Source of the DNA: a virus
IMG/VR virus record: IMGVR_UViG_3300042937_000130
Coordinates: 1 to 34,274 of that record
Reading direction: 5' to 3' (one strand)
Length of the DNA stretch: 34,274 nucleotides
The position numbers and the translations under genes are program-made. Positions 1 through 34,274 of this stretch are shown here, piece by piece. The notes beneath the pieces are model-generated. The model did no database searches. It saw only the letters and a program-made list of their open reading frames with translations, and had not been told where the DNA came from. Each line of letters begins with the position of its first letter. Within the stretch, counting starts at the first letter, position 1.

Positions 1-25
1 TGCATGGCCAGTAGACGGCTGCGGT

Positions 26-757
26 TCATGGCTTCCATAGAGAGACTTCCTTGGTTTCCCAGTTGTATTCGCCGTGGCGAAGGATGCGGGCACAACGAGC
101 CTGAGTAAGCGCATACTCCTCGTTGAACCCATTGTTAGTATAAGCCTCCAGAACTTCACTCCATGTGCCGTTCTTGAGGATCTTGGCTGCGGTCACCGGG
201 CCGACTCCTTCCAGTCCCGGATATCCATCGGTCTTGTCACCAGTCAGGGTCTGCATCAGCCAGTTGCGATCAGCCTCTTCCTTGGTAATCAGGACTGGCT
301 CCTCGTCCTTGTCAGGATTCCAGAGCATTCCGGGAATGCACTTGAGATCCTTGTCGGAAGAGATGATGACGGGGTTGATGTAGGAACCCTCGGTCTGCAG
401 GATGCCGATGATGTCATCTCCCTCAAGCATCGGCTCTTCCTTGACGCAGTACGCCTTGGTCAGCATCTCCTTCACGGCCTTGTATCCACAGGGCTTGCGA
501 CAAGCCTTACGGTGGGCCTTGTAGGTCGGGAAGATGTGCTTGCGGAAGTTGTCCTTGCCCGTGAATCCAAGCACCACGAAGCCGCCATTCAACTTGGTCA
601 TCCATGACCGAATGGTGGTCTCGCAGAGGTGCAGGGCTTCCTTATTGTTGCAGAATGCAACATCGGTATCGTCATCAAAGCGGGCAACATACTCCACTGC
701 AGAGCAGATGCCGTAGATCAGGATGTCGCCATCAACAAGTAGCGTTCTCATTTTCAT
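26..757 (-). CDS. 5'-3' exonuclease, T7 gp6-like (FEN family)
   Basis: A 243-residue protein of the flap-endonuclease/5'-3' exonuclease family. In T7-like phages this enzyme degrades host DNA, removes RNA primers and takes part in recombination. Visible metal-binding acidic residues are D9 and D11 (LVDGD), E112, D114 and D115 (LEGDDIIG), D135 and D137 (SSDKDL), and D174 and D177 (GDKTDG). The last group leads into a helix-3-turn-helix DNA-binding segment at about 177-194 (GLEGVGPVTAAKIL). The basic FRKHIFPTYKAHR stretch (71-83) is the usual arch region. The start overlaps the stop of the preceding 67-residue gene, so translation is probably coupled. It is the last replication gene in the window; head genes would be expected beyond it. 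Confidence 0.93.
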   Translation of the reverse strand: MKMRTLLVDGDILIYGICSAVEYVARFDDDTDVAFCNNKEALHLCETTIRSWMTKLNGGFVVLGFTGKDNFRKHIFPTYKAHRKACRKPCGYKAVKEMLTKAYCVKEEPMLEGDDIIGILQTEGSYINPVIISSDKDLKCIPGMLWNPDKDEEPVLITKEEADRNWLMQTLTGDKTDGYPGLEGVGPVTAAKILKNGTWSEVLEAYTNNGFNEEYALTQARCARILRHGEYNWETKEVSLWKP

Positions 758-957
758 TCATCCATCTGGGCTTCAGCAGCCCGACTGAGGACTTCAATAA
801 GTCCAAAGGTTCCGTGCATTGTGGACTTGACGCAGATGCTGTAGTTGTCGCTGTTCTTTCCCTTCGTGCTGAACCCGACAAACACCATTTCATCGAAACG
901 CCGCTTCAGTTCGTGGATCAGTTCGTCATCGGTCATGTACTCAATTGGTGTAGACAT
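754..957 (-). CDS. small hypothetical protein (67 aa)
   Basis: I do not recognise this protein. It is acidic at the N-terminus (MTDDELIHEL, residues 8-17), has no membrane segment and contains no motif I can assign. It is tightly packed: its start overlaps the end of the LAGLIDADG-type ORF by 17 bases, and its stop overlaps the start of the exonuclease. That compact arrangement in a replication operon is the main reason to believe it is real. No strong Shine-Dalgarno is visible (AAGAGACTTAAGA before ATG), which fits translation coupled to the upstream gene. Function unknown. Confidence 0.6.
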   Translation of the reverse strand: MSTPIEYMTDDELIHELKRRFDEMVFVGFSTKGKNSDNYSICVKSTMHGTFGLIEVLSRAAEAQMDE

Positions 958-1363
958 TCTTAAGTCTCTTGAGGGTCTTGATGTGCCTAAGTCGTTCTGA
1001 CTTTACGGTTGCTGCAGCAGCCTGAAACAAGGCGCAGATCTGTGAGTGCTTGATGATGCTGTATCGAGCCACGCAGGAGAGGTAGGTCAGGGCTTTCTTG
1101 CCATAGAGGGTCCAGACGTAAACACCTTCGTCCTTGATCCTGACGCTGCCACCCCACCTCTCCTGCATTGAAACAAGCACTCCATAGTGTTTGTTCGTGA
1201 CTTCGATGCTTGGGCTCTTGTTCCAACGAATGCAGCCTTCTCCATCAAGCAGTCCGGCTGCATAGGCATTCAGTGTGTTTCGGCCCAGTTGGCCCCCACG
1301 CGGTACTCGCCGTCCAGAGGACAACGGAAATCGAAATCTACGCCCGCCTGTTGAATGGCCCAT
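941..1363 (-). CDS. LAGLIDADG-type homing endonuclease, start uncertain
   Basis: The recognisable part begins at about residue 31 with AYAAGLLDGEGCIRW, a good match to a LAGLIDADG helix. About 100 residues of alpha/beta sequence follow. One motif in a chain of this size suggests a homodimeric homing endonuclease. The open frame runs from an ATG at 1363, but its first 30 residues lie inside the DNA polymerase coding region in another frame and are arginine/glycine-rich, as out-of-frame translation usually is. No ATG, GTG or TTG lies just before the motif. A CTG that overlaps the polymerase stop codon at about 1270 is a possible unconventional start. The gene may therefore be expressed by coupling from an unusual codon, by a frameshift, or not at all. 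Confidence 0.7.
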   Translation of the reverse strand: MGHSTGGRRFRFPLSSGRRVPRGGQLGRNTLNAYAAGLLDGEGCIRWNKSPSIEVTNKHYGVLVSMQERWGGSVRIKDEGVYVWTLYGKKALTYLSCVARYSIIKHSQICALFQAAAATVKSERLRHIKTLKRLKNVYTN

Positions 1364-3045
1364 ACGACAATATTACCAACCGCCTCTGCGTAGTTCTTAG
1401 AAACCATGAACTGATATTCGTCATGGACCGAAGCAACCTGTTCAACATGGGGATGACCGGGCAGCACATGGATCGCATGATCAAACTGCATCCATGCATT
1501 GACGCAAGCCTTCTTCATCACGACTGCACCTGCAGACTGAAGCAGCGTGTTGAGTGCTGCGTGTTCAGAGCGTGGATACAACGGTCTAGAATCTAGACCC
1601 CGCAGGAATCCATTGGATGCAAGCGACAGGGCAACATCAGCCTTGAGCCGCGTGTACGCAGGAACCTTGGCCTCAAAGTTGGCACGAGCCTTGGAGCCAC
1701 GCTTCTTGTCGCCGCCAAGGACCATGCCCAACTTGTCGTTCCCTGCGCCATAGATCAGCGCATAGATCGCACCCTTGGCCTGATTGCGGGCTGCCTTGTG
1801 CTCTGGGTTGGCCTTGTCCTGCGGTACATCCTTGATGAGACCGAAGGCAATGGCATTGGTCCAATGGATGTCGCCATCAAGGATGGCCTTGGTGTACTCA
1901 CCCTTGTCATAACGGCCAAGGTAGTGAGCGAGGCAGCGCAGTTCCAGACCAGAGGCATCCACGCCAACAAGCACCTTGCCACGGGAAGGAACAAACAGGC
2001 TACGGTACTCCTTGTCCGTAGGAACCTGAGCCATGTTCGGACTGCGGTGGGTGCAGCGGCCCGTGATGGCTCCGTTGGTGTTCACACGGCCATGCAGACG
2101 GCCATCAGGAGCCACCGCCTTGAGCCAAGCCTCGTCACCATCCGCCAGTTGCCCCAGACGCTTCTGCACGGTCAGGTAGCGGCTCAAGATCTTGGCCTCG
2201 GGGTAGTCGAGGGAAGCCAGTACAGACTCGTCAACGCGGGGCTTGCCATCGGGAGTCAACTCAGTGGGAACCCAGTTGTACTTGGCAATCAAACGCTGAG
2301 CAATCTGAAGCCGACTGCCGGGGTTGAACGCCTCGACCTTGGACTTCAGACGCTTACCAGTCTTCTCCGACTTGCGCTCCGTCACGATGGGAGGGAAGAC
2401 CTCCTGCAGTTGCTGCTCAATAGACAGTTGATCCTTGAGCAAGGCTCCATGCAGACGCTGAGCAGACTCAATGTCAAAGGGGAAGCCCACGCGCTCCTGC
2501 TCACGGATGATGGCTGCGAACTGGTGCTCCAGAGTCACCGCCGTAGCCGCACTGGGCATGGACGGATGGCTGAGGAGGTGCTCATGCAGAGCCGCAGTAA
2601 CACGGACATCCTGCTTGCAATACTCCCGCAGTTGCTCGGTGTCCTTGGTAAAGTCAGGAGCCTCGCCCTTGGCAATGCCAAGACGAATACCCCACGCCTT
2701 CAGCGACTGGCTGCCAACCAACTCCTTCGGGAAGTCCTTGACCTGAAAGTCCCGCTCTCGCTGATCTGCGTGAAGCAGACGGCACATGAGAAGCGTGTCC
2801 ACAACCTTTGCAGGATCTGGCTTAAACGTGGGATACAACTTCTGAAGAGCCGGGATGTCAAATGACTGGATGTTGTGGCCGATGATCTGATCTGCATTCT
2901 GCAGCAGCGTCAGACCATCCTTGATGTCCACGATCTGGGGTTCTTCTCCATCGATGCTGACGGCCATGCAGAGCAGGGTCTTCACATCAGACAGGTGGAT
3001 CCAATCGTGGATGTCGTTCGTTTCAATGTCAAAGTAAATGTTCAT
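1270..3045 (-). CDS. family A DNA polymerase with 3'-5' exonuclease (T7 gp5-like)
   Basis: Replicative DNA polymerase of 591 residues. The proofreading domain has exo I D6/E8 (DIETND), exo II GHNIQSFD (D63) and exo III Y142-K-x-x-D146. The polymerase domain has motif A DASGLELR (D363), motif B RNQAKGAIYALIYG (R420, K424, Y432) and motif C VHDEY (H541, D542, E543). All catalytic residues are present. It is shorter than T7 gp5 (704 aa), so any thioredoxin-binding insert is probably reduced or missing. The chosen ATG is preceded by AAGGAG at good spacing; the open frame continues 23 codons upstream but those run through the palindromic element. A second palindrome copy is embedded in the coding sequence at 1583-1599 (residues 483-488). 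Confidence 0.96.
   Translation of the reverse strand: MNIYFDIETNDIHDWIHLSDVKTLLCMAVSIDGEEPQIVDIKDGLTLLQNADQIIGHNIQSFDIPALQKLYPTFKPDPAKVVDTLLMCRLLHADQRERDFQVKDFPKELVGSQSLKAWGIRLGIAKGEAPDFTKDTEQLREYCKQDVRVTAALHEHLLSHPSMPSAATAVTLEHQFAAIIREQERVGFPFDIESAQRLHGALLKDQLSIEQQLQEVFPPIVTERKSEKTGKRLKSKVEAFNPGSRLQIAQRLIAKYNWVPTELTPDGKPRVDESVLASLDYPEAKILSRYLTVQKRLGQLADGDEAWLKAVAPDGRLHGRVNTNGAITGRCTHRSPNMAQVPTDKEYRSLFVPSRGKVLVGVDASGLELRCLAHYLGRYDKGEYTKAILDGDIHWTNAIAFGLIKDVPQDKANPEHKAARNQAKGAIYALIYGAGNDKLGMVLGGDKKRGSKARANFEAKVPAYTRLKADVALSLASNGFLRGLDSRPLYPRSEHAALNTLLQSAGAVVMKKACVNAWMQFDHAIHVLPGHPHVEQVASVHDEYQFMVSKNYAEAVGNIVVWAIQQAGVDFDFRCPLDGEYRVGANWAETH
1583..1599. repeat. palindromic element, copy inside DNA polymerase gene
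   Basis: GGTCTAGAATCTAGACC is a perfect 17-bp palindrome around a central A. It is read in frame as part of the polymerase (Gly-Leu-Asp-Ser-Arg-Pro, residues 483-488), between motifs B and C. It is the best internal match to the element found upstream of many genes in this genome. Whether it is used or is tolerated coding sequence cannot be told from sequence alone. Confidence 0.7.
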
Positions 3046-3056
3046 GGCGTTCTCCT

Positions 3057-3069
3057 TATAGACTCTAGA
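3057..3069 (-). promoter_or_regulatory. palindromic element upstream of DNA polymerase
   Basis: TATAGACTCTAGA on the plus strand (minus: TCTAGAGTCTATA). It lies directly 5' of the AAGGAG ribosome site of the DNA polymerase gene, and the stop codon of the upstream HTH gene falls inside it. It is a candidate operator or phage RNA polymerase promoter. Confidence 0.7.
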
Positions 3070-3406
3070 CTTCGTCCGCTTTCGTGATTCCCTTCGATGC
3101 CCAGTATGCGGCAATCTTCTTCAGGGCCATGTCGTGGATGCGCTTTGCCTCATCTCCGCTGATGCCCGGTTCGTCAGGATACTTGCGATTGAAGAAAGTT
3201 GCAAGTTCCTCCCAACTGCCCGGTTCCTCCCCTGCCTTGAGGTTACGGACGCGGGTCGGTCGGCTCGTGTATCCATACCGAATGACGGTGGAGACCAATT
3301 GTGGGCTGATCCCGTACTTCTGAGCAATGTCAACCTTCTTCATGGTTGTCTTGGCCAGAGCCTGAATCTCGGTGACCTGCTGATCAGTTAGTTTTCTCTC
3401 GCGCAT
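3065..3406 (-). CDS. small helix-turn-helix DNA-binding protein (113 aa)
   Basis: Residues 6-46 (from LTDQQVTEIQALA through KVDIAQKYGISPQLVSTVIR) match a homeodomain-like helix-turn-helix as seen in resolvase C-termini and phage regulators, with the turn at KYGIS. The C-terminal half is charged and helical, with no catalytic motif visible. The start overlaps the preceding 63-residue gene by 23 bases. The stop codon lies inside the palindromic element in front of DNA polymerase. It is the only clear sequence-specific DNA-binding domain without an obvious enzymatic role in the window, so it is a candidate to bind that palindrome. That link is inference from context only. It could instead be a nuclease accessory protein. 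Confidence 0.75.
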   Translation of the reverse strand: MRERKLTDQQVTEIQALAKTTMKKVDIAQKYGISPQLVSTVIRYGYTSRPTRVRNLKAGEEPGSWEELATFFNRKYPDEPGISGDEAKRIHDMALKKIAAYWASKGITKADEV

Positions 3407-3575
3407 TGCTTATCCTGTCTAGGCGTTCGACTGCCTTCTCCAATTTACTCATTGCATTGAGAAATTTTACTCGCTCAAGTGAGGACTTTGTTTGCTGACG
3501 CTTCCAAGCATCCGACACTTCACGAGATGCCTCGACAATGGTCAGGACGATTCGTTTCATCGATCTGGTAATCAT
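3384..3575 (-). CDS. small basic helical hypothetical protein (63 aa)
   Basis: Unrecognised. Residues 1-60 look almost wholly alpha-helical and charged, with heptad-like spacing in the C-terminal half (FLNAMSKLEKAVERLDRI, residues 38-55), suggesting a coiled coil. The start codon forms an ATGA overlap with the thyX stop, and the stop lies inside the HTH gene, so it sits in a translationally coupled chain. An alternative in-frame ATG is at residue 6. No function assigned. Confidence 0.6.
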   Translation of the reverse strand: MITRSMKRIVLTIVEASREVSDAWKRQQTKSSLERVKFLNAMSKLEKAVERLDRISNAREKTN

Positions 3576-4213
3576 TCGTTGGTCCTAGTCAAGGCTTGCC
3601 AAGAAACAGGGAATGCACGGAAGCAGTCTGACGATATCTGAAGAGCCACACTCATGGTCTCCTCCTGTGCCTCGGGCTTGGTGCGCTGCGAAACAACACG
3701 GAAGAAGGCGTAGAGAGAGCCAGTCCAGATCCACTCCGTCATCATCCCTTGGGGAAGCACGGCTCGGGCCTGTTCAGGACACACACCATCACGAAGAAGT
3801 TGTTCATAGGTACGCATTGCAATACCAACTGCGTAATTGAAATCAACGATGCTTCGATCATTGTCCACAAGTTCTGCAGAACTGCCCTGCTTGACATTGG
3901 CTGCCGCCTTGCGGAGTGCAATGGGCTTCCATGCCTCAGGCTCCGTGCTCACATAACGGCGGCTGACCTCGTTCCACGCAAGGCCGATCTGATGCTTGGC
4001 CAGTTGTCGAGCCACAAAGATCGGAGCCTTAATGCGGAAGGAAAGGCAAGTGTGTGCAAAGGGAGACCAATGGTTGTGCTTTGCCAAATAGTTGATCAGT
4101 TTGGCATTGCTCTCTAAAGAGTAAAAACTGGCTTCCTTGGAGAAGGAGACACGGGCAGCATTGACCACGGAGTCATCGTTGCCCATCTTATCGATAAGAG
4201 TTACTTCGCTCAC
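3572..4213 (-). CDS. thyX: flavin-dependent thymidylate synthase ThyX
   Basis: Converts dUMP to dTMP using FAD and methylene-tetrahydrofolate, supplying thymidylate for phage DNA synthesis. The signature region reads RQLAKHQIGLAWNEVSRRY, corresponding to the ThyX RHRx7S motif with KHQ in place of RHR and one extra residue before the serine. Other family landmarks are the N-terminal NAARVSF and HWSPFAH segments and the C-terminal LPQGMMTEWIWTGS region. I chose the GTG at 4213, which overlaps the upstream stop as GTGA and has GGAGG before it, giving 213 residues. The open frame extends 10 codons further to 4243. ThyX genes are common in phages with DNA metabolism cassettes. Confidence 0.93.
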   Translation of the reverse strand: MSEVTLIDKMGNDDSVVNAARVSFSKEASFYSLESNAKLINYLAKHNHWSPFAHTCLSFRIKAPIFVARQLAKHQIGLAWNEVSRRYVSTEPEAWKPIALRKAAANVKQGSSAELVDNDRSIVDFNYAVGIAMRTYEQLLRDGVCPEQARAVLPQGMMTEWIWTGSLYAFFRVVSQRTKPEAQEETMSVALQISSDCFRAFPVSWQALTRTNE

Positions 4214-4497
4214 TTGTCGTCCTCCTGCGGGAAGCAGTCCCAACCGTGATTCTTCGCAATATCAAACGCATCAAGCGGCACATCGCGGGAAACCCGTCCG
4301 CAATACATCCGCCTCGCCTCGTCGCGCTCGGCGGTAAGGGTTGCGTTCTCCTGCCGCAGTCGCCTGTTTTCCTGCCATGCCTTTTCGATCATCGAAACTG
4401 CTTCGGTCGGAGTCATCTCCACGATCACTTCTCCTTCGCACCCCATCAACGTAACGGGGCAGGAAGCATCAATCGTCTTTGGTTTCTTCTTGCTCAC
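4210..4497 (-). CDS. coiled-coil protein with C-terminal GWDCFPQED motif (95 aa)
   Basis: Starts with GTG in a GTGA overlap with the preceding 58-residue gene and ends in a GTGA overlap with thyX. Residues 35-65 are a charged coiled-coil stretch (ENRRLRQENATLTAERDEARR). The C-terminus ends AKNHGWDCFPQEDDK. A second protein two genes upstream (4836-5060) has the same architecture: coiled coil, RDxARR, then GWDCFSQED near the end. The two look paralogous. I do not know the family or the function. The conserved W-D-C-F tail could be a protein-binding motif, but that is only a guess. Confidence 0.72.
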   Translation of the reverse strand: MSKKKPKTIDASCPVTLMGCEGEVIVEMTPTEAVSMIEKAWQENRRLRQENATLTAERDEARRMYCGRVSRDVPLDAFDIAKNHGWDCFPQEDDK

Positions 4498-4670
4498 TTG
4501 CCTTCCTCCTTCCGTAGCCGCTGCACTTCCTTCATGTTTTCCTCCAACGCTGACCGCAGTTCTTCGATGAGTTGCGTGGCGTTTGGTGTCGTTCCGCTCA
4601 AGCCCCGCGTCTGGGCGAGGATGCGGTCGGACTTCTGTGCGAGTGTCATGGCGCAGGTGTTACTGAACAT
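4494..4670 (-). CDS. small hypothetical protein (58 aa)
   Basis: A short gene between the membrane protein and the 95-residue coiled-coil gene. The translation begins MFSNTCAMTLAQKSD and ends EVQRLRKEEGK. A good ribosome site (AAGGAG) lies 8 bases before the ATG. The start overlaps the preceding gene's stop region and the TGA stop overlaps the next GTG start. Ser/Thr-rich at first, then a charged C-terminal helix. A second ATG is at residue 8. No family recognised. The filled gap and perfect coupling are the evidence that it is real. Confidence 0.62.
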   Translation of the reverse strand: MFSNTCAMTLAQKSDRILAQTRGLSGTTPNATQLIEELRSALEENMKEVQRLRKEEGK

Positions 4671-4845
4671 GGCGAGTCTCCTTCTGTGTAGTGTTGTGGT
4701 TCATGCTGCTCTTGACTCTCCGAGCCTCCCCAATCATCGCAATGAGCAGGACGACCGCGAAGATCGGGATGAGGATGAAGAACACATCGTCGCCTGATGC
4801 GTTGTGTCCGTACTTCGTGTTCTTGTATCTGCCGCCTACTGGCAT
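4660..4845 (-). CDS. small single-pass membrane protein (61 aa)
   Basis: With the start at the ATG preceded by AGGAGG, the protein has a polar N-terminus (MPVGGRYKNTKYGHNASGDD), one strong membrane segment at about 22-40 (VFFILIPIFAVVLLIAMIG), and a basic then polar tail. The start overlaps the stop of the 74-residue gene upstream. Small membrane proteins in this position occur in many T7-like phages and have varied or unknown roles. A lysis role is possible, but a different holin/XhlA-like candidate is present in the late region. The open frame extends 12 codons further upstream, inside the neighbouring gene. Confidence 0.65.
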   Translation of the reverse strand: MPVGGRYKNTKYGHNASGDDVFFILIPIFAVVLLIAMIGEARRVKSSMNHNTTQKETRHVQ

Positions 4846-5060
4846 GGCTTGTCCTCCTGTGAGAAGCAGTCCCAACCCCAAAACTTCGCGTGCTCTTCTT
4901 GGGGATCGTTAGTTGCGTATTCAAGCATCCAACAAATCTCCCGCCTCGCCGCATCGCGCTCCTCGCGAAGGCGTTCGATCTCGTCTGCTGCTGCAAGCAT
5001 GATCGACGGCGCAAGACATTCGCTGTTCATGCGGAGTTGGACAACAATATCAGATTTCAT
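4836..5060 (-). CDS. coiled-coil protein with C-terminal GWDCFSQED motif (74 aa)
   Basis: The ATG overlaps the last codons of helicase-primase, which fixes the start and argues for coupled translation. The protein has a helical segment at about 22-47 (AAADEIERLREERDAARRE) and ends with FWGWDCFSQEDKPCQ. It shares RDxARR and the GWDCFxQED tail with the 95-residue protein encoded two genes downstream, so the pair probably arose by duplication. No enzymatic motif is visible. The function is unknown; the context is a replication operon. Confidence 0.7.
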   Translation of the reverse strand: MKSDIVVQLRMNSECLAPSIMLAAADEIERLREERDAARREICWMLEYATNDPQEEHAKFWGWDCFSQEDKPCQ

Positions 5061-6636
5061 CGTTGACCTCCATTTCCAGTTCGTGCAGTCTTCCGGTTTC
5101 CTTGAAGTAGCGGAGCATTCCGGCAATGCCAGTGTCTCCAGTAAATCGATTCTTGAGAACACGGAGCACCAGTTCATTTGGTTCCTCTCCTTGCTGATTG
5201 CGTTCCAGACCAATGACGGCATCGGCCAACTGGGCAATGGAGTGGGAGCCACGCAACTGTGCAAGGCTAGTCGTTGCGCCCTCCTCATGGCCACGGTCTC
5301 CATCCGGCCTACGCAAGTGGCTGACCACGAACATGGCTGCCTGTGTCTCCTCGACAAGCGAACGAAGGGAGGTCATCGCATTGTCGATCAGTCTGCGCTC
5401 ATCTCCGTCACCAAGCCCAGACACAACGATGCTGAGGTGGTCAAGGAAGATGTAGTCGCAGCCGCACGACTTGATCATGTACCGGGTTCTTGCGAGGAGG
5501 TTCTCGGGGTCAACCGATCCGAAGTGGTCGAAAAGTACAACCTTCGCCACGGTCGCATCGAAAGCCTCTCGCTTCTGCTCCCCAGAGATCCCACGATCTG
5601 CCCAAAAGTAGGGAGGGGTGTTGAGATGAATGCCCATGAGGTTGCGGCCTGTTCGCTTGACTGATTCTTCAAGCATGAGCAGTCCCACCTTCTTGCCTGA
5701 GCGGATGAGGTGGCACACCATCTCTCGACATACCGATGACTTTCCGATGCCCGTACCGGATGTAAGAACAACCAGTTCGCCCTTACGGATGCCAAGGAGT
5801 TTCTCGTTAAGGGCCGCCCATGGATAGGGAGTCGAATCGTTGGAATCGTCTTCGTTGACGGTGTCCCAAAGATCAGTGCCAAGAACGACACCGTCCGGTC
5901 GGTAAGCCTTTGCACCATAGACCGCATCGATGACTCGCTTTCCTTCGCCCGCTACATGGGCTTCGTTGGCATCCTTGAACCCATTCACGGTTCCGATTTT
6001 GGCCTTGCCGGGGGTGAGCAGCATGGCGCATTCCTTGGCAGCCTTGCGACCCGGCTCATCGTCATCGAACATGATCACGACAGAGTCGAACTTCTCAAGC
6101 CATTCAAGATTGTTCTGGAACGACTTGAGCGCACCCGCCGCACCTGTGGGGACGGAGACAACAGGCCACTTGTTGCCGAAGAGTTGGCTCACGGTGAGGG
6201 CATCCACTTCTCCCTCGACAACGGTAACCATGCGGCCTCCGTCCCGCCACAGATGTTGACCATAGAGCGGTGCTCCCTTGAACTCGCCAATGGTGACGAA
6301 GTCCTTGGAAGGGAAGCGCAACTTCTGCGCGATCACCGATCCATCCTTGATGTACTGGGCCACCTGAACAGTCTGTCCGTTGTACTCGCCAAGGCCGTAG
6401 CCCCAGAAGCGACAGGTGTCCTCGGTGATGCCGCGCTTCTTCAGCGCACTGGTAACGACATCGATCAGATTGCCAGACTTCTTGATCTCAGGAAGCGGCT
6501 CACCGTTCCCGGTCTCGTAGTACTTGCAACCAAAGCAGTATGCATGGCCGTCCGTATAGCGGGCGAGGTTGTCCTTGCTCCCACAACTGGGGCACGGCTC
6601 ATGCTGTAGAAACTCCGATTCTTTGTGGCTGTTCAC
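5050..6636 (-). CDS. helicase-primase (T7 gp4-like)
   Basis: Bifunctional replication enzyme of about 528 residues that unwinds DNA and lays down primers. Counting from the chosen GTG: zinc-binding primase domain with C15, C18, C34, C37; TOPRIM domain with VVEGEVDAL (E141) and FDDDEPG (191-196); RecA-like helicase with Walker A SGTGIGKS (293-300), LMLEES (E323), Walker B FLDH (D399) and the VVSHLRRPDGD motif (H440). An arginine in NRFTG (R497) fits the arginine finger. The GTG overlaps the 3' end of the RusA gene and has GGGAAGA in front. The frame is open further upstream to 6828, but that part lies over the RusA gene and is low-complexity. Length is close to T7 gp4 (566 aa). Confidence 0.95.
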   Translation of the reverse strand: MNSHKESEFLQHEPCPSCGSKDNLARYTDGHAYCFGCKYYETGNGEPLPEIKKSGNLIDVVTSALKKRGITEDTCRFWGYGLGEYNGQTVQVAQYIKDGSVIAQKLRFPSKDFVTIGEFKGAPLYGQHLWRDGGRMVTVVEGEVDALTVSQLFGNKWPVVSVPTGAAGALKSFQNNLEWLEKFDSVVIMFDDDEPGRKAAKECAMLLTPGKAKIGTVNGFKDANEAHVAGEGKRVIDAVYGAKAYRPDGVVLGTDLWDTVNEDDSNDSTPYPWAALNEKLLGIRKGELVVLTSGTGIGKSSVCREMVCHLIRSGKKVGLLMLEESVKRTGRNLMGIHLNTPPYFWADRGISGEQKREAFDATVAKVVLFDHFGSVDPENLLARTRYMIKSCGCDYIFLDHLSIVVSGLGDGDERRLIDNAMTSLRSLVEETQAAMFVVSHLRRPDGDRGHEEGATTSLAQLRGSHSIAQLADAVIGLERNQQGEEPNELVLRVLKNRFTGDTGIAGMLRYFKETGRLHELEMEVNDEI

Positions 6637-7003
6637 GATATTCTTCCCATTCGATTTCGATGCGTGGATTCGCGCTGTACTGCTTGGACGCTTCGATCCA
6701 CATGATCTGGACATCGTCCTCCCACGCCCATCCGTTGAGCGAGTCGAGGATCGACTTGATGTGATTGTCGATGTCTCCAATCGGCCAAGTGTTGGAAGGC
6801 TTCTTGGGAGACCGACAGTAGAAAGCAATCTTCACCTTCAGAGGGCCGGGGAGGGGGCAGCCCTTGGGCTTCTTTACGGCTCCAAGGGCTGCCTTTGCCT
6901 CACGGCGATACCGCTCGTAGGTCTTTCCGTAGTATGCAAATCCCTTCCGAGAAACTCGGGGGCGGCTTGCAGGAGTCGGATCAACCCAGAGGACGATCTT
7001 CAT
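6599..7003 (-). CDS. RusA-like Holliday junction resolvase
   Basis: A 134-residue protein with the RusA family hallmarks. The N-terminal strand is followed by PASRPRVSRKG (11-21), then PIGDIDNHIKSILDSLNG (74-91, D77 and D79) and WEDDVQI (94-100, D96/D97), which supply the catalytic aspartates. RusA cleaves four-way junctions. In T7 this job belongs to gp3 endonuclease I, which I do not see here, so RusA probably resolves replication and recombination intermediates before packaging. The start overlaps the SSB stop as TGATG. The C-terminal 14 residues overlap the helicase-primase start. Confidence 0.92.
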   Translation of the reverse strand: MKIVLWVDPTPASRPRVSRKGFAYYGKTYERYRREAKAALGAVKKPKGCPLPGPLKVKIAFYCRSPKKPSNTWPIGDIDNHIKSILDSLNGWAWEDDVQIMWIEASKQYSANPRIEIEWEEYREQPQRIGVSTA

Positions 7004-7617
7004 CAGAAGTCCGAATCGTCATCCGTGGTATCGGTCGTGGCCTCGGTCGCAGCCTTTGCCACGAAGCCCTTGGGGTCAGCCTTGAACCCGTAGGCATCGA
7101 AGTTGTCGCCGGGGGTGTACTCCTTGAGGTCGAGGATCTGCACGGCCTTCATGCGGAGGGAGACCCCTGCGCCAACCATGGCCGTGAAGAACGGGATGAC
7201 CTCAAACGCAACCTTCACCTTGCTGCCGGAGCCGACATTGGGAGCGGTCTGAATCGCGGTTCCCTGTGCATCAAACAGCACGGGCTTCTGCTCCCACGAC
7301 TTCTCCTCGTTGCCCGCCTTGGCCTTCAACTTGAACTTGATGCGGACCATGTTGTCCTCGGTCTCCTTGATGGGGAGGTCGGCCCGCTTCAACTTCTTGC
7401 CACCCTTGCTTTCGCAGGTGGCCTTGTAAGCCTCGTCCGCTGCCTTCTTCAGTCCATCGATGAAGGCCACGACTTCCTTGTCGGTGGGGTCCATCTCCAG
7501 ATCCACGCTGTACACGCCGTCCTTATCGAACTTGGTGTCGGGCGTGGTCAGCCGGGGATAGATGGCCGTGCCGATGGGGGAGGTGATGCGAACGAACTTC
7601 TTCTTAGTAGCACTCAT
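7003..7617 (-). CDS. single-stranded DNA-binding protein (T7 gp2.5-like)
   Basis: A 204-residue protein resembling the T7 gp2.5 group in size, gene position and overall pattern: a beta-rich OB-type body and an acidic tail (TDTTDDDSDF) that ends in phenylalanine. In T7 the acidic tail and final aromatic residue contact DNA polymerase and helicase. Core landmarks are RITSPIGTAIYPRLTTPD near the N-terminus and the SGSKVKVAFEVIPF segment at about 130-143. The start has AGGAGA at 8 bases. A palindromic element lies just upstream. The gene directly follows RNA polymerase and overlaps the resolvase, so it opens the replication block. Confidence 0.9.
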   Translation of the reverse strand: MSATKKKFVRITSPIGTAIYPRLTTPDTKFDKDGVYSVDLEMDPTDKEVVAFIDGLKKAADEAYKATCESKGGKKLKRADLPIKETEDNMVRIKFKLKAKAGNEEKSWEQKPVLFDAQGTAIQTAPNVGSGSKVKVAFEVIPFFTAMVGAGVSLRMKAVQILDLKEYTPGDNFDAYGFKADPKGFVAKAATEATTDTTDDDSDF

Positions 7618-7630
7618 GTGAGTTCTCCTG

Positions 7631-7643
7631 TCTAGACTCTGTA
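7631..7643 (-). promoter_or_regulatory. palindromic element upstream of SSB gene
   Basis: TCTAGACTCTGTA on the plus strand, one half-site diverged. It fills the 27-base gap between the RNA polymerase stop and the AGGAGA ribosome site of the SSB gene. Same family as the other elements in this window. Confidence 0.62.
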
Positions 7644-7644
7644 C

Positions 7645-10038
7645 TCAGTTGAAGTAGTAGTCAGAGTCCCTAACCTTTGAAACGTCCAGAGAACCGTACT
7701 CTGGAACTTCAGGCAGACTAGCAGAAGAAGGGAGCATTGTCAAGACCCCCTGACGGAATTCTTGGAGCAGATCACGAGAAAATATGTCAATAGTTGCCTC
7801 GCGGACGCAAGAAGAGGTCTTCATGTAGTCGCCAGAGAGGCAAAGGATCTGATCGTGGACGCAGCCAAGGTGGTTGATGCCATTAGAAGCGCACATATTG
7901 ATCGTGTGGCCAAGAAGTCCACCAAATCCGTCAAGAGAGTGGATGTAATTTGCAGGACCACCGTTCAGAGCCTTACGCTTGCTCTGCTTTCCGTTCTCTT
8001 GACGCAAAGAAAGCACCTTTGCCTTGGCCCCGATGCGCGTGGAGACCGTGATCACATCGTAATTCTCGTAGCGCATACGCACGGGGAAGCCAATGGGAGT
8101 CATCCAATGGGGAGTGACATCGTTGTCAATAAGCACAGCCATGCATCCACGGATGAAATCCATGCCACGCTTGGCCGAGCCAACGACATCGTCGATGGAT
8201 TCCCAGATGATTTTGCCAAGGAAGGCCACGGGCTTGTAGGTCTCCAGCCCAAAGGGATTCTCCCCAGTCTTTCGCATCTTGTCCTCCAGCCACTCGCGGG
8301 TGTAGCCCATGCAGGAGTGCAGGGTCAGCCCGTAGGGCAGGGTCATGGTCTGACGCTTGGTCGTGGTCCGGTCTACACCAAACTTCAAAATATCTGAAGC
8401 AATAGGATCAGGAGAGTTGATTAGCCGCTTGATGACCTCGTTGGCCACGAACTGGTATGGATCAGAGGGCGCAGCCGAGGGGATGACGTTGGTAGCCAAG
8501 GCTCCCACAGGGTCACGCAGCAGCATGGAGTAGATCTGCAAGCCCTGCGTGGTGGCATCCATGGAGATTGGGAGGCTGCTGATGAAGCCCTTGCCATGGT
8601 CCCACAGTCCATTGATCTCACGACAAGCGGCCACGAATGCAAACGGCTCATCAGCCTTTAGCCACTCACGAGTAGACCAAGGATCTTGAGCGGTCTGGAC
8701 GATCAGGTTGCGGTTCTCTTCCACCCACTTGACACGTTCCTTGAGCGGCTTCTTGTCAAGCCCAAACTTGTTAGCCACCTGTAGGTACAGGGGAAACTGG
8801 TCGGCATCGGTGTTCAGCGGCTTGCCATTGGCAAAGCGAAGCATGGCCTTGGCATACGACACACCCTGAGGATGGAGGAACAGGGGAAGCGGGTAGCCAC
8901 GACCACGGAAGTCCAACTGGTGTGGGAACCAGAGGAATTTGTGCTCATGCATCTTGTCTGCAATGAACAGCGACTTGAGAGTCAGAAGCCGTTGAGACTC
9001 ATAGGACTCGTTGAGGAAGTGGATCTTAGCAGCAGCCTTGCGCCAAGATCGTCGAGCCTCCTCGTTCGTGTCGATGTCTGTCGGCTTGGTAGGAAGTTCC
9101 TCGTCACGAGATGGGGGAAGGCCGTCAATCGCCAGCCCTTCCTTCCAGCATTCCTTGACGAGGTCCATGGTCTGGATATCGACAGTCCATGGGGTGTTCT
9201 GCACGAAGTTCACAGCCGAGTACACGGCAGGTGACATGGTTGATGATAGCGATTCCTGATACGCCTTGGAGCGGCTCTTCACTAGCGGTCGAGGCTTCCA
9301 CTCCAACGAGGCATATCCGCCCACCCACGGGTTATTCCACTCCAGAGGCTTCTCAATGGTGGGCAGGAACATCGGCTCAAGAGTCTCGTGGTATTCGTGG
9401 CAGTCCTTGATCCACTTGCGGATGTCCTTGGACGGCTGAATGACGCAGTAGCGGCGACCCCGGGCATTCAACTTGGTGATGATGTCGATGATTCCGGTAC
9501 GAGTAGCAACCATCTCGACAAGCAGGAGGCCCACCGCAAGCGCATCAGCCTTGGCCCACCGCTGCGTCACCAGATCCACAGCCTTGGCAGCGTCACGGGC
9601 AAACCTGCGCTTGAACTTCTGGCCCACACTCTTGAACGTCTTCTTCTGAACCTGTCGAAGGAAGTCCGGGTTGTTGTCAGCAAGGTCAGCCAACAGCACC
9701 TCATCCTCAATGGCACGGCCAACAGCAACACAAGTGCCCGTAAGCATTCGCTCCTGCGACAAGGCATCGATGATCACCTTGGAGGCAATGACTGCGATCT
9801 TCTCGGGAGTCAGTTGCTGCATGAAGGGAAGACACCGATGCCTACGTCCGGGCCCGGTCGATGACTTGGCAATCCAAGATTCGATCTCGGCTACCAGTTC
9901 GGTGGTGCAGCGGTTCAGCATCATCCGCCCGGGGATGGTGTTGCTTTCGGCGGCGATACGGTGGGCCTTTTCGGTGCGATTCTGATATCGCTGCCGACCC
10001 AGTTCAACCATTTCCTTGTCGAGTTTGCTTTGGCGCAT
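7645..10038 (-). CDS. single-subunit DNA-directed RNA polymerase (T7 gp1-like)
   Basis: A 797-residue T7-type polymerase that would transcribe middle and late phage genes. Catalytic landmarks: ISMDATTQGLQ (D494, equal to T7 D537), VDRTTTKRQTMTLPYG (R557, K561, Y569, equal to T7 R627, K631, Y639) and CVHDQI (H728, D729, equal to T7 D812). The DFRGRGYPLP segment (376-385) and the aromatic C-terminus (DYYFN) also fit. It is shorter than T7 gp1 (883 aa). The ATG has no visible Shine-Dalgarno, unlike its neighbours. Directly upstream are a palindromic element, an extended -10 sequence and an intrinsic terminator, so expression appears to be set separately from the early genes before it. Confidence 0.96.
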   Translation of the reverse strand: MRQSKLDKEMVELGRQRYQNRTEKAHRIAAESNTIPGRMMLNRCTTELVAEIESWIAKSSTGPGRRHRCLPFMQQLTPEKIAVIASKVIIDALSQERMLTGTCVAVGRAIEDEVLLADLADNNPDFLRQVQKKTFKSVGQKFKRRFARDAAKAVDLVTQRWAKADALAVGLLLVEMVATRTGIIDIITKLNARGRRYCVIQPSKDIRKWIKDCHEYHETLEPMFLPTIEKPLEWNNPWVGGYASLEWKPRPLVKSRSKAYQESLSSTMSPAVYSAVNFVQNTPWTVDIQTMDLVKECWKEGLAIDGLPPSRDEELPTKPTDIDTNEEARRSWRKAAAKIHFLNESYESQRLLTLKSLFIADKMHEHKFLWFPHQLDFRGRGYPLPLFLHPQGVSYAKAMLRFANGKPLNTDADQFPLYLQVANKFGLDKKPLKERVKWVEENRNLIVQTAQDPWSTREWLKADEPFAFVAACREINGLWDHGKGFISSLPISMDATTQGLQIYSMLLRDPVGALATNVIPSAAPSDPYQFVANEVIKRLINSPDPIASDILKFGVDRTTTKRQTMTLPYGLTLHSCMGYTREWLEDKMRKTGENPFGLETYKPVAFLGKIIWESIDDVVGSAKRGMDFIRGCMAVLIDNDVTPHWMTPIGFPVRMRYENYDVITVSTRIGAKAKVLSLRQENGKQSKRKALNGGPANYIHSLDGFGGLLGHTINMCASNGINHLGCVHDQILCLSGDYMKTSSCVREATIDIFSRDLLQEFRQGVLTMLPSSASLPEVPEYGSLDVSKVRDSDYYFN

Positions 10039-10043
10039 ATTGG

Positions 10044-10056
10044 TATAGAGTCTAGA
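10044..10056 (-). promoter_or_regulatory. palindromic element upstream of RNA polymerase gene
   Basis: TATAGAGTCTAGA on the plus strand (minus: TCTAGACTCTATA), five bases before the RNA polymerase ATG. It overlaps the expected transcription start of the extended -10 promoter at 10061-10069, a position where a bound protein would block initiation. Confidence 0.68.
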
Positions 10057-10060
10057 CTAA

Positions 10061-10069
10061 ATTATAGCA
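10061..10069 (-). promoter_or_regulatory. candidate extended -10 host promoter for RNA polymerase gene
   Basis: The minus strand reads TGCTATAAT, a perfect TGN-TATAAT extended -10 box. No convincing -35 is seen, because the T-tract of the terminator occupies that place; extended -10 promoters can work without one. The predicted start is near 10054, inside the palindromic element, and would give a leader of only about 16 bases. Confidence 0.5.
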
Positions 10070-10071
10070 CC

Positions 10072-10110
10072 AAAAAAACAAACCCCCTGTATCCCAAAGG
10101 ATACAAGGGG
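10072..10110 (-). terminator. intrinsic terminator between DUF932 gene and RNA polymerase gene
   Basis: On the minus strand: stem CCCC-T-TGTATCC paired with GGATACA-GGGG (one bulged base), loop of 4, followed by TTTGTTTTTTT. This is a classical rho-independent terminator. It would stop host transcription coming from the early genes before it reaches the phage RNA polymerase gene, unless read through. Confidence 0.88.
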
Positions 10111-10155
10111 CTCGAAAGGAAAGGAGAACGCCACGTTAGTGGCGACTCAAGTATA

Positions 10156-10884
10156 TCAGGCGTTGGCGTAGTGGGCCGACAAAGCCTTCTCAAATCCGAG
10201 AACTCGCTGCGGTCGCTCGACCGGGTTGAGGGTCTTGGCCAGATGGGTGTATGCCGCGTGGAGATTCCACAGGCACAGATCCGGGGTCTGGTAGTCGAAG
10301 GACGGCTTGACACACTCCTCGTAGAAGTCGATGACCTGAGGCTTGTGCAGCAGACCCTTGCGACCAAGGTCCACGGCAAAGGAGGCCAGTTGCTCCGTGC
10401 TCGTGTTGACCTTCTTGAGATCCTCGTAGAACTCGTTGGCCTTGTTGACTTGGTAGCCAAAGGCAGCCACGGCATCGTCGATCATTTTCGGAAGACGATC
10501 CCACACATGGGCTGTGTGCTTAGTGCGAAGAACGTGATCAGCGACAATCACGCCGTTGGTGCAGACATACACCGTGCCGCCAAAGATGATCCGATTGGCG
10601 ATGGTCTTGTTGTAACTGTTCATCATGGCAACAGTCCACTTCATGCGACCATCGTTCGGAAGATCCGGCCCATAAACATCGATCTTGCTGATGAAGATCG
10701 GATGCTTGCGGTGGACCATGTGGGTCTCGTTGTTGAGCGTGTAACCCCGAAACTCAAAGCGGTCGCAAGCCTCCTTGAAGAAACTTGCCTGATCCACAGG
10801 GGTGTACGAGTCGGTGCGCTCCGGGAGCGGGATGCTCTTGATGTCGGCCAGAGTACGGTAGGTAGTGCGAATGCGAGTAGCCAT
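10156..10884 (-). CDS. DUF932-family early protein (242 aa)
   Basis: Resembles the DUF932 / phage-plasmid-like protein family. The pattern ACDRFEFRGYTLNNETHMVHRKHPIF (residues 39-64) and especially NSYNKTIANRIIFGGTVYVCTNG (88-110) match the family's core, in which a small-residue strand precedes a conserved CTNG/CSNG turn. Homologues occur on phages and plasmids, and their biochemical function is not established. Here it is the last gene of the early block. It lies between a palindromic element and a strong terminator, so it would be transcribed by host polymerase soon after entry. The ribosome site is weak (GGAAAGAGAG). Confidence 0.75.
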   Translation of the reverse strand: MATRIRTTYRTLADIKSIPLPERTDSYTPVDQASFFKEACDRFEFRGYTLNNETHMVHRKHPIFISKIDVYGPDLPNDGRMKWTVAMMNSYNKTIANRIIFGGTVYVCTNGVIVADHVLRTKHTAHVWDRLPKMIDDAVAAFGYQVNKANEFYEDLKKVNTSTEQLASFAVDLGRKGLLHKPQVIDFYEECVKPSFDYQTPDLCLWNLHAAYTHLAKTLNPVERPQRVLGFEKALSAHYANA

Positions 10885-10901
10885 AGTGAGTCTCTCTTTC
10901 C

Positions 10902-10918
10902 GGTCTAGTGTCTAGACC
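10902..10918 (-). promoter_or_regulatory. palindromic element upstream of DUF932 gene
   Basis: GGTCTAGTGTCTAGACC, an imperfect 17-bp palindrome identical to the copy at 11990-12006 and the reverse complement of the one at 13542-13558. It contains the stop codon of the upstream 67-residue gene and lies 17 bases before the DUF932 start codon. Confidence 0.72.
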
Positions 10919-11115
10919 AAGGTGTGCGGAGGATTGTCGGTCGCCACACGGAGGAAACGCTCCTCGTCTGGCGCAATCCACAAGCCGTGCTGTTCAGAAC
11001 GCCACAGTGCAAGTGTCGCGAGATTGAAAGAAGTTTCCAGATCATCTCGCATCCACCCGACATAGGCTTTCTGAATCGTGTCGGACATGATGAAGGTGTG
11101 CTTGCGTATCTCCAT
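10912..11115 (-). CDS. small early hypothetical protein (67 aa)
   Basis: Unrecognised protein with a tryptophan-containing helical middle (YVGWMRDDLETSFNLATLALW, residues 18-38 region). It follows a strong TTGACA-N16-TAATAT promoter whose -10 box ends only seven bases before this ATG, so a transcript from it would be nearly leaderless here. An internal ATG at residue 10 is possible, but no ribosome site precedes it either. The stop codon lies inside the palindromic element of the next gene. The function is unknown. The position suggests a very early host-transcribed gene. Confidence 0.55.
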   Translation of the reverse strand: MEIRKHTFIMSDTIQKAYVGWMRDDLETSFNLATLALWRSEQHGLWIAPDEERFLRVATDNPPHTLV

Positions 11116-11121
11116 GTGTGT

Positions 11122-11149
11122 ATATTACAGGAGAATTAGACATTGTCAA
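11122..11149 (-). promoter_or_regulatory. sigma70-like promoter, TTGACA-N16-TAATAT
   Basis: On the minus strand a perfect -35 (11144-11149) and TAATAT -10 (11122-11127) are separated by 16 bases. The -35 overlaps the last codons of the upstream 84-residue gene. Expected start is about 11115, at the ATG of the 67-residue gene. Confidence 0.72.
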
Positions 11150-11390
11150 TAGGCATGATGTCGAGCCAACCGGGGCCAGTCATCTCCTCATTGCGCCACG
11201 CCTGAACGCTGAACACCTTGCCATCCGGTCGGACCATCATAAGGTTGATGATGTACTCGCCGGGATTGAGGCGGTCTTCACCAATGCCAATGCCCATGAC
11301 GGTTGCGTTCTTGAGAACAGACACGCGGTTATAGGCATAGGTTGCGCCTGAGGGAGTGTCACGAGTTGGGGTCTTTCCAGTCCAAGCCAT
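11136..11390 (-). CDS. small early hypothetical protein (84 aa)
   Basis: With the start at the ATG preceded by AAGGAGC, the protein is MAWTGKTPTRDT... and appears beta-rich, with alternating hydrophobic strands (GEYIINLMMVRPDGKVFSVQ, residues 58-77). There is no signal peptide or membrane segment. The frame is open 15 codons further upstream, but that part has no ribosome site. I do not recognise a family. It follows the nonapeptide-repeat gene, with an 81-base gap that contains a 7-bp perfect stem-loop. Confidence 0.62.
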   Translation of the reverse strand: MAWTGKTPTRDTPSGATYAYNRVSVLKNATVMGIGIGEDRLNPGEYIINLMMVRPDGKVFSVQAWRNEEMTGPGWLDIMPIDNV

Positions 11391-11431
11391 TGCTGTGCTC
11401 CTTGTAAGAGGAAAGCGCGTTATTTGGTAAG

Positions 11432-11456
11432 CCACGGTATGCGCGCCCCACCGTGG
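11432..11456 (-). other. stem-loop between early genes
   Basis: CCACGGT and ACCGTGG form a perfect 7-bp inverted repeat around an 11-base GC-rich loop, between the 164-residue and 84-residue genes. No T-tract follows on the minus strand, so it is not an obvious terminator. An RNA processing or stabilising hairpin is more likely. Confidence 0.45.
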
Positions 11457-11471
11457 TATCGAAAGGATTAC

Positions 11472-11966
11472 TCAGGACACCTTGGTGGTGATGCGCTCAA
11501 AGATGGCATCCATCACAGTCTCACGGAACTCAGAGTTGTTGACGAACTGCGTGACGATCTGCAGGGCCAACTGCTTGTGGTTGATGTGCTCGATGATCCT
11601 GTCGAAGTCGAGTTCCTCGGCAACGCGAGAGATGTCGAGGCACTTAGCCACTTCACGGATGCTCATGGCGTTGGCAACGTCATCGGTATCCACGTTGTCC
11701 GCGACATACTCCGCAAGGCTGCTCATGCAGAGGTGGTCAGCCACATCTGAGGTATCCATCTCTCTTGCAACGTCGCTTGCGGAGATCTCGGAGGCAACGC
11801 CCTCTGCAACGAGGGTCACGAACTCGTCGTCGTTGGCCAGTCGCTCGGCCACGGATCCGTTGGAGATGGCAGCGGTGGTGGGCAGGTCGGGCTGCGTGAT
11901 CTGCTCACGAACGGCAGCGGTGATGGAGTCGAGCGAAGACGGGGCGATGGTGACGATCAGTTCCAT
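11472..11966 (-). CDS. early protein with tandem nine-residue repeats (164 aa)
   Basis: I do not know this family. Residues 64-139 consist of about eight nine-residue units with the pattern x-x-(V/L/I)-A-x-x-(L/M/I)-(D/x)-x; the first is SDVAREMDT. The register is broken once by a four-residue insertion at 91-94. A further related unit (GSVAERLAN) is near residue 37. The N-terminus (MELIVTIAPSS) and C-terminus (EFRETVMDAIFERI) lie outside the array. The protein is acidic. It is expressed from its own promoter cassette: TTGACA-N16-TACTAT, a 5' hairpin, the palindromic element, then AAAGGA. A regular helical scaffold or protein-binding array would fit such repeats. Confidence 0.7.
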   Translation of the reverse strand: MELIVTIAPSSLDSITAAVREQITQPDLPTTAAISNGSVAERLANDDEFVTLVAEGVASEISASDVAREMDTSDVADHLCMSSLAEYVADNVDTDDVANAMSIREVAKCLDISRVAEELDFDRIIEHINHKQLALQIVTQFVNNSEFRETVMDAIFERITTKVS

Positions 11967-11989
11967 GTTCTCAATCCTTTCAAGATTGT

Positions 11990-12006
11990 GGTCTAGTGTC
12001 TAGACC
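11990..12006 (-). promoter_or_regulatory. palindromic element upstream of nonapeptide-repeat gene
   Basis: GGTCTAGTGTCTAGACC, identical to the 10902-10918 copy. It lies between the 5' hairpin of the leader and the AAAGGA ribosome site, 23 bases before the ATG. Confidence 0.72.
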
Positions 12007-12013
12007 GGGTTGG

Positions 12014-12036
12014 TGTCGAGAGAACATCCCTCGACA
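12014..12036 (-). other. 5'-leader hairpin
   Basis: TGTCGAG and CTCGACA form a perfect 7-bp stem with a 9-base loop. It begins almost exactly at the expected transcription start of the promoter at 12042-12069, so it would sit at the 5' end of the message, a place where hairpins can protect RNA from decay. Confidence 0.5.
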
Positions 12037-12041
12037 AGTGA

Positions 12042-12069
12042 ATAGTACCAGAAGAAACGAATTTGTCAA
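12042..12069 (-). promoter_or_regulatory. sigma70-like promoter, TTGACA-N16-TACTAT
   Basis: -35 at 12064-12069 and -10 at 12042-12047 on the minus strand, followed by TCACTTGT, which is also found after the -10 of the promoter at 13595-13622. The -35 is immediately next to, and overlaps, the end of the upstream gene. It drives the nonapeptide-repeat gene. Confidence 0.8.
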
Positions 12070-12353
12070 CGGCTCTCAATAGCCTTCTTCACATTCGGTC
12101 GGCTGCAGACAGACTGCTTCATGCGTTCAGCAATCTCATCGAAGTTGTTCTCCATGAATTGGTCAAGCCACTTGGGCCTGTTGTCTCCGTACATCCACAC
12201 GCGCTCACCGTTGGTAGTCAGACGGGTAGCCTTGATGAGGGTCGAGTCAACACCGACAAACTCTGCACCCTCGTAGACATCCTTGCACTCATAGGCGAGA
12301 GTCACGAAGACTTCGCGATGGTCAAAGATGAGGTCGATTGCGAACCGGGTCAT
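12066..12353 (-). CDS. early hypothetical protein (95 aa)
   Basis: Unrecognised. The N-terminal part (RFAIDLIFDHREVFVTLAYE, residues 3-22) looks like two beta strands and the C-terminal part (KWLDQFMENNFDEIAERMKQ) is helical, suggesting a small alpha/beta fold. It is coupled to the gene before it by an ATGA overlap and has AAGGAG upstream, so it is almost certainly translated. There are no catalytic motifs. It probably shares a transcript with the 112-residue gene. Confidence 0.65.
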   Translation of the reverse strand: MTRFAIDLIFDHREVFVTLAYECKDVYEGAEFVGVDSTLIKATRLTTNGERVWMYGDNRPKWLDQFMENNFDEIAERMKQSVCSRPNVKKAIESR

Positions 12354-12688
12354 GCGTTCTCCTTGTTGAAAGTGATGTCTTCAAAGGTCTTGATCAGCGT
12401 CTTCGACCATTGTGCCCGGGTCTTGCGGGTTGCATTGGTCTTGAGCCCGATGAATGGAACCATGTCATCCACGGTGAAGGGCATGGCATTAAAAGTCCTA
12501 AAAGTCCCGAGAAGTCTGCGGTCTGTTTCCAGTCGAAATGCAAACTCCTTGATGTTCTTGGCGGTGATGTGGTCGATGCCGACAATCATGGTGGCCCAGA
12601 TCATGGCCTCGCAGGTGGAGGTCATGTTGTCGTTGGCATCCCAACACGCACGCTGATGACATTCGGTGATGTTCCAAGTAAGTGCCAT
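12350..12688 (-). CDS. early hypothetical protein (112 aa)
   Basis: The start was placed at MALTWNITEC, which has AAGGAAA eight bases upstream. The frame is open 15 codons further but those read through the palindromic element. The protein contains several histidines and cysteines (C10, H11, C15, C26) in the first 30 residues, a hydrophobic helix at about 27-38 (EAMIWATMIVG) and a basic middle. No family recognised. It is translationally coupled to the following 95-residue gene. A palindromic element stands directly in front, but no TTGACA-type promoter does. Confidence 0.62.
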   Translation of the reverse strand: MALTWNITECHQRACWDANDNMTSTCEAMIWATMIVGIDHITAKNIKEFAFRLETDRRLLGTFRTFNAMPFTVDDMVPFIGLKTNATRKTRAQWSKTLIKTFEDITFNKENA

Positions 12689-12706
12689 TGTGAAGTTTCC
12701 TTTCGG

Positions 12707-12719
12707 TATAGAGTCTAGA
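12707..12719 (-). promoter_or_regulatory. palindromic element upstream of 112-residue early gene
   Basis: TATAGAGTCTAGA on the plus strand (minus: TCTAGACTCTATA), the same 13-mer as in front of RNA polymerase and inside the gp16-like gene. It fills the gap between the stop of the upstream gene at 12721 and the ribosome site. Confidence 0.7.
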
Positions 12720-12720
12720 A

Positions 12721-13521
12721 TCAAGAGTTCCACACGAACACACTATTGAGGTTGATGTTGCCCTTGGCCTTGAGGCCGATGACATAGCCGCCCTTGGGGT
12801 CGAGGAACCGGGCATCGTTCTCGTCACCGTTGATGACACGAGCACCCATGCACCGCTCGGGCAGATCCTTGCGGAACACTACGGCCACGTTGCCACCTGC
12901 GTTGAGGTACTGGATGCACTGGTCGTGGTTGTGCCCGGAGTAGGACAGGGTCAGGTGTAGCGGAGCAAGCATGAGCCCACGCTTCCGAGAGTCCATGGCC
13001 CGAGCGAATGACTTGGTGTAGTCATAGTTGTTGGCACAGAACTCGTAGATCTGCGGGGCAACGTGTTCCCACGGAATGTCCGAGAGCACATTGGAGCGGA
13101 ACGCGAAGCCGTCATGGCCGTGCTTCCTGCGGGCTGCATCCAGTTCCTTGTACAGTTGGCGGAAGAACGTCTGCGGATCGGCCATCAGGTACACGGTCTT
13201 GGCGATGCGGGCAGCCCGGACATTGGAGAACTTGGATCGCCCTGCAGTCACGCCAAGGCAAGCAGCCTCACACTCAGGGCTACGCCACGGGCAGAGTTGG
13301 TAGCCCGAGGAACCTGCAGGAGCCAAGGTCAGGCCGTAGATGGGCACGGAACCCTTGGCCAACTTGGTGTTTGCCCCGGGAGGAGTCAGGATCTTGCGAT
13401 CCCGTCCGCTGAAGGGCGTCTGATACAGGAAGCCACGGAACGCAGCAGCAGCGGCTTCACGAATGGCATCCCACTTGGGAGCCTTGGCCTCGTTGTTGAG
13501 GACGTTGAGAGGAGTAGTCAC
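12721..13521 (-). CDS. early cysteine-motif protein, possibly Gp88-like (266 aa)
   Basis: The start is a GTG with AAGGAAA upstream. The striking region is residues 62-95: a hydrophobic strand, GLTLAPAGSSG, then C77, C84 and C88 in the pattern CPWRSPECEAACLGVTAGR. This cysteine cluster followed by an aromatic/basic helix is reminiscent of the phage Gp88/DUF-type proteins with a conserved CPxxxxxC motif, whose function is not established. A metal site is plausible. The downstream part contains DIPWEHV and a SYSGHNHDQC segment that could add ligands. The gene has its own promoter cassette and so is expressed early by host polymerase. Confidence 0.6.
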   Translation of the reverse strand: MTTPLNVLNNEAKAPKWDAIREAAAAAFRGFLYQTPFSGRDRKILTPPGANTKLAKGSVPIYGLTLAPAGSSGYQLCPWRSPECEAACLGVTAGRSKFSNVRAARIAKTVYLMADPQTFFRQLYKELDAARRKHGHDGFAFRSNVLSDIPWEHVAPQIYEFCANNYDYTKSFARAMDSRKRGLMLAPLHLTLSYSGHNHDQCIQYLNAGGNVAVVFRKDLPERCMGARVINGDENDARFLDPKGGYVIGLKAKGNINLNSVFVWNS

Positions 13522-13541
13522 GGTCGTTTCCTTTCGAGTTT

Positions 13542-13558
13542 GGTCTAGACACTAGACC
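13542..13558 (-). promoter_or_regulatory. palindromic element upstream of cysteine-motif gene
   Basis: GGTCTAGACACTAGACC, the reverse complement of the copies at 10902 and 11990, so its asymmetry is flipped relative to transcription. It lies 20 bases before the GTG start. Confidence 0.72.
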
Positions 13559-13571
13559 GGATTGGAGAGAG

Positions 13572-13586
13572 GGGACACGATGTCCC
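13572..13586 (-). other. 5'-leader hairpin
   Basis: GGGACA-CGA-TGTCCC is a perfect 6-bp inverted repeat with a 3-base loop. It starts about three bases after the expected start point of the promoter at 13595-13622, as in the other early cassettes. Confidence 0.5.
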
Positions 13587-13594
13587 ACAAGTGA

Positions 13595-13622
13595 ATAATA
13601 TCCTGCAATCAGGACTTGTCAA
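13595..13622 (-). promoter_or_regulatory. sigma70-like promoter, TTGACA-N16-TATTAT
   Basis: -35 at 13617-13622 and -10 at 13595-13600 on the minus strand, followed by TCACTTGT. The -35 is part of the last codons of the two-TM membrane protein gene. It drives the cysteine-motif gene. Confidence 0.82.
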
Positions 13623-13815
13623 CAGGTGGTTGAATTTGATGGAAGATGACGAAGCAGATGTAGGCCATGGCCCAGAGAAGAACAACCGATGGAAGCATGA
13701 ACCAGTCAAAGCGACCTGCAAGTGATTGCTCAACTGCCGACACCGTGACGGTCAAGGAGAGAAAGATGAACGACAAGGTGAGGACGTAGCGGACGATGGT
13801 GTAGATGAGTGTCAT
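13609..13815 (-). CDS. early membrane protein with two predicted TM segments (68 aa)
   Basis: Two hydrophobic stretches are visible: about residues 4-27 (IYTIVRYVLTLSFIFLSLTVTV) and about 39-59 (FMLPSVVLLWAMAYICFVIF), joined by a short loop with an acidic and a basic residue. The C-terminus is short and polar. AAGGA lies eight bases before the ATG and a palindromic element just upstream. The early position suggests a host-modifying or superinfection role rather than lysis. That is inference; no family is recognised. Confidence 0.66.
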   Translation of the reverse strand: MTLIYTIVRYVLTLSFIFLSLTVTVSAVEQSLAGRFDWFMLPSVVLLWAMAYICFVIFHQIQPPVDKS

Positions 13816-13828
13816 TTCTAGGTTCCTT

Positions 13829-13841
13829 TCTAGAGTCTAGA
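13829..13841 (-). promoter_or_regulatory. palindromic element upstream of membrane protein gene
   Basis: TCTAGAGTCTAGA, a perfect 13-bp palindrome around one central base. It lies between the stop of the 132-residue gene and the AAGGA ribosome site, 13 bases from the ATG. Confidence 0.74.
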
Positions 13842-13842
13842 A

Positions 13843-14241
13843 TTACTTAGTATCGACGAGCGACAGACGCTTAGTAACTGCGGCCATGCAGCGGTTGAAG
13901 TCCTTGCCAGTATCCTCAAGCATCCCCTGAGCGTGTTCGTGAGTTTGCCAGTTATTGGAATAAATGGAATCGATCTCGCGGCTGTAGAGGAGGAGGCCAC
14001 GGTCGATGATGGGCTTGTTGATCCACAGGCGGCGAAGGTGCTCGTTGATCTCACAGTCGCGTTCCATTGAGGACATGAGCGCACTAGCGGCCTTGTCGAG
14101 GAGGGCAGCCAGAGCCATGTCCTCATCGTTCTGGTCGCAGGGCAGCAGGTCAGGGCAGTCATCCCACGAGTCACGCAGGGCGTTTGCCTCAGCACGAAGC
14201 CGGGTGTTCAGGTCGAGGATTTCAGTCGGGGTCAGGTTCAT
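13843..14241 (-). CDS. first early gene, hypothetical protein (132 aa)
   Basis: Unrecognised, mainly helical and acidic. The N-terminal helix carries EILDLNTRLRAEANALRDSWDD (residues 7-28) and is followed by CPDLLPCDQNDEDMA with two cysteines, then a helix rich in alanine and leucine, then a longer charged C-terminal region. AAAGGA lies before the ATG. It is the first gene after the AT-rich intergenic region, and its leader has the full cassette of promoter, hairpin and palindrome. First genes of T7-like early regions often encode host-takeover proteins, but nothing in the sequence identifies this one. Confidence 0.65.
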   Translation of the reverse strand: MNLTPTEILDLNTRLRAEANALRDSWDDCPDLLPCDQNDEDMALAALLDKAASALMSSMERDCEINEHLRRLWINKPIIDRGLLLYSREIDSIYSNNWQTHEHAQGMLEDTGKDFNRCMAAVTKRLSLVDTK

Positions 14242-14260
14242 GGCATTCCTTTCGATTCGG

Positions 14261-14273
14261 TCTAGACTCTAGA
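14261..14273 (-). promoter_or_regulatory. palindromic element upstream of first early gene
   Basis: TCTAGACTCTAGA, a perfect 13-bp palindrome, between the leader hairpin and the AAAGGA ribosome site of the 132-residue gene. Confidence 0.74.
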
Positions 14274-14274
14274 A

Positions 14275-14293
14275 CTCCCTCACGTTGAGAGAG
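14275..14293 (-). other. 5'-leader hairpin
   Basis: CTCCCTCA-CGT-TGAGAGAG forms an 8-bp stem with one non-Watson-Crick pair and a 3-base loop, about 12 bases after the expected start of the promoter at 14312-14339. It corresponds to the hairpins at 12014 and 13572. Confidence 0.45.
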
Positions 14294-14311
14294 AACTAGG
14301 TCCACATCTGA

Positions 14312-14339
14312 ATACTACCACAGATACCCAAGTTGTCAA
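14312..14339 (-). promoter_or_regulatory. sigma70-like promoter, TTGACA-N16-TAGTAT
   Basis: -35 at 14334-14339 and -10 at 14312-14317 on the minus strand, with the same 16-base spacing and a TCA after the -10 as in the other early promoters. First host-type promoter of the early block. Confidence 0.78.
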
Positions 14340-14494
14340 TGGTATCTAATTGGTCTACACAATGGTCTACTTGCTATAGTACCTAAGGTATATACCTAAG
14401 TTACCTAGTACTAGTCTTATATCTTATACCTGTATCTAGATCTATATTAGATACATATATAAGGACTATGGGTGGACTAAAGGTTATACCTAAG
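14340..14494. other. AT-rich intergenic region with short palindromes
   Basis: This stretch is far richer in A and T than its surroundings and dense in CTAG and TATA steps. It includes the perfect palindromes GGTATATACC and CTAGTACTAG and several copies of ACCTAAG or TATACCTAAG. I see no convincing ORF. Such a segment upstream of early promoters could be an origin-like or promoter-enhancing region. It could also lie near the genome end, because late genes are upstream and early genes downstream. Confidence 0.5.
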
Positions 14495-14507
14495 TATAGA
14501 CTCTAGA
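14495..14507. repeat. palindromic element beside AT-rich region
   Basis: TATAGACTCTAGA, same family. This copy is not next to a start codon; it lies between the AT-rich region and the 60-base-spaced direct repeats. Confidence 0.66.
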
Positions 14508-14529
14508 ATGGATTGCGGTCGAGGCAGAA

Positions 14530-14626
14530 TGAAGTCGTCGAGGCGTTGACCGTTGATGATAGCGAAATCCATTCCTGTGGATGTCTTGCTGAAGTGGTCG
14601 AACCGTTGACCGTTGGTGATAGTGAA
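14530..14626. repeat. two diverged direct repeats, 60 bp apart
   Basis: The segments 14530-14566 and 14590-14626 share most of about 37 positions, including the identical core CGTTGACCGTT. They start exactly 60 bases apart. Because 60 is a multiple of three, they also appear as peptide repeats in overlapping short ORFs on both strands (62 aa minus, 77 aa plus with a TTG start). Neither ORF has a ribosome site. This may be an iteron-like or terminal-region repeat. Confidence 0.5.
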
Positions 14627-14645
14627 TGGCCAAAAAATCGGGGCC

Positions 14646-14703
14646 AAAAAAAATTGGTGGCCGCCCGGGTGAGTCTAGACTCTATACCCAAGCGGCCACC
14701 AAT
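14646..14703 (-). terminator. strong intrinsic terminator with palindromic element in its loop
   Basis: A 12-bp perfect stem (14692-14703 with 14653-14664, ATTGGTGGCCGC / GCGGCCACCAAT) is followed on the minus strand by eight T residues (14646-14653). The 27-base loop contains a copy of the palindromic element. It would end transcripts coming from the alanine-rich gene and the late region before the early region. Confidence 0.82.
14674..14686. repeat. palindromic element inside terminator loop
   Basis: TCTAGACTCTATA on the plus strand, in the centre of the loop of the 12-bp-stem terminator. Confidence 0.68.
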
Positions 14704-14708
14704 GGAAA

Positions 14709-14739
14709 GCCCCGGCCCCGCACTAGGCGGAACCGGGGC
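14709..14739 (-). terminator. GC-rich hairpin downstream of alanine-rich gene
   Basis: GCCCCGG and CCGGGGC form a perfect 7-bp stem around a 17-base loop. On the minus strand it is followed by only TTT, so it is a weak terminator or a processing hairpin. It lies 57 bases after the gene's stop and just before the stronger terminator. Confidence 0.45.
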
Positions 14740-14796
14740 AGGTTAGGCGGGCTCATTCAAACACGAGCCAGAGGATGAAGTCTGCAAGGATCCAGT

Positions 14797-15522
14797 TCAA
14801 GCCTTGCCTCCCTTCGCTTCGGCCATGGCTTCGGCTTCCTGCCGCTTCGCTTCCATGGCTTCGGCCTTCGATGCGGCCTTCGCGAGGAGAGAGGCAGCGG
14901 CGAGCCCGTCATCCTTCGTGATCTTCATGGCAAACTTGTACAGGCGATCAATCATCACGGCTTCCGATTCGGGCTCTTCACCTGCGCCCCCCTTCGCGGC
15001 CTTGCGGCAGGCATCGAGCGTAGGCTTGGCCTCTTCGTCCCCATCCTGAGCGGCATCGGCCATTTCGCGGATCTTGGCGGGCTCCCCCTTCGATGCGCTG
15101 GCGATGGCGCGGAGGCCTTCCATCGGGAACCGGGCAGCGCGTTCCGTGCCGATGGCCGCAGTGGCGTTCCCGATATCCTTCAGGTAGTACACGGTGGCCT
15201 TCGCCAGACCTGCGCCCATGAGCGTATTGACGACCCATGCCGCGAGGCTCTTGCCGTACGCCCGGGGCAGGCCCAGTGCGTTCGCTTCGGCGATTGCCAC
15301 GGCGGCCTCTCGTGCTCCACCTTCAACGGCGGTGGCCTTCGCGATCACGTTCGCTTCGGCGGCCTTCTGTTCCACGTTGAGGGTAACGATGCCTTCGGCC
15401 TTCGCTTCGGCCTTGCTCATGCCCTCAGGTGCTTGGACGGCCTCAGGCTTCGGCGTGCCTTTCTTGGCCTTCGGCATGGCGGGGGCGGCGGTGGCGGTCT
15501 CGATGTTGATGATACGGGCCAT
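14797..15522 (-). CDS. alanine/glutamate/lysine-rich hypothetical protein (241 aa)
   Basis: Start at MARIINIET, which has GAAAGGA nine bases upstream; another ATG three codons earlier lies on top of that ribosome site. Residues 10-90 and 185-241 are low-complexity A/K/E/P sequence. The middle (about 90-150, LGLPRAYGKSLAAWVVNTLMGAGLAK...) is more ordered and looks helical. Codon use favours TTCGC/GGCC-type codons and is more GC-rich than neighbouring genes, suggesting separate ancestry. It is isolated between two non-coding gaps and closed by a terminator. No family recognised. A DNA- or head-associated protein is possible from composition, but unproven. Confidence 0.65.
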   Translation of the reverse strand: MARIINIETATAAPAMPKAKKGTPKPEAVQAPEGMSKAEAKAEGIVTLNVEQKAAEANVIAKATAVEGGAREAAVAIAEANALGLPRAYGKSLAAWVVNTLMGAGLAKATVYYLKDIGNATAAIGTERAARFPMEGLRAIASASKGEPAKIREMADAAQDGDEEAKPTLDACRKAAKGGAGEEPESEAVMIDRLYKFAMKITKDDGLAAASLLAKAASKAEAMEAKRQEAEAMAEAKGGKA

Positions 15523-15969
15523 TGTCTGCATCCTTTCGATGCGCCTTTGGTTCGACCACCGTTCGCAACGTGCGTCCGTGTGGCCGTTCCTTCAGGCGCA
15601 CACATTGTCGCACAATTCCGGGAATGTGCAAGGCCTTTCGAGAAACTTTCTCAGTTTAATTCTGGCTTTCTCTCAGAGACAACGAAACGGGGAGGGAGAG
15701 GCACACGGTCTAGACTCTAGACCCACCCCGCCCACCCCATCGGTTAGCCATTGAATAAGCCAAGGTTGCCCATTGGCAATGCATTGGCTGTCACACGCGG
15801 GCCGCAACAGGCCACCCCTATGGGGGGACGCGGGCCACGAAAATCTTATTAAACCCTTTCAGATTTTTTTTCCAAAACTAAAAGGCATCCGTATCTGCCA
15901 AGTGGGATTCCCATCACCCACATTGCCGATCATCGGCATCCTCGGGAGGTTGGATCATTGGCAGACGGC
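15523..15969. other. non-coding gap upstream of alanine-rich gene
   Basis: No ORF with a ribosome site is visible. The gap holds a perfect 17-bp copy of the palindromic element (15707-15723), the palindrome GAGAAACTTTCTC (15640-15652), an imperfect palindrome GCACAATTCCGGGAATGTGC (15610-15629), CCCC-TAT-GGGG near 15817, two copies of a GCGGGCC motif in 15797-15837, and a T-tract near 15865. A weak -35/-10 pair (TTGCAC-N16-GACAAT, minus strand) brackets the imperfect palindrome. Late genes end on one side, so a physical genome end here is possible. Confidence 0.5.
15707..15723. repeat. palindromic element, perfect 17-bp copy
   Basis: GGTCTAGACTCTAGACC, the longest fully symmetric intergenic copy, about 185 bases upstream of the alanine-rich gene start. 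Confidence 0.74.
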
Positions 15970-16338
15970 CTAGGATGGCTCAGGATCGCGTCCAGCAGAC
16001 TGGATGGGCTTGGAGTCATCCTCGTCACCCGGATCGCTCTGGGGGCATTCTGGAGCCCTTCCTAGAAAGACCTGTTCAGTCAGGGCCGGGTTCTGGCGGA
16101 AGATCTGCATCAGGGAGACCTCAAGGGTACGGATCTTAGATTCCGATAAGCCCAAATCATGAATTTCAGACACCATCTCTAGAATTTCATGGAGTACTGT
16201 ACTAGAGTATATATAATCTTCTAGTTCTTCTGAGATACAGATCTTAGGAGTAGGAAAGAAGAAGAACTCTCCAAATTCATTCTTAGGCATCTTACAGGTT
16301 ACTAAAGGGATCTCATAAGGGAACCACTTAATAACCAT
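15970..16338 (-). CDS. degenerate HExxH-type phage protein (122 aa)
   Basis: The middle of the protein, STVLHEILEMVSEIHDLGLSESKIRTLE (about residues 46-73), has the layout of a common group of small phage proteins with LHExxH...GLGL(S/T)E..(V/I)R.LE...L...NP, which look like metallopeptidase relatives. Here HEILE replaces the HExxH zinc motif, so the second histidine is missing and activity is doubtful. The C-terminal 35 residues are acidic, proline-rich and probably disordered. The start has AGGAGA upstream. The N-terminal coding half is noticeably AT-rich. It follows the HNH gene at the end of the late region. Confidence 0.62.
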   Translation of the reverse strand: MVIKWFPYEIPLVTCKMPKNEFGEFFFFPTPKICISEELEDYIYSSTVLHEILEMVSEIHDLGLSESKIRTLEVSLMQIFRQNPALTEQVFLGRAPECPQSDPGDEDDSKPIQSAGRDPEPS

Positions 16339-16349
16339 GGAGATGTCTC

Positions 16350-16571
16350 CTAGTGCTTGGCTCGATTCACTGACTTAGGGACAATACGGAGATTGCTACG
16401 GCGGTTATCCCGAGGGTCGCCGTTCTTGTGGTCAACGTCCTTGCCATCGTGCTTCTTGACCCTGCCTTCACGGATCATCACCCGGCGCATCTTGTTGCGT
16501 GAAGCACGGTCCTTCTTGTACTCATCAGTACCGTGGTACTTGGCGTATTCCTTCTTGTAGTCTCGTGCCAT
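16350..16571 (-). CDS. small HNH endonuclease (73 aa)
   Basis: The C-terminal half contains KDVDHKNGDPRDNRRSNLRIV (residues 44-64), a clear HNH signature with D47-H48 and the NR..NLR block ending at N60. The N-terminus is short and basic (RDYKKEYAKYHG). HNH proteins beside terminase genes are common in tailed phages and in some cases assist DNA packaging. They can also be mobile homing nucleases. The start overlaps the stop of the 43-residue gene upstream as TAATG, so it looks like an integrated operon member rather than an inserted element. Confidence 0.85.
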   Translation of the reverse strand: MARDYKKEYAKYHGTDEYKKDRASRNKMRRVMIREGRVKKHDGKDVDHKNGDPRDNRRSNLRIVPKSVNRAKH

Positions 16572-16702
16572 TACTTCTTCCGGCTGATCTTCATCTTGTT
16601 ATAGGAAGCATTGGCAATGGCATAGGCATTATTAGCAGCCATGCCTCTCTTCTTCTCAAGGGAGTGGGCGATCTGCTTGACCTTGGACGGAATCTTAGCC
16701 AT
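16571..16702 (-). CDS. very small basic protein (43 aa)
   Basis: A short gene that reads MAKIPSKVKQIAHSLEKKRG and continues through an alanine/asparagine-rich helix to a basic KISRKK end. It has AGGA seven bases before the ATG and its TAA stop overlaps the HNH start as TAATG. Nothing else fills the 156-base gap between its neighbours, and codon use is coherent. Strongly basic and helical, so nucleic-acid binding is possible. No family recognised. Confidence 0.62.
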   Translation of the reverse strand: MAKIPSKVKQIAHSLEKKRGMAANNAYAIANASYNKMKISRKK

Positions 16703-16727
16703 GTGGTTCCTGAAAGTAGAAGTTAAA

Positions 16728-16967
16728 TTACCAAGCCCGACACGACCAGTAACGTGCCTTGGTCTTGGGACCGGGGTTATCGCAGTTGTGTCGAGCCCGG
16801 AAGTTCTTGCGGCGACCCGGTTCGTTCTTACGGATCTTCATATTGGGGTCGCCAAAGCGGACAATCTTGGTCTTGTCGCCATCCTTGACGCACACGGCGG
16901 ACTTCTTAGCCCCACCCGGAGTGCGCCACGGCTTGTTCATCGACCGTCCATCACAGGGATTAGCCAC
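16728..16967 (-). CDS. conserved phage small basic protein next to terminase (79 aa)
   Basis: Contains MNKPWRTPGGAKKSAVCV and the very characteristic FRARHNCDNPGPKTKARYWSC near the C-terminus (about residues 56-76), with two or more cysteines and a histidine that could bind zinc. I recognise this as a sequence repeatedly found in tailed-phage genomes near head and packaging genes, but its function is unknown to me. The start was placed at the GTG that overlaps the upstream stop and has TGGAG before it. The frame is open 10 codons further, and an internal ATG gives a 70-residue form. Confidence 0.78.
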   Translation of the reverse strand: MANPCDGRSMNKPWRTPGGAKKSAVCVKDGDKTKIVRFGDPNMKIRKNEPGRRKNFRARHNCDNPGPKTKARYWSCRAW

Positions 16968-17142
16968 GTTTAATCTCCAGAATTTCTTCAGGGACAACTT
17001 CCTTGAGTTCCCTCATGGCCCGGGCCAAGCCCTTGGCGGCAGGAAGGCTGTCCTTGCTCCTTAGATGGGCTTCATACTGCAAGATGGCATTGCAAGCCCG
17101 GTTCATAATCTCATTGGGCCACTCATCTAGATCGACATCCAT
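16960..17142 (-). CDS. small acidic hypothetical protein (60 aa)
   Basis: Unrecognised helical protein with an acidic N-terminus (MDVDLDEWPNEIMNRACNAI). The ATG lies inside the last codons of the large terminase gene and the stop overlaps the start of the next gene, so it belongs to a coupled series. T7 also has a small gene (19.5) after its large terminase, but no sequence relation is visible. Confidence 0.6.
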   Translation of the reverse strand: MDVDLDEWPNEIMNRACNAILQYEAHLRSKDSLPAAKGLARAMRELKEVVPEEILEIKRG

Positions 17143-18785
17143 GACGAGCCTCCTTGAGCCTTGCGGCCAACTGAGTGTTCCATAAATCGATCCAACTCGG
17201 CCTGTAGGACATCGTCCTTACGGATGGCCATCTTGCGGGCAGCGTCTTGTCCCATCTGCTCCACCCAGAACGAGACTGCCATGGATAGAACATCGATGCG
17301 GTCATCGTAAGCCAGAGCACCCTTGTTACGGGTCATACGGCTCATCTGCCACATCAGGCTGTAGTGCAGAGCCTTCTCGGACGCATACTGCTTGGTGGAC
17401 TCGTAGTCTTCCCTGATCACGCCAGAGTCAATGACCAGACGATGCTGGTTCATAACTGGTTCTAACGTGTCTACGATCCGGCGTTCCTTCTGGATATTGT
17501 GTCTAACTTCTTCGATTGTGCAGGGATAATCACGCACAAGATAAGGCTTCAGTAGTTCTGTGAACATACCGTCACCAAAGTTCGACTCACAGATGATCCG
17601 GTTTACTGCGTTATTCTTGGCAACCTTTACCAGTTTACGCAGGGTCTCCTCAGAGTAACCGCCCTTGACTCCACCAGCAGCAGTCACATAAAGGTAGCCA
17701 TTCAGCATCTTAACGACCGCATAAGCGGTTTCGTTGTCGCCACGACCACTCGGGTCAATGGCCATAACTCCACCCTCATAGGGAATCCACTTGCCCTGAA
17801 TGTCCATGGGCCCGTAGTAACGGTCGCCGTTGAAGCCCACACAGGGGATATCCTTGACTACGTTGCTGAGGTTTGCCGCCCAGATGGGCTTCTCAGGAGC
17901 ACTCTCAGGGTTCAGGCCCAACACGATCAAGTCAGCCAACTTCAGGGGATACCTATCGGCATCGCTCAGAGTGCTGTCCAGCATGAACTGAAGGGCAAAG
18001 CCAGTCCGTCCATAGGAGGCTTCGCGCTCCATCAGGTCAAGGGCGTTAAACCGCCTAGGATCGGTTGGGTCGCCTTCCTTGCCCTCAGCCAGTGTAGGGG
18101 CCAGTTTGGTTCCAAAGGCCGTCTTGAGGCGGTTGTCGGGGTATCGAGCGGGCCAGATTCGGGTGTCGTACCCCTTCTCATGCAGACCGTGGTAGATCGA
18201 CTGCTCGGTCTGCGGCGTACCTAGATAGATCACCTCCCCTCCGGGCTTGAGGACTGCTTCAAACTCGGCAATAGAAGACAATAACTTTTCACGCATCAGG
18301 AAGGTAGCAGAGTTGTTCAGACTCTCTACGTCATCAGCAATGATCAGGTCAGCACGGCTGCCCGTGATCTGGCTAGTGATTCCCTTAGACACCACGCTAG
18401 GAGCCTGAGAGGCAGAAGCGGGGCCGACATCGAACGCAATCTTGGAGTTACGCTGATCTTCCCGTGGCTTCAAGTGCTGGCAGATCGGGATCTCGTTGAT
18501 CAGCCGCAGGGTAAAGGTGCTGAAGTCATCAGCCCGCTGCTTGGAAGCCGATACGACCAGTACATTCAGCCTCGGGTCGTGCAGCAGCCTAAAGACAACA
18601 TAAGCACTAGTAAGCCAACTCTTGCCCACACCACGGAACGCCTGTACGACTCGGCGGCGTGGACCCTTCTGGAGGTACTGAGAGATGTCCAGTTGGATCG
18701 GTGTTGGCTCCGGGAGCCCAAGGTGATCCCACGACAGGAAGACAAAGTTCCTGAAGTCCTTGAGTTTTCTCTCAAGTTCGTTCAC
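17127..18785 (-). CDS. terminase large subunit (T7 gp19-like, DNA maturase B)
   Basis: A 552-residue packaging motor. ATPase: Walker A FRGVGKSW (50-57, K55), Walker B DLIIADDVES (D151, D152) and the coupling segment IYLGTPQTE (185-193). Nuclease: AIDPSGRGDNE (D343), IICESNFGDG (E399) and YDDRIDVLS (D493/D494 and D497), the usual acidic triad. It translocates DNA into the prohead and cuts concatemers. The GTG start overlaps the small terminase stop as GTGA. Length is close to T7 gp19 (586 aa). Confidence 0.95.
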   Translation of the reverse strand: MNELERKLKDFRNFVFLSWDHLGLPEPTPIQLDISQYLQKGPRRRVVQAFRGVGKSWLTSAYVVFRLLHDPRLNVLVVSASKQRADDFSTFTLRLINEIPICQHLKPREDQRNSKIAFDVGPASASQAPSVVSKGITSQITGSRADLIIADDVESLNNSATFLMREKLLSSIAEFEAVLKPGGEVIYLGTPQTEQSIYHGLHEKGYDTRIWPARYPDNRLKTAFGTKLAPTLAEGKEGDPTDPRRFNALDLMEREASYGRTGFALQFMLDSTLSDADRYPLKLADLIVLGLNPESAPEKPIWAANLSNVVKDIPCVGFNGDRYYGPMDIQGKWIPYEGGVMAIDPSGRGDNETAYAVVKMLNGYLYVTAAGGVKGGYSEETLRKLVKVAKNNAVNRIICESNFGDGMFTELLKPYLVRDYPCTIEEVRHNIQKERRIVDTLEPVMNQHRLVIDSGVIREDYESTKQYASEKALHYSLMWQMSRMTRNKGALAYDDRIDVLSMAVSFWVEQMGQDAARKMAIRKDDVLQAELDRFMEHSVGRKAQGGSSWMSI

Positions 18786-18985
18786 GCAGCCTCTTCATCA
18801 AACGGCATGATCTTGGCAAGGTTCAGCATGGGCGTGTTGGCAATGGGTGCACAGTCAATTCCATTGTCCTTCAGGAACTGCCGTGCAACATTGAGTTCCG
18901 TGGCCGTAGCAGAACCATCCATGATCTTCTTCAGCAGTTCTTCTGCCAGAGCATTGTGGATGTGTTCAAGAAGTTCGCGTTTCAC
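18782..18985 (-). CDS. terminase small subunit (T7 gp18-like, DNA maturase A)
   Basis: A 67-residue protein with the pattern of gp18-type proteins: an N-terminal helix, then LKKIMDGSATATELNVARQFLKDNGID (residues 18-44), in which A-T-x-x-E/D-L-x-V-A-R-x-F-L-K-D-N is highly typical. It directs the large subunit to phage DNA. Starts with GTG in a GTGA overlap and ends in a GTGA overlap with the large subunit gene. Shorter than T7 gp18 (89 aa). Confidence 0.88.
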   Translation of the reverse strand: MKRELLEHIHNALAEELLKKIMDGSATATELNVARQFLKDNGIDCAPIANTPMLNLAKIMPFDEEAA

Positions 18986-19287
18986 AGGAATACTCGGTAA
19001 GGGATGGAGGGAGCGGGACCGAAGGTAGGCAACGCATCGATCTGATCCTGCGTTAGTTCAAAAGACACCCGCAGATTAGCGTGGTAACGGGTGTCTCCGG
19101 GACTGACGATGACGTTTTCTTCGTCTACCTTGGCTGGAATCGGCCCGATGCGGTCAAGGGTGACACCTGCGACGGGCAGCACCATGACCTCGCCTTCCTC
19201 GTCGGTGCGTTCCTCGGCTAGCCCTGCGGCAATGAGTGCATCGTCAAGATCGGACTCTGTGTTTGAGCGTAGATAGTAATCACTCAT
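18982..19287 (-). CDS. hypothetical protein between appendage and small terminase genes (101 aa)
   Basis: Acidic N-terminus (ESDLDDALIAAGLAEERTDEEGE), then several beta strands and a C-terminal block, YHANLRVSFELTQDQIDALP...PYRVFL (about 68-101). I recall similar tails in small phage proteins near tail and lysis genes but cannot name a function. ATGA overlap with the end of the appendage gene couples the two, so a role related to that appendage is plausible. Confidence 0.65.
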   Translation of the reverse strand: MSDYYLRSNTESDLDDALIAAGLAEERTDEEGEVMVLPVAGVTLDRIGPIPAKVDEENVIVSPGDTRYHANLRVSFELTQDQIDALPTFGPAPSIPYRVFL

Positions 19288-21050
19288 GCCGTTAGCACCT
19301 GAAGTTGCGAATTTGAAAGCCGAGTCGGAAAGAATTTAATTTGCTTGAAAGTTGAATTGGAAGCAAGAAGTCCAATTCCAAGACTCGTTGCAGATGAGTA
19401 GCCAACTGCGACTGATCCAGTAGCAACTGTTCCGCCATTTGCAACGAGTGCGCGTTCGGAACTGTTGTAGGCACTTGCAACCTTTGCAAGCACTCCAGTC
19501 ACATCTCCCACAGCACTAATCACCAAGTTTCCATCAAATGTGGATGCGGTGTCTAGAGTGGTATTTAGGTATATGAGTCGCTTTGATGCGCTGCTGTCAA
19601 GTGCAAGCAAGTATGCCGCGCTGGAAGTGTTTCCTTGATGCTGCGTCTGAAATTGCGCTATAAAAGTGCCTTCCGATTCATTGAACCACGACGAGAAGTT
19701 CGTCCCGGTCATCACGCAGGAATCCGCCGCCCTGCTCCCCTGACTCGCCCCGGTCGGGATGTACGAGGATGCGCCGGAGCCTGTCTCCAGTTGTGCGCCC
19801 CAAACCTCGCAGCCGTTTGTTCCACTTGCTGGAACAGCATTTTTGTTTGAGATACCAAAACCAGTTATAGCCGCGTTGCTTGGAGTCGTTCCAGTCATCG
19901 TGCAGCGATACCACCCGTTTCCAAACGCAACCGGCGTAGTCACAGATGTGCTGGTGAAATTAGTGGACGTAGTTATGGCTGCGGTTGGAGTTGCCACGCT
20001 GAAATCAACGGTCATTTCCAAGTTGCCTGAAAAGGCATTTGCCGATGTCTTGGTAAATCCGAATACAGATACACGTTGATTACCACGGTTCTTCAGCCAC
20101 ACACTCCATGTATACGGCTGACTAGCAGACACAGGAAGCCCCGATTGCTCCGTGTACGCAGACCCTACTGCCGTTCCATTTGTCCACGTTAGGACATTAG
20201 ATGTTGCGTCATTTGCCGGAGAGCCTGTACCTGTTTCAGAAATACTCGTTGCTGCTTTGAGCCACGGAGATTGATTTAGAGCCTGACTTCTAGCAACAAG
20301 ATTGGGAACCTGCGCTTCAAGCAGCAGCCCGCGAGGAGCCCGTGTGGTGGGGTCGTAGTCGAAGCGGGGGGCGTGGTATGCCGCCGTAAGGGTAGACGGA
20401 ATGTAGGTGGTCGTCGTGAATGAACCCGGCTGCACCCGTGCAGAGTGGAAAGTCATGGAGCACACGCCGGAAGAAGATGAGTTTGCTCCTGTTCCAATTC
20501 GATGAGCAGTCGCGCCTGCACCAGGCACATAAATTAAGCAGTATGAACCAACAACGGCTTGCGCGCTGAAATTAGTAATCTGTGCGCCGTTTACCCAAAG
20601 TTGGCTGCTTGCGGCTCCATCTGCAAAGCAAATTCCGTTGTAATTTATCGTCCCGGTAATTTCCGAAACTACAAACGACAACGTGAAGGTAAGTCCTTGT
20701 GGAAGATTCAGACTTTGGTACGTGAACACCTGCTGACCTGACCCCGTAGTTGCAATTTTTCTGCTTCCAGATACGGGGGTCGATATTGTTCCGCCGGTAC
20801 CAAAGAACGTCCACCCCGAAGGAGGATTTGCAGCATCCTGCATCGGAGAGTTGACGAGCATATTTGCTTCGGCGTATTGCACAAACCCCTGCGAGTTGAT
20901 GAAGGTGGCGTTGGTGCTGCGCGTGAACGTCAGGCGCGGGTCAAGGACACCCGTGGTGAAGTCAAGCGAAAGCGTGGAGCCATCAGAAACACTTTGACGA
21001 ATTGGGGTCAAGGTGCGCCGCTTACCAGCCGTGTATGGAACTAGGCCCAT
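19284..21050 (-). CDS. large carbohydrate-binding-like tail/appendage protein (588 aa)
   Basis: The N-terminus (SLDFTTGVLDPRLTFTRSTNATFINSQGFVQYA, about 28-60) is typical of phage tail proteins with lectin-like modules. Two similar beta-sandwich regions follow, about 62-225 and 255-430, each ending with a Y-I-P-T/S type strand (TYIPSTL, SYIPTGA), as in CBM-type modules. Between them is FDYDPTTRAPRGLLLEAQVPN (234-254). Residues 440-588 resemble a LamG/concanavalin A-like domain. There is no enzymatic motif. It probably binds host surface glycans. It is unusual in lying after the holin-like gene and before small terminase rather than next to the tail fibre. Start: ATG with AGGAGA. Confidence 0.75.
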   Translation of the reverse strand: MGLVPYTAGKRRTLTPIRQSVSDGSTLSLDFTTGVLDPRLTFTRSTNATFINSQGFVQYAEANMLVNSPMQDAANPPSGWTFFGTGGTISTPVSGSRKIATTGSGQQVFTYQSLNLPQGLTFTLSFVVSEITGTINYNGICFADGAASSQLWVNGAQITNFSAQAVVGSYCLIYVPGAGATAHRIGTGANSSSSGVCSMTFHSARVQPGSFTTTTYIPSTLTAAYHAPRFDYDPTTRAPRGLLLEAQVPNLVARSQALNQSPWLKAATSISETGTGSPANDATSNVLTWTNGTAVGSAYTEQSGLPVSASQPYTWSVWLKNRGNQRVSVFGFTKTSANAFSGNLEMTVDFSVATPTAAITTSTNFTSTSVTTPVAFGNGWYRCTMTGTTPSNAAITGFGISNKNAVPASGTNGCEVWGAQLETGSGASSYIPTGASQGSRAADSCVMTGTNFSSWFNESEGTFIAQFQTQHQGNTSSAAYLLALDSSASKRLIYLNTTLDTASTFDGNLVISAVGDVTGVLAKVASAYNSSERALVANGGTVATGSVAVGYSSATSLGIGLLASNSTFKQIKFFPTRLSNSQLQVLTA

Positions 21051-21061
21051 GGGTTCTCCTA

Positions 21062-21397
21062 TTATTCAAACACCCAAGCGTTGTATGTCAGCCCGCCACC
21101 GTTGACCACAGACACACGAACATATGCGACAAGGGGCACAACACGACACCACGAGTTCAGCGTTCCTGCAATGTAAGTGGGATCGCTCGGCTTCATGGCT
21201 TCAATGTCAAAATAATTGGTTCCGTCAAACGAGCCCTGAAGGTACACGGAAACCGTAGATCCTGCGGCAAGACGAGAACCGCTGTGGGTCACGACAACCG
21301 TGCCATAGCGATCCGGGGTCAGATCTGGGTTGACAGCCGAAGAGTTGGTGGGAGAAGTCGTGATTGCCTGTGCGTCAATAATCTTGAAAGTAGCCAT
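21062..21397 (-). CDS. small beta-rich structural-type protein (111 aa)
   Basis: Begins MATFKIIDAQAITTSPTNSSA and continues with VVVTHSGSRLAAGSTVSVYLQGSFDGTNYFDIEA, then strands ending in YVRVSVVNGGGLTYNAWVFE. The alternating hydrophobic pattern and glycine-rich turns suggest an immunoglobulin-like or decoration-type fold. Similar small proteins sit among tail or capsid accessory genes in phages. AGGAAA precedes the ATG. It lies between the holin-like gene and the large appendage gene, so it may belong to the same appendage. Not assigned further. Confidence 0.65.
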   Translation of the reverse strand: MATFKIIDAQAITTSPTNSSAVNPDLTPDRYGTVVVTHSGSRLAAGSTVSVYLQGSFDGTNYFDIEAMKPSDPTYIAGTLNSWCRVVPLVAYVRVSVVNGGGLTYNAWVFE

Positions 21398-21410
21398 TGT
21401 GTTTCCTGTG

Positions 21411-21629
21411 TTAGTTGAGGGCTTTTACAATGAGATTGAGTGTAACTGAGACCACAGCCCCGACAGCCGCAGCCATACCCATAGTAAAAGACCGCGAATG
21501 CTCCAGTTCCCGAAGTCGTTCTTCATGGTTCTTGATCTGATCTTCCTGAATGCGTTGCATCTGAATCAACGTATCCACTTTACCTTCTAGCCGACCAATA
21601 GCCAGCATCATTTCGGATTCACCGTGCAT
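21411..21629 (-). CDS. holin/XhlA-like small membrane protein (72 aa)
   Basis: Residues 8-47 form a charged amphipathic coiled coil (GRLEGKVDTLIQMQR...EERLRELEH) followed by a single membrane helix at about 50-70 (FTMGMAAAVGAVVSVTLNLIV) and a very short tail. This matches the layout of XhlA/hemolysin-type phage proteins that act with holins, and its place after the tail fibre genes corresponds to T7 gp17.5 (holin). Whether it forms the lysis hole itself or helps another holin is open. No endolysin or Rz spanin gene is seen nearby. Confidence 0.68.
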   Translation of the reverse strand: MHGESEMMLAIGRLEGKVDTLIQMQRIQEDQIKNHEERLRELEHSRSFTMGMAAAVGAVVSVTLNLIVKALN

Positions 21630-21631
21630 GA

Positions 21632-22009
21632 TTACGGGCTTTCAAGAATGCCGCTGGTGTTGTCATACTTGACGATGTAGGCCACGCTAGAGGCAGAAAG
21701 CGTAAGACCAGCCGTCACGTTGGGCAAATTGAACGTGGTAGTTCCGTTGCCAGAACCATAACGAGTTCCCGTGATTGCAAAGAGCCCTGCATAACCAGTC
21801 CGGCTAACAGCGGTTCCGTCACAGGTCAAAAAGCCTACCGGAAGCACAGTTCCAGCATAAGGAATAATCGTGCCAATAGGCAGGACATACAGAAGGCCAA
21901 TGTTATCCATGGCCACTTCCTGCGTTGCCGCATCTACAGCCAGTTCAGACAACTTGTTGTTAGTCACAAGCAAACCAGTGGTCATTGCGGGATTGATGTA
22001 GGTAGGCAT
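21632..22009 (-). CDS. tail collar-domain protein (125 aa)
   Basis: Residues 45-98 show the phage tail-collar pattern: PIGTIIPYAGTVLPVGFLTCDG, then G-L-F-A-I-T-G-T-R-Y-G-S-G-N-G-T-T-T-F-N-L-P-N with glycine and NLP at the typical places. In other phages this domain sits at fibre tips or collars and often precedes a receptor-binding end. The N-terminus (MPTYINPAMTTGLLVTNNKLSEL) is distinct and may attach to the fibre encoded just upstream. Strong AAGGAAA ribosome site. Gap of 9 bases to the tail fibre gene. Confidence 0.85.
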   Translation of the reverse strand: MPTYINPAMTTGLLVTNNKLSELAVDAATQEVAMDNIGLLYVLPIGTIIPYAGTVLPVGFLTCDGTAVSRTGYAGLFAITGTRYGSGNGTTTFNLPNVTAGLTLSASSVAYIVKYDNTSGILESP

Positions 22010-22018
22010 TTGGTTTCC

Positions 22019-23545
22019 TTATGCAACGCGGACGCAGCAGAACGCATACGAATTGCCGTCCGTGGGTAGATTACAATCCTCAGCAACTTGAAGCGGAGTC
22101 TTCAGCACGTTATTGATAACGGTAATAAGGCCAACTCCAAAGTTACCACCCGCAGACGGTACACAAAAGCAGAGCCATGTCTGATTGTTGACACCAATGG
22201 ACGCAGTGCTCAAACCTGAGTTAAAGCGGAAATTGGTCCACCTTCCAAGCATCATGTCTGTAGCCAAAGGCGCAGCGGAGGTCAGGACACTTGCATTGCC
22301 AAGGCCAATGAAATTGGTGGCCGTGGCGTTGTACATAGCCGTAGTGGCTCTAAAAGTTGCATTGTTGGTTGTCTGAAACAATGCTTGACCAAAACCTGTA
22401 GAATTTAGTGCAATAGGAGTACCAATAGCAGCACCTGTTCCAATAAGTTTAAATGCGTCAAGACTTTGCAACTTGTTAAGTTGAATGGTTCCATCAGCGA
22501 TATCGTCATTCGATACCGTGCTCTTTACGGCAAGAGAACCAAGGCTAAGAAGGTTGCGCTGAGCAGAAGCATCGGTTGCAGCGATCATGCCCCGGCCTGC
22601 CGAAGTACAAGCAATCTCTTCAACATTGCCTGCACCAGCGGTACTGCGGCCAAGCACCTTGTCGGTGGCAGACACGTTCTGCATCTTGGCATAAGTGACG
22701 GCATCGTCGGCAATCTTGGCCGTGGCAACTCCAGAGTTAGCAATCTTGGCCGTAGTAACATTCAGATCAGCAATCTTTGGAGTGGTCACGGAGCCGTCTT
22801 GAAGGGTTGAGGTGTTCACTCCATCGATGACGTTTCGCGACACACCAAAGTTTCTAACAGAGATTCCAATAGTACTTGCAAACGAACTATTGAAAATAAT
22901 GGCTTCCTTGGTAATCGTGTAGGTATCGGGCTGCTGGAGCACTCCACCAACTTCAACAAGGAACATTTCTCGCGTAGTATTCAACGGAAGCGGGTTAAGC
23001 GTGTAGGTCGTAGTTCCGTTTCCATTGAAATACCAGACCTGAGGAATGACGGTGGCTCCACCATAAATAGTCGCCGTAGTCAACTGATTCATGGTTACAG
23101 CATCTTGAGCATTGATGCCATCATCCATATTGGTAATGCGCTTAGAGTCGGCATTCCAATTGGTCTCATCCACAGTCAGACCAAGGGCTCCTGAACCCGT
23201 GTCCTCAGCCTCCTGAGCAACATGGACCAGACCAGTCACCACCTTGTCCAGATCGGCAGCAGTCAGCACCGAGCCGTCATTGAAGTCCACGACATTGGCC
23301 TGAAAGGATGCCACAGTGCTCGGAGTTTCACGCTGCAGCCGAACCTGAGCCTGATTAGCGGGGGCCGTGGTAAAGCGGACAAAGGGAGCGGCAGTGGTCA
23401 GATCTTGGAACGTATACCCAGTCGTAACCAGAGTGTCGTTCACATAGACCTTGAGAAAGCCGCTGCTGATCCAGCCATCAATCCCAACAAGGCTGAAATC
23501 CGTGGTTGAGCCGTTGGCGGTATAGAGGTTATAACTGTTTGCCAT
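22019..23545 (-). CDS. tail fibre protein, T7 gp17 N-terminal type (508 aa)
   Basis: The first ~150 residues match the T7 tail fibre attachment domain (YTANGSTTDFSL, VYVNDTLV, RFTTAPANQAQVRLQRETP, FNDGSVLTAADLDKVVTGLVHVAQEAED). A shaft follows with short repeats of the type TT-x-KIAD/AKIAN (about residues 245-290), then a unique C-terminal receptor region from about 300, probably trimeric. It fixes the tail fibre to the tail hub, and the C-terminal part decides host range. Start at ATG with AAGGAAA. Confidence 0.92.
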   Translation of the reverse strand: MANSYNLYTANGSTTDFSLVGIDGWISSGFLKVYVNDTLVTTGYTFQDLTTAAPFVRFTTAPANQAQVRLQRETPSTVASFQANVVDFNDGSVLTAADLDKVVTGLVHVAQEAEDTGSGALGLTVDETNWNADSKRITNMDDGINAQDAVTMNQLTTATIYGGATVIPQVWYFNGNGTTTYTLNPLPLNTTREMFLVEVGGVLQQPDTYTITKEAIIFNSSFASTIGISVRNFGVSRNVIDGVNTSTLQDGSVTTPKIADLNVTTAKIANSGVATAKIADDAVTYAKMQNVSATDKVLGRSTAGAGNVEEIACTSAGRGMIAATDASAQRNLLSLGSLAVKSTVSNDDIADGTIQLNKLQSLDAFKLIGTGAAIGTPIALNSTGFGQALFQTTNNATFRATTAMYNATATNFIGLGNASVLTSAAPLATDMMLGRWTNFRFNSGLSTASIGVNNQTWLCFCVPSAGGNFGVGLITVINNVLKTPLQVAEDCNLPTDGNSYAFCCVRVA

Positions 23546-23563
23546 GTGGAAGTTTCCTTAGAA

Positions 23564-26500
23564 TCAGTCCCTAGTACGGGATTGGGTGGTTGGAAGATTA
23601 AATTCGTCAATAATCTGCTGTTCGGTCACATTGAGAATTTGCTTAAGACCGGGGTAGTTTTGAGCGGGGGTCAGAAGACGGAATTTGTGCAGGGTTCCAG
23701 TCGTGAGTTCTTGCTTCACGCCAAGATCAAGAGCAGCACCCACGGTCGCTCCGTAAACATCGCCAAACACGGAGGCTGCACGAGTTCCCATGGCTTCGCC
23801 GGGGAATCCGTACCACTTCAGACCGCTGTAACGGTAGGGGGCAAAGATCGGATCCGGGTCAACTGCCCGCGTCCAAGCAAAGTCTGCAGTCATCGTGGCC
23901 AGCCAGAACTCAGAAGGACCAGACATGGATCCCTTGACAAAGCCGCCAATTCCAAGAGTGGGTTCCAGTTTGGTTGCCTTCTCGTCATTGCCCGCAGCCT
24001 TCAGCGAACTCCAGTCTGCGTAGTTCCTCAGATACTGGATGGTTCCTGCAAAGAGCATGGTGTAGGCAATCTCAGAAGCCACCTTGGCCCGACCCTCAGC
24101 ACCACCACGGGCCACACGGGTAGCGTTCTGAATCAGGAAGTTGTCAATTCCCTTGATGTTGAAACTGCGGAACTGGGTGGCAAGGCGGCCCCAGAAGCCA
24201 AAGGCTTGCTTGGCAAAGTCGCCACGGGTCGGAATGTCCTGAATGCGGGTGCGGACCATGCGATCCACAAAGCCCTTCAGGTCATCCACCTCAATGGCAT
24301 CCATGCGCTTCAGGCCAATGACACGCTGCCCAAGGAATCCATCCTTGAGTTCAGCGTTGGCTCCCACAAACTTGATCAGGTTGTCGTACTTCTCAACCGT
24401 AAGACCAAGGGTACTGAGGGTGGCCTTATCAAGCCTACGGGCTCCCCTACCAACATCATAAAGATGCTGAATAGAACAGGCTGCCGTCAACTGCTGCGTC
24501 CAACTAGTGATGGGGGCCAGACCAGACGCATCAGCCATCAGGTTTGCAGCCCCCGTAAGAGCCCGCTTGGGCAGGGATGCGTATTCATCCGGCTGACCGG
24601 AGGCATCCATGAACATACGGCGCATACGGTCAGTCGATGGCGAGAACCATTGATCGATGAACGATGCGAAGTTCTGTGTTGGACGGTCCATGTTTCGCCA
24701 GTTGCCAACCATTTCCGTCAGGATCGGAATCTGATTAACAGCATTACGGATTCCAACAGTACCAATGATGCGGGCAACTTCTCCCAAGGCGGCCAGACCA
24801 AACTGACCACCCGTAGTCAGGTAGCCGTAAGGAAGCACCACACCAAGCACCTTGTCGCCAAACGTGGACGCACCAGAGTGAATCGGCTCGTAGCGCAGGG
24901 CAGCAATGACCTCACGCATACCCGATTCATGGGTACTGTTAATTGCACCACCAAGAGTCTTGATCGTTGCAAACAGTTCGTTGATGGAGTTGACTTCAAT
25001 GGCTTCCTGAACCTCAACACCCTTAACGGTCTTGACAGGCCCAAGGATTCCACGAAGTTTGAATTCCTCATTGAACGCATTGATCAACCGCTTCTCATTG
25101 ACCGCGCCCATCACCGAGGTGGTGTACTTGCGGAAGACCATGGGCAGATCATCGTTGGTCAGGTCAGCAAGGCTCATAGCCGAACTGCCGTGATTCAGAT
25201 GGTCTGCCGAGGTGGCCACTGAAGCCGATTCATCAAGAATGGTACGAGCGCGTCCAAAGGGAGTCTTGCTTCCGCCCGTTCCCTTGATGATGCCCGCCAG
25301 ATTGTCGAGCGCATCAAAGAGTTCCTGATCCTGTTCCATAAGAGGAGCATTCTCAGTTCCCTTGGCAATCTTGATCAGACGCTCAGAGAAGACACGGGCA
25401 GCCTCCTTGAGATCGCCCTTAAACGTCTGCTCCACGCCATCAATCACGACCTTGCGACCACCCAGATCAAGAGCCCGCTCAATCAGGTTACGAAGGTCGG
25501 CCTTGCCAGCCTCGGTCTCAGCCAGTCGCCGGATGCGATCAAATCGCCACAGTCGCGGGAAGTAGTTGTTGACTGCCGAGGTGGTGAATCCCTTCAGACC
25601 CACGCCATGGGCAATCCCATGCATCTTGTTGAACAGTTCCCGGATACCCTTGGCAGCCTCATTGACGGCTTCATGGGCATCGTTGTTCAAACCACTACGC
25701 AACTGGGCTGCAACACGCTTGTTGAACTCCCGGCGCATGGCCCGGTTCTCAGATCCAAAGGACGTTCGCAGGGCATCAACCAGTCCCGGAGTCGCAGACA
25801 CGTTGTCCACACCCTTGCCAAGAGCAAAGCGGGTGTAGGCGTTTCGGTAGCCACGCATGAACCCATAGGTCATCTCGGAGACAACCATGTTCCCGGCTTC
25901 CATGATGGTCGTGGGCTGCGGCATATTTTCAAACGCACGGCGGGCATTAAAGCCGACATGGCCAAGCATTCGTGCCCACCCATTCTCAGACTCCATCAGC
26001 AAAGCGGCCTGATTGAGGTAGTTGCTCAGGCCCGGAATCCTCTCCCACCAAGCGTGGATACGAGGAATCTCGGAGGCATCCTTGGAGAGCCCACCCACAG
26101 CGGCCCGCGCCGCTTCCATGGCTCCCGCAGTCGCTACATTGCCAGCCGTTGCATTAATCCTCTTCAGCAGGGAATCTGCAATCTTGATATCCTTGCCGCC
26201 AGCCGACCGCTTATTGATGATCTCAATCACCCTAGCGCGGCGGGCATTGAAATCGACCATCGTGGCTCCACGCTTGTTCACTCGCGTAGGAGGAGCCTGA
26301 CGGATGCTTCGAAGTTCGTCAATCACCTCGCCAACGATCTGGCGGTTGACCTTGCCACCACGATCCCGGATCTCCTGCAGCACTTGGAAGATCAGAGAGT
26401 TGGGGGTTCCTGCCATCTGGTGGCGACCAGTATTGAAAGCGTGCCATACAGAAGCGACCATGTCTTCCCGCTGCACAACATCCATTACCGTGCGATCCAC

Positions 26501-28342
26501 GCCGCCAATGAAGGCTCGTTCAGCGGGCTTACGAAGATTGGCCACAACCTCAGGAGGAAGTGCCTTGGCCAATTCTTCCCAGAACACCTTGTTGAAGGCT
26601 CCTGCTCGGAACTTGGTGGCATCGGCACGAACAAGGGCTTCAGCAATCGTGGCAAAGACTCTCTCATCCAACTTCATGCCAGCAATGGAAAGTTCTTGAG
26701 CGGCGGCCTTAATAACTGAACGAACGCCCATAAGAGGCCCAACTTTTGCTCTTGCAGGGATTCGTCCAGCAGCGTCACGAACTTCTCTAGCGGCGACTTG
26801 ACCGCCCACTTCAGTAATTGGATTTCCAAAGTGGACTGAACCGTCCGACCACAATTCAACCGGATGCAGGCCAACACGCGGCTTTGTTTCAAAAGAAACA
26901 ACAGTTCGCTTTTCAAATCCTCCAGCATCTTTACCATCAAGATAACGAACACCAACCCGCTCTTCTCCAGACTTCATTTTAAGAAATTGAATTTGCTTCT
27001 TTGGACCGCCTTGGGTAGAAATCAAACTCAACTCACCAGCGGCGTTTGTGTCCACATATACGGTACGCCCTGATCGCTCCTTTAGACCGGAATCTCCGGG
27101 ATGCTCTGGACGGGCCGCCTTTGTGCGGGTAGTGGTTCCATCGGGATGCACTTCATAAACAGATCCCTTACTGGTCTTAAATGTCGTTACAGAGCCCTGC
27201 TGAACAGCCTCGGTTGTCGCACGTTCTGCAGTAGTTTCCGCAACTTGAGGGAGACTTACCGAACGGGTTCCCGGAATAAAAGGATCGATCCTAGGACCAG
27301 TGGTTCGCGACCAGTCAAGCCACAGGTCTGCCGCAACCTTTCGCGCCTCCTCCGACATGGATCCCGTGCCCATAGCAAACAGCATCTGATCTGCAGCCGC
27401 AGGGGAACTGAAAGCAAATCCCGGACTCCAGTTGATCTCATAGCCGCCGGGAAGCACGGTCTTCCGCATACGGGCCATCTCTTGTGCGGCCTCTTCAATA
27501 TGCTGCTTGACAAACATACGACCAAAGACAGCACCGCCAACGATTGCGCTGATGCCTCCAGACACCGTCAGATCAAACATGACCTGCTTTGCGGTGGGGT
27601 TGTAGGTAGGATCAATACCATTCTTGACCCCTTGGTAGACGGCCTCTTCTGCTATGCCAAGGGCCAGATACCGGGCTGCAAGGTTGGTACGGCTGATGGT
27701 GGCAGCACCTTGTGCGGCAGCAGCACCCAGTTCAGCGGTGTGGTATCGACCATAGGACTGTGCTGCAGCCCGTGCTGCAAGAGTCGTATCTGCACCGAGG
27801 CCAGCAATAGCCAGAGGCTCTGCAGCAATACCCATCAGGATCAAGCCGCTCAGATCCATGCCCATACCAGCCACCGCACCTGCAGTACCCGCCGCACCAA
27901 GCCGCGACTGAACCTCAGGCTTTGACGAGTTGACGTAGTTCAGGCGATCTCGGTACTCCTGAAAACTGCCAGCACCGAGCACATAGCCCCACTCATCAAA
28001 GTTCAGGTTGTTCAGATCCTGCTGTATAGAGTCTAGATTGTTCCCTGCACCAAAGGAATAGGGGTCACGAATAGGATCAAACTCAGCCCGCGTCCTGTTG
28101 AAGTTCAGGGGCTCATTGTATTCACCGGGATTGATGAACTTGTAAGCCTTGTCGTAGACAAACTGTGCCGCAGATCCAATAAGACTGTTTCGTGTTCCTA
28201 GCACAAAACTGGCGAACGGATCCTGAGACATATCCATGAAGTCTGGATTGATGTCAGGAAGTGCCTTCTCCCGCTGTGCTGCTTCATATTCCTCAGCAAT
28301 GGTGGGGCTGAAGATCGGAGTACCGAGAATTCCCTTAGCCAT
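23564..28342 (-). CDS. large internal virion protein (T7 gp16-like, 1592 aa)
   Basis: Very long protein in the position of T7 gp16 (1318 aa), the core protein ejected into the host to form part of the channel for DNA entry. The N-terminal 150 residues lack any clear transglycosylase signature such as the catalytic E in an ES-type motif. A hydrophobic segment at about 150-190 (AGTAGAVAGMGMDLSGLILMGIAAEPLAIAGLG) could contact the membrane. The C-terminal third (about 1050-1590) is helical and resembles the C-terminal part of gp16-type proteins. Residues about 385-535 look like an inserted module with different composition. A palindromic element lies in the coding sequence at residues 102-106. 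Start with AAAGGA. Confidence 0.85.
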   Translation of the reverse strand: MAKGILGTPIFSPTIAEEYEAAQREKALPDINPDFMDMSQDPFASFVLGTRNSLIGSAAQFVYDKAYKFINPGEYNEPLNFNRTRAEFDPIRDPYSFGAGNNLDSIQQDLNNLNFDEWGYVLGAGSFQEYRDRLNYVNSSKPEVQSRLGAAGTAGAVAGMGMDLSGLILMGIAAEPLAIAGLGADTTLAARAAAQSYGRYHTAELGAAAAQGAATISRTNLAARYLALGIAEEAVYQGVKNGIDPTYNPTAKQVMFDLTVSGGISAIVGGAVFGRMFVKQHIEEAAQEMARMRKTVLPGGYEINWSPGFAFSSPAAADQMLFAMGTGSMSEEARKVAADLWLDWSRTTGPRIDPFIPGTRSVSLPQVAETTAERATTEAVQQGSVTTFKTSKGSVYEVHPDGTTTRTKAARPEHPGDSGLKERSGRTVYVDTNAAGELSLISTQGGPKKQIQFLKMKSGEERVGVRYLDGKDAGGFEKRTVVSFETKPRVGLHPVELWSDGSVHFGNPITEVGGQVAAREVRDAAGRIPARAKVGPLMGVRSVIKAAAQELSIAGMKLDERVFATIAEALVRADATKFRAGAFNKVFWEELAKALPPEVVANLRKPAERAFIGGVDRTVMDVVQREDMVASVWHAFNTGRHQMAGTPNSLIFQVLQEIRDRGGKVNRQIVGEVIDELRSIRQAPPTRVNKRGATMVDFNARRARVIEIINKRSAGGKDIKIADSLLKRINATAGNVATAGAMEAARAAVGGLSKDASEIPRIHAWWERIPGLSNYLNQAALLMESENGWARMLGHVGFNARRAFENMPQPTTIMEAGNMVVSEMTYGFMRGYRNAYTRFALGKGVDNVSATPGLVDALRTSFGSENRAMRREFNKRVAAQLRSGLNNDAHEAVNEAAKGIRELFNKMHGIAHGVGLKGFTTSAVNNYFPRLWRFDRIRRLAETEAGKADLRNLIERALDLGGRKVVIDGVEQTFKGDLKEAARVFSERLIKIAKGTENAPLMEQDQELFDALDNLAGIIKGTGGSKTPFGRARTILDESASVATSADHLNHGSSAMSLADLTNDDLPMVFRKYTTSVMGAVNEKRLINAFNEEFKLRGILGPVKTVKGVEVQEAIEVNSINELFATIKTLGGAINSTHESGMREVIAALRYEPIHSGASTFGDKVLGVVLPYGYLTTGGQFGLAALGEVARIIGTVGIRNAVNQIPILTEMVGNWRNMDRPTQNFASFIDQWFSPSTDRMRRMFMDASGQPDEYASLPKRALTGAANLMADASGLAPITSWTQQLTAACSIQHLYDVGRGARRLDKATLSTLGLTVEKYDNLIKFVGANAELKDGFLGQRVIGLKRMDAIEVDDLKGFVDRMVRTRIQDIPTRGDFAKQAFGFWGRLATQFRSFNIKGIDNFLIQNATRVARGGAEGRAKVASEIAYTMLFAGTIQYLRNYADWSSLKAAGNDEKATKLEPTLGIGGFVKGSMSGPSEFWLATMTADFAWTRAVDPDPIFAPYRYSGLKWYGFPGEAMGTRAASVFGDVYGATVGAALDLGVKQELTTGTLHKFRLLTPAQNYPGLKQILNVTEQQIIDEFNLPTTQSRTRD
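28025..28037 (-). repeat. palindromic element inside gp16-like gene
   Basis: TATAGAGTCTAGA on the plus strand, identical to the copies in front of RNA polymerase and the 112-residue gene. It is read in frame as Leu-Asp-Ser-Ile about 310 bases after the start codon of the gp16-like gene. Confidence 0.6.
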
Positions 28343-28351
28343 GTATTTCCT

Positions 28352-30874
28352 TTAAGGAGAGTACGATGCACCCCAGTTATAACCAGAGTACAGCCTCATG
28401 TTTTCTTCGGCCTTCTTTTTAACAGCCTTGAATTCGACAGGAGTCAGTTTGAAGTCTTCAGCCGTGTAGAGTTTGTTTGCAATGGCGTTGCCTTGCGCGT
28501 TTCTTGCAGCATACAGCAGAGAGCCATTAGCATTCCGGGATACGGGAACAAGGGTTGCATCTGGGTACTGGGGAAACTCCGTGGACAGCCATGCCTTCAT
28601 AAACTCAGGGCTCTCCTGCCAAGTCGGAGGGAGATCGCGCTTTGCAACTAGAGATCCCTTGACCGAAAGGTGCTCAGAGGCGACACGCTTTGCAACCTGT
28701 CTAAGAGCCGCATCTGAACTATGCTCCGTAGTTCCAAGGATTTGCATATACGCTTCCTTGTATGCACCCGTTGCATAAACATATGCATCAGGATTGGTGA
28801 CTCCCAGACCGTTCAGGTCGGAGCCAATCTTGTTTGCATAGGTTGCCGCATCCTTGCCCGTTCCAAACATATCTGTCCAGAGCAGGGGGCTCTTCATGCG
28901 ATCAAACCAGTTGATCCCCGTGGCAGTCTGCGAAGACTTCATCTGGGCCGCGTCCCGCAACACGTTTGCCGGAGTCTGGCCAGCCTGAATCTTTGAAGAA
29001 ACAAAGTCAAGCATCTGCGTCATTTCACGGCCATTCGGACTATCGGGATTAACAGCCAACTTGATGGGCAGGTTGTTTTGTCGGGCCATAGAAAATGCCT
29101 TAGCAACATCTTCCATCTGATAAGGCACTTCAATTTCAAGGGTCGGGTTCAACCCTGCAATAAAGATGTTAGAAGCAGTATCTGCAGCCCGCGTATCCTC
29201 AAAGGCTTGTGCAAGGTGCATACGCATAAAGATAAACTTAGCGCGGATGTTGGCCTTGCCTTCCTTAGTGGCCATGTCATCATTCGGTTCTGGAGCCGAG
29301 TTGCTCATTTCCTCCATCTGCTGCAGCATGGAATCAAATCGGCTGTAAGCATCCCGGTCCAACTTTGCAGACTTTTCATCACCCGGATTGATGCCTTCTC
29401 CGATCTTCCATTGGTCAATCTGCGTCTTCCAACTAAGGACATCGGGAAGGTCTGCTTTACCAGTCTTATCCATAAGATAAGCGGTAAAATCCCTCTTTCC
29501 CTTAAACTCCAGACCAGTTGTTGGATCGAGGCTCGTACCCTTCCAAAGAACCTGAGCCCGGTATGCAACTTCGCCGTCTGCCCGTTCCTTGGCTCGGGCT
29601 TCCCAGAGCGTATCTGCGTGAGCGCGCCACGACGGTCTTTCAGCATCTGGAACTTTAAGAGCAACCAGTTGATCCTCAAGACGGTCGCGAAAGTCTGTTA
29701 TCTTTCCAGTAACAGCAGACTTATCAAAGATGTACTTAGCAAGCGTGTTCGCGGTGCTTTCCTTCCGCTGACGCTCAACATCTGCCAGACCGCGCTTGAT
29801 ATCAACCTCAATCTCATTCCGCTGGCTGGCCATCTGGGACACCGTCAGGCTGACCTTACGCTCCGCACCTGTAGACCACTTGTCATACTCTGTAAGAACT
29901 TCATCTACAGTTTTCTTACCAGAGACAACAGCGTCAACAAGGGTCGGCTTGTAGTCGTTCCACGCCTTGTACTCAGCCTCGCTCATGCGGTTGCGGTTGG
30001 CTTCAATCTGAGCACGGCTGTTTAGCAGCACCATCTTGGCATAGTCAGTGTCCTGAAGCGCACCAGTGCCCGCCTTCAGACTTGCAAGCAACTTCTCGGC
30101 CTTCTCGACATTGTCGCCATTCTTCATCACAGCGACAAGGGAGTCCACTGCAGCCTGATTGATCTGCTTCTGTCCCACGCCCATGCGGCCCATCTCATCC
30201 AGAGACTCCTGCAGACTTCCGGCAGCAAGGTTCTGGATGATGGGATCCGGGCTTTCAAGATCGCTAACAGCCTTGGAGACTTCTGCACCGACACCCATCA
30301 CAATCTTCTGGGTGCGGTTGTTGATGACATTCTCCTCGTGCTTCATGCCCATGGAGGCCACAAAAGGATCGAATGCCTCAGAGAAGGCTCGGCTCAGGTA
30401 GGGAGAGTCGCCAATCGTGGTGTGGACATTTGCCGTGTACTGGGCAGCAAGGGCATTGAAGCCATCAGGACCGTCAAGGAACTTGGGGTCGCTCTGGGCA
30501 GCCTGTTCGTAGATCGACATGAAATGGGCCCGTGCCTTCATGCCTTCGATCTTGCCACTGGCAGCCTGAGCACCCACAGCAAACCACGGGTTCTCAGTCG
30601 GCTTGATCTCGCCGCTGTCCACCAGTTGCTGATACGACTTCTGATTCTGGTTAATCAGATCCTGACCAGCCTGAAGTTGCTGCTGGTTGTCTTCCTTCTT
30701 CATGGTGGCAGCAAAGTTTGCAGCCGACAGAGAAAGATCCTTGAATGCCTCGCTAAACTGGAGGGCCAGATTCACGGACTGCTGGTCATACAATTCCGCA
30801 GCAACAGCCATGGGCGCAGCGTAGGTGCTGGTGGGCTGTGCAGTAACTCCAAGTGATGGGCGGTCAGTAGCCAT
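28352..30874 (-). CDS. internal virion protein (T7 gp15-like, 840 aa)
   Basis: Occupies the T7 gp15 slot between gp14- and gp16-like genes and has similar size (T7 gp15 is 747 aa). It is largely helical with long charged stretches and no membrane helix. The N-terminal part contains a helix-rich repeat-like region (SEAFKDLSLSAANFAATMKKEDNQQQL, about 38-65). The C-terminus ends with YSGYNWGASYSP. In T7, gp15 is ejected with gp14 and gp16 and forms the periplasmic part of the DNA-translocating tube. Assignment rests on position, length and composition more than on motifs. Start with AAGG seven bases before ATG. Confidence 0.82.
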   Translation of the reverse strand: MATDRPSLGVTAQPTSTYAAPMAVAAELYDQQSVNLALQFSEAFKDLSLSAANFAATMKKEDNQQQLQAGQDLINQNQKSYQQLVDSGEIKPTENPWFAVGAQAASGKIEGMKARAHFMSIYEQAAQSDPKFLDGPDGFNALAAQYTANVHTTIGDSPYLSRAFSEAFDPFVASMGMKHEENVINNRTQKIVMGVGAEVSKAVSDLESPDPIIQNLAAGSLQESLDEMGRMGVGQKQINQAAVDSLVAVMKNGDNVEKAEKLLASLKAGTGALQDTDYAKMVLLNSRAQIEANRNRMSEAEYKAWNDYKPTLVDAVVSGKKTVDEVLTEYDKWSTGAERKVSLTVSQMASQRNEIEVDIKRGLADVERQRKESTANTLAKYIFDKSAVTGKITDFRDRLEDQLVALKVPDAERPSWRAHADTLWEARAKERADGEVAYRAQVLWKGTSLDPTTGLEFKGKRDFTAYLMDKTGKADLPDVLSWKTQIDQWKIGEGINPGDEKSAKLDRDAYSRFDSMLQQMEEMSNSAPEPNDDMATKEGKANIRAKFIFMRMHLAQAFEDTRAADTASNIFIAGLNPTLEIEVPYQMEDVAKAFSMARQNNLPIKLAVNPDSPNGREMTQMLDFVSSKIQAGQTPANVLRDAAQMKSSQTATGINWFDRMKSPLLWTDMFGTGKDAATYANKIGSDLNGLGVTNPDAYVYATGAYKEAYMQILGTTEHSSDAALRQVAKRVASEHLSVKGSLVAKRDLPPTWQESPEFMKAWLSTEFPQYPDATLVPVSRNANGSLLYAARNAQGNAIANKLYTAEDFKLTPVEFKAVKKKAEENMRLYSGYNWGASYSP

Positions 30875-30877
30875 GTA

Positions 30878-31576
30878 TTACCTTGCGAGGAAAGTGGGAG
30901 GAGTCGAAGTCAGCGCATTCCACTGAAGTTGGTTGGGAGTCGCTGCAAGGAGGTTCGGCGGCGCATTGGTAAGCGTGTTCGCCTGAGAACCGACACCCGG
31001 ATTGGGATTGGTAAAGGCAGAGTTCAGCGTTCCATAGGCTGCAAAGCCAGTGCTGATACCATTCATAATGCTGGTAGCAGGAGACACGGTCTGAGCCGGG
31101 GGCAGCGGATTCGGGTAACCCTGATTGATCGCACTCTGCCCACGGGCATAAATTGCCTTGGCTTCAATAGCAGACTGCATCCTCATGTTCTGGATGTTAC
31201 GAGCAGCCACCGATTCAAACTCAGCCACGTTGCGCGAGAACTGGTCATGCAGCATATCAACGCTACGGCCCTGAACTCCGGCAGCACCCACCTGAGCACG
31301 GAAGGCTCCCTGAGTTTGGCGGGCGTTACGCATGATCCCATCCAGTTCCTGCCGCGTGGCAGAAGCCTGTTGGATATCCCGCTGTGCCAATTGGTCAATC
31401 TGAGAGCCGATGTCCTTGATCACAGCAGTGGCGTTTTCCTGAAACTGCTTGTTCTGGGAGATTCCAAGCCGCCTACGATACGCATTTTGCGAGTTTGCTG
31501 CACTAGCCTGAGAAGCGTAATTAACTCCTGCTGAGGCCAGTCCAACTCCAACGGCTGCAGTAACAGCGAATGACAT
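30878..31576 (-). CDS. internal virion protein (T7 gp14-like, 232 aa)
   Basis: N-terminal hydrophobic, alanine/glycine-rich segment (SFAVTAAVGVGLASAGVNYASQASAA, residues 2-27), then a long helical region with QIDQLAQRDIQQASATRQELDGIMRN (about 60-85) and a proline/asparagine-rich C-terminus. This matches the gp14 class, whose members insert in the outer membrane after ejection. It is just longer than T7 gp14 (196 aa). It directly follows the cupin-like gene with GGAG overlapping that gene's 3' end. Confidence 0.85.
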   Translation of the reverse strand: MSFAVTAAVGVGLASAGVNYASQASAANSQNAYRRRLGISQNKQFQENATAVIKDIGSQIDQLAQRDIQQASATRQELDGIMRNARQTQGAFRAQVGAAGVQGRSVDMLHDQFSRNVAEFESVAARNIQNMRMQSAIEAKAIYARGQSAINQGYPNPLPPAQTVSPATSIMNGISTGFAAYGTLNSAFTNPNPGVGSQANTLTNAPPNLLAATPNQLQWNALTSTPPTFLAR

Positions 31577-31577
31577 A

Positions 31578-32015
31578 TCAGGACTCCGTTTCTATCTGTG
31601 TAATTTGATTCTGCCTAGTAAGAAGGAGATGGCTTTCGTTGCTCATCTCGTCTTCGGCGGCTTCTACTGTCTGATTGAGCGTGTGAATAATCGTGGTCCA
31701 GTAAGTGTCTGCATGGGCCATGCCAATGCGCTTCTTGTTCTTACTGGCAGGAATGACATGGTAGCCAGTGAAGCGCACAACGTCATCATCGGTAGTGACC
31801 GAGATGTCGCCATGGATTATGCAGATGTTATCCAGATTCGTCAAGACACCTGTCAGGGCCGTGCCCGCAGGGATGAAGATGGTTCTGGCATACATGGAAC
31901 CATGGATCAGACTGTGGGTTGGCAGTTCAACCTGAGGCAGCGTCCGAAGCGCATCCTCAAACTTCCGCACTTGATCCAGAGAGATCGGCCCGCTATTTGA
32001 GAGTTCCAGATCCAT
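31578..32015 (-). CDS. cupin-like protein between gp13- and gp14-like genes (145 aa)
   Basis: Start at ATG, preceded by TTAGGAA. Residues 36-100 look like a small cupin barrel: LIHGSMYARTIFIPAGTALTGVL, then IIHGDISVTTDDDVVRFTGYHVIP, with histidines and glycine-rich turns at the expected places. I have seen similar short cupin-like proteins in this virion gene block of T7-like phages, but their function is unknown. The C-terminal part (TLNQTVEAAEDEMSNESHLLLTR) is a charged helix. Metal-dependent activity is not certain because the second cupin motif is incomplete. Confidence 0.7.
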   Translation of the reverse strand: MDLELSNSGPISLDQVRKFEDALRTLPQVELPTHSLIHGSMYARTIFIPAGTALTGVLTNLDNICIIHGDISVTTDDDVVRFTGYHVIPASKNKKRIGMAHADTYWTTIIHTLNQTVEAAEDEMSNESHLLLTRQNQITQIETES

Positions 32016-32017
32016 TG

Positions 32018-32482
32018 TCAATTCCTAAGCCGAGCAAACTCTACAAAGGGAAGTTTGAGATGACCAAAGTCTGGAATAGTTCTGATGAACTTGAAATCAA
32101 GCCATTCCAGCCACCGAAGGTGCAGGTCATTACGGCGGTCCACGGTATTGTACAGAAGGGGAGCCCGACTTTGAATATAGTTAATCAAAGCCTTGGATCT
32201 TTTCAAGAAAGTCCAACGGTGCTCTGTCAGGCCAGTACCAGCCAACATCCAGATGCTTGCACAGATCTTTGGCTCAGTAATCCGATAGCCAAACATTGCC
32301 AAGGGCTTGCCTGAGGCAACGTGGTAGATGGTGAAGCACTCTGTAGACGAGACATATGCGCCAAACAGGGTCTTCCGAGGTGTCTCATTAAGAGCAGCCC
32401 ACACCTCATCCCGGTCCTCTGGCCTCATATCGGCAGCGACTATCGGGATATCTGGAATGATGCTGTGCCTATATTCGATCAT
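32018..32482 (-). CDS. acetyltransferase-fold internal protein (T7 gp13-like, 154 aa)
   Basis: Small GNAT-like protein in the exact T7 gp13 position, following tail tubular protein B. Features include IVAADMRPEDRDEVWAALNETP (residues 13-35), then FTIYHVASGKPLAMFGYR, ICASIWMLAGTGLTEHRW and LHLRWLEWLDFKFI near the end, the strand-helix order of degenerate GNAT proteins. In phages this class helps virion morphogenesis; enzymatic activity has not been established for most. ATGA overlap with the tail gene couples translation. Confidence 0.8.
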   Translation of the reverse strand: MIEYRHSIIPDIPIVAADMRPEDRDEVWAALNETPRKTLFGAYVSSTECFTIYHVASGKPLAMFGYRITEPKICASIWMLAGTGLTEHRWTFLKRSKALINYIQSRAPLLYNTVDRRNDLHLRWLEWLDFKFIRTIPDFGHLKLPFVEFARLRN

Positions 32483-34274
32483 CCACCAAATCTCGTAGCC
32501 CGGTCGTTGTAGAAGGCTTCGATCTCTCCGCTCAGGATCTTACTAGGAAGCGGAGAATCATTGATGATCTTGATGGTCAGGTTGTCGTTCTTGGAGAACA
32601 CGGGAAACCTGAAAGTTCCGGTATTCACGTTTGTGGTTCCGATGAGTGACAGGCCCGCAATCTCACCAGTGAACAGATATTCATAGGTGTCTTCGTTATC
32701 GATGGCTACCGTTGCCTTGAAGTAGGAGGTATCCGCGTACTGAAGAGTCAGGTAGCGCAACTGGTATCGACCGCTGATGATAGCGGCTTGTCCACGCCCC
32801 GCAGAGCCCTTCAGGTAGGGCGCAGAGAACTCGTAGGTCATGGTGTAGGCCGTGCCGATCCAGACCGCCTTGGCACTCCAGTCGCCAGCCACGACCACCG
32901 TACCAGCCGTGGGATCAGAGTAGGCCGTGCCGCTCACCGTGCTCAGGGTGTAGCCATCCAACGTCACGACCTTGGTCTTCCCTGCCGCATAGGACATGGG
33001 CTTGGGCAGGGTGAAGGTGGTACGCCCCGTGGAGGAGTTGTAGGAACCCTGACCAGCCGCGTAGTACTTGCGCTGATCGAGGTGGGTGATCCAGTTCTTA
33101 CCGGAGATTGCAATATCGTTGATGCCCGCACCCATGCGGATCTTCTCAATGCTGATGTAGGCGGTGGAGTTGGTACGAGACCGCAGCATCACGACATACA
33201 GGTCAGACTCAATGAAGCCAGCCCAGATTGCCTTGGCAAAGGCATAGGAGTTGGCATCTGAATCCTGAAACGTAAAGCGGAACCAAGCCGACTGCACCCG
33301 CTCATTGTTGGCATTGAAGTAGCGGTAGCCGTAGATGTCTCCATTGGCAACAACTACAGCCAGATTCTCATGGGTGGTGGCGGCCAGATGACTGACGTTG
33401 CTCGGGATGTACCGAGAAACATTGTTCGTCAGATCGTTGGCAAGGTAAGCCCCGCTCAGGGACGGCTGCGGAACCAGTTCACGCATTCCAGTAAAGCCGC
33501 CATTGGAAAATGTGAAGAAGACCGAGTTGGCCGAGGGGATGGGCCGAATGATGGAGGCCTGATTCTCAAACTCTGCAACCTGAAGAATGCCAACAGATCG
33601 GGGAGACAGAGCATCACCGCTACGCAGGACCATCTGGGTCGTGGGCGTGAACAGGATCAGATCGGAGTTGAAACTGACTGCAGCCGTGATCTTGCCGATG
33701 CGGGGGCTGCTAGAGGCAATGTCAATCGGGTCTGAATCTGAGACATCCAGAACACTGGTGCGGAAGAAGTTGAAGAACTCCGACACCTCGCTGAAGATGA
33801 TGTTCTCACCCGACATGAAGCCAAGGCGGCTCTGGTGGTACACCATGTCCTGAATCGGGTAGCCAAGGAAAGACGGGAACGGATTGCTGTTGTCATCTCC
33901 AACGAGGCGGCTTTCCCACTTGAAGGCATTGTAAACCGTGGCAGAATCCGCCGAGGGGCGTCCGTTTCCTGTTGAAGGAGTCGTTCCATCGGCCTTCTTC
34001 AGCATGAAAGAGCCATCAGACTGACGAATCAGCAGCAGAGGCATGGTGGCGTAGTTCCACAGATACTTTACGCCCGGACCAACCGTTTCTTCCCAGACTC
34101 CACGAGAGAAGTCGCCATTGTCGGCCCTGAACTTGACGTAGTAATCATCTACATCAGATTCTGCAGAGCCGAGTACCTTGACCATGTATCCGTGGGGAGC
34201 GGTAGGAGGAAGATCCTCAAGCCGTTCTACCTGATCACGGATAAAGACAATTGCATCTCCTGCAAAGTCATCCT
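32479..34274 (-). CDS. tail tubular protein B (T7 gp12-like), 5' end outside window
   Basis: The reading frame is open to the right edge of the window, so the N-terminus is missing; the ATG at 34185 is internal. At least 598 residues are present (T7 gp12 has 794). Characteristic segments include QSRLGFMSGENIIFSEVSEFFNFF (about 150 residues after 34185), DVSDSDPIDIASSSPRIGKI, DLILFTPTTQMVLRSGDALSP and a C-terminal beta-rich domain ending EAFYNDRATRFGG. gp12-type proteins form the nozzle at the tail tip to which fibres attach. Its stop overlaps the start of the next gene. Confidence 0.93.
   Translation of the reverse strand, partial: DDFAGDAIVFIRDQVERLEDLPPTAPHGYMVKVLGSAESDVDDYYVKFRADNGDFSRGVWEETVGPGVKYLWNYATMPLLLIRQSDGSFMLKKADGTTPSTGNGRPSADSATVYNAFKWESRLVGDDNSNPFPSFLGYPIQDMVYHQSRLGFMSGENIIFSEVSEFFNFFRTSVLDVSDSDPIDIASSSPRIGKITAAVSFNSDLILFTPTTQMVLRSGDALSPRSVGILQVAEFENQASIIRPIPSANSVFFTFSNGGFTGMRELVPQPSLSGAYLANDLTNNVSRYIPSNVSHLAATTHENLAVVVANGDIYGYRYFNANNERVQSAWFRFTFQDSDANSYAFAKAIWAGFIESDLYVVMLRSRTNSTAYISIEKIRMGAGINDIAISGKNWITHLDQRKYYAAGQGSYNSSTGRTTFTLPKPMSYAAGKTKVVTLDGYTLSTVSGTAYSDPTAGTVVVAGDWSAKAVWIGTAYTMTYEFSAPYLKGSAGRGQAAIISGRYQLRYLTLQYADTSYFKATVAIDNEDTYEYLFTGEIAGLSLIGTTNVNTGTFRFPVFSKNDNLTIKIINDSPLPSKILSGEIEAFYNDRATRFGG

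Follow-up and report, generated by a model that had tools for sequence, protein, structure and literature searches.

What reads the palindrome that sits inside a transcription terminator of a T7-like phage, and does its place within the hairpin matter? The hairpin occupies positions 14646-14703 (minus strand) of the window, by which we mean the whole stretch of 34,274 bases of the virus record analysed here. Its gene content is that of a T7-like podovirus, comprising a single-subunit RNA polymerase (797 aa, 7645-10038, minus strand), a primase-helicase, a T7-type SSB, a family A DNA polymerase, a T7-type terminase and a tail fibre, and all named genes are carried by the minus strand. Complete-looking relatives have a stretch with the portal, scaffold, capsid and tail tubular A genes that is missing from the window. 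The region 12000-17000 found no close DNA match in the phage collection, the nearest RNA polymerases of cultured phages are about 36% identical to that of the window, and a scan of genome contigs with the polymerase returned a single contig, from a MAG titled Proteobacteria.

Read 5' to 3' on the minus strand (14703-14646), the element consists of ATTGGTGGCCGC, a 27-base interior and GCGGCCACCAAT, followed by T; the tail (14646-14653) counts eight T in all, the first of which is paired within the stem. It thereby shows the GC-rich stem and subsequent T tract of an intrinsic terminator, and its predicted RNA fold reaches -37.5 kcal/mol (z -8.0), a value that none of 200 shuffles equalled. The 12-bp stem, the eight T residues and the palindrome in a 27-base loop described in the first-pass annotation are thus real, but the RNA stem extends to 18 pairs and leaves an apical part of 15 nt, which contains most of the palindrome. 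A strict-rule hairpin scan missed this terminator, which was shown by other folding analyses. Searching Rfam over the terminators gave one match, Scr3202 (E 0.016), below the gathering score and taken as chance. A second GC-rich hairpin with a weak T tail lies upstream (14709-14739, minus strand), and a 37-nt direct repeat, 86% identical (14530-14566 and 14590-14626), is found between the terminator and the predicted main early sigma-70 promoter (TTGACA-16-TAGTAT, 14312-14339, minus strand). As a terminator, the element is real and ordinary. It lies behind a gene (14797-15531, minus strand; 244 aa), the product of which is a probable palindrome-binding regulator, and it would end the transcription unit of that gene. 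The late/early boundary that had been placed at the terminator is not supported: this gene has a predicted sigma-70 promoter of its own, and the late cluster would appear to stop short of it.

Aligned copies define the repeat unit as a 17-bp palindrome, GGTCTAG-NNN-CTAGACC, with which the word noted at first, GAGTCTAGACTC, is out of register by half a repeat. GAGTCTAGACTC occurs exactly once in the window, and 26 times with at most three mismatches versus 12.7 expected, while TCTAGA is observed 22 times versus 5.1 expected. The 17-mer GGTCTAGNNNCTAGACC gave nine matches with at most three mismatches versus 0.4 in five first-order Markov shuffles, and looser rules yield 10 to 14 copies in the window. 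These are found mostly just 5' of early and middle genes, late genes being nearly devoid of them. Of 91 sites in seven genomes, 63 precede a gene start by at most 40 nt, as do 5.4% of random positions, and the other 28 have no called start that close. In four of the seven genomes the palindrome is the only 9-mer present in at least four intergenic stretches; in G004, G006 and G007, ribosome-binding-site words recur as intergenic 9-mers beside it.

In the window, all copies were placed on the minus strand. The operator-like copy in the terminator loop, GGTATAGAGTCTAGACT, spans 14672-14688, and the same 17 bases occur in L004. The regulator gene is flanked by copies, one of which, GGTCTAGAGTCTAGACC (15707-15723), lies 5' of the regulator promoter within a weaker hairpin-like stretch (15683-15741). 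Beyond the terminator follow ATTCTAGAGTCTATACT (14493-14509) and copies 17 nt 5' of gene 13843-14241 (14259-14275), 5' of gene 13609-13815 (13827-13843), 5' of the GP88-like gene 12721-13521 (13542-13558), 5' of the small gene next after it (12705-12721), 5' of gene 11472-11966 (11990-12006) and 5' of the DUF932 gene 10156-10884 (10902-10918). A terminator (10072-10110, minus strand) lies directly upstream of the RNA polymerase gene, and a palindrome copy (10042-10058) is found between a TATAAT (10061-10066) and the polymerase ATG. This order of terminator, promoter-like box, palindrome and ATG is kept in many relatives, with a TATAAT-like box just before the site in the window and in many of them. 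Further copies lie 5' of the SSB gene (AGTACAGAGTCTAGACA, 7629-7645) and of the DNA polymerase gene (AGTCTAGAGTCTATAAG, 3055-3071), and another within the latter gene (1583-1599), which also contains a copy in G001 and G002. A weak copy in a structural gene (28023-28039) has four mismatches and is possibly due to chance. Many of the site-bearing genes show no sigma-70 promoter of their own.

Among the relatives, the centre and spacer of the palindrome are phage-specific. An A-S-T centre is shared by the window, L007, L035 and L038; R-S-Y is found in L016 and L020, Y-S-R in L008, L033 and L039, TCA in L031, TTC/GAA in L006 and L032, G-W-C with TCTAA arms in L014, and GATC with a 4-nt spacer in L012, L026 and L036. 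At least nine versions are present in the comparison set, their labels being assigned by hand from site lists, such that several centres share one label in L053 and L055 (AST) and in L054 (GATC4). Most phages contain both orientations of their centre; the exception is G006, where the TCA sites all point one way (11 of 11), which is odd for a symmetric dimer. The closest comparison is provided by G006 and G007, which differ in version at all early and middle sites; at four sites with flanks about 90-94% identical, the site itself is switched from TAGTCACTA to TAGGATCCTA each time. G001 and G006 each contain, in the late region, one GATC-type site at odds with their own type. In G001 (10010), G006 (6456) and G007 (13651; all in transcription orientation), the tail tubular A gene behind the capsid terminator has a GATC-type palindrome across its start, and two of these three genomes use another version elsewhere.

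We then asked which protein follows the version of the site. Orthologues of the regulator share a single location, with the homologue of 15970-16338 ahead of them and a terminator behind. Over 22 rows, their identity separates the version pairs completely: the 28 same-version pairs are at least 41% identical and the 203 different-version pairs at most 36%. This corresponds to an AUC of 1.000, which none of 500 permutations reached, as compared with 0.80 for TerL on the same rows, which leave out L015 (no TerL of 300 or more residues) and L068 (no label yet); 12 control genes gave 0.66-0.84 on 13 to 25 rows. Before counting, identical sequences had been removed, as had L070, L101 and L109, which by eye showed no homology, and the regulator of L074 is doubtful, with an end branch of 2.96. 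With L068, L137 and L139 added for the tree comparison, the regulator tree needs eight version changes, the minimum for nine classes, and the TerL tree ten. G001 groups with G006 and G007 by TerL, and with the window by both regulator and site version. The palindrome had been read in the first-pass annotation as a regulatory site acting at the DNA level, and its genome-wide repeats, with versions that track a single phage gene, argue for that reading; it is probably the product of 14797-15531 that reads it. The regulator and many of the sites are neighbours, and the match is partly explained by linked inheritance because the gene adjoins them. The site switches within alike flanks in G006 and G007, whose regulators are 34-35% identical, speak against this, in one genome pair only.

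Two other candidates did not hold. The first candidate reader was a small HTH protein (3065-3406, minus strand) before the DNA polymerase, which was rejected with an AUC of 0.675 (n=13) and a nearly constant helix-turn-helix; this motif is conserved and the C-terminal part of the protein diverges. A CcrM/GANTC reading was dropped, as GANTC is formed by some centres only.

A search of Pfam and PHROG returned no family match for the regulator of the window, the best hit of any of 21 members having an E value of 0.025. A profile search of PDB sequences gave two weak matches, and tblastn with two regulators against cultured phages gave none at E≤1. The AlphaFold model is all helical, with a mean pLDDT of 83 and a core above 90, residues 1-50 being of low confidence. 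Its structural matches are weak: with VIA-align, ParB aligned with Z 5.3 over 96 residues and the DNA-binding domain of Noc with Z 4.9 over 92 of 105, followed by KorB (Z 3.0-3.2) and SopB (Z 3.1), while RuvB and clamp-loader domains rank above ParB. The model of a second regulator, of another version, again listed Noc (Z 4.7 over 87 of 105). Foldseek found no match at E≤0.001 and likewise none among viral models. We therefore regard the predicted fold as loosely resembling ParB, Noc, KorB and SopB, a lead rather than membership.

The predicted regulator promoter, TTGCAC-16-GACAAT (15604-15631, minus strand), was read by eye, and relatives have promoter-like pairs in the corresponding position. 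In most of 19 rows the regulator gene is preceded, at about 100 nt, by a sigma-70-like pair (for example TTGACA-17-TATAGT in L054); the promoter scan missed the pairs of the window, L004, L031, L033, L046, L053 and L059, which were read by eye. The presence of this pair suggests early expression by the host polymerase. TerL or the L078 regulator led to four more relatives (L068, L078, L137 and L139), which contain a regulator homologue and no set of CTAG palindromes, and have another palindrome on both sides of the regulator gene. This is ATCCCAAATTTGGGAT in L078 and also in L137, where the centre is changed after the gene, ATCCCGAATTCGGGAT-like in L139 and AGTCTCAGNNCTGAGACT in L068. In L093, a more distant phage, TCTGTAGCACTACAGA is repeated; it adjoins a gene in the corresponding place, the homology of which to the regulator was judged by eye only, and is also found on both sides of the terminator before the polymerase gene. 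Within 13077-15562 of L093, palindromes fall within coding frames, and four different proteins contain the SVALQ that they encode.

Taken together, we consider it likely that gene 14797-15531 of the phage encodes a DNA-binding regulator, probably a dimer, with about a dozen operators, the loop palindrome among them; it would repress early and middle genes in a stoperator-like manner. The regulator would be transcribed from its own sigma-70 promoter and, as a dimer, would bind the operators around its own gene as well as those shortly ahead of early and middle genes, among them the genes for RNA polymerase, SSB and DNA polymerase. Once bound, it may repress in either of two ways: it could cover a start region, as at the RNA polymerase gene, or halt elongation shortly ahead of a gene, the latter by analogy with cluster A repressors at stoperators (PMC9283540). 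The terminator would end the regulator transcript in the ordinary way, and the loop operator would represent local variation in a site that lies next to the hairpin in relatives.

The position of the site relative to the hairpin behind the regulator bears directly on an alternative raised in the first-pass annotation, in which the loop copy couples binding to termination; in such a scheme, the bound protein would stall the polymerase in the hairpin and set the read-through into the early region. The loop site is indeed identical at 17 of 17 bases in the window and L004 despite a changed stem, and a site lies beside the regulator terminator in most relatives. Of 28 rows, however, just 2 have the site within the hairpin (the window and L004, near relatives of a single lineage), whereas in 15 the site lies at most 7 nt 5' of the hairpin or overlaps its base and in 2 it is found only 3' of it; in the remaining rows, the script found no T-tailed hairpin adjoining a site. 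A separate hairpin scan placed the site 5' of the hairpin in L007 and L014 too. As only these two rows have a loop site, what is conserved is a site beside the terminator of the regulator, not one in its loop. Relatives keep the terminator and the site and not the loop arrangement, which comes near to the pattern, a stem and T tract kept with no loop site, that the annotation itself had named as contrary. Moreover, a hairpin with a T tract would need no helper. Coupling is therefore unlikely, and the place of the palindrome within the terminator is probably incidental, a by-product of site placement.

The palindromes could instead be promoters of the phage's own T7-like RNA polymerase, with the loop copy restarting transcription where it stops. 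In favour, they form the chief word recurring between genes, many genes have one 9-35 nt ahead of them, and some copies read CTATACC at the downstream end; LUZ100 also has a phage promoter before its polymerase gene (PMC10134795). Against this, the polymerases of G006 and G007 are 98-100% identical and their sites differ. The polymerase region with the specificity loop, which we take to be located as in T7, is nearly invariant across versions, 3- and 4-nt spacers included. Since near-identical polymerases coexist with different site versions, the polymerase was rejected as the reader. Nor is there a directional flank, the 5' information being near zero and the 3' weak and A-rich, in a test that chose sites by arm matches, so that arm symmetry there arises partly by selection. 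Together with the two centre orientations in most phages and the near absence of the palindrome from late genes, this makes promoter function quite improbable and contradicts the notion of a phage promoter placed inside a host terminator.

If the phage were plasmid-like, the sites could serve in partition or segregation and the protein could be a ParB, which would agree with the many copies and the loose ParB/Noc/KorB fold match. This is very unlikely, as an AAA_31 (ParA-type, PF13614) match was found in none of seven records, some of them incomplete, the regulator model has no N-terminal alpha/beta domain and the sites are located at gene starts. We give an even smaller chance to RNA hairpins acting in leaders for processing or translational control: arms of 7 bp around a loop of 3 or 4 nt, close upstream of ribosome sites, would suit such a role, but both complements of a centre (GAA/TTC, CGA/TCG, GGT/ACC) occur within one phage, so that the RNA loop differs, and TATACC variants break a pair. 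Slightest of all is the prospect that the palindromes are recombination seams spread by gene conversion with no cognate protein, for although sites are homogeneous within each phage and lie at gene-cassette borders, a match with the sequence type of one gene is not predicted.

The operators proposed here can be compared with three known systems. In the cluster A (L5-type) mycobacteriophages, a single phage repressor, a two-domain monomer, acts on a short sequence that recurs across the genome in promoters and in short gaps between genes; this stoperator is 13 bp long, asymmetric and oriented with transcription (PMC9283540). Window-type phages likewise carry many sites in promoters and intergenic gaps (the 63 of 91 near gene starts), but they differ in that the site is palindromic and mostly found in either orientation, with one-way G006 as the exception, and in that these T7-like phages yielded no integrase (PF00589) match in seven records, some of them incomplete. 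The O_B operator of KorB is a palindrome as well. KorB of plasmid RK2 is described as a CTPase clamp that serves long-range silencing (PMC11790492). The regulator resembles KorB/O_B in its dispersed operators, and the helical domain of its model aligns loosely and weakly with ParB, Noc, KorB and SopB, but this all-helical model has no CTPase-like N-terminal domain, its sequence gave no Pfam match, and a PF08535 search in G006 found none. In LUZ100, a MarR-like protein was proposed to control the phage RNA polymerase gene through binding sites by its promoter (PMC10134795). A regulator of the polymerase gene with sites by its promoter is also proposed here; unlike integrase-bearing LUZ100, our records gave the integrase result above, and they have about a dozen sites, not confined to the polymerase gene.

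In T7-like phages, control is familiar as the work of their own polymerase. What appears here is a second layer, a repressor-like network in which palindromic sites are paired with readers of the matching version, and it is this network behind the terminator, rather than the ordinary terminator itself, that is of interest. Our literature search found no description of this palindrome-regulator system. A gene without annotation gains a probable target sequence, and G006 and G007 offer a natural pair for the study of specificity. More tentatively, and with the balance somewhat against it, an undescribed and fast-diversifying regulator family may give integrase-less T7-like phages a genome-wide operator code, each type with its own palindrome and reader, that would serve as an immunity type, be it for superinfection control, for delay or for a carrier state. 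If true, an immunity-type network would occur in a group commonly considered strictly lytic.

The gap before the regulator gene showed further features. A box, TTTTGG-A8-TCTGAAAGGGTTTAAT (15848-15877), lies between the late genes and the regulator; similar boxes were seen by eye in all 19 rows inspected, and a stricter pattern was found once in six of seven genomes. We take it to resemble the T7 concatemer-junction ATCTGTT, and it is a possible genome end or packaging signal. Of the 33 contig ends from relatives that map between 15.95 and 12.28 kb, 15 cluster within about 440 bp in this gap, which fits a physical genome end, although assembly breaks at variable regions could also cause such a pile-up. 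A tRNA-Leu (CAA) gene occupies the gap in L033 (3235-3317), L037 (4504-4587) and L046 (3064-3146), and none was found when a tRNA gene was looked for there in L038 and L036. Finally, GCCCCTTGCGAGGGA before the capsid gene was rejected as a repeated late promoter, since it has a single exact copy in each of five of seven genomes and no repeats. GCCCCTTGCGAGGGANAAC occurs once before the capsid gene in five genomes (G001 8707, G006 5157, G007 12350, G004 7368 and G002 17580), and this conserved sequence is a candidate late promoter or RNA element.
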